Source: Datisca glomerata
Lineage: Eukaryota; Streptophyta; Magnoliopsida; Cucurbitales; Datiscaceae
Reading direction: 5' to 3'
Assembly: GCA_003255025.1 (NCBI GenBank)
Contig: QANY01003970.1
Location: 806,001-870,000 of the forward strand
DNA: 64,000 nt
Shown piece after piece: positions 1 through 64,000 of this stretch. Within the stretch, counting starts at the first letter, position 1, and every line of letters starts with the position of its first letter. The notes below the pieces were generated by a model. It worked only from the letters and a program-made list of their open reading frames with translations. It was not told the DNA's origin and did no database searches. The translations under genes and the position numbers were made by a program.

Positions 1-160
1 ATAGAGAAACCAACGGTTTTCTAAGTGTGTGGACCTAAGTGTCATTCTCCAAACCACAATAATTTGGATATCAAGACAAATAGCTATGACAATTTGACGT
101 CTTTCACCTTTTTACTTGTGCATTCGATTTCAGTGTAGTTAACTGTATTAATTGTATGAC

Positions 161-260
161 CGGGGCATTATAGTCCAATGGTCATGATTGAGGCTTTCAA
201 GCTCTAGGCTCGGGGTTCAAACCTCAATCAATGTAATTCCCCTCCCCTTGACAAAAATAT
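161..260 (+). repeat. tRNA-derived SINE-like sequence
   Basis: A tRNA-like head is visible. There is a box-A-like TAGTCCAATGG at about 171-181 and a box-B-like GGTTCAAACC at about 214-223, separated as in Pol III internal promoters. No cloverleaf can be folded confidently and there is no 3' CCA-type end, so this is more likely a SINE head than a tRNA gene. It lies just upstream of the first visible SEC14-like exon, in an intron. The 3' end of the element is not defined. Confidence 0.45.
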
Positions 261-348
261 GTGTACAACTATATTACTTTTACCAATGTGTAGTGGTTTT
301 TATTCATTCAAGCTTGCATTTGCTAAGAAATCATACTCATTTATGCAG

Positions 349-2447
349 CATGAAGTGGCACATGAAGGCGAGACCGGCAAAGTGTCTCGTGCAAACTTTC
401 ACGATCGGTCTGGGAGGCCGGTGCTTCTTATGAGGCCAGGGAAACAGGTCTGCCCGACCTTCCTAGTTCTTTTTCCCACTTTCCTAAGGTTATGTTTGGA
501 TCTTGGAAAATTAGTAAAGAAAGGAAAGTAAAATGTGTAGAATTACATTTCCATTGTTTGGAGTCTTTGGAATATGCAAATGAAAATAGTGATATGAATG
601 AATTTTTTACTATGTTAACAATTTCCTTCATTTTTTCTCTAATTTCACATATTTTTTCGAGTAATTCTAGACTGATCAAGTTATAAACTAAATTTTAATT
701 GACCAAGTAATATATCAATCATTTATAAGTTTGATTTTATATCACCTGTTATAATGATTTTGCAAACTAACCTAAACGATTGACACGTCATTTGATCAAT
801 TAAATTTTAGTTTATAATTTGGTCTATATAGAATTACCCTATTTTTCCTTGTAGTCTTCTGTCATTCATATTTTTCAAGATCCAATCATGGTGTAAGTTT
901 TTTCTGTAAATAGTCTTCTGTCATTCATATTTTTCAAGATCCAATCATGGTGTAAGGTTTTTCTGTAAATTATATCACTAACTCCTTCCCAAATCCTCTT
1001 GATAAATTTCAGAACACGAACTCGCCTGATGATAATGTCCGTCATCTAGTCTATCTTTTAGAAAATGCAATCCTCAACCTTGGGGAAGGCCAAGAACAAA
1101 TGGCGTGGTTGGTAGACTTCACTGGATTTACATTGAGCACCAACGTCTCTGTCAAAGCCGCCCGTGAGATTATTAACATTTTACAGAACCATTATCCAGA
1201 GCGGCTTGCCGTTGCATTTCTCCACAACCCACCTAGGATATTTCAGGCTTTCTGGAAGGTTAGCTTTCTTTTGACTCTATAATCTATATTTTACTGAAAA
1301 TTCTATGATCATCAAATAACTTTTTGATGTTAAATTAAGTGACACGAACACCTCACCTAATTTGGAAAATGACACGAACTTCACCTAATTTAAGATTTCG
1401 TTGACAAAGAATCCAAAGACGTTTTTTTTCACACTAACATCGTTAAAATTAGGGTGTTCAAAACCGAATCGAACTGGCCGAGCCGAAAATGGTCGGTTCG
1501 GTCGGTTCTTTATGTATATTCGGTTTGGGATAATCACCGAACCAAAGTTTTGGTTCAGCTCGGAATTTAGTGGTTTTCGAACCGAACCGAAAACTCCAAA
1601 TTTATATAATTTTTCTATTTTTTTATATAAAATTTCTTATAAAACTGAACCGAACCGAAGCAAAACTTTAATTTTATACTTGTTTTTTCAATAATATAAT
1701 TAAAAAATTATTTAAAAAATTATTTTTAATTAATAATATCTAACCGAATAACCAAACCGAAACTCACGGTTCAATTCAGTTCTTTTAGTATTCACTGTTC
1801 GATTTGGTTCAGTTTTGTCGTCGAACCAGGAACACTCCTAGTTAAAATAAATTTTAATTAGAATTGCTGTTAATTTTTTTTTTTAAAATGTATGTTATAG
1901 TCCGAACCATATCTTCTAAACCATATTGTTCGGGTCATAATGCTTTGGGTAAAATGCTAGTCGGATCAGGTCTATATGCTAAGGATCCTCTTGTCTTTTC
2001 ATAAAGAAATTAACAGTTAATTAAATGAGTGAACTTAAGTATTATTTTTCAAACAAAAAATAGTGTTTATATGATTTAAATAAACTAAATAATATGTACT
2101 TGTACTTCTTGAATCATTTTCTGTGACATATGATTTGATTTCTACAGGCTGTCAAATACTTTTTGGATCCGAATACATTTCAGAAGGTTAAATTCGTATA
2201 TCCTAAAAACAACGATAGCATAGAGCTAATGAAGTCGTATTTCGATATGCAAAACCTTCCGAGCGTATTTGGAGGTGAGGTGACTCTAATGTATGACCAC
2301 GAGGATTTCTCGCGAATGATGGCCGAGGATGATGTGAAGACTGCCAAATTTTGGGGATTTGATGAGAAGCCTTACCCCACCGGCAATGGCCATTCCGGAG
2401 CAGAGGTGGCTCCAGAGCCGATGCCCGTAATGACACTAACTAACTGA
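349..2447 (+). CDS. SEC14-like CRAL-TRIO phosphatidylinositol transfer protein, 3' part
   Basis: Three exons are visible: 349-447, 1013-1258 and 2148-2447 (stop TGA at 2445-2447). All junctions are AG/GT and phase 0. The reading frame runs from ETGKVSRANFHDRSGRPVLL through the CRAL-TRIO core (HLVYLLENAILNLGEGQEQM, then WLVDFTGFTL and NHYPERLAVAFLHNPPRIF) to KVKFVYPKN and FGGEVTL. This is the lipid-binding domain of small plant SEC14 proteins, which exchange phosphatidylinositol and other lipids between membranes. About 215 residues are present. The N-terminal CRAL-TRIO-N exon(s) and start codon lie upstream of the window. The intron between exons one and two holds a MITE and a 59-bp tandem duplication; the next intron holds a hAT-like element. 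The tail after FGG is short, so this is not a SEC14-nodulin. Family assignment is firm; the paralogue is not resolved. Confidence 0.9.
659..838. mobile_element. MITE with long imperfect terminal inverted repeats, copy 1
   Basis: The left end reads GTAATTCTAGACTGATCAAG and continues into TTATAAACTAAA. The reverse complement of the right end reads GGTAATTCTATATAGACCAA and continues into TTATAAACTAAA, so the ends are imperfect inverted repeats over about 50 bp of a 180-bp element. A related copy lies at 17404-17571. It has no coding capacity. Superfamily and target duplication are not clear. It sits in an intron of the SEC14-like gene. Confidence 0.6.
852..969. repeat. 59-bp tandem duplication, two copies
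   Basis: Positions 852-910 and 911-969 are nearly identical (TAGTCTTCTGTCATTCATAT is the start of both units). The array lies in a SEC14-like intron and ends 43 bp before the acceptor of the exon at 1013. Confidence 0.9.
1450..1840. mobile_element. hAT-like non-autonomous element rich in GAACCGAA motifs, copy 1
   Basis: The element begins TAGGGTGTTC and ends GAACACTCCTA, an imperfect terminal inverted repeat. It is filled with forward and inverted CCGAACCGAA and TTCGGTTCGG motifs. The flanks carry an exact 8-bp direct repeat GTTAAAAT at 1442-1449 and 1841-1848, which is the size expected of hAT insertions. Related copies are at 29353-29933 and about 41165-41630. It sits in an intron of the SEC14-like gene and has no coding capacity. 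Confidence 0.7.
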
Positions 2448-3582
2448 GTAAGTTTGCCTAATGCCCTGAATAGAAGAATGTAAGAAGCTAAATATGATGT
2501 ATAATGAATGCTTGAAGCCTTCAAGTATAGACTTCACTCATAGGAACTGGAAATGATGTTTAATGTTTCAGTTCTTTGTTGGGATTAATGATATATATTC
2601 ATCATTCTAACAAAAAAGAAGACAGATCCTTATGCTTTCAGCTTTGGGGAATCTATTGTATCTATTTGATTTGATTTCTTCCATTTATTGGGGGAATTTT
2701 TTGCTCAGCTCTATACTGGCAAGAAGTATTTCTCACAATTTTTCTATTCTTTTTTAAATTAGAGTTCAAAATACCATTCAATGAAAGTTGTTTTTAAGTA
2801 GGCACTGCAGAAGAGTAATAATTAATTAGGGTATAGAGCAATATATATAATATAATCTAATATTGACCTTAATAAAAGGTGAAGGAAATCGTACTATATA
2901 AATATCATTTCTTTTCTTTTGTTGGTACAAAAATTGGGAAGAGGCCGACCCGCCATCCAACCCGACAGGAAATATTACGTCTATCCGTCACAGCACCGAA
3001 ATCCCCCACCACACCCATATCAAGGTCAACGCTTAATTGAACATAGGACAATAATACGTTAAGTACACTCTCTAAAGGCCAATGTGAAATTTGACTTCAT
3101 ATTAAGTCCCTTACCACCTAAGCCTAGAAAACCAAAGATAATACAACATCATAGACACAAAATACGTAACCAGAAAAAGATGCTCTATACTCGACCAAGA
3201 CATTAAACAATCCACTCTGGTTCAATAAAATGGCTAGAATCTCAATGAACTTTAACGGTTCCCCTTAGCTTGAACAAAGGACATGGCGATAATAGACGGT
3301 GCAAATTTAAAAGGTGGGCAATAAACACTAGATTTGAACCCCTAAACTGGACAATTGATTACCACAACGGGAAGGCTCGATTCTAGTATATCGTGAAGTA
3401 TACAAGAATTACATTACCAGAGATTGGTAGATGCATATCCAGTATAGAAGTCAAAATCAAAGCGCATTCAGGAGAAAGCAAGCTGCAGCCAGCTAGATCA
3501 ACAGAACGCCGTTTTCTTATTACATTCCAAACTACCGATGTTGTCTATGTACAGCGTTTTAAGCAGCAAACGCAATTGGATA
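2448..3582. other. Intergenic region between convergent SEC14-like and AE7-like genes
   Basis: This covers the 3' UTRs of the two convergent genes. No ORF with recognisable protein similarity, tRNA or clear repeat was seen. AATAAA-like signals are scattered on both strands and no single poly(A) site can be assigned. Confidence 0.5.
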
Positions 3583-5353
3583 TTACAGTTCACTGGAGTA
3601 GAGGCATTCATCAACAAGTTGACGCAGATTTGGATTCTCCATGGCAGCAGCTACTCTTTCTTTATCATTCAACTGTTTATTAACTGCAAGTAAAAGTAGT
3701 CAATCTCCGTTAATCCATCCATCATGTAACACTAACCCTTCTGAAGGAAATGGTCAGATACGACAAAAAAGCAACGAGGACGAAAAGACCTAGAGAGACA
3801 AGAATTATTTTCAGTGAAATCCTAACCCTCATTTGAAAGATCTTGTTAACAGCGAAGTTTTAGTGAATTCCTAACCCTCATTTGAAAGATCTTTGTCCAT
3901 AGTTTTAGTGAATTCCCTTCAAGTAAAACTATTCATGGGACATTAACAGTGAAGTTTCAGTTCCTTTATAAATAAAAGTTTAAGATCAGAGGTTTTTATT
4001 CTTGATTGTTACCCATATGCCACCCCCTGGGATGAAATTATCCTAAGAATGACGATTGTTAATCTTACCTAATGACCAAAACAATACAAGAAGAATCTCT
4101 AATAAAGTTACATTAAAGTGGTATCAACTTTACCTGATTCTTCATTTGCATGAGACCCAGGAGAAACTTTGATGTCAACCTGTAACATTGTGCAATCGAA
4201 AGGAGAACAACTTTGCAGTTAATAGTTTTATTTGTATGATTTATGGTTCTTGTTTATACGTTGATGATAGTAGAAAAGAGAAATTGACATCAATATGACA
4301 TAAACAGATAGATTACTGACAAGCACGGACAAAAGAGGTCCAAAAGGAAAGGATAAACCAATAATCATGTGGCTCTCAATGTGCTGACATTACTATGCCA
4401 TAACTTCAGACCTATAGCTTATACATGAAGAACAAAGGCACCAAATTTTTACCAGGAAAAGTAAATACTTATGAATGTTAAACCCTGGAGTCACCAAGCA
4501 GCTGCCAGAATGTACAATAGACTACAGCAGAGAGCGATTTATTACACCATCATAGAGAAACCCAAAACAGAGAATATAAGACAAGTAAATTGACCTTGTA
4601 ATGTGGAGGAAAAAAGTGTTTCAGTTTGACTCTCAGGCATAGACCAATCACTGTCGCCATACTGCAGTGCTGGATAGTTGGAGTGAAAGTTATCCTGTAT
4701 GATAAATTAGAAGTTCATTAGAAACTTAAATAAATGATAAAATAATCACCGTTGCATTTTGTTTGATACTATAATCATCCTTGACATTGATCAAACTTAC
4801 GTGAAAGTTAAATGAAATTAACAACTTACAGGACTCAAGAAACAAAGTCATTCATTCAAAGGATACATCCACTTAGCTTAAGACTATACCTTATAACTCT
4901 AAGTTGTGCATCTGTAGATATGATTTTGGTTAGGCTAATCGTTATTTGGTAATAATGTTTTAACAAATTTTTTTAAAGGAATATGACATTTTAACAATTG
5001 GATTCAACTAACAACACTGATTTGGAAAATAGAATAAGGTGTAGTTTCTTTGCATATAAATGGACAGGTAGCTCATCAAGGAAGAAATCTAAAGTCTATT
5101 GACTAAAAGTAATTGAACAGTTTAAAATCATTTTCAATCTTCACTTTGAAACCAAACGTTTCATAAATAAAACGTGGAAAAGATCGTTGGTAAACTTGAA
5201 GTAGGAATAAAGAACATATATTTTTGGTTCAGATGTATTTCTTTACCCAGGTGAAGAGTTACTTGATTAAAGAACTTATTTAAACAGACTATTGATTCGA
5301 TCGTGGAATCAACTATCAAGCTACAACTTGATCAGAACGAAACAGACACAACG

Positions 5354-5389
<36 letters not shown>

Positions 5390-5802
5390 CTAGATGATCT
5401 GGATCAAATGCTCCGAGGTTTAGGCTCAGGATCGAAAGAAAATGGGAAATTGAGCTCTCTGATACTTACAGAATACGACCAAGCTTATCATCAACAGTGA
5501 TCGACTCTTCCGAAAGAACACTGAGCTGCTCCAATGAATATGGATGCTCCGGATCTCTGATATCCCTCACGAAATTTAATAAATTTGAGTCAAAGATCAC
5601 AAAGTTGCAGCTACAACAATACCACCACAAAGAAAATTACTACAAATCCCCAAACTCCAGCCGACAAATTAAGAAACAAAATTAAAAGGATATCATAGAT
5701 TTCGAGAGGATCGACGGCGTCATCGTGAGGATCTTCAGTACGGACTATTCTCTCTTTCTTGGCGTGAACCACGGGGTTCGCATTGATTAAACCTAGCGTC
5801 AT
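3583..5802 (-). CDS. AE7-like / MIP18 (CIAO2) family cytosolic Fe-S cluster assembly protein
   Basis: Five exons on the minus strand: 5802-5694 (ATG at 5802), 5575-5470, 4694-4595, 4179-4134 and 3683-3583 (stop TAA). They sum to 462 bp, or 153 aa, the family's usual length. Conserved blocks are [61 protein letters not shown] with the reactive Cys at residue 82, [20 protein letters not shown] and [15 protein letters not shown]18/CIAO2 proteins belong to the CIA targeting complex with CIA1 and MMS19 and deliver Fe-S clusters to cytosolic and nuclear apoproteins. The N-terminus resembles AE7-LIKE 1 more than AE7, but the paralogue is tentative. Intron 1 (5576-5693) is not GT-AG: it starts ATATCCTTTT and appears to be U12-type. 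Intron 2 holds a (TA)n tract. A MULE-like element ends 116 bp upstream of the ATG. Confidence 0.93.
3812..3893. repeat. Short tandem duplication in an AE7-like intron
   Basis: The segment CCTAACCCTCATTTGAAAGA, with flanks, occurs twice with a period of 49 bp (copies at about 3812-3844 and 3861-3893). It lies in the intron between exons 4 and 5 of the AE7-like gene. Confidence 0.8.
5355..5384. repeat. (TA)n microsatellite
   Basis: About 15 uninterrupted TA units lie in the second intron of the AE7-like gene. It is a candidate length-variable marker. Confidence 0.95.
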
Positions 5803-5865
5803 TTTCACTCGATCTCTCCAGTCTTTCACGAGTTTGCTCGGGTTTAAAACTGGGTTTGAAGTTAG

Positions 5866-5905
5866 GTATTCATTGAACACCACTGTCTCGGTGTTCAATG
5901 AATAC
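5866..5905. promoter_or_regulatory. Perfect 16-bp inverted repeat upstream of the AE7-like ATG
   Basis: GTATTCATTGAACACC at 5866-5881 and its exact reverse complement at 5890-5905 flank an 8-nt loop. The stem begins 63 bp upstream of the minus-strand ATG at 5802, in the expected 5' UTR or core promoter, and 5 bp from the target duplication of the adjacent MULE-like element. It could form an RNA hairpin in the leader or mark an old insertion footprint. Its function is unknown. Confidence 0.6.
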
Positions 5906-5918
5906 AATGGCACTGAAG

Positions 5919-7724
5919 GATTTTTTTCCGCTAAACAATACTATTTTGATAAATCACTTTACCAAATTACACTCTTAGCTTAATTTTTACTTATCCATAT
6001 GATCTATCTCTCATTCCTTTTTTCTCCAATTTTTTTTTTTACAGTACTCACACTATTTCTCTTCATCCTCCATATTCATCTATCTATATTCTAGAAACTC
6101 ATTTTTTTCATAATTAAACACAACAAATAGGTTTTATTAATTTTTATAGATTTTGTTAAATATTTACTAATTCTAATGAATTTTGTTAATTTTTATAAGT
6201 TTTGTTAATTTTGAGAGGCAGTATAGAGAGAGAGAAAGACAAACGTAGAGCATAAAGATAGAGAACATTGTATAATAGAGATGATGTCGAGAGAGATGGT
6301 ACATGACACCCGCGTACCCGTCATGTAGTCTACAGAACAGTTACCCGATACTCGTGCACTCATTGTGTAGTCTACGCGATGGCTACATGATGCACGCGCA
6401 CATATCGTGTAGTGTACACGATGGCTACGCGGCAATCGTATAATAATCATGTACACTACACGATCGGGTAACCATCGTGTACCCATGACCCACCATCCAC
6501 TTATTTTTTCTTCATTTTCTCCCAATATTTTTTTACACAACATCAAATCAAATGTTAATTCATTCTTTTTCAACACTTAACTTTCATATTTATTTATATT
6601 TAAATAAATATATAAAATAAAATATATGACATGTATTGTGTATACGATGACTATGCAATGATCGCGTAGCCATCTTGTACTTATGCTCCACCATCCACTT
6701 ACTTTTTCTTTATTTCCCTCTATACTTTTCTTACACAACATCAAATCAAATGTCAATTCATTATTCTTCAACATTCAACCTCCATATTTATTTATATTTA
6801 AATAAATATATAAAATTAAATATATTATATTTGTAGCGTAGATGATGACTACACGACGTGTAGACATCATGTACTCATGACTCATCATCCACTTACCTTT
6901 TCTTCATTATTTCGCCAATACTTTTCTTACACAATATTAAATTAAATGTCAATTCATTCTTTTTCCACACTCAATCTCTATATTTATTTATATTTAAATA
7001 AATATATAAGATTAAATATATTACATGCGTAGTGTACGCGATGACTACACGATGATCGTGTAGTTATCATGTACACTACACGATGATCGTGTAGTTATCA
7101 TGTACATTGCACGATGATCATGTAGTTATCATGTACAGTGCATGATGGATATACGACGATGGCATACACTACATGGTGTGGTACATTACATGTGGAGTGT
7201 AAGCGACGATCGTGTCATCGCGTACATTACACGATGACTACGAGATGGCCATATAGTCATATTGTACATTGCGGTTTCTCTCTCTTAAATTTGGGTAAAA
7301 GCTAAAATTAACAAAATTTATCAAAATTCGGCCAAAAATTTCACCAAATTTTAGCCCAGATTCCAAAAACAAAATTATAATTTTAGCTCTCAACCTTGAT
7401 TTTTCAAAAAATGATAAAATTATAAAATCATAAAACAAATGAGCGTGGAGAAATCAAAAAGGAGAAAGGAGATACGAGAGTAATGGAGGTGGGAGGGATG
7501 GCTTCAGGAAAATGAATTTTTGAGAAAATGAGTTTCTGAAAAAAAAGAGATGGAGATGGAATATGAAGAGAGAGTGAGCGGGCCAGTGTGTATTTAGGGC
7601 AATAAGGGAAAGAAAAGAGAAAAAATGAAGAAAATGTAGGTAAAGGGTTATGATAAGTAAAAATTAGGTCAATTGTATTTTTGTAAATTACTTTATCCAG
7701 GGATATAGTTTAGCAAAAAACCCC
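5919..7724. mobile_element. MULE-like non-autonomous TIR element, copy 1
   Basis: The element is 1806 bp. A 9-bp direct repeat GCACTGAA(G/T) flanks it at 5910-5918 and 7725-7733, matching in 8 of 9 positions. Its ends are inverted repeats: the left starts GATTTTTTTCCGCTAAAC and the right, reversed, starts GGGGTTTTTTGCTAAAC. Subterminal similarity continues (CTAATTTTTACTTATC, AAACTCATTTT) for about 200 bp. A 9-bp target duplication and long TIRs point to Mutator-like elements. The core has three tandem modules of about 195 bp (start near 6480, 6680 and 6870) with alternating CATCGTGTA/TACACGATG motifs. It encodes no transposase. A related copy is at 24122-25508. Confidence 0.7.
7030..7150. repeat. 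Tandem palindromic microrepeat inside the MULE-like element
   Basis: A unit of about 31 bp containing CTACACGATGATCGTGTAG is repeated about four times between 7045 and 7140. That 19-mer is a perfect palindrome around a central G. Degenerate copies continue to about 7260. Confidence 0.8.
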
Positions 7725-7733
7725 GCACTGAAT

Positions 7734-8517
7734 TCCCAAAATTTGACACTTTCTGGAGTTGCTAATGATTCGTGATTCGCTTAATTACAATGTTGTTAGT
7801 GTTTCTTTTAGTAGCCATGCTATTCGTGATTTTTTTATAGAGTATGGATAAATCGTGACATTAACATTAGATGACATGACCTTAAAAATTTATTTGCCCA
7901 AAGTATGGATAAATCTTGACATTAACGTCAGATAATATGACCCTAAAATTTTATTTGCACGTAACAGTGTGGGAATATAAATCTAAAAATGAATAAACCT
8001 CTGAGTTCAATGTGTTTATTACTCGCCCTAATCTCTTGAGGTTGTGTTTTTTTTAGAAATGGGTTGTGGGGGATTTCTTAAAGTAACAAGTTCACGAATA
8101 TCATTAAAATCTATTGGAAGGACAACAATGAAAATGATAATAACTACAGAGTTGCGGTCATTAAGGTTGATATTATCAAAACACAAAAATCATATAATGT
8201 AAAGACAGTTTTCGCTACTCGTGATCAAATTATAGAAATGACTCCATAGACTTTCGCTTTCATATCTCTCTAAAATTGCAGTCACGTTAGGAGTTTATTC
8301 CTTATGACCTCCTTTTGTCATATTGATCTACGCATTGACTTAGTGATTTTTTGATAATACATTTTGAGCCTCTGAAGTTTATACCTTATACATTATTCAC
8401 GTGTATAACAGCCTGATTTTGTTAACGAAAAAAGTTTTTGGGTTTTTCCTGCTTTAATAATATAACACAACAAAATTTATTTGAATTAGTAAGAAATTAT
8501 GAAGCTATTAGCATCGT
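7734..8517. other. Intergenic region without recognised gene
   Basis: AT-rich sequence with one short internal repeat (AGTATGGATAAATC near 7840 and 7900). No ORF, RNA gene or element was recognised. Confidence 0.5.
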
Positions 8518-8591
8518 GGTCCCGTAGCTCAGTTGGTTAGAGCGTTGGTCTTATGAGCCGAAGGTCGCGGGTTCGAGCCCCGCCGGGACCA
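8518..8591 (+). tRNA. tRNA-Ile(UAU): tRNA-Ile (anticodon UAU)
   Basis: A complete intronless cloverleaf is visible. The 7-bp acceptor stem GGTCCCG/CGGGACC is followed by a D arm GCTC...GAGC, an anticodon stem TTGGT/GCCGA (one T-A, two G-C and two T-G pairs) with loop CTTATGA, and a T arm GCGGG-TTCGAGC-CCCGC, with discriminator A. Positions 34-36 of the loop read TAT, so the tRNA reads AUA isoleucine codons. Box A (TAGCTCAGTTGG) and box B (GGTTCGAGCCC) are intact. A T5 run about 30 bp downstream may end Pol III transcription. The gene lies 187 bp upstream of the VPS39 ATG. Confidence 0.93.
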
Positions 8592-8777
8592 TTGCTCTGT
8601 AAAAATCAGTTAAAGCAACTCATGTTTTTGCGATTTAACAATCGCATATAACGACGTCGTTTTTTTACACTGATAGCGGGAGGACGAATGTTTTGCCTTT
8701 GCCATGCCAACCGCGATCCTTAGTAACGTAAAACCGATCTGAAATGTTCCATCTTGTAAGGAAGACGACAACGAAAA

Positions 8778-11700
8778 ATGGTACACAGTGCCTACGATTC
8801 TTTCGAGCTCCTAAAGGATTGCCCCTCTAAGATCGAGTCTATCGAATCCTATGGCTCTAAACTCTTGCTTGGCTGCTCAGATGGTTCTCTCCGTATCTAC
8901 TCCCCCGAATCCTCCGGTTCTGACCGTTCTTCGCCGTCCGATTATCACTCGCAACCTTCTGAGATGCGGAAGGAGGCTTATGTATTGGAGAAGAATGTTG
9001 TTGGGTTTTCAAGGAGGTCCTTGGTGTCAATGGAGGTATTAGAATCGAGAGAGCTCCTTTTATCGCTCTCTGAATCTATCTCCTTCCATAGGCTTCCTAA
9101 TTTGGAAACTCTCGCCGTTATCACGAAGGCTAAAGGGGCCAATGTGTATTCATGGGACGATCGCCGAGGCTTTCTGTGCTTTGCAAGGCAAAAGAGGGTC
9201 TGTATTTTTAGGCACGATGGTAATTCAATGAAATTAGTATAAGCTATTCCACTTTTTGGTGTTTTATTTCATTTCTAGTCCTTTCCCTTACTCTCTGTAT
9301 TCTGTAAGCTCGGTTTCTTTACAAACTGAAGAGCGTTAGCGAAGTATTTCACTTTGAATTATGCTCTTTAATTTTGCGAATATTATTAGCTTAATGAATG
9401 TTAAGAAGTATTTTTGAAGTCTTGTAGGAGGGCGAGGATTTGTGGAGGTGAAAGAATTTGGTGTTCCTGACACGGTCAAGTCGATATCATGGTGTGGTGA
9501 GAATATATGTGTGGGAGTAAGAAGGGAATATATGATCCTGAATGCTACAAATGGTGCCTTGTCGGAGGTGTTTCCTTCTGGGAGGCTCGCCCCACCTTTG
9601 GTCGTGTCTCTTCCTTCTGGGGAGCTTCTTCTTGGGAAGGTATTCTATTATGTTGGTTATTTAGTTCCAAAAGTAATTTCTCATATATTTGGCAGAAATA
9701 TATGCATCTTTTACCGACTAAAAAGCTTATTTCAGATTCTGCTTTACGATATCGTATCATAGTGCAACAATTATAATGGAGATCCCTGCCTTAATCAAAA
9801 TATTGGATTGAATTGATCTTATCAACTTTTTTTCCATTGCTTGGAGATTTTGACTTGTTTTTTTTTTCCTTAAATCTTTGAAATGCTGTATGATTTTTTC
9901 ACATTTTTCCTTTAGGTTCTCCTGCATTGGGGTACACTTAAAAGTTAAACCAATGGAACCTCTTATGCAGGTTAATATAATATAATATATATATTCATGG
10001 TGTAGCATTTTATGTAAATTGTCCAGTTGAAGTATCTCAATTTTCATACATAATATGACAAATCGATAAATTATTAATATGGTGTAAGTTCCTGTTCGTT
10101 ATAGTCATATGAAGTAGACATTTTTATTTCTTCCTTTTAGGATAATATTGGAGTTTTTGTGGACCAAAATGGAAAGCTTCTTCAAGAAGGCCGGATTTGT
10201 TGGTCAGAGCCACCTACTGTTGTGGTCATTCAGAAACCGTATGCAATAGCTCTTTTACCAAGATATGTTGAGGTAGCTTGATCTGCAGCTAAGCAATCAA
10301 AGTTTTTGGTCTCGAAATTGTGCAGAAACTTTGAATGCTTTTATTCTATCTTGCAGATTCGATCTCTTCGTGCTCCATATCCGTTGATACAGACTGTCGT
10401 TCTTCGAAGTGTTCGCCGCCTCTTGGGAAGCAACAACGCCTTAATTGTTGCATTAGAGAATTCTGTTTATGGACTATTCCCAGTTCCTCTTGGTGCACAG
10501 GTACTCTAGATCATGTGTCATAGAATGCTATGATACTTGACTGTTGCTTGCAGCTTATGCATATACAATTTTTAAAACCGACTTGATGGACTAGATATAC
10601 ATGTTAAGTGCACGTATTTGAATGTTCTGAAATCTAAGCATAGTATGTTAATAACTTATGTACATTGAGGGTTGCCCCTTTGTTCTGCTATTCACAGTTC
10701 ATGAAAATGAACCTCAGAATAATAATCTCTTGTTGCGTATTGTTACAAATACAGCATCTCTAGGATTTTCTAAGGAAATTTTTATTTGCTGCAGATCGTA
10801 CAATTAACAGCATCTGGAAATTTTGAGGAAGCCTTGGCTTTGTGTAAGCTGCTTCCACCAGAAGATTCTAACCTTCGTGCTGCCAAAGAGGGTTCAATCC
10901 ATATTAGGTAGATAATTTCTGCTAAACAACTGTTAGTTTGTTTAATTGTAAAGCATTATACATATATCAAATCAATAACTAATTTTTCTGCTTCTATGCT
11001 ATGTAATAATGTAAATTTACCAACTTTTTTTTTTCCATGATGTTATGTCTTGAGGATTTCAAACCTTTGCATCTTGTATAACCTTCTTCCATCTGAAGGC
11101 CAAGGTCCATGAGCATGTTGGCCCTGCCAATACAATTGGTTCAGTTGGCTCTGTTGGACATGTAGATTTTGACCATACTCAAATTTTACCTGATTTAATT
11201 GTGACCATAGACTGTTTATGACCATGTTTCATGATATCAGATAAGTTTTCATGTGGTATCTTTATGGATCTTCTCTTCTTCTCTGAGGTTTAACAATGGC
11301 ATTGATTCTACACATAGATGTGCTTTATTAATTATAAACGTTTGAGAGAGTGAGGGAATATCACCTCTTTTTTGTTCTTTAAGGCTTTAACTGACTGTGG
11401 TGCAGAGAATAGCCTTAGTTAGATTTCAGTGCACGCTTTCTGGAATAATTATAGTATCTTAAGAAAAATGCATCATCAGACTTTTCCTGTGACTCACTTA
11501 TTAGTTAATGTTAAACGAGTTCATATCTTCATTTTGTAGATATGCTAATATATATTCATTTTACAGATATGCTCACCATCTTTTTGACAATGGGAGCTAT
11601 GAGGAGGCCATGGAACAATTTTTGGCTTCTCAAGTAGATATAACTTATGTACTTTCTTTATATCCATCTATTGTTCTTCCTAAAACAACTTTGGTCACCG

Positions 11701-14700
11701 AGCCAGATAAATTGATGGACATGACTTTTGATGCGCCATATCTTTCGAGAGATTCATCGGGTTTGTCAGACGATATGGAGCAGTCACCTCCACATCAGCT
11801 GTTGGAGTCTGATGAGAATGCAGTGCTGGAATCTAAGAAAATGTACCACAATACTCTCATGGCTCTCATTAAGTTCTTACAGAAGAGAAGACCCAGTGTT
11901 ATTGAAAAGGCAACTGCTGAGGGAACAGAAGAGGTTGTTTTAGATGCTGTAGGAGATAGATTTAAGAAATCATACAAGGTAAATCATTGATTTTGTATTT
12001 TTTATGTTAGTTACCTCGTATCATATGAGATACATGTGCAGTTGCAAAGTCCTTACTTAATATGTTTGACTGTTTTGGTGATGAAAGTTGCGTAGCAGTT
12101 AATTCTGCTAGCTGGTCACATATATGCTGTGTGGTTTAAGAACTAAGGGAAACAATTGTTTTCAACCATTTAGTCACACTTACAATTGGTGTCAAAACAA
12201 CTTAGCACGATCACCACTGACAAAGTTGATCCACGCCATTTCCTATATCAGTTAGCCTAACATCCATTGGATGTTAGGTGGATGGTGTTCCCTATATCAA
12301 TTATCCTAACATCCAGAATGAACAATATGATGGGATGACGGCAGTTGTGGAACAGGTTGTTAACTAGGTGTGTTTCTAGTAGACAGTTTTACAACATAAA
12401 AAGACTTATATAATTAAGTTGAATTGACATGATATATATGCAAGTTCATGAGTTGTATGGTGTCATTTGTTTAATAGAAATGTCATGTTAGTTATAATTA
12501 TGCTCTATAATTGGTGTTATCTTTGGTCTGGCAGGGGCGTGGTAGCATCCCGATTAGCTCGGGTGCTAGGGAGATGGCAGCGATACTGGATACAGCACTA
12601 CTTCAGGCATTGCTTCTTACTGGACAATCTATGGCAGCTTTAGAATTATTGAAAGGTCTTAATTACTGTGATGTAAAAATCTGCGAGGAGATTCTTCAAA
12701 AAGGCAATCATTACTCTTCTTTGTTAGAGCTTTACAAGTGCAATTTGATGCACCGTGAAGCTCTTAAACTTTTACATCAGTTGGTAGAAGAATCAAAAGG
12801 CAACCAGTTGCAAGCTGATCTTATCCAAAACTTCAAGCCTGAGGAGATTATTGACTATCTCAAGGTAGTTTTCCTGATTGATTGGATGCCTCCTATCTGT
12901 TTTGAATTTGTGTTTAATTTGATAGAAGCAGGTTTTGTTTTTATAAGAAACATAAGTCTTTCATTAATACTATAGATTCCACAAAACTTCTAATCTGGAA
13001 GTTGGAATGGAATCTGATAGTAGATCACTATCTACACTTTTGTCCTAAGTAACTTTTGATTGTTAAATGCTAGCCAGTACTCTAGGTTTTGGTCTAATTG
13101 GCCTAGTGGTTGGGTGGGGTCATTGAGCTTTTTGTCAGCGGTGGACATGACTTTTCTATTAGAAAAGAAAAACATTGATGTCATATTTATCTCGTCCAGA
13201 TCTGAAATTTGTTTTGATGGTTTCGTCAAGATCTGAAATCTGGAACCAGATGGAAGCTTTTATGTTGATGATAGTATTTGCTCTCTGGTAAAAAAGTTGG
13301 TATATCTGCTGTGCCTTATTGTTTGGATCTTAAAGAATGCAGGCTACGTGGTCAGCGCAATAAATGGTGTTCATTTAATTCATTTGACTGAGCTACTCGA
13401 GAGGAATCTTAAACTCCAAATATTGAGCTTGTTTGCTAGCCATTGAGCCTTAACTTACATCTTATGAGTCTACAATCTTCAAATTATTGTTCATATTTTA
13501 ATATTCCTTAACAGTGCAGAGTATTCATAGGCCCTTCCCTTTGTTTTCAACCCAAACATGAAGGTCTTCCGAAATTTACTTTCTCAAAGATCCCAGAATA
13601 AGTCTTATGAAAAAAACAGATCCTAGGATAAGAACTATTCTTGTTGGCCATTACCAAATTGTGGAATTCTTTCACACTTCAAAGTTTGAGTTTTTCATTT
13701 TTCCTATTTGCTGAAGAATTTAATTGATAGGATGATCAGTGGTTTATTTACATTTCTAATAAGTTGATGAATTTTCTTTTGAAGCCTCTCTGTGGGACTG
13801 ACCCCATGCTCGTGCTAGAGTTCTCAACTCTTGTCCTAGAAAGCTGTCCGACGCAAACTATTGAACTCTTTTTGTCTGGAAATATCCCAGCAGACTTGGT
13901 AAACTCTTATTTGAAGCAGCATGCTCCCAGCATGCAGGCCACATACTTGGAACTTATGCTTGCAATGAATGAAAATGCAATTTCAGGGAATCTCCAAAAT
14001 GAAATGGTAAAGACCTTGTATATTTTTCGCTAGTTCTAACTAGTCACTAATCTTATTAAGATCACAAATAAAAGCAACTCTCTCTCTGCCATTTATGAGA
14101 AAAGAGTAAGCAGGCAATTTGCCCAACCCCAGCCATTTTTCAGTCATCATTGTTGACAGTGGTTGTTCTATTGGCTGCAGGTTCAACTATATCTTTCGGA
14201 AGTACTCGACTGGCATACAGATCTATGTGCTGAACAGAAGTGGGATGAGAAAGCTTATTCCTCAACAAGAAAGAAATTATTATCTGCCTTAGAGAGCATA
14301 TCAGGGTATAATCCAGAGGTTTTGTTAAAACGTCTTCCATCAGATGCACTATATGAGGAGCGTGCAATTTTGTTGGGAAAGATGAACCAACATGAGCTTG
14401 CTCTGTCTCTCTATGTTCATAAGGTTATTGTTTACATTCCAAAACTGACTTCCTCCTAAAACTTGTTTATATGTTATTGACTTCAACACCAATAGCTTCC
14501 ATTGGATTTATTTTGTTTGTGATTGTTTTAGTATATATTTTATTAGTGCTTTGAAAATTGAATTTCCACTAATTTCTGTAGCTTCATGTTCCTGATTTGG
14601 CATTGTCCTACTGTGATCGGGTCTACGAGTCTGCAGTTCAACCGCATTCTGCAAAGTTATCTGGAACTATATATGTCACCCTTCTACAAATATATCTCAA

Positions 14701-15881
14701 CCCCAAGAAAACCACCAGAAACTTTGAAACGCGAATTACGAATTTGGTTTCACCTCAGAATACGAGCGCTCTGAAGGCTAGTTCAGGGACTTCAGCTAAA
14801 GGTAAAGGAGGTCGTGCGGCTAAGAAAATTGCTGAAATAGAGGGCGCAGAAGACATGAGAATCAGTCTTAGTAGCACTGACAGTAGCAAGAGTGATGGTG
14901 ATGCAGATGACTCGTATGAAGAAGGTGGTTCTACCATAATGCTTGACGAAGTCCTTGATCTGTTGAGCCAAAGGTGGGACAGAATTAATGGGGCGCAAGC
15001 GCTTAAACTTTTACCAAGGGAGACTAAATTACAGGTACTCTTTATGCTGGTAGAGGACTCAGAAATGGTAACTAGCCATGTAGATTACTATTATCAGTCT
15101 ACTTTTAGTACTAAATTACAATGCATTGATATAATGTTCACATCTGAGTGTATGCTGATCCTGTGCAATGATCCTCTCAACAATCTATGTGGAATTGGAT
15201 TATGCTTTATCGTCGTAGGAAATCTTTTACTATCTGGATTTGCACACTTGAGTTGTTAAACTGCAGAACTTTATGATTTCTTTTTGGTAAACAAGGAGTT
15301 TTGTTTTTTATTTATTCTAATTGGGCGACTGTTTGTATAGACTAATTATAGTCTTTTTTGGGTTCGGTGTGGATTGCTTATCCTCCGAGCATTTTTGTAC
15401 ATTCGATTTTAGACAATAAATTTGTGTTTCTCATTAAAAAATGCAGAACTTGCTGCAATTCCTTGGACCACTTCTGAGAAAATCCAGTGAGGCATATAGG
15501 AACTTTTCAGTGATAAAGAGTTTGAGACAGAGTGAGAACCTGCAGGTATGCAAAATATATGATTGCAATTAGTTATAGTTTAACGTATCTCAAGCTTGCT
15601 TTACGATTATGTAAATACATTAACTCACCGTGGTAGAAATGGGAATTATGTATTCGTTTATAACATATTTTGTGTAATAGGTGAGAGACGAACTCTACAA
15701 ACAAAGGAAAGCGGTGGTAAAAATTACCAGTGACAGTATGTGTTCCCTTTGCAACAAGAAAATAGGGACAAGTGTTTTTGCTGTCTATCCAAATGGGAAA
15801 ACACTTGTGCACTTTGTTTGCTTTAGAGACTCTCAAAGTATGAAGGCTGTTGTCAAGGGATCGCCACTAAGGAGGCGATGA
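8778..15881 (+). CDS. VPS39: VPS39/VAM6-like HOPS tethering subunit
   Basis: Twelve exons: 8778-9219, 9428-9639, 10141-10272, 10357-10500, 10795-10907, 11567-11978, 12535-12864, 13785-14006, 14181-14423, 14582-15034, 15447-15545 and 15681-15881. They sum to 3003 bp, a 1000-aa protein. The N-terminus (from MVHSAYDSFEL) is the CNH/citron beta-propeller. A clathrin-repeat helical middle follows (GNFEEALALCK, FDNGSYEEAMEQFL, GKMNQHELALSLYVHK). The C-terminal zinc finger has C955-x2-C958 and H978-x2-C981 (MCSLCNKKIGTSVF, LVHFVCF). VPS39 is a HOPS subunit that binds Rab7 and promotes tethering and fusion at the plant vacuole. Exon 6 has two in-frame acceptors 27 bp apart. The gene is convergent with PYROXD2. 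All junctions are GT-AG and frame and length match the family. Confidence 0.97.
12256..12278. repeat. Short inverted repeat in VPS39 intron 6
   Basis: CCTAACATCC and GGATGTTAGG are separated by ATT. A further partial copy of the left arm follows near 12304. Probably incidental intronic structure. Confidence 0.6.
13091..13250 (+). repeat. SINE fragment in VPS39 intron 7
   Basis: The segment contains TTGGCCTAGTGGTTGGGTGG, a tRNA-type box A that matches the head of the SINE at 26220-26402. The box-B region is not recognisable, so this copy is truncated or diverged. A local duplication (AGATCTGAAAT, twice, 32 bp apart) lies near its 3' side. Confidence 0.5.
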
Positions 15882-16040
15882 TGATCTCTCTGTTGGTGCG
15901 AAGAAGTGCCTTCCTGTTCTTGCGGGCAAGTGAATTTGCAGCAAGAAGTCCTATTAAACAGGTGTTCAAGGCATTATATCGGATTGGGGAGCTCAGTCCT
16001 CTGTTTATATATGATTAGTAAAACTATACTTAACCTCCTC

Positions 16041-16146
16041 TGTTGTTGATAGTGATACTTCCTCGTCGTGGGACGGTCGTTGATAGTGATACTTCCTCTG
16101 TTGTTGATAGTGATACTTCCTCTGTTGTTGAAAGTGATACTTCCTC
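16041..16146 (+). repeat. 24-bp minisatellite downstream of VPS39
   Basis: About four copies of GTTGATAGTGATACTTCCTC lie just past the VPS39 stop, two of them exactly 24 bp apart (16099, 16123). A second small repeat, GATGGAGGAGCTACATCA, follows at 16190-16235. They probably lie in the VPS39 3' UTR. The array is in-frame as a 24-mer, but no supported protein reads it. Confidence 0.75.
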
Positions 16147-16689
16147 ATGTTGGAACAAGCAACATCATGTCATTGGAGCTATATCAGCTGAGATGGAGGA
16201 GCTACATCAGCTGCGATGGAGGAGCTACATCATGTCATTGGAGCGGATGATTTCTTGTTTGGTTATTATTTGTGCTAATGTGTTTATATTACAGTTCCGT
16301 TTGTTGTAAAGAAGATTATTTATTTGCATGGTGTCCATGATCGTTGAGTTTGAGATTACCTCCAATTCCTTAAGACTTGTAACTTAAAAGAAAAACATGT
16401 TTAGTGGTGATACCATCCATCAATTCAATTCTCATTTCAATCGAGTTTATGTTTGCTCCCTTCCAACTCTTAAGTTTGAATTGTATTGGATGCAAAAAAA
16501 ACCCCTAGGGGTCATGCTCTATGGTTCCAAGCTAATAGTTTACTTTGACTCATGTAAGAAAACTTCGAAACGAAACACATGCATGAGTCTCGTGAGATTA
16601 TCGGGCTCAAAAGTTGCCCCGGACACTCATGGTCACCCAAAAAAAATTGATGGATAGCCAAACCCCATGTTTAACTCAAGCTTCTTCCT

Positions 16690-16760
16690 GAAGAGTTGCA
16701 TCAAAGAAGATTGATATTCAAGTGAACAGTTGCATCAAAGAAGATTGATATTCAAGTCTG
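16690..16760. repeat. 35-bp tandem duplication between VPS39 and PYROXD2
   Basis: AGTTGCATCAAAGAAGATTG and its continuation to TTCAAGT occur twice with a 35-bp period (from about 16694 and 16729), downstream of the PYROXD2 stop. Confidence 0.85.
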
Positions 16761-16893
16761 AAGTAAGAGGATCATATCACTTAAAAGTCTTATTCTTTGA
16801 TGAACTACATTTAAAAAAAAGATATGCACCTTCTCCCTTGACAGAGAGGAAGGAAGAGTTTATTGGTCATACTGAAGTTGAATCGTTGTGGCA

Positions 16894-19800
16894 TCAATTT
16901 AATGGTTTCTTCACATCTTGAAGGACCAAACGAGCGGCATTCCGGCCAGGTGCACCCATCACACCACCACCAGGATGGGCACCACTCCCACATAAGTATA
17001 GCCCTTGTACTGGAGTTCTATAGTTCGACCTGTGTCTCCAAAGTAACAGAGTCGAGGAATTAAATATAAAAAAAAATCAAATTATGATTGCAATTTGACA
17101 CAATGGATTAACATATTATCTTTTGAGGTTGTCGTATTAATTAGGAAAAGAAAACATTACAAACAGTGTAAGAATTACCATCCTTTAACCGGCCGCATTA
17201 GGAAGAGGGAGTCCAAACCCATTGCACCATGAAATATGTTTCCTCCTGGCAGAATATGAAAAATATTGAAGACAGCAGATGATACCAGAATCAAGATGTC
17301 AATATTAGAGTCATGAACCTAGTGCCTGGTGGTGCAGCACTTCTTAAAATGACTTCCACTTTGTACATTCATAAATTTTGAAACGTATATTTGTCATAAA
17401 ACTATAAGTAATTCTACATCGACGAAGTTTTAATCGACCCAAGTGATATGTCAATTGTTTAGAGGTTAATTTGACAGATCATTTTAATGTGTAAAACATC
17501 AACATATAATGATTGACGTGTCACTTATCAATTAAATTGTTGTTTATAACTTGATCAGTCTATAATTACTTTGAAACCCTTTGTTGTTTTTCTGTAAGGC
17601 GCATAAATAAAAGTATTCTCAAAAAACAGATGCTCTAAATTGTCGATATACAATGCACATCTGTTTTTTTTATATTTTGTTGGATCCAATAATCGTTCCT
17701 AACATTCTTACTTTAGTATATTATTGCTAAGTATTAGCACTGTATTTGTTTCTGGCTCCGTACCTGTCAGACCGAATTCCCTCTCAAGGTCAGGAGGAGT
17801 TAACATGTCATATCCAATGATTGAAGAGCTGAAGCTCGGAGCATATTCATCAATCAATGTGAAACATCTCTGGGCAAATGATTCCTAAGGGCATGCAAAA
17901 TACATTTGACCTTATGATCACAAAAATAATAATAATGGGCTATCAACGGATGAAAGATGTGGAAGACTTAGTATAAAAGTTAACTTGAAGCAAATGCCGA
18001 AATAATAGAGGCAAGCTAATCTCAGAAGCAGAGTAGGCTGGTTAATTTCTAGAATTGAAACTTACTCTGTAAGCAGGATCTTCCCAGGAGCCGTCAGAAG
18101 GTTTATATGGTGTGTACTGAATAAATAGATTAATGACATGTTTACCTACAAATTGTGAGATTCCATCAATTCATATTAGCAATTTAGCATTAAAATATTA
18201 ATGGATAAAGTTGAGCCTGCTGATCGCCGCTGGGACACTTTCTAGAAAACCATGTATAAATTACTAAAACAAAAGAGAGGTTATTTCCATGCGCTGTGTG
18301 CGAAAAGGATAAACAAGGATGACTCTCCTCTCATTCTGATATTATTGAATGAGAGAACGGAGATCGCTATTTTCTTTGACAGAGATTAATGAGAAGCATG
18401 CTTTACTGCTCTATACTTAATCCACTTTCCTTACTCTCAGAACATGAAATGTTTATAAAATCTAAATGAAAACAAATCCACGTCACCACTTAACAAAATA
18501 TCACGAGATACAAAAGGCACAAGTAGATGGAGGATCGAACCAGGTGGGGATATGGTCTTGTCTAGTACAGAAGGAATTGTCATCTCAATGATAGGTCGTC
18601 GAGAAGGCAGCCCATTCACAGCATCTTGACAGGCTGAGTCAATTTCCTCCATACTAAATGACACAAATTATACAATTATTAAACGTCAACGTAGTTGTAT
18701 CATATTGACTCAAAAGTTCAAGAGATGCATGAGAAAGTTAATAATTGACAGCAAGACTTTCACCAATGAGACAACCATCATTGCCTTAAAAAGTAATTGT
18801 AATACATTAGACAACAGCAGTTTTGCTAGCCTTTGAATTTTGCTTGATGTCACTGCAAGAGAAGCATTAAAACAAATCTTTGAAAGTGAAGTAGAGCTCC
18901 CATTGAGTTACATTATCTTGAGCCCGAACACTTGGAAATGAATCCATCATCATCTAATTCTTTTAATCAAGTAATATTTTAGACCCACTAACTAAGGTTT
19001 TAGAACTTATATGACTGTGTCGAAGAACTATCAAGGGGTATAGCAAAGCCAAAGGTTTTAATGTTATCACGTTAGGATTAGCGCATCCGCCCGTCTACTT
19101 GGTTGGTGTTTTAAGCTTAATAAAGATACAAAAATGTTATTTTCTTGAGTCGTTAGCCTTCCATTAAAATGATGTATAAGAGAAACAATGAACCTCAAAA
19201 ACCGACAGTTCTAACCTTTCAGAACCAATATGAATGGTACCCACATGCTGAGGTCCTGCTCCTGCATCAGATGCACTCAACTTGCAACATTGAAACTGTG
19301 GCAATCTGTCAACAGCCAAGTTTATTTTGGTAGTTCCCTGTTTTGGTGAATGACAGTTGGAATTATAATGGAGTTAGAGCTTAGAACTCATTTCCCTTTA
19401 CTTCAAACTAATTAGTTAATTAGTTATTTCCAACAATAATTCAACTGATAGTTAAGACGGCTCCACATCAAAATACGAATGGAAAGCCAATTGAATTGTC
19501 AGAAAGCATTTATAGCATGGAATTCATCAGTTCTCTCTGTAACATTAGTTATTGACTCACAAACAATAATCAGACCTTCTAACAAAAGGAGCTCGCATCA
19601 GGCTTTAGAGTACAGAGCCTACCTATCCGGCCCCACCTAGCTGCTATATATGACATATGCAATAAATGATATATCCCCTCAAACTGTGGTATATGTAGGA
19701 TGAAGGTAGCTAGGAGTATCATAATGAGATCTTACAGAGCTATAATCAGAGTACTTAATAGCACGGGTAAAGTCTTCAGGAAGCACATTTCCAGGCACTA

Positions 19801-22800
19801 GATCCTGTGTCCAGAAAATTATGCAAGGCGATAATATTGTTATCAGTCCATCCTGCTGTATGAGAAGTTACTTCACAAAAACTACTCATAAATGCTCTTT
19901 CCAAAGGAAAACTGTAAAATGTTTTACCAAGAATGTTCTATAGGGGGTTGCATTTGATAGAACTGTTGAAGATTGCACCCACGTGCCATCAGCCAAAATT
20001 ACCTATGCACATGCTAAGCAATGTTTGTAATATTTACACTTGATCTAAGCTTCGAGAGAAATGTCATTAAAGCAACATTGTCGTAAAGCTAACCCCTTTG
20101 ACTCTGCCTGAGCCCTCAACCACCAACTTTGACACCTAATGAACAAAAACTTAAACCTTAGTGGCAGCAGGAGATGACAACATGAAGTCTAAGTTATAAT
20201 CAGAAATACAAGAAGGATGTGAATTAATAAATGCGATAACTACGTTATAAATGTGGAAATTCATTGGACCATTGATGCGGGATTTAAGTTGTTAAAGCTA
20301 GAAAAATTTATAGAAAAGAATTTATACATATGCATTCGTGACAATCTGAGCCCCAGCTTCCTTAGCAGCATTTGCAATGGCCCTTGATACAGAGCCCATA
20401 CCACCTTCAACGTACCTGCAAGAAATCTTTCATTGACCAAAATCTTTCGGAAACTAGTACACATTTCAAATCTCAATTTTGGCAATAAAAATAAGCAATT
20501 TGTCCAAGTACACTTTACTGAAATAGAAGGGTCAACAGAATTATTTTCCAGACCTGATCTTTGCATCTGATAGCAGTACATGCATACTAATTTAGCTTCA
20601 AAGGGTTAACATTAAGGAAAGACATTTCCAGAAGCTGATATTTCCTCTCCAAGAGAAAGGGTCATCAAATCAAATGGTTTAAACTAGAAATTCTCCGAAG
20701 GGTACAAACTGCAGAAGATGATATTTCATCTCAAATGATTCAAACTTGAGTCTGACGTCAAATTGTTTTTATGAACTGGTAAAGGTGAATGATACAAAAG
20801 AGTCACTTCTACCAAATTTGGCAGGACTACTTGCATAAGATTGTGTGTTCTCTATAAGCAATTAAATTATGCAACTTGTGCTGCTTTTAAATACCTAGTT
20901 CTTGAATGTTTTTTCATGAAAACAGATAACTGATTGGGATAATCAGTTGAAGAAAGATGAAAAGACATCAATAACTGCTTTCATCCTTGACTATAGTTCG
21001 TCAGAGTTGACATTATTTTAGTGAGATCTACTCAGAGAACAAATCAAAAGATGTTTTAATTTACTTGCTGACAATATTTTATAGTCAACAAGTTTACAAG
21101 TACACCAGGATATACATTCTAAGCCATGAGACAGAAAAGTAGTTGAAGTATGTCCATCTTATGTACAATCAAATTTTCACCTGGACTTGCATTGTGATAG
21201 CCATAATAATTTTATATGCTAGCTTAGTGGAGGACTTCATCGTCATATATCTTCACTATATTTTCTTCCTCTACATGGATTAGGTAGCTACAGCCACATT
21301 GTAGTTTCTAAATTTTTCCAAATGAGAAAGGGGTGTTAGTTTAAAGCTTTTTAACCCTGTAACCACTGCACCAAGCAAGCAATTGAGATACATACGACCA
21401 AATACCACGATCACCATCAGTTTCTCCCATTACATGATGAAGCAGAACATAGCCACTCCCTGGTGAATTGGCACTTGCCTACAATACAGAATTGAGGCAG
21501 AGTTATTAGTACAAATTACAATTTGAACAAATTTGAGAACTTTGTGAAAATAAATAATGAGTGATCGAAGCAAGAATGCTTGTGGTACTTCCACAACAGT
21601 TTGTTTCATCCACTAGCATTCTATAGATGATTGGTCCACAAATGATATCATGTCATATTTCCATGAAATATAGTAAAGGTTTTCTCAATGTGCGACCAAT
21701 GGATCAAATATCCATAAGCAACTGCGTCTTTTATCTGCAGAATTATTGAACCCTTTTTACCATGTCAGTCATGATTAAACCTTTGAATGCACAGTAAACA
21801 CTTCAGGAAGCTGATTAATAATTTTATTACTGATAAAAAACACTTCAGGAGACTTAAAAGTGTGAATCTGGTACAAATAGCCAAATAACAAAAAGAAAAG
21901 AATTCTCCGTTTAGATATTTATGCACCGAAAAGAGATGAAGCATTTGGAACACAGTAGCTTCGATTTCATAGCATAAAATATAAAGAGAAAATTTTTGAC
22001 TGCCACTGATATATGATGATGACTCTTACTGTAGACCCAATGACAGCATCAGTTGCAAGTGTTGCCTTCAGGACCTCTGTCTGCACAGGTTATTAATCTA
22101 AGTTAAAAGGCATTAGAGAAACACGTATAAACCGCTAAATATTGTAACTTCGACTCAATAGGAACTATTCCAAAACTAATTAAGTTTCCAGATAATGAGA
22201 AAAGACATCATGGATCATGATTCAGACCTGCTATAGAATGAACTAGAAGGAAGGTTATGAATAATCATTCAGCAAGGCTGACATCAAATGTAAGATAAAT
22301 TACATTGCAAAATCAGTTTTATTTGCATTTCAAATAAGAGATATAAAACAAATGAAAGAATGAAAATCATGGTACCCGAAAAGAATCCGGTATACGAAGT
22401 TGGTAATAAAATATTAAGTGGCTAAAATCAGATGACAACCTCAAACCAATTATTCAAAACTTTTGACGCTGGAGACAATAAAAGGTCAATAAAATCCCTG
22501 CAGCAACAAAAAGAACAAATTTAGAAAAATGGAGATGATTGCTGTTCATGAATCTGTACTGAAGTCGCAATATTTGCATGGAAGTGACTACTATATATGG
22601 CTGCACCAACACCATGTCATAATTAGTTTATTCAAATTTATAAAATGGGAAGCAAATGTTTGAAGTACCCAGCTAGTAATAGGATAGAGACTTACACCAT
22701 ATCTTTTTGCCCCAAAGAAATAGCTCTTCGTAGACAACGAGCCCAAAAAGCCGACTTTTCTAGCTTATCCCTAAGCCGGTCATTTAAAGATGAGTCTCCT

Positions 22801-24039
22801 TGCAGAGATTCTGGTGTAGGTGAATCTAGAAGTGGATCCATGAATTTACAGAATTCCTCTAACTGAGTCTCGTATCTGTTACATAAAGATTTAGTTAGAT
22901 TTCCAGAGAAAAATCAAGTCATTCTATGTTTTAATCTAGGAAAATAATTCATTGACTGAGTGAATATAAAGGAAAATGTAAAGTTAACCCCCAGAAGAAA
23001 AAAAAAACATTGGAGTCTACAGCCTAGAAAATACATACTAAAATCCATTATAACCGATTTACTTGGACCATTTTGCAGATTCTATATACTCTTGTCAACA
23101 ATGGTATTTCCTATTTATTTGACCATATTCTCTGTCTGGAAGGAAGTAATTCCCAAGCTCAAGGGCAAATCGGATGAGCAGGCTTTATGTCCTCAGGTAA
23201 ACTCTTATTTTTTTATGTGATAATTTAGTAAACCTAATCATTGATATCAGCATAATGGATAAGTTGTTTTCTCTCCTTATAAAGATCAAGCAACTAAATT
23301 CGAATTAAGATAAACATTGGTCAGCTTCTGCACCTAACATTACATTTCTGTCATTTCACAGCAAAACTATGGTAATTTGTAATCATATATCTCCTTCAGT
23401 CTGGAAACTCCGTTCTCCAGATATTCATTTCCGTATGAACGAAACAAAAAAAAAGTAAAATGAAAGTGAAGATAAAGTATGACTCTTAGGAAGATTTTGA
23501 CAAAAGCAACAAGACCTGGTATAAGCTTCTGCATCTTGCTTGGAGAACTTCGAAATTTCTGAATAATTTAGGTCCTTATCAGGTCCTAGAAGAAGATATC
23601 GTCCGTCCAAACAAGGAGTGAAGGACGACGGATTCCTCCTCAGCAGTCTTAATCCATGCCTCGCTAACTCTAGTTCCCTGACCCAATAAACAAGTTCCAT
23701 TAATCGCTCAAGTTAATTAAATAACTTTAAAAACTTGAGGATATGCTTAGAAGTTACAAATGGAGAAATGTGGACCAACTTTATGACAGATGGGCGGAGG
23801 AGGCTCTGAAGATAGCTACAGCGAGAGAACTTGAAGCCTGGAATGATCTCTTCAGTCACGGCGGCTCCACCGATCAGGTGACGCCGCTCGAGTACTGCGA
23901 CAGAGAGACCACCGCGTGCTAGATAGGCTGCAGCTGTGAGGCCGTTGTGGCCGCCACCGATAACCAGCGCGTCCCATTTCTTATCCTTGAGCGAGCTCGT
24001 AGCGCTATAGGTGCTGCTGCTGAAGCTCCTCCGCAACAT
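16894..24039 (-). CDS. PYROXD2: PYROXD2-type FAD/NAD(P)-dependent oxidoreductase
   Basis: Sixteen exons on the minus strand: 24039-23780, 23677-23516, 22875-22696, 22497-22440, 22080-22030, 21478-21396, 20415-20328, 20135-20094, 20002-19928, 19804-19736, 19337-19216, 18653-18541, 18145-18066, 17884-17764, 17245-17179 and 17029-16894. They sum to 1707 bp, 568 aa, the usual family length. Residues 22-50 form a Rossmann FAD-binding motif with GGGHNG at 28-33, preceded by an Arg/Ser-rich stretch that may target an organelle. Other blocks are [55 protein letters not shown] and the C-terminal [19 protein letters not shown] flavin motif. The family is related to phytoene desaturase/isomerase flavoproteins; its substrate is not established. 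MLRRSF at 24039 was chosen as start because it matches the family; an in-frame ATG at 24066 would add nine residues. A MULE-like element lies 82 bp upstream. Confidence 0.95.
17404..17571. mobile_element. MITE with long imperfect TIRs, copy 2
   Basis: The right end reversed reads GTAATTATAGACTGATCAAG followed by TTATAAAC, matching the ends of the element at 659-838. The shared internal sequence includes ATTGACGTGTCA beside the inverted repeat. The left end is more diverged. It lies in the intron between exons 14 and 15 of PYROXD2. Confidence 0.6.
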
Positions 24040-24121
24040 CGCCAGTGTTTTTCCCTCTCTCTGCAAATTGATTGGAACGGGAAGTGGAAGTTCACTGTTC
24101 CAGTGAGCGAGTACTCCACTA

Positions 24122-25508
24122 GAAAGATTATACCCTTCCCTGCAATTGACCTGATTATATTTGAACTCTCACCTACATTCCATTCAAATTTTGTTTTCAC
24201 ATTGTCATTCTTATACACTAACTCACAATCTTTGTTTTCATCTTTCATCATCTCTTCTTTCCTAAAAACTCATTTTTTTCTAAAGCTAAATATAACAAAA
24301 TGAGTTTTGTTAATTTTTATGAATTTTGTTAATATTTATTAATTTTAATAGATTTTATTAATTTTGATGGGTTTTGTTAAGTTTGAGAGAGAATGTAGAG
24401 AGAGAAAGACATAACGTAAAGCGTAGAGAGATAGAGAGAGAACATTGAGAAAAAGAGAGGGGTACACGACGTCAGTGCGTCAATCGTGTGGTCTACATGA
24501 TAGCTACACGATGCTTGCGTACTCATTGTGTAGTCTATACAATTGTCACACCATGTATGTATGTACCCATCATGTACACTACACATGTAATATATTTAAT
24601 TTTATATATTTATTTAAATATTAATAAATTAGAGGTTGAGTGTTCAATAATAATGAATTGACATTTGACTTGATATTGTGTAAGCATATTGAGGGAATAA
24701 TGAAGAAAATGTAAGTGAATGGTGGGTCATGGGTACACGATCGTCGTGTACTCATCATGTTTTGTACACGATCGTCATATACCCATCGTGTACACTACAC
24801 ATGTAATATATTTAATTTTATATATTTATTTAAATATAAATAAATATGGTAGTTGATTGTTGAATAATAATGAATCGACATTTGATTTGATATTGTGTAA
24901 GAAAAGTATTTGGGGAAAGTAAAGAAAAAGTAAGTGGATGGTGGGTCATGGGTATACGATGGCTACACGATCGTCATGTAGTTATCATGTACATTACACG
25001 ATGGGTACGCGGGCATCGTGTAGACTACACGATATGTACACGGGCGTCGTGTACCCCATTTCTCTCGGTGTTCTCTCTCTTTCTCAATGTTATCTCTCCC
25101 TCTCTACTCTCTACGTTCTGTCTTTCTCTCTCTCTCTCAAAATTAACAAGACTCACAAAAAAATACAAAACCAAAATTAACAAACTTACAAAAATTAACA
25201 AAACCCATTAAAATTAACAAATGTTATCAAAATCCACAAAAATTAACATAAACCATTAAAATAACAAAATCCATTTTGTTGTGTTTAGTTCTAGAGAAAA
25301 TGAGTTTCTAGGAGAGAGAGAGAGAGAGAGAGATGAATATGAAAGATGAAGAGAGCGAGTGTGAGCCGGTGTGTAAGAAGGACAATGGGAGAAAAAGAAA
25401 AAAAGTAAAGGGAATGTGGATACGTGATTAAGATAAGTAAAAATTGAGTCAATAGATATAATTTTGTAAGAATTTTTATCAAATAGTATAGCTTAACAAA
25501 AAAATCCA
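24122..25508. mobile_element. MULE-like non-autonomous TIR element, copy 2
   Basis: Candidate 9-bp target duplications A(C/T)TCCACTA lie at 24113-24121 and 25509-25517. The right end reversed (GGATTTTTTTGTTAAGC, then CAATTTTTACTTATC) matches the TIR of the element at 5919-7724; the left TIR is strongly diverged. The core carries the same modules as copy 1 in the opposite orientation: AAATAAATATATAAAATTAA blocks, TGATTTGATATTGTGTAAG, and alternating CATCGTGTA/TACACGATG motifs at 24465-25050. A (GA)n run lies at 25313-25334. There is no transposase. It abuts the 5' end of the PYROXD2 gene. Confidence 0.62.
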
Positions 25509-25517
25509 TTCCACTAA

Positions 25518-26202
25518 TTACACGAAAACAATCTATTACTTATTAGATTATTACTAAACAACTTTTGTCATTACAGAATTTCTTAGAGAGAAATATTGTC
25601 CGAGAGATGATTGCATTCGTGTCTTTTAATTTTATCATTATGTGTATTATAGCTTATAAGAATAAGAATGAGTATTGTACTTTTTCTTTTCTTTTTTTAT
25701 TTAACTGTTAGTGTTTCGGTCAGCTTATGCGCACGTCTACTAGTGGATTCCCAACCGATCTTAAGGCCGCTCTTCACATCAGTCCGGTACATTTACAAGT
25801 TATGAAACTTTAAGAATGTTACTCACAAAGAGCCCAAACGCTGGTTGATAAGGAGAGAGAACACCTCCCATTACAAACTAGACTAACTCATTGTGGGTGA
25901 ATACTGAAACTTTTCAGTATTTCGTGCCAGCACTACTACAGGTTAATGACATACGTGGTTCTACTTAAATAACACAGGTATATATATAATATTATAAAGT
26001 TTTTGAATGGTCATTTATGATGTTTATTATCATATCATAATCGTAATAAAGATGACAATGCTAGAAACTAATGAAAAAGATTTATCTTACAACGCCTGCG
26101 CGGTAACTATCATCATCAAGGAAGGTGGAGGAGAAAAATTAACGGATGAACAATTAAGAAAGAAATAAATAATAATTTTAAGACGTATCTTTTTTTTTAA
26201 TG
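25518..26202. other. Intergenic region without recognised gene
   Basis: AT-rich sequence. No ORF with recognisable similarity and no RNA gene were seen. Confidence 0.5.
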
Positions 26203-26219
26203 AAATTTGACATTTTTAT

Positions 26220-26402
26220 ATAAAGTGGGTATTCAGGGGCGTGACGGGGTCAAGCACTCCCACGGGCCGTGAGACACGACGTGGTAAAGTCTCAATGGCC
26301 TTAAAGAAATGGTTGCTAGGTATAAGTTTCGAATCTAGAACTCTTTGCATTACCGCATATGTCTTAGCCCCACCCAACCACTAGGCCAATTTTTCAGATT
26401 TA
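26220..26402 (-). mobile_element. tRNA-derived SINE with target duplications
   Basis: Read on the minus strand, the element starts near TTGGCCTAGTGGTTGGGTGG (box A) and has a box-B-like AGATTCGAAACT about 40 bp later, the layout of a tRNA-derived SINE. Direct repeats AAATTT(G/A)ACATTTTTAT lie at 26203-26219 and 26403-26419 and match at 16 of 17 positions, as expected of LINE-driven insertion. The body is 183 bp. A diverged copy of the head is in VPS39 intron 7. Confidence 0.82.
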
Positions 26403-26625
26403 AAATTTAACATTTTTATTAAGTAAAATATTAAATTACCCTTTTTATTTGAAAATGTTTATTTTGAACTCAGAATATAGTAATTCATGATCTAGTCGAA
26501 ATATTACATTAAACTCTAATAAATGCAGAGTTTGATATCAAATACCACTATGATATAAAGGAAATTATTACTAAACCATAATTTAGTAGGGTAACATAAA
26601 TTTTTATTTTTCTAAAAAAAGTAAC

Positions 26626-27016
26626 TGAGCATGAGTGAAACCTTTGTCGAGCCGCGTGTAGAAAGGAGAATCAATCAAAAGAGAATGTGAAGAGTGCCAT
26701 CGTGGCAGAATAGGAAAAGAAGAATCAAGACCGTAAGTACGATCCAACAATTGAAGTTGATTTAGTAGTTAAAGCTAATGCACATTATTCTAGGAGAATA
26801 TTCTGCAATCCCACAAATAGAGTGATAATCTCGCAGATACGGGGATATGTTTTCATAAATCGTGGAAATTCAGTTCTGGAAGATTCTTAATTAAATTCTT
26901 TAAAAGTCTATGAATAGAGGCCAACTATAAGCATTCTCGTTCAATATAAACCAAGTAATTTTCGTCTATTGCATTGTTCTTATATTTTATTTGTTTGCTT
27001 TTTTAGCGTGTGAGCA
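26626..27016 (+). repeat. 5' LTR of the Tat-lineage element
   Basis: Starts TGAGCATGAGTGAAACC. Shared with the 3' LTR over its length, including AGTTAAAGCTAATGCACATT and CTATTGCAT(T/C)GTT. It ends near TGTGAGCA at 27016, which is uncertain. Confidence 0.8.
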
Positions 27017-27119
27017 AAAATCATTTACATTTTGGTGCTTTCAAAGAGAGTGAGGAGAAAATCTCAAGAAAAAACCCTTCCGGTGCAAGAGTAGTGTTGA
27101 GACCCCGTTCGGAGAAACA

Positions 27120-27430
27120 TTAGAGCACTCCATCTCATTTACTCTTAATGCCTCGAATAATGAAGTAGAATATGAAGCCTTGATAGCGGGAGTCTCCTTG
27201 CTATGGGAATTGTAGGTAATTGATGTAGAATATTCTGTGATTCAGTGTTAATCGTGAAATAGGATACGAGATAATGCATGGCAACTGAAAAGCTACCGGA
27301 TTCGTTAGATCTTGAGAGCGGAAAACGGGTACGCAAATGCTTTAGCAAACTTGGGGTTTTCATTGTAATTCTCGCGCAAGAGAAATGTACCAGTGAAATT
27401 TCTCGAGAAGCCAAGTATTTTATCCCTGCT
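27120..27430 (+). pseudogene. RNase H remnant of gypsy pol
   Basis: The plus strand encodes LTLNASNNEVEYEALIAG, the conserved RNase H block of plant gypsy pol (archaeal-like RNase H of Tat elements). It is followed by an in-frame stop and a frame interrupted several times, ending around RAENGYANALANLGV. It is clearly inactive and is the only pol domain recognised in the element. Confidence 0.75.
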
Positions 27431-27609
27431 GAAGGAAGTGCCAGATGTGGAAGTTGAAAAGGAACAAAGCTAGCAAGATAACATAATTCACTACTTAATA
27501 GATGGAGTGTTACCTGATAATAAACTTCATGCGAGAAAAATCCAACAATAAAGCAAGGTACTGCTTGATTGATGGATCATTATATAAAAGATCTTTTTAG
27601 GTCTGTATT

Positions 27610-28030
27610 TGAAGTGTTTGAGGGAAAAGGAAACCTCTTTGAAATGTGAAAAATGAGATCGACGGTCTTTTAGCTTAAACCCTTGAGAGCGGGGGAACCT
27701 TCTTTCATAAAGATGAAAAATGAGGTTGGCGGTCCTCTGGCCTAAACCCTTGAGAGCGGGAAAAATATTCTCTCAGAAATATGGAAAACGAAGTTGGCGG
27801 TCCTTTGGCCTAAGCCCTTGAGAGCGGGAAAAACCTTCTCTCAGAAACATGGTAAGCGAGGTCGACGGTCCTTTTGCCTAAGCCATTGAGATTAGGAAAA
27901 ACCTTCTCCTCATAAATGTGAAAAGCAAAGACAATGGTCATTTGGCCTAAGCACTTGAGAGCGGGAAAAACTTTATCTAAAAAATGTGGAAAATAAACAT
28001 GATCATTTTGCTTAAGTCTTTCAGAACGGA
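27610..28030 (+). repeat. 68-bp tandem repeats, about six copies
   Basis: The unit contains GGCGGTCCTTTGGCCTAAGC, then CTTGAGAGCGGGAAAAACCT and a link near TCTCAGAAA. The TTGAGAG core recurs at about 27683, 27750, 27819, 27887 and 27955, a spacing of 67-69 bp. It corresponds to the hypervariable 3' region of Tat retrotransposons, known as a source of new satellites. Confidence 0.9.
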
Positions 28031-29352
28031 CAAGTCATAAAGCTTTAAACAAAACAAGCAAAAGCCAAAGTCCACGAAATTGGATAACTAAAAAACGAGA
28101 GCACGTTTTCCAAAGTAGAACAAAGGACACCAGCCTCTTGAGAAAAATACTAAAAGGTAGAAATTGAAGTCCCTATGAACGGATCACAAAGAAAGCATAC
28201 ATGCCAACAAAGTCAAACACTGTAAGCGGAATTCCCTTTAAAATTTTGTAGCTTCATGAGTTTTAAATTAAATTATTACAAGTTCTTCTAATTGTAAGAC
28301 TTTCGAATACCCAGAAGAATTGGCAAAGAGTAAGTTCTCATTGATTGAAGATGGAAGTACAAAAGCCATGTTCAAAGCTAAAAGAAAAAGAGAAAAGGAA
28401 GAAAAGAAGCAATAATTTGACGAAGTGTTAAAAACATCATCATTAATAATAACTGAAAATTACAAAATGATCTTGACAAAAGAAAAATGCAAGAAGGTAC
28501 GCGAAAGGAAATGTACAAGTTACAAAAGAAGCATAGAAAAAACTAAGTCTTCCCCTCAGGAGCAATATCATCAACTGAATCTGAAGTGTGGGCTGCAGTG
28601 GCTTCTGCAGCAGGAACATAAGCATTGACGACAATGTCTTCTGTGGAAGCATTTACCTCAGCTTGGACCTCTAGGGGATCTTCGGGAGGAACTTGGGGAG
28701 AAACTTTAGCAAGCCTATCTCTATTGCTAACATAGTCGACAATTTTCTTGGCCTTGTCAAACAGGGCTTGAAAAACGTCTTCAGTCTGACTCTCTCTCAA
28801 CAACTGTCAGCTTCTCCTCTATAGCCTTCAACTTATCTTCAAACTCGACCACATACTTCTCCGCAGCCTCCAAGGACTCCCTATCCATCTTCAAGGAGTT
28901 GACATCCTTCAAGTGTTCATTGGCCGTCGCAGCTGCATCCTAAGCAAGCCTCCCCACAGTGCCTTGAAGATTGGCCTCGCTCTTCTTCAGGCATTCATTT
29001 CCAGCAGTGAAATCAGGCACCTTCTTGCTTTATCCAAATATCTCATGCTCGAAAGAGAGGTAATACTCTTGGAGAGCATTACGGTGAACGACAGCCTGAA
29101 AAGACAAAGTGTGAAGCATCAGTAAATGTAAAGTGCAAAAAAGGAAAAAAGTAAAGAATCAAAATAATAATGTCATTCATACCTTCATCAGGTCATGTAT
29201 TAGAGAGTAGGGTTGATTCCCTACGGTCATGTCGCAGGCAGTCTCCATGTCCACGTCAGACTGGATCTCGCGGAGCACTATGTGTGCAGAACGAGGATCA
29301 CTGAAAAACTTAAAGAGGAAGGGATTGGGGGAGTGTCTGCAAAACGCCTCAA

Positions 29353-29652
29353 TAGGAGTGTGCATAATTTTTACGAACCGAACGAACCAAATCGAATCGA
29401 GCCGAATCGGTTCGATCGGTTCTTTTTCTATGGTAATTGGAATCGGTTTGGTTAATTTAAGTAATCGAACTTTTGGTTTGATTATATTTTACAATAAACA
29501 CGTACTCGGTTTGAACCGATTACAACCATCTTTTAACATTCATATATAAATTAGACATAAATTATTAAAAACTTAATAAATTAGACACAAATTAGACATA
29601 TCTTATTAAAAATTAGTTATAATTATGAATTAGACACACACACACACACACG

Positions 29653-29697
<45 letters not shown>

Positions 29698-29933
29698 TAT
29701 GTTGAATGTTGATATTTTCAATTGAATGATTTTTGCTATCTTTCTAAAAATTCTATAATTGTAGCCGAACCGGTTACAAGTAATCAAACCTAACAGATTA
29801 CTTCGGTTTCATTCGATTCGGTTCTTTTGGTTACAACGGCTTGGCTCGATTTGATATTTTAGGTAACCAGTGAATTCAATCCGATTACAAAAATTTCTCA
29901 CTAGCCGACCGACCCGAACCATGCACACCCCTA
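29353..29933. mobile_element. hAT-like GAACCGAA element nested in the Tat antisense ORF, copy 2
   Basis: Starts TAGGAGTGTGCAT and ends ATGCACACCCCTA, an inverted repeat of about 13 bp. The flanks C(G/A)CCTCAA at 29345-29352 and 29934-29941 are an 8-bp target duplication with one mismatch. CGAACCGAAC-type motifs fill the ends. Removing it rejoins the antisense reading frame between ISLPYR-type and AFCRHSPNPF sequence, so it is younger than the host element. A (CA)n(TA)n microsatellite lies at about 29636-29692. Confidence 0.78.
29636..29692. repeat. Compound (CA)n-(TA)n microsatellite
   Basis: About 15 CA units, with one CG interruption, run into about 13 TA units inside the nested hAT-like element. 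Confidence 0.95.
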
Positions 29934-31780
29934 CACCTCAATCTCTATAAGGAAGGCTAATCAGGAATGGATTCCCTTTATTTTGATTGCGGAGGAAGTG
30001 GAGGAGAACTTGAGAGCTCCAGAAGATCCTCTTCCTGGGAAACATTAGTATGTGGGACTTCGGGAGTAGGAGCAGAAGTCATAACGGGAGCGGGATGAGG
30101 AACGAAAGCTGTTTGATAAGAGCTTGGTGTGTCCCACCTCGGATGAACGTTCCTTTCATCCTCAACTGTCCTAATAATGTTGCTACGAAGATGCCTCGAC
30201 ATGTCAACACTAGTAGCAAACCTTCAGAGTAGGGTCTCTCTTTCTTCGTCTTCCCGCTCAGGCTGAGAAGAAGTGGAAGTGCTGGAAGCAGAAATAGTGG
30301 GAACAGGATGAAAGGGAGGGATGGAAATAACTATTGGGAGCTTAGGAGAAGATGGTTGAACAGACGTTGAGGCAACGAGAGCCGCAGCTAGAACAAAAGC
30401 AAAGTTGACCTCTCTCCATGGATCGAGAAGATCAGTCGAGTCCCGTTCTCGGCAATTGTAAGTAGAGTTGAGTTTTCCATCAGAAGCCTTAGATGAATAG
30501 GACTTTTTGTTTCTCTTGTGATCTATAAGAATGAGAGAATCCGTTAGTAAGTAAAAGATGGAAAAAGAAATTAAAGGAAGATCGAGGAACCGAAGTTCCG
30601 ACAACTTATTAAAAATTACCTGTTTTTTTGGGAATTGTTCTGCGACCATCATCGCTTCAGTTCTCGCCGATCAAGATGGTATCTCGTTCCCAGCCTTTGT
30701 CTCTTTTTTGGGATCACAATTATCAACTTCCCTCTTTGGTCAGATGGTCGAGGGGCAATGTAATAACTCTCATCTCGACCCTTGACTATGTATCAATGAT
30801 GGAGTTCATTAATTCCTAAATCTAAGTTATATCTCCTATTCATGGCTTCGAAGCCAAGAAGAACCCTATATGAGCTAAGGGTAAATTTAGACGGGGCTAA
30901 ATCGATAGTATGAAAGAACTCTTACAGAAAGGGAGAAAAAAGAAGTTTAAGACCTAAGGCAATGTACATCAAACTCAAAGTAATTTGGTAGGGAGCTCTA
31001 CATGGCATTCTCGTGGCATTACTCTCTCCTAGGCCACAAATGACGTCCGGGGGAAAGACATCCTGATGAGAGGCTATAAATCGGTCAAGCTCGGCTTGGG
31101 TCTTAACAAAGGGAACGAGAGGTTTGAACTGGGTACCATCACCTTCCTTCCATCACTCAGAAACCCACAAAGGAGAAATTTCCAGAGAAGGAGGAAGAAG
31201 ATTAGAACTTACGGATAGCAAGAATCGAAGGTGAGGAAGAAATGAAATGAGGAAACCTTAAATAAGCAGCAAACTCGAAAGGAAAATGAAAAACATTTCA
31301 TAAGTCTTGAAAACGGGTAAGGGAAAGGACATTTTGTAGGTGCTTGATGGCAATGAGGCGTGACTGACAGGATGATGGAACAAACCATCATCTGCACAGA
31401 TGAATGAAAGAATGACAGTTGAAAAAGAGGGAGGATGTGTCTCGTCTAATAAAAATCTTTGAAATGTGCGTTGTACGTTCCCAATAAAAGTGATTGGGAA
31501 TGGGAAGACGTAGCGACAGATAAAAATGATGAGAAGCCGCTTTGTGTACCTTCGAGGAAAATGTCAGTATGAAAAGGAAACGAAGCGGCGAGCAAAAACG
31601 ATACGGGCCTTTCCTACTTATTTCATTAATCATTATCTTTGTGTGATGTTTGCAGATTCGAACAAATGAAAAAAAGGCAAAAAATCCAATCAATCAAACC
31701 CTATCGAAACGTACGTGAACAACTAAATACCATCATTACGCCACAACAAATGAAACTTCGTTGAGTGTAATGAGGGCAAA

Positions 31781-32174
31781 TGAGTAGGAGTGAAACCTCT
31801 ATCAAGCCACGTGTAGAAAGGAGAACTAATCAAAAGAGAAAATGAAAACTGCCATCGTGGTAGAATAAGAAAAGAAATATCAAGACCGCATGCGCGATCC
31901 AACGGTTGAAGTTGATTAGTTAAAGCTAATGCACATTATTTTATGAGAATATTCTATAATCCCATGACTGGAGTGATAATCTCACATATACAAAAATATT
32001 TTTCCATAAATCATGAAAATCCCGTTTTGGATGATTTTTGACTAAATTTTATAAAAACCTGTAAATAGAAACTGATTACAGCCATTCTCACTCAATACAA
32101 ACCAATCAAATTTCATCTATTGCATCGTTATTGTATTTTATCTCTTTGGTAGGTTCGCTTTTCGGTGGACGGCA
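31781..32174 (+). repeat. 3' LTR of the Tat-lineage element
   Basis: Starts TGAGTAGGAGTGAAACC and is collinear with the 5' LTR. Its end is 150 bp upstream of the Maf start codon, in the same orientation, so it lies in the expected Maf promoter region. Confidence 0.8.
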
Positions 32175-32323
32175 ATTTCTAAAAGGCGGGAGGTAAAGAA
32201 AAGAAGGAAAGAAGATTTAAGCCAAAAACATTTCCTTACTCTTGTTGCGGTGCATGCTGCTCAGGACCCACTCGAAGTCACCTTATCCGCGCATCTCCAA
32301 GATAGCAGGAGCGATTCGGAGTG

Positions 32324-35300
32324 ATGGCGACCAGCAGACCACCCTTTAAGGTTGTGCATTTTCCGAACATTCTTGTCTCTCTGCTCGTTTTGCAAAAATG
32401 TTTCGCTTTCTTATTTGCTGCATTTTCCGCTTGCGAAAGATAGTTGTAAAATGTACGATAGAATGTGTTTTTTGCAATTCCTCCTCGGAAATTTCAAATA
32501 CTATTGCTTTATTAAACATCAAGGATGATTTTGTAGACGAAGAAATGAAGTTAATTTATTCGTTACGTTTGATTAGCCATAGCTAGAAGCTGCTTTTGAT
32601 TTCACAACTCCATCTATGATTTTCTGAAGAAAATTGTTTCCTGTTTGGAGTCGAATGGTGACGAATGCTGGATTTTTTTTACAGATAATATTGGGGTCGT
32701 CGTCAATGGCTCGCCGACGAATTCTAGCCGAGATGGGATATGAGTTCACAATAATTGTGCGTTTCTTGCTGAAACATTGTCTGTTAATTTGTTCAGGCGT
32801 AAATTTTTTAAGATTAACATTGTGATTATTTAGACTGCAGACATAGATGAAAAAGCGATTAGGAAGGAGAAGCCTGAAGAATTGGTAGTAGCTCTGGCTG
32901 AGGCAAAGGTATGGCTTGTCTACTTGATAGGAATACTTAATGCTCAAAACTCGTGCATTATTCGATATTAAAATTCTTCAATCTCAGTAAAGTAAAATCA
33001 GGGGAGATGTAGTCTTACTCAGCTTCAAGTTACCTTAGATTTCAATCAATTAACTTGTTGCATTGTATTTGAATTGGAACTCACAAATGTTTGTCGTAAA
33101 GAAAATATAACGAGGAATTAACCAATAAGGTCCTTTTCCTCAAAGCGTTAAGTCCGCAAGGCTGGTAGAAAAAAAACTCACAGTTCAAAATGTTGCCAGT
33201 TCTGTCTAGATACCTCAACTTTTGACTATTATGAACCAGAAAAGAGGTCTTATATTTTCTGATAACTAGCTTGATTTTACTTAGGCAGGTGCCATCATAT
33301 CAAAACTCCAAGATACAGGTCAACTAGAGAAGGATGCTCATGCAACTTTGCTAATCACTGCGGATACAGTATGCCTTAATTCCTTTAGATGTTTTTATCC
33401 TTGTTTTTGGCTTTAATTCCTTAATATATTTTTCTCCTCATTCCTGTGGTTCTTCACATAAGTTTTGACCAGGACCACTAGCTGAACCAGTAACACTACT
33501 CACATATCAAGAGTGAATACGACTAAAATCTTGTTGTATTCTATAATATATATCTAACTCGTGTACTCGGGTGTACTCGGTATAAAGTTACACAATAGAA
33601 TCCAACTTCTTCATCTGCTTTATTCGGGAAGTCCGCTGAAGTCCTCATAACAAGAATTTATTATTTTGATTTCTTAATAGATAGCTGATAGCTCATCGTA
33701 AACCCAAAAACACCAAAATCATGACTGAATTCATGAATCCTACTCGCCTTCTAAGCTCCCATTAATTCCATATGCTACTTTTATACCTCACATGGTTGTG
33801 CTCTGATAAAAGATTTAGTTCATGCTATCATGGCATAAATGTACGATCGTATAGTTCTAGCGTTTTTCTCCTCCAGCAATCATTTTTATAAATGTAAGCT
33901 CAAGCTGCCATTTTTAGGATGTGGAGATTTCCACGGTCAAAGATTTGATCAAATAAGATTGTTCCACCGAAGTAGCATGGTTCATTAAGATGCTAGAGAA
34001 AGAACGGCATACATGTACCGTAGAAGGAATATACATGCATCTACATTTGGTACTACCTTACTCAACCCATATAGAAAATTGCATGGGAGTCTAGCAGAAA
34101 ATATTTTGCAACAAGTTTTGCATAAGAATTAATCTTATGATTTCTAATAGGAAGAAAAAGGAAAAACAATCAATTTAATGATAATTTTGTTTGTCTTTCC
34201 CTTGCTTGGTGCAGGATTTGTTGTAGTCATAAAATTTCCCCCTACATCTGATAGTATTACATTAACCTTTGGCTTTATTTTTCTCACTATCAGAATCCAG
34301 AGCTTAATTATTTTTATCGTTGCATCTTATTCTGTATATGAGGTGGTTGTCTACGAAGGGATGATCAGGGAGAAACCATCGAACAAGGATGAAGCACGAG
34401 AGTTTATCAAAGGTATAATTTATGCATTTCTCTCCTAATTACAAAACATTAGTGGATTCACTTATTAAATTTATGCAGTGCAAGCTATTCAGGTTCTCAC
34501 GCAGGAGTAGTAGGATCTATTCTTGTTACCTATTGAATATAATGATGTTTTTTACTTTATTTATTTATTTTAATTTAGGGATAGTTTAGTAATTGCTCAT
34601 ATTGCTTTTCTTCTTTGGGTAGAAATACCTCATTGTATCTAGATTTGTGTTAATTCAATACAACATTTTCTTCTACTTCTTTCTATTTGGTATCAAAGCC
34701 GATATAACCCTAACCCTAACCCTAAACAGCCACCCACCACTACTGCTGCCCTTGACTGCCACTACCGCCTATCTCCATCATCATCCACCACCGTCGGCTG
34801 CCGACCACCTCCGACGACTTTTCCGGGTACTTTTTTTTCCCTTTCCAACTTCATTTTTTTGAAGCGGTTGGTTGCCCTAACTAGTGTGCTGATCAAACCT
34901 AGGGTTTCCCATGATTTTCGGGTTGCTGTGGTTGTAAACCACAGTTTGGTCACATTTTTTGACTTTTTCATGATATAGAAGGCTGTGAACAATCTTTCCT
35001 TGCTCTCCGTCAGATTTTTGGCGTTTTGTGTTGCTTTCTTGGATTCGAGATGTCTGAATCTTTAGGTTTTGCTTGCTACTAAGCCAGATCTAGATTATCG
35101 TGTGTCCGATGAGAGAGTTACTAGCGTCCTGCTGAATGGACACAACTTTACTGCTCCTCCTGCCTCATTGGCCTCAGGTATCCCACTGCTTTTCATGTCC
35201 GCTCTGAGAAACCTAAATGGGTTTTGGATTCCGGTGCTAACGATCATATAACTGGTGAGTTGTCTATATTCTCCACGTCCTTAGATCCGGTTCATAGCTT

Positions 35301-38300
35301 TGTGCGTCTGGCAGACGGTTCTATGATTAGTATGAGTGATATGGGGAGTGTACAACTTTCACCTGATCTTACTCTTTCCTCAGTTTTTCATGTTCCTAAA
35401 TTTGCAATGAACATTTTATCTATCAGCCGTCTTGCTAAATCTCTTAACTGTGCTGTCATTTTCTTAGCTGATAGCTGTTTCCAACAGGACCTAAGTTCAG
35501 GGAGGATTTTTACCAGGGGATATGAGCGAGACGGACTATACTACTTCGGGGACCCACCACCTCTCCAGCCACCAGATTCAGTATTACAGGCTACTTCCTC
35601 TACTATTTTTTATTTCCTCGTTTCTTTTTCTGCTAAAGACATACGCCTTTGGCATGCCCGTTTGGGACATGTCAACTTTCATTACCTTTGTTTGTTATTT
35701 CCCACTTTAGTTGATGCCTGCAAACATTTTCATTTTAAATGTCAGATATGTGAACTCTCAAAACATTGTCGAAAACCTTATATTTCTCGCATGCATAGGT
35801 TACTTGCTATGTTTGACTTGATTCATTCTGATGTGTGGGGGTCCTCCTCTGTTATTTCTATGTTTGAACGTCGTTATTATGTTACTTTTATCGATGACTT
35901 CTCTAGGAGTACTTGGGTTTATTTATTTTAGAAAAGTCTGAGATCTCGAATGTGCTTAAACAGTTTCTTGCCATGATAAAAACTCAGTATAATATTGTAG
36001 TGCGTGGCATTCGGTCTGATAATGGGGGGAGTACATTACTAGTGATCTTGTCACTTATTTATCCAACCTTGGCATTCTCCCGCAGCTTACTTGGCCGTAT
36101 ACCCCTGAACAAAATGGGGTAGCTGAGCGAAATAATCGTTATCTTATGGGTGTTGTCCGATGTCTTCTAAAGGGTATGATTGTTCTTCAATCTTTCTAGG
36201 ACATGGTTGTTCTGACAGCCACATATTTGATTAATAGGGTCCCTAGTAGGATCTTGAGAGGAAAGACTCCTTTATGTGTTCTTCATCCTGAAAAACCTCT
36301 TTTTTCCATTCTTCCTAGAGTTTTTGGTTGCGTTTGCTTTGTTCAGGACAAAGGCTATTCTCGAACAAAGTTGGATGACAAGTTAATTCAATGTGTTTTT
36401 ATGGGTTATTCTTCCAAGTCAAAGGGGTATTGGCGTTATGATCCTTCCACTCAGCATTTTCTCAACTCCTTGGATGTGACCTTCTTGGAGGATACCCCAT
36501 TCTTTAGCACGCCTGACGTTCGTAGGTCTCATATTTCACCTGTTGAGGATTGTCCTCCTCCTGTTCCTATTATTGATCCAACTTCTATGAATGTTCCTAT
36601 TACTGATCCTACTTATATGGATGTTCTTGTTGTCTCTTCCTCTACTTTACCTCTTATCGCAGGTTTTCCTAATCATGTGTATAGTCGTCGCTCTCATATT
36701 CCTGCTCAGGATTCCTCATTGAATGAAGCTACTGAGCCCTCTTTCTCTCCTCCACTCGGCGATATCCTATAAGGGATCATTGTCCTCAGATCGTCTTACC
36801 TTATCTTGCTTTACCAATCACCCTATTGAGAACCATATTTCATATAATGATTTGTCTAGTTCTTTTCAGGGGTTTATTAGTCAGGTTGATTCTACAGTGA
36901 TTCCTAGATTTGTGGCGGAGGCAAAATCAGACCCCCGATGGGTGACTGCTATGTAGGATGAGATGACTGCCTTACAGAATAATCATCATTGGGGCTTGGT
37001 TGCTCTCCTTGAGGAAGATAAGACAGTTGGTGTTCAACTTGAAATATAATGCAGGTGGTACGGTTAATCGATACAAATCTCGTCTAGTAGCCAGATGCTT
37101 TACTCAGATTCCAGACAGATTTTACTGACACGTTTTCCCCGGTTGCTAAACTTACTATTGTTCGACTCATTATCTCTCTTGCTGCTTCCCACTCTTGGCT
37201 CTTGCATAAAATGGATGTCAAGAATACTTTTTTGAATGACGATTTGGATGAGGTGATTTATATGGATCCTCCACCTGGGTTTCGGGTTGAGGGGGAGTAT
37301 TTTGGGAAAGTTTGTCGTTTGAGAAAATCGTTGTATGGGTTGAAACAGTCTCTAAGAGCTTGGTTTGCTCGATTTAGTAAGGTTGTCCTTCGATTGAGTT
37401 TTTTGAGATGTCATTCTGATCACACGTGTTTTATCAAACGGAATCTGATAGTCAATGTGTTATTCTATCAGTTTATGTGGACGACATTATCTTAACAGGT
37501 GATGACACTTTAGGCATTGCTAGAGTCGAGAAAGATCTCAGATCAAGGATCTGAGTGGTCTGAAATATTTTTTGGGGATTGAGATACTTCGTTCCAGGAG
37601 TGGTATCTCTCTCTCAGCGGAAGTATGTACTTGATCTTCTCAGTGACACTAGGATGACAGGATGTAGACCTGCATCCACTCCTGTGGATCTGAACATAAA
37701 ACTTTCTGCTAAATCTGGTGACCCATTGACAGATCCGAGTATGTATAAGTGGTTGGTCGGGAGACTTATTTATCTAACAAACATTCGTCTTGATCTAGCA
37801 TTTGCTGTGAGCTTGTGAGTCAGTTTATGCATATCTTGAGGTATTTAAAATCTTGCCCGGTCTTGATCTTTTCTATAACTCTAAGAACACGTTTGATATA
37901 TCTTGCTTTACTGATGCTGACTATGCTGGGTTTAAGACGGATAGAAGATCTACATCTGGTTTTTGTTTTTTTTATGGGAATCATCTCATCTCTTGGAAAA
38001 GTAAGAAGCAGTCTGTGATTTCTCGATCTTCTGCAGAGGCTGAGTACAGGACTATAGCTCAGGGGGCATGTGAGGCTCTTTGGCTCGACTCTATTCTTGG
38101 AGAACTTGGTTTCCTTGACCGTTTGCCGTTGACTCTGTATTGCGATAATAAGTAAGCTATCATGTTAGCTTCAGATTATGTCCTGCATGAGAGGACTAAA
38201 CATATTGAGGTTGACATCCACTTTATCCTAGAGAAAGTTTGGTCTGGAATTATTTCTACAAAGTTTGTTCCTTCACCTGAAGAAGCTGCTCATGCTCTTA

Positions 38301-39437
38301 CGAAGCCAGACGGGCCATCTATTCTTAAGTCCACTCTTCGCAAGTTGGGCATGATGGACATCTATGCGCCAATTTAAGCGGGAGTGTTGAATATAATGAT
38401 GTTTTTACTTTATTTATTTTAATCTAGGGATTGTTTAGTAATTTCTCTTATTGCTTTTCTTCTTTAGGTATAAATACCCCATTATATCTAGATTTGTGTT
38501 AACTCAATACAACATTTATGCACGGCAGGCTATTCAGGTTCTCACGCAGGAGTAGTAGGATCTATTCTTGTTACCAACCTTAAAACAGGAACAAGAAAAG
38601 CAGGATGGGACGCAGCAGAGGTACTATAGGCTTCAAATTATATATCGATTTCTGGTCATAGAAGAGAATGAGAATACACACAGTTTCTACTTTTAATCCA
38701 TTCTAGTAGATATAGATTCTCACAGGTTATTAAGAACGCGAGAGGTTATATTAGATTTGGGTAGTTTGTGGTGAAAATAGACGGCCCAAATTTGTTGTAG
38801 CTAAAAGACAAAGACAAAGACAAAAAAAGTACATACTGTTTTCCCTTGGTTTTTGTGCCAAACATATCTGAGAGGTTAAAATTTGAGCTTAACAGTCCAA
38901 ATCTGTCAACCATGACCTCCTATTGAGAAACCCTAGTCGGAGATAATTTGTCACCCATTACTAGCGGATTGAATACAATGCAGGTGTATTTCTATGACAT
39001 ACCACGGGACGTTATCGACAGCCTGGTAATATGTTATTCTTTTTCTATTTATCTTTTCCAGAGTCATTTCATTTTCTATAATATTAGTTTTCTCGTTGTC
39101 AATGGTGAACTATGTCAGATTGAGGAGGGAATCACACTCAACGTTGCCGGCGGTCTGATGCTTGAACATCCACTGACATTACCTTTCGTCGAAGCCGTGG
39201 TTAGCTACTTTGCTTCATATTTATGAACTTGCAATTTGTTTCCAAGTATTCTGAAAACTCCCTTAACGATTGCAGCAAAGTACTTTTCTTATCTTTTATT
39301 TATATAAGTTCACAGCAGATCTTTCTGCTTCTTTAGTATATCGGACTAATTTTTATGTATGGCAGGTAGGTTCTTCTGATACTGTGATGGGACTTTCTAA
39401 AGCTCTAACAGAAAAACTCATAAGCGACGCCTTATAA
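32324..39437 (+). CDS. Maf-like nucleoside triphosphate pyrophosphatase
   Basis: Nine exons: 32324-32350, 32685-32756, 32834-32908, 33286-33368 (84 bp by frame, ends uncertain by 1), 34343-34412, 38529-38620, 38984-39025, 39119-39199 and 39366-39437 (TAA). They sum to 615 bp, 204 aa, the normal Maf length. Family motifs are ILGSSSMARRRIL at the N-terminus, the TADIDEKAIR block, TLLITADT with the catalytic Asp, EKPSNKDEAREF, YSGSHAGVVGSILVTN, and the C-terminal NVAGGL and DTVMGLS blocks. Maf/HAM1-type enzymes hydrolyse non-canonical or modified nucleoside triphosphates to monophosphates. The 4.1-kb intron 34413-38528 contains a Ty1/copia element flanked by a 61-bp duplication of the exon-6 start. 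The acceptor in the 3' copy is intact. A Tat LTR lies 150 bp upstream of the ATG. Confidence 0.93.
34470..34530 (+). repeat. 61-bp duplication, 5' copy, with damaged splice acceptor
   Basis: This segment directly abuts the 5' LTR at 34531. It matches 38515-38575 at 58 of 61 positions and contains ten-odd bases of intron plus the first 47 bases of Maf exon 6. All three differences lie at the acceptor: it reads CAGTGCAAGC here against CACGGCAGGC in the 3' copy, so the AG before GCTATTC is AA. Confidence 0.95.
34531..34665 (+). repeat. 5' LTR of the Maf-resident copia element
   Basis: Begins TATTGAATATAATGATG (the terminal TG is TA here) and ends AATACAACA. The TATA-like box reads TAGAAATA against TATAAATA in the 3' LTR, so the promoter may be weakened. 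Confidence 0.9.
34707..34726 (+). repeat. Short telomere-like repeat in the copia leader
   Basis: Three CCCTAA units lie just downstream of the primer binding site. Plant telomere sequence is (TTTAGGG)n; this hexamer form is not exact. Such runs also occur in plant 5' leaders by chance. Confidence 0.6.
35217..38377 (+). pseudogene. Ty1/copia pol polyprotein, broken
   Basis: Protease, GAG-pre-integrase, integrase core and reverse transcriptase/RNase H segments appear in order in shifting frames. The protease DSG motif and the RT YGLKQ block are visible. Integrase is broken by a stop at 35931 and later frameshifts; RT by a stop at 36954 and shifts near 37500; RNase H by a TAA after YCDNK at about 38153. 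No intact product is possible. Confidence 0.92.
38385..38514 (+). repeat. 3' LTR of the Maf-resident copia element
   Basis: Begins TGTTGAATATAATGATG, carries TATAAATACCCC, and ends CAATACAACA. The 3' copy of the 61-bp duplication starts at the next base. Confidence 0.9.
38515..38575 (+). repeat. 61-bp duplication, 3' copy, with intact splice acceptor
   Basis: Abuts the 3' LTR and runs into Maf exon 6. Here the acceptor AG at 38527-38528 is present before GCTATTCAGG, and the reading frame continues YSGSHAGVVG to the rest of the exon. It is the only acceptor that preserves the Maf frame. Confidence 0.95.
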
Positions 39438-41160
39438 CAGAAAATATTCATTGATCCTCTGAAAGAAACTATTCCCACGACTTTTGATCATTTTACATAA
39501 TTTCACAAGTACTTTGTTTGGTTTGGTTGGTAGTTATCATTTCCGGAGTTCTCCAAGGTATCACTGGAACACTTTGTACCAATGCGAATTTTTAAAACTA
39601 CTAGAATTTATCGTCATCATGGTAGATATCTACTCAAATCTCGTTACGCAAAGTCTCATCTTCATTTTGATCATTTTTAACTTAAATTGATGAGTGACTT
39701 CTGAAAAGTTCTGACATTATATATAAAATATATGTGTGATGTGGCACAATCATATTTTGTCATTGTGTTCGATTTTTTTGCTTTTAATTCAAAAATATAA
39801 AATAAACACGTTAGGTTGTTGGACCATGTCACTAGTGAGTAGTTTTCTTTACTAAGTGTAAGTGTTGGGAGTCAAATATTGTCTTATACATGAATATATA
39901 TGTAGCATAATTGAAAATATAAAAAATGACAGAAAAATATATGTTTAAAAAAGGGAACTAAGTAAATAGTCGTTATGATTTTTTTTGTAAGAATAACTGA
40001 ATTTTCGGATTACTAGCATAAAACTGGAATTAAGTAAATAGTAATTTACTCATGTTAACTCAGCCAATTTTTAACCGTCCACTATTTAATTAACTCATTA
40101 AAACCAGCCATTCCAATAATTCTTGAAAATGTAACCATGTATAACTTGCTTAATGATAATCTCACTAAGCCGGACGTCTCAAATTTAAATCTCATCTCCA
40201 CTAATTTGTAAAAATGAAAAATAGCAATATTGAGTATTTGAGAGCGAGATTATATATTTTTTAATTTTGAGAAATGAGTATATATTTCTATTAGTACGTG
40301 GTAAGTTGAAATAGCTAAATCACTAATAACCTTGTTTAAAATAAATCTCCAACATAGAAATTGCTTTAACACTCCTCAAATTCTAATGCAACTTCTCAAA
40401 AACACAAAATATATATCACTCAATGAGATAGTTAGCAAAAGCAAGCTCCATCTCTTTTTATAATATATCATTTATTAGTTTCATGAATAATTTAATTACT
40501 CTCATAACGTTGCTCGTTACGAGCTTGTACACATGTTTCTAGAATTACATGATACCGAGTGTGTTTCCTCAACGTATTTTAAAGTTTCCTCAACGTATTC
40601 TAAAGTTTCTTCCACTTAATTATAATAGAGAGAATTACAGAAATTACTAATTTTAAAAGAATTTTTAAACAATTTAACTGATGTAAATAAATCAGCAATT
40701 CAAAGCGAATCAATTATGATTTTATGTAAATACTCTGAAAATTTAACAATTTCTGTAAATAAAATACTAGCAACCATCAACCCCACCTTAAAATCTCTCT
40801 TTTTCTATATTTTTTAATTGTATGATATAAAAAATTCAGGATTTCCCTAAAATTCACGCAGTAAATCAACAAAGACGGATGATGTGCTGTCTGTCTCTCA
40901 GTAGGCCGTCCAACTAGCCGATTAAGTCACTGCTGAGTTTTGGAGCTTGTTCCCTTTAGTTATGATTCAAAATAATTGCGTTACTTTGTCCACATTTATT
41001 TGGAATTCGGAAGCCAAGCAAAAATCGACAAAAACTGAATCATCAAACCATTCAAACCCATTAAACTACTCATATTTTAACTATTCACATCAATCTTCAA
41101 AGATTTATATTCTCAACAGAACTTGACTCTCTTCATCTATCATTATTGAAGTGTCTTTTA
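39438..41160. other. Gene-poor AT-rich region
   Basis: No coding sequence or structured repeat was recognised. The first ~250 bases are the probable Maf 3' UTR and terminator region. Confidence 0.5.
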
Positions 41161-41164
41161 AAAT

Positions 41165-41630
41165 GAGGGTGTGTAATTGTATACTGAATCTGAATTGAAA
41201 ATAATTGATTGGTTAATTTTTTAGTATCTTCAATTTAATTCGGTTTAAAAAATTAAAGAATCAAAATTTCAGCTCCATTTAAATTTTCAATGAGTTTTGA
41301 ACTAAATTGAATCTAATCTAATCAAAACTTAAATTTTCTATTTTTTGATTATATCATTTTATACGAGAATAAACTGAACTGAACCGAAATAAAAGTTTTT
41401 AAGTTGTTTGTTTAGTTTTCACGGTTTTTTTTTTTAATTTTTACGTTGTAATTTTATTTAAAACCCATTACTTATATTGGAATTTTCAATTTTTTTGTAT
41501 TGAAGTTTCTCAAATATATTTTTTCTCACTTTGCCCGAACTGAAGAACGGAATCAAAATTTCTAGTTTGATTTCTTTTTAAATCACTATTCGGTTCGGTA
41601 ATATTATCAAACTGAACGGCGAACATCCCT
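41165..41630. mobile_element. hAT-like GAACCGAA element, copy 3, degenerate
   Basis: Starts TGAGGGTGTGTAATTG and ends near GAACATCCCTG. It is rich in diverged CTGAATTGAA, AACCGAA and TTCGGTTCGG motifs. No 8-bp target duplication was found, so this is an older copy of the family at 1450 and 29353. Confidence 0.5.
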
Positions 41631-42439
41631 GTGTAAGTGGAAAAACCCCATATCTTGATTCTATACATAATTTTTGGATTGGAAGTCTGATCAAATCCGA
41701 CTGAAAAATGATAAGAAAAAGTTAACTTTCCGACTCAAATTATAAAAATAATAAAAAATGATCGAAATAAATAATTTATTTATTAAAATTACACATATAT
41801 AAATAATTTATTTATTTTATTCCAGTCATTTTTATAATAATTTTTTATCTATATTTTTACAATTTGAACTTAAAAAATTATCATTTTTTCTCAAATTCAA
41901 TAGCTCTCAGCTCTTGGAGATTGGATTGGGCATTGAAGCTTGTAAAGCAAAACTTTATCTGAGTTTTGAACGAGGAAAATCATAGAGGTTAAATTACCAG
42001 TAAGAAAAAGTTAACTGTTTCTTGATTTTATTTGAATACTTTCAAACAATAATACCTTAATCCTCAATAGTACAGACTCGAAACATTATAAATTTAAATA
42101 ATGTTATGCAACAATATGATGTTTAGTTCTGTAATAAAAAACACGTTGAATGTGAGCAAAATTATAAAAAGTTATATATTTTTTCTCTTGTTTATTTATT
42201 GATATGGTTGATGTGAGATTCATCTAAGTATTGAGTAATACTATATATACTATGTTCCGCGATGTTATTATGACGTGATAAAATACGTGATGTAAGATAA
42301 TTTATATATCTTTTAATATAAATTATACAATATCAATTGACAGGGTCACGAGTATACAATGTTAATTTAATAATAATTTTTAAAATTACATCCATATTAT
42401 AACCACGATGAAAAACATGATGTCAACTGGCTAACATTT

Positions 42440-42965
42440 TAATTTTAGGTAAAAGGAAAGGACAGAATAAATTCAATTCAAACCAATGATTTCAATTTGA
42501 AAATTTAGGATATTAGGCTCAAATAGGCTAACTTTTGTAGATTATATTTCCCAGATTACTACTTTTAAGAAGAGTTGCAATATTATTTACGGAATCAATA
42601 TAAGGTGACATGATATATAATATTTTAAAATTAATATTATTTTTTCTCTTATCTGTCTATTTATCATGTTGAAAGTAAATATAAGAATTATATAAAATAT
42701 CAACTCAAGATAGTACTAAATATTACAATATTGAATAACAATTTTCAACGTATATAAACTCTCCAACTCATGATAACATGATGTTAGCTACCTAACATTT
42801 TTCTTTGAGGTAAAAAGGAAAGAGCAGAGAATAGATTCAATTCAAACCAATGATTTCAATTTGAAAATTTAGGATACTAGGCAGAAATAGGCAACTTTGG
42901 TTGGTTATATTTCCCAAATTATTTCTTTCCATAAGGGTTGCAACATTACTTACGGAACCAGTTAG
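42440..42965. repeat. Direct segmental duplication, ~150 bp, period ~360 bp
   Basis: AATTCAATTCAAACCAATGA and GATTTCAATTTGAAAATTTA with their flanks occur at about 42467-42600 and 42835-42965. Similarity also extends upstream (ACATGATGT, CTAACATTTT). The intervening sequence is AT-rich and non-coding. Confidence 0.8.
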
Positions 42966-45900
42966 TGGTAGTTAATCAATGCTTAGTGCACTGTAAATTA
43001 AGCATGCCGATTGTGCTACATAATTACTAAACTTTTATGAATATAAAATAGATATTATGCTAAATATTATCCATCACATGACAAATAAATAAATAACGAA
43101 AAGGGACTTGAATAGAATTGTGAACATAAAATAGTTAAAAATATTGTCCATGATAATGGTGATAAGAATAACTTCAATTACCATTGCTCTAGTTTTTTAG
43201 AATGAAAAAAAAACAATTTTGATACAAATAATGGAAAAAAACTATGTAAATCAGGGTTAGTCAAAATTTAGTATACACATGTTCAGATTCTGCTACGATC
43301 TTAACACAAAATAAAAAATTGATAACTATTCTCAATCTTTCTCTCTAATTGCCAAAAATGATTGAGAATTGAAATCCCCTCTCTCTAAATTTCAAAAAAT
43401 ATTGTTGAGCATGAGAGAGAAAGTGTTAAAATTTGTATGTTGTCTCATATTTAATATAAATCATTAATTATGTTTTAAGTAGGAGAAGTTGTTAGCATTT
43501 AGTATGCGATGGAATGACATCTATATTCTTATCATATAGTTGCAACATAAAGACATTTCTATTATAACATATCTACATGATGTGTGATAGTTTAGAATTG
43601 ATAATTATAAACTACTTATCATAATCCCACTTACATGTCTAATAAAATGTTTAAATTAACCAACAAATGATTAGTTTAACACTTTAGCAGAGGCTTGAGT
43701 ATTCATTGATTATCATGTTTCGAGATTAAATCTACTCTTAATTTTATTTTATAAAATAAATGGAAGCTTCTTCCTCATATATGTGTAATAAATATTTTGG
43801 GTATGTGATATACATCACTTGGGACAAAAATCATGTAATTTAAAAACAAAATATTTTAAAAATAAAATCATAGAACAAATTAATGAAAGGAGATCAAGTG
43901 ACTGTTATATCACTCTACTATTTGGGTCTAAAACTAAATCCAAAAATGGTCAAAACATTCTTGATATATTTTCCTCTTTATCTTTATCTTTTTTTTTTTC
44001 TTTTGATGGCTAAAGTCTATAGTTTAGTTTAGAGGAGACAATAAGAGGTTACAGTTCCCGTTACATACAATAATACTGACAAAAAGAAAAAAACTAACAG
44101 TTTGATAGGACGGCTCATTAGGGGTTCTATCCTATACAAACAACACCCTTTTCATCACGTTGATCCACTTCCTTCTTATTTCTTCCTTTCTTTTCTCCAT
44201 CACATCCTATATACTATTTTCTTTTAAACATTAGCTGGCAAAAGAAGATCCAGTCAACAATAAAATGACTAGACCAATAGCAAGCCATCATCATCTAGTC
44301 TACCCAAGAAAGTTTTTCTTAGTATCTTTTCACATAGTTCAGCAATATATGATGCTGACGGGTCAATTTAAGGTACCCATAGCCCATAATATTTTAGATA
44401 TATCATTGTTAGATTATCCTCCTTATATATTCAAAAATGAGATCAGAGGAAGGAGTGCAATTGGCACCTTTGATCTTTTAATTTCTTATATTATATATAC
44501 GTATATTAAGTTATCTCCCTTTAAAATTGTAAAATTTATTAACATGCATGTTATTTATCTCATCAAAATTAGCAAATTATATTAACCGCATTCGGCTTTG
44601 CATTATCAAGATATAATAATAAATGAAAAGTAATTAACATAATACAATTTTTATTGTTTAGTATCTTAAATTACATGAATTTTGGAAAACAGAAATTTTT
44701 GCCTCGGTTTGAAAAACGTTTTAGCCTCGTCCTTGTTGATTGATATTATAATACGTAGATTATCTTTCATATTTTGGTATGTGAAAATCCTATAAATTTT
44801 TAAAGATTTTCATTCGTAGAATATTAAATCTCAGCATTCCTCAGTTTACAATTTTATGTTTTGGCAAAAAAAATATAATTTTATGTGTAATGTGCAGGTA
44901 GTTTAATTTTTTTTAATCCTTAGTGATAAAAGGATTCAGAGTTTCCTTTTCACTTCTATGCAGGGACGATGTTAAATGTTAGGGAAGTGGGGCAATTGCC
45001 CTATTTGATTTTATAAATGTATTATACTATATATTACTAATTTATTTGAAATTCATAAAATTGCCAAGTTTTTATACATTTTCCCCTTTCAATTTTATAA
45101 AAAATTCTAAATTGTATCGTAAAGATAGTAATTATATGTTATTTTTTTTAATTTATAATAAAATCAAATTGTATACTATTTATCTATTCAATTTTGTAAT
45201 TTACAGAATTGTATCAGCCGCCTTAGGCTTTTATTTTTCTAGAAATAGCCTTCAATTAAAAGTAGTAAATGTATATAAAGAATATCAAATAATTTTTTAT
45301 ATTAAACCTAACAACATATGTATTTTGAAATTTTTTTTTAGAAAATTTATCTTTCTATAACTTGAAATATATAATGCAGAAAATATTTTGTTTTTAACAT
45401 TTACAAGCGATTTATGACAAAGAGAATGAGTTTTTATATATTTTTTGTAGAACAGAAAAAGTTCTCGTTTAAAGTAAAATAAAATAGAAAAATAGAAGAG
45501 CAAAAAGCGAAGACCAAAATTGAAGTGAGAGAGAGTAGAGAGAGAAAGGAAGAGAGACAGACATTCCAGTTGTGTCTGTTGCTTTTGAGGAATGTAATAT
45601 TATAAGTGTGTTTCCAAAGCTTCACTATAATAATTAATTAATTAATTAACAAATAATTAAAATTAACTATTATTAATTAATACTTCAACCTAGGAGGTTG
45701 CGTGGTTATCATAATAACACAATTGCATGCATGCATGCAAGTAAATCCCAGCAGGAAGCCCACGTGGAGCCTTGATTAGTGGATATTTGATAATTATTAA
45801 TTATTATAATATATTATTGTGGCAGATAATGAGATCTGTGATATTTTGCATTGGAAAAGTGAAACCAAAGCCAAGTGGGTCCCACGAAATCCAACGAGCT

Positions 45901-46220
45901 ATATAACATCATGATTGACGAGCGTGTATGTAAGAGACTGTGCAGTGTGAGTGGGGATGTGACTTGTGTGCACATTAATTACGTTTTCGTTAGATTGGAT
46001 ATGATTAAGCAAATCCCAGAGTTTTCTCTTAAAAAGATCAGTATAAACATATCTTCATTATTACTGCGGATTTTTAGACATTTGAGCAAAATAAAATTAT
46101 TATTTGTACCCCAAATATATTCTGATTTTGTGTTTAGTATCCTGGTTTACTTTTTAAGTACTTAAAATAATTTAAAATTTGTTATAATCGGATCATTGAT
46201 TAAACTTTGGACTTTGATAT
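42966..46220. other. Gene-poor AT-rich region
   Basis: Only short ORFs without recognisable similarity. The RY/G-box cluster at 45724-45770 is listed separately. A promoter-like TATATAAC lies near 45900, with no supported gene after it. Confidence 0.5.
45724..45770. promoter_or_regulatory. RY-repeat and G-box cluster
   Basis: GCATGCATGCATGCA (three overlapping RY/CATGCA cores) and a CCACGTGG G-box (about 45760-45767) lie within 45 bp. This pairing is typical of ABI3/FUS3-VP1 plus bZIP seed promoters. TATATAAC follows about 130 bp later, but no supported ORF follows, so this is only a possible regulatory site. Confidence 0.35.
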
Positions 46221-46359
46221 ATATAGGTAAATTTTATGATACCGGGAAGAAATTTCCGGCATACATCCCCGGTTTTTGTGATCCTTACATTGTATTTGGA
46301 GTAATCTGAGTCACACAAAGTTTAATAGAAAGTAGATTTTTTTTTATAATTTTGTTAAG

Positions 46360-47815
46360 TTCATCAAATACGTAGTGAGATTCACCAATTACGTAGTTGG
46401 GTTCAACAATTACGTAATGGAGTTCACCAAATACATACCAAAGAATAATTCTTGGAGGTGTTCACCAATTACGTAGTGAGGTTCACCAAATACGTAGTGG
46501 AGTTCACCAATTACGTAGTGGGGTTCACCAAATACGTACAAAAGAATAATTCTTGTAGGAGTTCACCAATTACGTAGTGAGGTTCATAATTTTTGGAGGG
46601 GTTCACCAATTACGTACTAGAGTTCACCAATTACGTAGTGATGTTCACCAATTACGTAGTGAGGTTCACCAAATGCGTGCAAAAGAATAATTCTTGGAAG
46701 AGTTCACCAATTACGTAGTGGGGTTCACCAAATACGTACAAAAAGATAATTCTTCGAGAGGTTCACCAAATACGTACAAAATAATAATTCCTGGAGGGGT
46801 TCATCAATTACGTACTGCGGTTCACCAATTACGTAGTAAGGCTCACCAAATAAGTACAAAAGAATAATTCTTGGAGGGGTTCACCAATTACGTACTGAGG
46901 TTCACCAATTACGTAGTAAGGTTCACCAATTACGTAGTGAAATTCACTAAATACGTACAAAAGAATAATTTTTGGAGGGGTTCACCAATTACGTACTAAG
47001 GTTCACCAATTACGTAGTGAAATTCACCAAATACGCACAAAAGAATAATTCTTGGAGGGGTTCACCAATTACGTACTGAGGTTCACCAATTACGTAGTGA
47101 GGTTCATAATTTTTGGAGGGGTTCACCAATTACGTACTAGAGTTCACCAATTACGTAGTGATGTTCACCAATTACGTAGTGAGGTTCACCAAATGCGTGC
47201 AAAAGAATAATTCTTGGAGGAGTTCACCAATTACGTAGTGGGGTTCACCAAATACGTACAAAAGAATAATTCCTGGAGGGGTTCACCAATTACGTAGTGG
47301 AGTTCACCAAATACGTACAAACGAATAATTCTTGAAGGGGTTCATCAATTACGTACTAGGGTTAACCAATTACATTGTGGGGTTCACCAAATACGTGCAC
47401 AAGAATAATTTCTGGAGGGGTTCAGCAATTACGTATTGAAAATTCACCAATTATGTAGTGGGGTTCATCAATTACGTAGTGAGGTTCATCAAATACGTAC
47501 AAAAGAATAATTCTTGAAGGGGTTCACCAATTACGTACTGGGGTTCACCAATTACATAGTGGGGTTCACCAAATACGTACAAAAAAATAATTCTTAGAGG
47601 AGTTTACCCACTACGTAGTGTGGTTCACCAAATACGACAAAAGAATAATTCTTGGAGAGGTTCACCAATTATGTACTGGGGTTTACCAATTACGTAGTGC
47701 AGTTCACCAAATACTTATAAAAGAATAATTCTTAGAGGGGTTGGACCAATTACGTAGTGGAGTTCACCAATTATGTACAAAAGAATAATAATTCGTGGGA
47801 GGGGTTCACAGAACA
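46360..47815. repeat. 1.4-kb minisatellite with TACGTA cores
   Basis: The basic unit is about 20 bp, GTTCACCAATTACGTAGTGG, alternating with GTTCACCAAATACGTACAAA and a spacer AAAGAATAATTCTTGGAGGG. These combine into a 60-100-bp higher-order unit. A ~175-bp block at about 46569-46740 recurs almost exactly at about 47091-47265. Most subunits keep the palindrome TACGTA or its variant, giving dozens of ACGT cores. No ORF spans the array. Confidence 0.93.
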
Positions 47816-47829
47816 CGTACAACCTAATT

Positions 47830-48020
47830 GTCTATTTTTAGCCACTAAACGTCATCTTGAAGGTGTCAATCGCCATTGTCGAACCCAATCGCCAATTTAT
47901 TGTCTCCAATCGCCTGTTTCAGTCTCCAAACGCCATGTTGAAATAGGCGATTGCTAGTCTTCCTCCCAATCGCCACTTTTTTTACTCCTAATCGCCATAT
48001 ATAAGGCTCTAATCGCCATT
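47830..48020. repeat. Dispersed AATCGCCA / AAACGCCA motif cluster
   Basis: The octamer AATCGCCA or AAACGCCA occurs at least eight times in both orientations within 190 bp, immediately after the minisatellite. The spacing is irregular (14-35 bp). Confidence 0.75.
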
Positions 48021-48529
48021 CTTCACAATTTTCCTTAAAATTGATATTTTTATAATTATTTACCATACACCTGGAAAATCATCGATAAAAATAGAAAAAA
48101 CTCGTTATTTCAATGTAAACATTCATGATACTCACTTATTATGTGAAATTAGATTGGATTAATTAAGGATTCTCAATACAATTGAACACTTATTCATAAA
48201 CTCGTTAAAGTTATAATTGATAATGTTGTTTTATTTTTGTGACAAGTATCGAGCGAGACGATTTTTCACAATATATAATTATATGTCGTGATTTTATGAT
48301 GATCGGTAAATTCTATTTATCAGTTTGACGAACACGTATAACCCTCAACGTCAGATTCTGTCTATAAATTGAATATACGCTAAAAGTTCGAAATTGAATA
48401 TTAAAATTTGAAATTTTAACTTTTAATTTTATAAATTATAACCCCATAAATTTTGGAAAACAACATATTTACGTTTTAATTTATAAGCATATAAAAACCA
48501 TAAAAATTAAAAGAGATGAGAATTTTGAA

Positions 48530-49700
48530 AAGGCCCAAAATTAATACCTAAACAGTTTTTGGGCCTCCGGAAGTACTTAAAACAATGTTTTTATACCCGA
48601 AACTGGTTGAGCATGTAGATCTATGAGTAAGATTCGATTTGATATTTTACGGGCCACTTGATTTCACCAGAGTAAAAAGTTATGTCTTCCGAAAGTTGAC
48701 ATGCGCGAAACGCCCATATATCTGGCGTTTGGGGCCCAAACGCCACCAGCAGGCCCCAAACATCAGTCTTGAATGACGAATCGCCATGTAGTGATGGCGT
48801 TTAGGTCCCATGTGGGGTTTGACTCTTAACAATTTTCACACCCTTAGTCATTTTTACACTTGGTTATTTTCACACCCTTAGTAATTTTTTCCACTTTTCC
48901 ATTTTCATGTACTTGTTTTGATGAAACTCACTTCTTGATCGTCGACCCCCCTTAGTCACTAACTATTTTCATGTACTTAATCATTATTACAACATAACAT
49001 TATATTTCTAAGCTACAAAAATCCATCTCTACACATAAATAACAAGTAATGAGTATTTAAAAACAAAAAACTTAATCCCAGAAGTTTTGAACAAGGGAAA
49101 TAATTCCCACCGCTCAGGAGAGTAACAACATATAAAACTAGAAACTATGAACTAGAAATAAGCCAATATAAAACAAACAAAATTAAGCAACAAAGTTAAA
49201 CTGGGTTCAAGTACTCGGAAATAGACATCAAGAGCTTATGTTAGTTTTTTTATCAATAAGCAACATATAACCATTTAAGAGGAAATAAAATGAGAAAACC
49301 AATGAATTAAAATGATCCACATCATAGATTTTACCTTTTTGGACCCCAAACTGGTCAAGCATGTAGATCTCTGAATAAATTTCGATCTGATATCTTATGG
49401 GCCACGTGATTCCACCCGAGTAAAAAATTATGCCCTCTAGAAATTGACATGCGCCAAACGCCTATGTATATGGTGTTTGGGGCCCAAACGCCACCAGCAG
49501 GTCCCAAACACTAGTCATGGTAGGAGAATCGCCAGCCATGACTAGCGTTTGGGGTCTGCTGGTAGCGTTTAGGCCCCAAACACCACACAGTTAGGCGTTT
49601 GGGGTCCTGACGCCAGTCTTGAATGACGACTCGTCATGTAGTGATGGCGTTTATGTCTCTATTGTGACGTTTGACTCTTAACAATTTTCATACACACTTA
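48530..49700. repeat. Segmental duplication with nested AAACGCC palindromes
   Basis: About 300 bp at 48580-48880 recurs, diverged and enlarged, at 49335-49700. Shared anchors are GAGCATGTAGATCT/CAAGCATGTAGATCT, GGGCCAC(G/T)TGATT, AGTTGACATGCGC and GGGGCCCAAACGCCACCAGC. The second copy has an extra inverted segment (AGCGTTTGGGGTCTGCTGG). GGCGTTT...AAACGCC inverted repeats give strong hairpin potential. Confidence 0.8.
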
Positions 49701-50850
49701 GCTATATTCACATACTTGAACATTTTACAGACTTAACAATTTTCTTACACTTAGTCATTTTCACAAATTTGCTTATTTTCACACATTTAGTTATTTTCAA
49801 ACACTAAGCCATTTTCACAACTTAGCCCTTTTTGCAACTTAATCATTTAACATACTAAATGTATGAAAATTGTGATATTCATGTGCTTAGTCATTTTCAA
49901 CACTTAGCAATTTTTGCAACTTAGCTGATTTCACACATTTAGTCATTTTCACACATTTAGTCATTTCATACACTTAGATATTTTCACATATTTTATCATA
50001 GTTGATAAATTATATATTCACACACTTGATCATTTTCATATACTTGTCACTTTTATGTAGTTAGTTGTTTTAGTACACTTAGTCATTTTTACACGCTTAA
50101 TCATATTTTCATGCACTAAGATATTTGTCACATACACTTAGCCATTTTTACAGTTTTTCAAATACACTTTGCGATTTTCATTCACTTAGTAATTTTCTCA
50201 CCCTTTATTATTTTTGTGTACTTGTTTTGCCACTTAACCATATTTTCATGCACTTAGTCATTTTCATACACTTGTCGATTTCCATACACCTATTTTCACA
50301 TGTACTTGGTTATTCTTATTCCATTTCTTCAAACTCTCTTCAAAGACTTCACATACTTAATCATGTTCATACTCTTAGCCATTTTTATATAATCGATCAT
50401 TTTCACATACTAATCTCTTCGAAGAATTTCCTTTAAAAAAATATCTCATTCATTGTTATCACTATATATGCACACTCTTAGCCATGTAGTTGTTATGAAA
50501 CACTTCATCATTTTTACACAGTTAGCCACATATGCACACTTAGCCATTTTCACAAACTTGCTTGTTCTCACACACGTAACCATTTTCACCATGTCTAATT
50601 ATAGTTCGTGATGTTATGATGGTCGGTAAATTATATTTATCAGTTTGCGAACACGTATAACCCTAATGTTGGTCAATTTTCATATACTTAGTCAATTTTC
50701 AGACACTTACTCATTTCTAACATATACTCTTCATAAAGGTCTTTCCATTTCTTCAAGCTCTCTTAAAAATATTTACATACTTAGTATGTTTACACGCTTA
50801 GCCATTTATATACTTGATCATTTTCATGTACTAATCTCATTGTAAATTTT
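49680..50850. repeat. Minisatellite of ACTTAGTCATTTTCACAC units
   Basis: About 40 irregular copies of an 18-22-bp unit (ACTTAGCCATTTTCACA, ACACTTAGTCATTTTCA). At 50590-50670 it is interrupted by a second copy of a block also found at 48268-48352 (GGTAAATT, TATTTATCAGTTTG, GAACACGTATAACCCT). Short ORFs in it are translations of the repeat. Confidence 0.88.
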
Positions 50851-51624
50851 TATGAAATAATAACTCGTTACCAGATAAAAAATGTAGTTCAGACTTTTTA
50901 AAAGCATCCATCGATATCGCTACATATGCATATTCTTTTTCCATTACAAATCCCTTCTATTTTAAACTCTACAAACACACTTCTAACTTACTTTCTGGAT
51001 ATTACAACACAGATACAATGACAGTGAATTTTTAATAATTGCGTCAGCTGCATCGTCTCATTCTAAGTGCAATGTGTCTCTCATATCTAATCTGTACTCT
51101 ACTATTCATAGAGGTTCTTCCATTTCTTCAATTCACTATAATTAAAAAAAAGAAGTTGATAGTTTTAGGAATATGCATATCTCCAAAGGTTGGTCATTGG
51201 TAATGAAATGATCCACATTAAATGTCTCCAAAGATTGGCCATTCAGTTTGACCTCTTCATTAGAAACATGCATTTCAACAAATGTTCTATGCAGACATAG
51301 TTATTACTCAATAAGATCAGCTAGAAGACAATACAAAAGATACAACGTGTACTCACTAAAGTTAAAGGCTTAAACCATAACCACACAATGTTTAGTGAGT
51401 GATTATCAATTTTGTTCTTGAATAGCTTCGGGTGGCCTCTAGAGTATCAAACTATGTTAAACAAAGTTGAGAATTTAATAACAATCAAAATACTGAGACT
51501 TAACTCACATAAATTGTAATTATTGGAAAACCAAAGATTAATCAACTAATACATTCTCCATCATATCTCCCACGATATTGAAGTTTCCAAGTGTATTTGA
51601 TTTCTAGTTATCAATTTATATTAC

Positions 51625-51852
51625 CTCAACCTGTCTTTGAATGCCTTTAATGTAATCAACTGCCAATTCCAACATGTATGCTTCGCTTGTTTGCTGCCAA
51701 CAAAACATGGAAAAAATTCAAGATTCATGAACAAGCAAGAATACAAAAGATTGAATTTTTTTAGTAGAGACTATTAACTACCTAACCTTATCCATGTTTG
51801 GGAAGACCTCATGCAGTTTCCTTATTCTTTCATTTATCCAGGATCTTCTCAC
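51625..51852 (-). pseudogene. bHLH transcription factor fragment
   Basis: Two phase-0 exons with correct splice sites. 51852-51787 encodes VRRSWINERIRKLHEVFPNM followed by DK. 51693-51625 encodes QTSEAYMLELAVDYIKGIQR followed by QVE. Together they are most of a plant bHLH domain of the bHLH122/bHLH130 (FBH-like) type: helix 1, loop and helix 2, with the intron positions of that family. The basic region upstream and the final exon were not found. RRTRISERMRK-type residues are replaced by RRSWINERIRK, which may impair DNA binding or dimerisation. It may be a decayed gene or a captured fragment in a repeat-rich region. Confidence 0.72.
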
Positions 51853-52326
51853 CTGTAAATCATAAATCAAAACTTGAGATTGTTAAGTTTTAGTCAATAG
51901 TACATGGAACTGTAAATCTATTGATGTGCTCTTGAGCGTACATAACAATTTTAATTGTTGACCATAATTCATATGGGAGCTAGTTCTGGATTTTAGATTC
52001 TGTGGAATCAGAGTATCATTAAATGATAAGAATAATTTTCAAGCAGCCAGCGGAAAAGTACATGTTAAGTCTTCTTTAGTACCTTAGCTTCCATTGCATT
52101 CGTAGTATAAAATACATTTCCATCGTTTTCAGAAATAATTTATAGTAGCTAGAACACCAAAAGAAAGCATGCAAATTTTACCTACAACGGTATGATAGGA
52201 AATCCAGATTCCTTAAGACCTGAACAAAAAAACTAAAAAAAGAGAGAAGAAACTTACAAAAACACATAAACAAGTATACATAAACAGATAGATGAAAGGA
52301 GAGAGAGCGAGAGAGTATACAATCCT

Positions 52327-52585
52327 TCACGGTACGTCCTCTGCTTTCTGCCAAGTTGCAAGTCGAGGGAGCAAGCTCGCCTCGCTGATTCTGCTCATGA
52401 AGGTAGCCTCACCCAAAATTTTCCATACCTCTGTGTAACTTCCGCTGCGAGTCAACATGTCGTGCAATGAGCTCAGATATTCGATCAAAACTGTTCCACT
52501 ACTATGATCTTCTTCCCCATCATCTTCGCAAGTCAAAACAATGAGATCGAGAACGTCAAGAATGTGTTGTTTGATGTCTCCTTAT
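52327..52585 (-). CDS. Possible coding exon of unknown protein
   Basis: An open frame on the minus strand runs from about 52585 (IKQHILDVLDLIVL) through TCEDDGEEDHSSGTVLIEYL and SGSYTEVWKILGEATFMSRI to a stop at 52327. Composition looks protein-like rather than random, and a donor-like GAC|GTACCG lies near its end. It could be an upstream exon of the bHLH fragment 475 bp downstream, but no family was recognised. Confidence 0.35.
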
Positions 52586-53379
52586 CTATGAAGAAACTCG
52601 ACAGATAAAGGGCGTAACATAACTCCATTAAAGCAATTCACAAAGTAGGAAAATGTTGCATCTCATAAAAGATTCCAAGATCCTAATTATCTGTTCAATT
52701 TATCCACCACAATTATTACTCTACTTCAAAGCTAAAAGGAGGAATAATTTGATGAAATTTAATCATGTTATATAAAATATAATCTTCTCTTTTCTGTACT
52801 CCTAAGTAGAAAGGGAGAAACTTACACTGCATTCCAACGATACTACTGATTGCTGATAAATAATAATAGATAATCATACTAGATTTCTTTACACAGTGAA
52901 TTCCATGAAACCACATTCCAACAGTGAGACATGCATACAGAAGCATTTTCTTTATCGATCAAAATTCAAATGTATAGACTTCAAAATTTTCACTTAACCG
53001 GGTTTTACACTTAAAGATTTTAGAGCCTTAAACAGTAATCCAGTCGCATACTCCCTAATGGCATACTAAAGAAACTCAACAAATTACAAACCCAATGGCA
53101 TACTCCTTAATTTTAGAGCCTTAAAAACTCCCTAATTCCCTAATTCCCTTTAAAAGTACAAACCTAATCACATACTCCCTAATTCCCTTTAACCAGTCAC
53201 ATACTCCCTAGTTTTAGAGCCTTAGTACATAAAATTACTAAAGAAACTCAACAAATTACCAACAAACAAAAAAAATTTCAAACCTAATGGCATACTCCCT
53301 AACAAAACTGTCATATCGGGAACATATTCAAATCGCTCAACGCTAACGGAAATAGCCTTAAGCAGAAAGAGAGATAAAG

Positions 53380-53640
53380 AGAGAGACAGAGAGACAGAGA
53401 GCACCGGTGGCCATGACGATGTAGAGAAAGAGTCGACAATAGAGAGATCTGAATGATAGAGCGAGCGAGCTGGACAATGGAGAGAGAGAGCTGGACGATG
53501 GACTTGCCGGACTTGCAGAGCTGGACGATGGAGAGAACAAGCTGAACAACGGAGAGAGAGAGCTGGAGGACAGACTTGCCGGCCGGACTTGCAGAGCTGG
53601 ACGAAGAAGATAGATCTAGACAAAGATGAGAGAGAGCTGA
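53380..53640. repeat. GA-rich minisatellite
   Basis: GAGAGAGAGCTGGACGATGG, GACTTGCCGGACTTGCAGAG and variants are repeated four to five times. Long minus-strand ORFs here are Ser/Leu-rich repeat translations and are not called. Confidence 0.8.
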
Positions 53641-54829
53641 ATGAGTTTTGAGTTTGGTGAATTTCGGATGAAGATGAGTTTGGTAGCTTTCGAAGGAAGC
53701 TTCGGGGTGAAAATGAAATTTGCACAAAAATTGGTGAAGCTTCCCAAGGAAGATTGGGGTTATAATATAATTCATAATTCTCAAGGAAGATTGGGGTAGA
53801 TTTAAAAAAAAAAGAAACTGGGGTGAAAATCAGAATGCTAAACATTACAACCTGCAACCCACATAGCCGGTTACAAAAGGGTTTTACACTCAAACACATC
53901 TAACGGTTGGGATTAACTTGGCCAGATCCTATGATCAGAATTAATCCCAACATCAATGCTGGGAAGAAGTTCCTAGCATTGGAGAGGGACCTATATATAT
54001 TATGTTTTTATGACTTAAACATTTGAAGCACATCTAATGTTGATTAAAAATGTGTCGATTATCAACAATACAAGTAATTTCACGAGATAAGGCTTAGTGA
54101 GGATTTTTAGCATTTTACATTATTCAAGAGCTTGATAAGATAATCAAATCTATTAGAGACTGAATTGGAGAACAAAGAAAATTTATATCACTAAAAAATG
54201 ACTCTAACAAACTAGGTAAATCTCAAAAACGGTATTTTGTCATTGCTTATCGAATTGTGTGGTTCAATAGATTTGGATCATCATATCTGCTTTTGATGGT
54301 TCACATACACCCTTAATGTAAAAAAACATTTTTTTAAATTAATACTTCACTTAGCCCATTCTTGGCTGTCCCAACATATTAGACAACTTAGATTGTGTAA
54401 ACTGCACGATTGTACTCGAGTATCTCAAATGTCGATAGCCCCAACCCATAAATCTCTATAGTCTATATGTTAAGTAATCGTCGTGGAATATTATCGCGCG
54501 TGGGTCACTAAAACTTGCACAAATAAGCCAATTAACAATCTAATATTTTCATGGTTGTTATCGTGATCATAATATAGAGCATGTTGTTGTGGTTAATTTT
54601 CATGAGCCTCTAGATGCATACCACACATATTACAGACCCAAAACTTACCTCAAAGACCAAGCACAACTCCATATGTATAATATCCAAAGCAAGCTAGCCA
54701 TCGGGACTCTTTGGATTATTGTCCTTGGATGCACTAGCTCGAGATCTATTCAAGTCCTTACGCATCTTCCCCATCATTACATTAGCAATAAGCTTTACGC
54801 GTGGTTAGTGCAGAGCTGATCTCAAAGGC

Positions 54830-55680
54830 CACATATCACCATCACTGCTACTTGCCTTGTCAACATCAAGCCAAGATTGGTGGAGAATCTAGTTGTTACC
54901 TTTCTTCCTCTTGTTCTTATTCTCTTCACTTGGAGCTCGGTCCTTTAAGTCTAGATCTTCTAATTAGGTTTTCTTAACCAAATCAGCTCTACCAAATGTG
55001 AGCTTTGGATCACCAGAAGTCCTAGTCCCCACAAACCACGAACCACCAGTCCTTCCAATCTTTTTACCAGGTCGAGATGCCAATCACAATCCCCCTTTAC
55101 TCCATCAGTTTGACTGTTGACATAGTATCAACCTTTTCCTCTGGGAGGAGCCATACTGCTCTTGTCCTTAGGGTGGGTCTTTTACTGGAAGATGAAATGA
55201 AACTCATCCATAGTAAAGTCCTATCGCAGTTAAGCCTCCAAAGGACACAATAGCCTATGATGCTCCTCCAAGAATTGGGCCAGAGCTTGGCCAAGTCTAT
55301 CCTAGTAGTGGAAAACCACTTTCTAAGGAAAAATGCAAGAGAAACCTTAGCCCACACTCCAAGGCGTCCAAGTAGAACGTCTTTCCCCATATGAAAGAGC
55401 GCTTGTAAATTCTTCATCCCTTGACAGTCTCATATGGACATAATCAAGAATATGGTACGTACCCTGATCACATCCAAGTCCTCCTTCTTCAAGGAAGAAC
55501 AAATCTCGTCGACATCCCAATACTGGGCAAACTCGCTCAGCCAACGAGTTGGCGTGAGGGTCCATGGCCTCGATTGACACGATAACCCTCTCGCCTCCTG
55601 GCAGTTGTCCCCCAGTACCCCCCGACATCCCCATACAGAAAACAAAGAAGAAAGAGAAACAAAAGTTACCAAGGCCTACC
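54830..55680 (-). pseudogene. Remnant of plant transposon (Tat antisense-ORF/gag-like) protein
   Basis: Minus-strand pieces in shifting frames: FAQYWDVDEICSSLKKEDLD near 55530-55470, LAKLWPNSWRSIIGYCVLWR near 55300-55235, TMDEFHFIFQ then THPKDKS and a MAPPRGKG segment near 55215-55130. These resemble the P-N-x-W-R core of the putative plant transposon protein of Tat elements. At least two frameshifts and stops break it. No LTRs were recognised around it. Confidence 0.45.
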
Positions 55681-55689
55681 GGAAATCGC

Positions 55690-57190
55690 TCGACATAAGA
55701 TAGGAAGTGGGGAGTTGCTCGATGATGAACACGACGACGATTGGACTCGGAGGACAGGGTGAGAAGGAGAGCAATCGAAGATTTTTAGAGAATTTTTAAA
55801 GAATGTGAAGAGAAAGGGGAGAAAAAACAAGCATTTATCCCCACCGAATAGATTTAATAGGCATGATTTATGCTCTATAGACAGACTATATAGGCTTGAC
55901 ACACCAAACATTATATCATGTAACCTCTGGCATGACAGACAATGCTTCTATATGCAAACCTCACGCCTGCTCACCACGTGTCTTGAATAGAGTTGTATTA
56001 AATGCACATTAATCATTAAGTTGTAAGTTTCAAGAAGTAGCCAATTCAAATTTTTGAAGAGATTAAAATGACCCATAAAGAGAGGCATCTAAAATATTGG
56101 AAAGGCAAACAACTCCGATTGACAAATCTTAGAGCTCCTTTAACACATTTCGGACAACTTGGGAAAAGGAAGAACGAAGTCACCAGAGCTAATTGCTTCG
56201 AATTAACTCCGACTAAGGGCAACTGTTGTGAGTGCCTTCGAGTCTCTTCTACAAAGGAGACACAAATATCCTTAAATTTGGTCAAGTCTAAAGTGGAACA
56301 ACTCTGCAACCACTATTCGTCCTACAAGTCAGGCTTAACAGAGCTTCATAACAACACGTTAGCTCCAACTCTATATCGTTCCACTATGGCCAATCCCCTG
56401 AGCCTCCTCGAGCGGCCCAGAGGTCATAGAGAATTCGATGACCCTGCAGGAGTGTATAATCGAGATTAGTCAGCAGGGGCACTCCAAATAGATCACCTTA
56501 ATCATTGTCAGTCGAAATGAATATTCCACGTACCCTCATAGTATTGAACCTATTACCATTCTGTCCAAGCGCCACCTTCCATGTTAGAAGCACCTCATTT
56601 AAATTCCCTCAAGTCACCTCCCTTTAGCTTAAGGGACATATAATTAAATGCAGCTTCTCCCAACCGATGGGAATACTTTGAAATATTTCTTAACTTCCTT
56701 CACAAGTCTTACCAAGTTGCTCCTCCACTATAAATATTCTTTCTTTCAACAAAAAGTTCGCTCAACCATTATCAAAATTATGTCAATTTCTCTCCATTTT
56801 TCTAATTTAAGCTTTAGTGTCCTTACAACAAGAAAACCCCACCTCAGTGACTCATGTCTTTGAGTTCTTTGATCTCATGTTTGTATGGATATCAGTTCAC
56901 CAACATAAGATATGTGTGATGCCCAAATTCTAATAGCAACAATAACCACACTTTTTATATCATGGGAATGGTTCTGAAGAATGACATTCGATACTAAAGT
57001 TAATGATCGGAATATGAGGTGGCTAATTTCAAAGGGAAAAGAATGGTATCAGCTTATTGCTTATGATAACTCGTATGTGTGACAATGTGTTTAAATTAAC
57101 TTTTACACCTCCGTCACTCTCCAACATATGTTGTCCTTAATATGGGTTATGTTCATGCATGGATATATTAGTTGAGCTTCAGAAACATGG
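55690..57190. other. Region without recognised gene
   Basis: One 133-codon plus-strand frame at 56068-56469 (MTHKERHLKYWKGKQL start) is open but matches nothing recognised and lies in probable transposon debris. No other feature was found. Confidence 0.4.
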
Positions 57191-57191
57191 G

Positions 57192-57432
57192 TGAACATAG
57201 AGGGAATAAAGAAGAATGAGAGAGAAGAAAGATAAGCTCGACTGATGAAGAGAAAGTCTTCTTTTCATTAGTGAGTTCAAGTGATTATCATTATATATAT
57301 ACAAATGATTGATCACTAACAACTTAACGACAACTAACTAGCTCGTAACAATTAACTAGCTCGATTAAATGAGAGCTTAACATTACATGCAATAATCACA
57401 TAAGTAAACAGCTTGCTTTATTAGCCATATCA
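57192..57432 (-). repeat. 3' LTR of the minus-strand copia element
   Basis: Shares GCTCGACTGATGAAGAGAAA and AACTAACTAGCTCG-type blocks with 61866-62147. Confidence 0.82.
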
Positions 57433-57439
57433 TCCCCTC

Positions 57440-60400
57440 TCAAGCGAAAGGGGGTCAAAACCACTTGAAGCTTGTTCTTAAGGAAAAAAAAGTTGAGATT
57501 ATAGGACTACTTTAGTAAGAACATCTGCAGTTTGATCGACAAAGAGTATAAATCTGATATCAAGAGTTTTGTTGGTGACCTTCATCTCTTAGAAAGTGAG
57601 TATCAAACTCCAGGTGCTTTGTCCAAGCATGAAGAATAAGGTTGGTAGCCAATGAGATAGCACTCATATTGTCACACTTTATGATATGGGTAAGAAAGAT
57701 AACTCATGTAACTCAGTAAGAAGAGATAACGTCCACATAATTTTTGCAGATGCATTGGACAAAACATGATACTCACTCTCTGTACTTGATCGTGTAACAA
57801 CCTGTTACTTTTCAGAGGACCAAGTGATAAGAGAAGATCCTAAGAAGATAGCATACCCACAAGTTGACTTACGATCATCAAGATTTGAGGCCCAATCAAC
57901 ATTAATAAACCTTCTATGTGTAAAGAAGAGGCTGGCTTAAGAACAATACCTTCATTGATAGAACCTTTGAACAAACTGACTAAGTTTGTTAACAATGTAG
58001 ACAATGTCAGGCCTCGTTAACAACAAATATTGTAAGTTCCCAAGAGTATTCCTATAAAGAGTAACATCAGGGAATGAAGGAGCTGAATCATGAAAGAGAT
58101 TGATGGAAATATAGTTGGTGTTGAACAAGACTTTGCATGAGACATATTGGTTCTTTGATGCAAGCCTGAAATGTAACCAACTTGTGAAAGATGAAAACCA
58201 TTAGAAGTCCTTACTACCTCCATGCCCAAGAAGTGGTGAATGGCACTAAGATTCTTAAGAGCAAATTCATTGCTTAAATATGAAAACAACCTTTCAATAT
58301 GAAGATCACTACTACCTTGATTAATATATCATAAACATCAATCAAAACTATAATTTTACAGTTATTTTGCTATGAGAATATTGAGGTATTTAAGATAGTA
58401 TGGAGGAAGCCCCATGAGAGTAAGGTAGACTTAAGTCTTTCATACCAAGCAGGCAAATCTACGCCTTTCATACCAGGCTTTTGGTGCCTACCTAAGACTA
58501 TACAATGCTTTCCTAAGCCTGCAAACATGATTGGGGTACGTAAAATTCACATAGCCTAGAGGTTGAGGCATAACATTAGATTCTTCAAGCTTTCCATTGA
58601 GGAAAGCATTATTGACATCTAATTGATTCACTGGCCACTGGAGAGAAGGTTTCTGTACAACCAACTCCTGGTGTTTGGTGGAAACCCTTTACAACTAATC
58701 TGGCCTTGTACCTTTGTATATTCCCATCAGCATTCAATTTTAACTAGAAAACCCACTCGTTGCCTACAAGACTCATGGAAGGACTATAGGGAACTAATTC
58801 TCATGTTATCATAAGAGCTTGATATTCCATATCCATTGCTTGCTTCCAAGGTACTATCAATGAAGGTATTGTTCATGTAGATGTGATCAGGATAGGATCA
58901 AGGTTTAAGGCATGTTTTGAGGTAAGGAATGCTTTATGTTTGAGAGATCCAGATTTGAACCTTATGAACATATGATGTGATGAATGGTTCTGAGTTTTTA
59001 TTAGTACAATAGGTTCTAAGATAGTGGGATGAGAGGTTTCTTCATTTGATGAGTTAGATTAGGTCATGAAGGGTACTGGAATAAGAGGGACATTATCATG
59101 ATTGTCAGAAATTTCATGACCTGGTACATTATGATGCAAAATGTCTACAAAATTTTGTATAAAATAGGGAATCGAAACATTACCTGAGAGTGATAAGTTC
59201 TTAGTGTGAGTTGGAGAAGGCCTTTGAGCGTGCTAAAAATTGTTGAGAGGAGTTAATTCCTGTAAAGAGTTAATTGTGCCAAACAGAAACACCGTAGGTT
59301 TGTTTTGGGGCAGTTTAATGAGTAACAGAGTTTGGAAAACCTTTAGAATAAGGGAAAGAATTATTATTGAAAATAACATTTGTTATAGCTACATAAATTC
59401 TGTCAAAAGAGTGGAGACATCGATACCCTTTATGAGATGAGGAATAGCCTATAAACACACATTGATCACTTTTATATTGAATTTTATGCTTATTATAGGG
59501 ATGTAAGTGAGAATAACATTCACAGCGAACTCACTTTAGAAACTTGTAATCAGAAATTTTGTTGAATAGAACTTGAAAAGGGTGATAAACTAGATAGAGT
59601 TGTTGTTGAGAATCTATTAAAGAGATAGATTGAAGTGAGAAAATTATGCCACTAGAATGATGCACGCATGGTAGCTTGGGCAAGAAGTGTTGGACTTGTT
59701 TCTACCAAGTGCCTAACTTTCTTTGTGTGCTACCATTTTGGTTATGGGTGTGAGGACATGAGTATCTGAATTGAATGTCATTAGTGCTTAAAAATTATTC
59801 AAACACCATGTACTCTCATCCTCAATCAGATTGGATGGTTTTAATTGTGGTTGAGAATTGATTTTCAGGAAAGGTTTTAAACTGTATAAATGTTTTAAAG
59901 GTTTCTGATTTCAATTTAAGGGGGTATATCCAAGTGTACCTACTGGAATCATCAAGAAAGAGTATATAATATTTTTATCCATCCCTTGAACTAGTGGGAG
60001 AAGGTCCCCAAAGATCTGTGTGGACCGATTCTAGAGGTTTAGTTGCATGAGAATCAGATAATGCATGGTGTAAAACATGAATTTTTCCTTTGGGATAGGC
60101 TATACAAAATGTGTTTTGGGAAATATGAGGATTAATATTACATTAGCTAAGTACTTGAAAAAATAGTTCTTACACTTGGATGACTAAGCTTTATGTGCCA
60201 CAACTGAAAGATAAAAGATAAACATGCTTTTGATTCAATACTACTGGTTTTATTACAAATAACATAATTTGTAGAAGGATTACAATTCTCGATTGCATGT
60301 GATTTAGACACATCAGATTTACATTTGAAAGAAAGGGGACAAACTAAATCAGACTTAGTGTTCACACATTTATTATAAACAATTTGTTTACTAACAGATG

Positions 60401-60879
60401 AACATTTATGAAAAAAAAGAAAAATCATGAAGAGAATTTGCATCAGTTATCTTACAGGTCATGGTAATAACTTTCTTATTGTCTGACAGCATAAGCACAT
60501 ATAGACCTCTCTTAAGCTTCCCTCTGAAAAGGACCCTCTTGGTTACTTTTTCCTTTACAAGACAATAAGTAGATTGAAATTCAATAAACAAATTATTGTC
60601 TTTAGTCAATTGGGAAACACTAAAAAGATTCTTTTTGAAATTAGGCACCCTAAGCATAGATTTCAATTTTAAAACAGTAGAAGCATAAGGTATTTGGAGA
60701 AAAGTAGAACCTATATGTGAGATTTGGAGAGCCTTACCATCACCTACAATCAATTTCTCCTTGCCATTGTATTCTTGTGCAAAATGAAAGTTATTCAGAT
60801 CTGATGAGATATGGTTGGTTGTAGCACTGTCTGCATACCAATTTTCATCAGTGAAAACACCATCTGAGCTAGCCACCAT
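57440..60879 (-). pseudogene. copia pol remnants: protease, integrase, RT, RNase H
   Basis: Minus-strand domains in order: protease WYADSATTNHISSDL (60840) with FSVSQLTKDNNLFIEF; integrase LESVHTDLWGPSP and YYILFLDDSSRYTWIYP (about 60040-59930); reverse transcriptase [19 protein letters not shown] (58240); RNase H DRKSTCGYAIFLGSSLITW (about 57880). Multiple stops and shifts occur between and within domains. Inactive. Confidence 0.85.
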
Positions 60880-60921
60880 TGCAGTTGGTTCACCATAATT
60901 GGAGTTCTGAGAATTTTGTGA

Positions 60922-61935
60922 TCAAAATCTAGAGGAGTTAGACTGCATATGGTAATTACTGTCAAACTTGTTGTAACAGGTTAAAGCTCCACGACCTACT
61001 CTACCACATGCCTGAAAGACTAGCCTTCCTCCATTCCTTTCACATCTTCCTCTTCTTCCACCATTAAAGGTACAACGACCACTTTGGTTACCAAAATTGC
61101 TTCCTCTTCCTCGACCAAAATTTCCATTACCACTATTAAAATTGACATTCTTTCTACCAAAGTTACTTCCAGCATAATTTGCTGTCATTGAATACTTGAC
61201 ATCTAGAGCTGTTTTAGCATTCATTCTTTCTATTCTACATTCATGACTCATAAGCAGAGCCTACACTTCTTCCAGAGTTACATCTTCACTTCTAGAAGTA
61301 ACGTTTACCCCACAGAATCGTATTTAGCTCAAAGACCATTCAGAATATGAAGCATAAGGTCTTGATCACTTACTAGGTTTCATGCTACTATGAGTGCATC
61401 ACTAAGGCTCCTCATCTTATCATATTAGTCTTGGATGCTTTGATTTCCTTTCTTGCAGAAGATTCTTTAGTTGAAGCATCCTTGCTTTGGATTGGTTTGA
61501 AAAATGTATCTCAAGCACCTTCCACAAATCTTTTGAGTGACAGTATAGAAAAACTGTTCCAAGAACCTTTTCAGTCATAGACGATCTCAGTCAGCTTAGA
61601 AGTAGCTGGTATTTCCTAATCCAAGTAATGTACTTTGGATTATCCGTTCCATTAGCCAATTTTTGTTGAGGGTTTTCCTTATTTTCAAACAAAAATTCAT
61701 CTAAACCATTTCCAATCACAGCAGGGATAATTTGTGATTTCTCACAGTATGAAATTATCCTATCGAGCTTGATCAGAAGAGAAGAATTAAGCATCGTGTT
61801 GAGAGATTTTGAGAACAAACTATCATCTCTAATATTACCTCCATTACTTACATTTGACTCGACTGTCATAGAGGAAAGGAAAAGAATGAGAGAGAAGAAA
61901 GAGAAGCTCGACTGATGAAGAGAAAGACTTCTCAT
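60922..61935 (-). pseudogene. copia gag remnant
   Basis: The N-terminal gag starts at an ATG near 61868 (MTVESNVSNGG) and includes LANGTDNPKYITWIRKYQLL. The C-terminal part (61251-60922) is Gly/Arg/Asn-rich (GRGRGSNFGN) with a degenerate zinc-knuckle-like Cys cluster. The frame is broken between them. Confidence 0.75.
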
Positions 61936-62147
61936 TAATTAGTTCAAGTGATTATCATTACATATATATAACAAATGATTACTAATAACTTAGCAACAAC
62001 TAACTAGCTAGTAACAACTAACTAGCTCAATTAAACGTGAGCGTAACAAACTAATTGATTTATGCGGGAAAGCTTAATCACGTGATTATTGCATGTAATG
62101 CATGCAATAATCATGTAGGTAAAGAGCTTGCTTTATTAGCCTTATCA
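61866..62147 (-). repeat. 5' LTR of the minus-strand copia element
   Basis: Contains a perfect 12-bp inverted repeat (GATTATTGCATG, loop TAATG, CATGCAATAATC) at 62084-62112 that is reduced to one arm in the 3' LTR. Confidence 0.82.
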
Positions 62148-62149
62148 AT

Positions 62150-63789
62150 ACTTCTTTAAATCATGGACGTATCCGGATAACTGATAAAATTAGGAGGTCC
62201 TCCACATTTTATGTGTGTGTTGGGCGAATATGCCCACATTAATTATGCCTTTATATAGTGAAACTCGCCATATATATGTTTGTGTTCTATTTTAATGTTT
62301 AGTTATGTTCGCTCTAGAACTTAGTTCAGCATGAATGATGAAAAACACAGGTATCATTTGGCCTACTTAAGTTCCACATTGGTTCTTACTTGGTCCTAGA
62401 TTGGTTCAACTTGAGTGGCTAAAATTTAAAAGCATGTTTTATGATTTGAGCTTCAAATATAATTATGCTCAAAGACACATTATATATTAACATATCAGTC
62501 TATAATATTTTAATTAACAAATAAACTCCGTCTATTCCACAACATGTATGATCCGATCTTGTACATTAAATTGGAGGTAATGTTAAGAGAGAATATAAAA
62601 ACATGTATTTTACTTTCATCTTTATTTTTTCTTTAAATATACCGATACTCTACGTTGTATACTGTTGGATAATCATACAAATAGTTATTTACTTCACAAA
62701 GGTACGTACGTATTAGTGAGATATTCCACAATTATACACATGTATTTAGATTAATGGGTAAAACACCAAACATAAAAAGAAAGAAAGAAAATGATCATCG
62801 TAAAACACAAAGACATAAGAGAAAGAGAAAGGGGAGAAGGAATTAAGCAAGTAAGACTCACGTGGAATAAGGGTGGCATGGGGATATGGGAAAATGCATG
62901 TGTGAGGTATAAACGGCAAAATAGTAACGCTTAGTATCTTGGGCTAATCGTAGTTTTTAGTTTTTGTTCGATCGTATATGGTTTCTTTTAACTCACTGAG
63001 CGAATGGAGAGCATCTTTTGGAAAGCGGTGGTCTTCCCCGTTTGTCCCAACTCTCACTCTGTCTGCCCCCTCACCAATCTCTAGGCGATCTCTGATTCTC
63101 TCTCTCTCTCTTCTTTCTCTCTCTATCAATGTTTTTTTGAATCTTTTGATCAAGTGGGTCGTTTTCCCAGAGGATTTTTTGTTTGGGCTTGGCCATCATA
63201 GATGTGGGGTCACTTTGTTTTTTTTTCAGGTTTAATGTTTTTTGTTTTTTTGTTTTTGACCTTTTTCTTTTTTGAGTTTTGTATCTTTGACCCATAAGTG
63301 TAGTATCTCAGTCTAACACACAATAACAAACACAAACATATGTTACTTTGATGATTGCAGAGTATCAGATTTAGATACCTTTATCTCTTTTTTGAGCTTT
63401 TGTGTCTTCTCAATCTTCCTTCTTTCTCTCTCTATCAAAATCTTGAGGATCTTCTATTAATTTTCTCCAGCAAAAAATAGGAATACAGACCAAAACTCAG
63501 GCTTATTACATTAAGAACAAGATCATATATAAGTTCACATATGCTTGGGTCATGCATGCTAACACCTTTTTTTTAACATTGGATGATCAGAATTTTTGTT
63601 GAATCACCGAACACATTTAATTTATTGAACACTTACAACACATTTATTAAATCTCATTTATTGAATCTTCTAAACATGTTTGTTGAATTTCTATAATATA
63701 TTTATTGAACTTTATGGTATCGATAATGAAAAAACACTCCTAATATTCAAGAATTTTCCTGAACAATTACATGAGGACTACAATCCATG
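62150..63789. other. Region without recognised gene
   Basis: AT-rich with CT/GA-rich stretches near 63060-63130 and 63400-63430. The 85-codon plus frame at 62978-63235 is dominated by Ser/Leu from a CT-rich tract and is not called. Confidence 0.45.
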
Positions 63790-63999
63790 TCAAAGATAGA
63801 ATATACATGAAAACAAAACAAGGGTTTGGATGGAGTGAGATGGGGGAGTCTTAGATTGAGAATTAGATGAGGTGGTGATCATGACGAAATTGGCTTTGTT
63901 TTTAGGTTCACGTGATTCAAAGGGTACGGCTACTGGGGGATAGTAAGGTTTAACACTGGCTGTTGTCGTTATTGTTAAGCTTAAGATTTTGACCGATTG
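63790..63999 (-). CDS. Possible 3' end of a gene, truncated by the window edge
   Basis: An open minus-strand frame of 69 codons enters from the right edge and stops at 63792-63790. It includes SVKPYYPPVAVPFESREPKN and FVMITTSSNSQSKTPPSHS. The length without stops in AT-rich DNA and the Pro/Ser/Lys composition suggest coding, but no family is recognised. Confidence 0.3.
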   Translation of the reverse strand, partial: QSVKILSLTITTTASVKPYYPPVAVPFESREPKNKANFVMITTSSNSQSKTPPSHSIQTLVLFSCIFYL

Positions 64000-64000
64000 G

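Follow-up and report, generated by a model that had tools for sequence, protein, structure and literature searches.

In this work, we analyzed a 64,000-nt window of the Datisca glomerata genome in which a broken copia-type LTR retrotransposon lies inside a plant Maf gene, flanked by two copies of a target segment of about 60 bp. From the structure of the two junctions, we consider it rather probable that the element entered the Maf intron/exon boundary by a non-canonical route and that its right end was joined by repair. An unusual, repair-mediated insertion had already been proposed in the initial annotation of the region, and this proposal agrees with (i) the 5-bp target duplications that are the norm in the element's own family, (ii) the loss of terminal bases from its 3' LTR and (iii) a 4-bp microhomology at the right junction. 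The locus would provide a plant example of LTR insertions that host repair appears to have completed, as opposed to the 5-bp norm of the same family, and the frequency of failed integration junctions in plants could be measured with this copia family.

The Maf gene and the element in its intron

The features of the locus are given below in window coordinates.

32324..39437, forward strand: Maf (PF02545) gene, 9 exons, 204 codons plus stop
32324-32350, 32685-32756, 32834-32908, 33285-33368, 34343-34412, forward strand: Maf exons 1-5, from script splicing
38529-38620, 38984-39025, 39119-39199, 39366-39437, forward strand: Maf exons 6-9, from script splicing
34413..38528, forward strand: intron separating coding exon 5 from exon 6, of 4116 bp; without the element, the joined-flank model gives 71 bp
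34469..34530, forward strand: 5' copy of the duplicated target, consisting of the end of the intron and 47 bp of exon 6, with AA at the true acceptor position (34482-34483)
34531..34687, forward strand: complete 5' LTR (TATTG...CTATT), from comparison with other copies
34688..34699, forward strand: primer binding site tggtatcaaagc; a similar sequence follows the 5' LTRs of other copies at the corresponding position
35125..37495, forward strand: broken pol fragments in copia order, from Pfam on separate ORF pieces
35125-35928, forward strand: Pol_BBD and gag-pre-integrase region (Pfam)
36200-36769, forward strand: retroviral SH3-like region (Pfam)
37091-37492, forward strand: RVT_2 (Pfam)
38385..38517, forward strand: truncated 3' LTR, ending 19-23 bases before the family LTR does
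38514..38517, forward strand: junction microhomology ATTT, common to the LTR (34665-34668) and the target (34469-34472)
38514..38575, forward strand: 3' copy of the duplicated target, acceptor CAG (38526-38528) followed by 47 bp from the start of exon 6

The predicted product of the host gene is a plant Maf protein, nucleoside triphosphate pyrophosphatase-like (Pfam Maf E 8e-42, obtained with the protein version carrying the first exon of the initial annotation). Script splicing yielded GT-AG at all introns and an intact frame of 204 residues. Among the best 120 homologues, the named proteins are of plant origin, the most similar full-length one being Tripterygium wilfordii P0002 (84% identity over 96% of the query, 204 aa); P0002, P0003 and P0004 all have 204 residues, the same length as the nine-exon model. 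The gene had previously been read as 205 codons with a splice from 34412 to 38529. This splice does give an open frame, and 205 codons are obtained from the ATG at 32655, but the first exon of that reading is wrong: the first residues from this start are unlike those of the homologues, and the last base of ttttttttacag is at 32684. The first exon is probably the 27-bp segment 32324-32350, which codes MATSRPPFK and is joined to the acceptor ttttacag preceding 32685. Extra residues at the 34412/38529 junction are absent in 119 of the 120 listed homologues (114 by pattern, 5 by reading), the sole exception being P0014, a Tripterygium isoform, which argues that the normal protein would come from the splice 34412 to 38529. 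In the assembly scanned (678 Mb, 1358 contigs), a Maf HMM search gave no match, probably because the exons are short, and a protein search found the Maf gene and one paralogue, on contig C514.

The element is identified from its sequence as a broken copia-type LTR retrotransposon now lying in a Maf intron. Its pol frames are broken up across separate ORFs, of which a fourth piece (37811-38152) had no Pfam match. The order is that of Ty1/copia, with gag-pre-integrase (35.1-35.9 kb) preceding RVT_2 (37.1-37.5 kb), and so is the LTR layout, with the primer binding site, which we take to be of the initiator-Met type, after the left LTR, and the right LTR preceded by a purine tract; the Ty1/copia target duplication of about 5 bp is missing from the Maf copy. 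Aligned to CAACA, the 5' and 3' LTRs show 120 matches, 10 substitutions and 5 gap columns, which at a substitution rate of 1.3e-8 per site and year would correspond to about 3 million years.

Alignment of 34470-34530 with 38515-38575 reproduced the identity of 58/61 noted earlier, the repeat being 62 nt long when taken as 34469-34530/38514-38575. As previously described, it spans an intron-exon boundary of Maf: the unit takes in the final 14-15 bp of the intron together with 47 bp of exon 6. The three differences between the copies (34478 G/C, 34479 T/G and 34483 A/G), earlier placed within 10 bp of each other at the splice site, in fact fall within 6 bp, a clustering with P 0.016 under random placement. 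The 47-bp exon portion is identical in both copies; zero differences in 46 bp at the LTR divergence have a probability of 0.025 if both copies drift and of 0.16 if only one does. The divergence of the whole duplication is not significantly different from that of the LTRs (3/61 vs 10/130, Fisher P 0.56, a weak test with few sites), which fits a single event. A 131-base probe (34400-34530) matched the 678-Mb assembly at the two repeat copies only, so the duplicated segment is not a common repeat. The paralogue on C514 has one exon copy, a short intron and no element, and it is a diverged gene rather than an orthologous empty site. The search of the plant's own genome and this diverged paralogue are compatible with a segment that may have been single copy before the insertion.

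LTR ends and target duplications in the copia family

To define the ends of the element, the best 40 of 197 candidates in an LTR family search were scored. The other LTRs of the family go on beyond CAACA through pyrimidine-rich sequence and end at CTATT or slight variants of it, and CTATT adjoins the primer binding site at the 5' LTR and flanking DNA at the 3' LTR; an LTR end at CAACA, which we had considered, was rejected on these grounds. In a later search, 38 of the 40 listed matches reached query base 218 or higher (at least 218); the match of L069, in which the LTR is followed by PBS-like sequence, stops at 211, and the Maf 3' LTR stops earliest of all, at 199. Since the family LTRs run past CAACA and that of Maf stops at 199, its 3' LTR lacks 19-23 terminal bases, the range arising from the 4 ambiguous bases ATTT common to LTR and target. 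This truncated 3' LTR is, on comparison with the other copies, a new fact about the Maf insertion. The repeat copies had been described as abutting both LTRs; this holds on the left, where the LTR is complete, but on the right the 3' copy adjoins an LTR deprived of its end. The left LTR begins with TATTG and not TGTTG, and two other 5' LTRs with TATTG carry exact 5-bp duplications (L010/L038 and L024/L048), so that the left end of the Maf element is taken as complete and damage of the 5' LTR, as a reading of its TA start, was rejected. Direct repeats longer than 10 bp (58-62 bp) begin exactly at the two element ends, the intact left one and the truncated right one.

Duplication lengths were compared among 27 paired insertions including the Maf copy, 25 of them scored together with LTR ends set by hand-chosen anchors and two (C469 and C843) read by eye. 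Exact 5-bp duplications were found in 16 pairs and duplications with one mismatch in 6, which bears out the initial assumption that copia elements normally leave about 5 bp; three pairs (L015/L056, L026/L059 and L034/L054) had no recognisable duplication and two had a long one. In a control with 600 mismatched flank pairs, 1 exact, 22 one-mismatch and 0 long duplications were obtained, the test for long ones being ungapped. The other insertion with a long duplication, L021/L046 on contig C599, was found by blastn, as the ungapped test misses it on account of a 2-bp gap. Its repeat of 70-72 bp, with 2 substitutions besides this gap, spans from LTR end to LTR end, and its LTR ends are complete, with no end loss. 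The repeats of this insertion differ at 2/70 sites and its LTRs at 13/150 (Fisher P 0.15, again few sites and a weak test); repeats that have diverged about as much as the LTRs fit an origin of the long duplications at or near the insertion. Both begin at the element ends without an additional 5-bp duplication, and at the Maf junction 3/5 bases differ where such a duplication would lie.

Two long cases among 27 pairs make the long duplication an occasional, repair-like outcome, and a family rule of long duplications was rejected on the same count. These pairs come from the best 40 each of 197, 226, 288, 417, 236 and 231 candidates, further matches lying outside the pair count, and since the searches favor copies near the query, 2/27 is not an unbiased rate. 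Left out as unpaired were 8/20 3' LTRs with upstream regions, 3/7 5' LTRs with downstream regions, 5/8 single LTRs (L062, L063, L067, L068 and L069), 4/6 LTRs followed further, and the L081 region. Three other candidates were also set aside: the 117 bp common after both LTRs of L013/L020 on C1034 are a local duplication of the element end plus flank and were not counted, and the matches of L016/L042 and L019/L044 do not adjoin the LTRs.

Possible routes of insertion

A non-canonical insertion with a repair-joined right end would proceed as follows. The left end (5' LTR) would have been joined precisely, while the right end would have missed the normal 5-bp stagger, shed about 20 bases and been joined via ATTT to a chromosome end bearing some 60 bp of the target again; this extra copy may have been made by fill-in or by repair copying at a widely offset break. 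With a precise left end and a resected right end bearing microhomology, the Maf copy points to a right side closed by host end joining. The 4-bp microhomology is found at the right end only, the left junction and L021 having neither microhomology nor resection, and a hand-worked formula for random joining of DNA with 65% A+T predicts at least 4 bases in common in about 2% of cases; as a sign of end joining, ATTT is suggestive only. That there was a single event, that end joining closed it and where the extra 60 bp came from are the parts of the model that we infer, and the sequence fits either source of the extra copy, offset-break fill-in or copying of an empty sister or homologue. Against the model, only one LTR end of the four in the two long cases is imprecise, a pattern that integrase would explain better than the capture of loose cDNA, and L021/L046 shows no end loss.

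A different history, which we regard as possible but rather doubtful, has two stages: exon 6 would have been broken by a canonical insertion that duplicated 5 bp (TTACC) and, later or at failed gap filling, the right end would have been copied about 60 bp leftward from an empty sister or homologue and end-joined to the resected 3' LTR, restoring acceptor and exon. It would account for the precise 5' LTR end as against the resected, microhomologous 3' LTR and for the fact that each of the two long duplications begins at the ends of its element, at the price of an additional event and against the complete 3' LTR end of L021, and the sequence does not separate it from a single event. It is tempting to speculate along the same lines, with no less hesitation, that a few percent of the family's insertions (2/27) are failed integrations, in which integrase joins one or both LTR ends, the junction on the right then gives way, and the broken chromosome end is repaired with 60-70 bp copied from an empty sister or homologue before being end-joined, so that at a splice boundary the broken exon would be restored. 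If this were true, the repair of a failed integration at a splice boundary would itself rescue the gene that the insertion had broken. That integrase joined both ends at targets about 60 bp apart, by a wide stagger or two half-site joins, with gap filling then producing the duplication, appears unlikely: in its favor, L021 has both ends complete and three LTR ends out of four in the long cases are precise, but a 5-bp stagger, exact or with one mismatch, is seen in 22/27 pairs, and the 3' terminal bases needed by integrase are missing from the Maf copy. We consider it very improbable that the element landed exactly at the junction of a tandem duplication of about 60 bp that was already there. 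Other parts of the window do contain tandem repeats with units of comparable size (852-970 and 7841-7958); however, the additional 5-bp duplication that such an insertion would leave is absent, and the same exact-junction insertion would be needed again at L021. An assembly error or chimaeric join, judged from the assembly sequence, is scarcely credible, because there are 3 differences between the repeat copies and 10 between the LTRs, so that they are not one stretch placed twice, and the flanking Maf exons are collinear.

A long LTR-bounded duplication is, by analogy with other systems, an already known kind of event. Mamedov reportedly described in 2004 HERV-K insertions with unusually long target site duplications. 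For HERV-K (HML-2), Table 2 of a survey of 451 inferred duplications contains 8 entries longer than 10 bp, of 13, 18, 61, 96, 111, 206, 250 and 450 bp, that of 111 bp being a truncated provirus (PMC5488345, Kahyo 2017). As far as this table and its accompanying passages go, HERV-K, where duplications from 61 up to 450 bp occur, would be the closest precedent for the Maf insertion: both are LTR elements with normal duplications of 5-6 bp and a minority of LTR-bounded longer repeats, and the authors point out that later rearrangement can mimic long duplications (PMC5488345). HERV-K is, however, an animal retrovirus family, the pre-insertion site was determined for two of its entries, and the Maf duplication covers a splice site, which is reported for none in the HERV-K passages of that source (PMC5488345). 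Our literature search, limited in sources and terms, found no plant copia with a comparable long duplication.

In plants, tandem duplications from offset-nick breaks are said to have been studied by Schiml and colleagues and by Vaughn and Bennetzen. Breaks with 3' overhangs are described as giving tandem duplications of tens of bp, some of 43-49 bp, by fill-in before end joining, similar to the Maf repeat in size but with no captured element between the copies (PMC8355091). Retro-sequences can also be captured at double-strand breaks with microhomology and without an integrase duplication, one natural case having 10-bp repeats; the two natural MuERV-L pieces described there are truncated at both ends, whereas the left LTR end of the Maf element is complete (PMC4516963). 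Integrase-independent insertion has been reviewed (PMC12786077), and moved Arabidopsis genes are reported with flanking repeats longer than 30 bp (PMC2869330). In introners, splice sites are recruited from the target site duplication (PMC9860276). The Maf duplication likewise supplies a splice site, but the insertion enlarges an existing intron and created no new one, the intron position being already present in the element-free paralogue.

Splicing of the enlarged intron

The element and the left-hand exon piece would both lie inside the enlarged intron and be removed by the splice 34412 to 38529. Maf would stay readable because the right-hand copy supplies the full acceptor and exon 6, the acceptor region now consisting of the final 14 bp of the intron and the LTR end. 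The left copy was said to have lost its acceptor AG; the correct position does read AA, but AGs persist at 34477-34478 and 34483-34484, out of frame and within 6 bp.

As for the origin of these changes, the C514 paralogue has TTGCAG before its exon, and the Tripterygium isoform reads through the intron end and, by back-translation, implies a pyrimidine at the same place. On these two distant comparisons over a short, loosely conserved stretch, in which 34478/38523 is not polarisable, T at 34479 would be old, G at 38524 new in the working copy and A at 34483 new in the left copy. Changes divided between the copies weaken the idea of selection against a decoy. The earlier proposal that loss of the decoy acceptor preserved the gene finds little support, as two AGs adjoin the lost one and the 38524 change falls, according to the outgroups, in the working copy; a rescue of Maf by this loss is at best weakly suggested. 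Use of the leftover AGs in the left copy would shift the frame, with stop codons about ten codons downstream, and it is the long duplication across the splice acceptor that can leave the host gene readable.

Other duplications in the copia family of the Maf element

Another member of the copia family inserted in Maf lies on a different contig of the D. glomerata assembly (C599, ~33822-37902), where it is bounded at its LTRs by a duplication of 70-72 bp; its 3' LTR is complete. The two copies of this duplication lie in two stretches of that contig, L021 and L046, at these positions:

C599 duplication, first copy: L021, 1654-1725
C599 duplication, second copy: L046, 2645-2714

On contig C1034 (452878-456770; stretches L013, L020 and L071), two 3' LTRs of the family end ~3.7 kb apart and are each followed by the same 117 bp, a local duplication comprising the element end plus its flank. 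A further family copy (L065, C835:344703-345639) sits inside another LTR of the same copia family, and this nested insertion has a 5-bp duplication with one mismatch.

Tandem repeats within the window

Two-copy tandem duplications were found at 852-970 and 7841-7958, with units of 59 and 61 bp (matches of 98% and 87%, respectively), a size close to that of the Maf duplication. A long tandem array with units of ~21 bp and higher-order arrangements occupies 46359-47822.

Leader, LTR and exon 6 junction of Maf

The leader of the Maf element carries telomere-like CCCTAA repeats (34708-34730) directly after the primer binding site, and so do the leaders of other copies of its family. The 3' LTR carries, shortly 5' of Maf exon 6, a TATA-like sequence (38469-38476) that is altered in the 5' LTR and is a possible promoter for the Maf exons downstream.

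In a diverged Maf paralogue (C514:1281986-1284718, partly covered by L098), the intron homologous in position to the one before exon 6 is short. Furthermore, the homologue P0014 from Tripterygium wilfordii, annotated as isoform X1, retains extra residues from the end of apparently the same intron, and the junction before exon 6 may thus be alternatively spliced in a relative.
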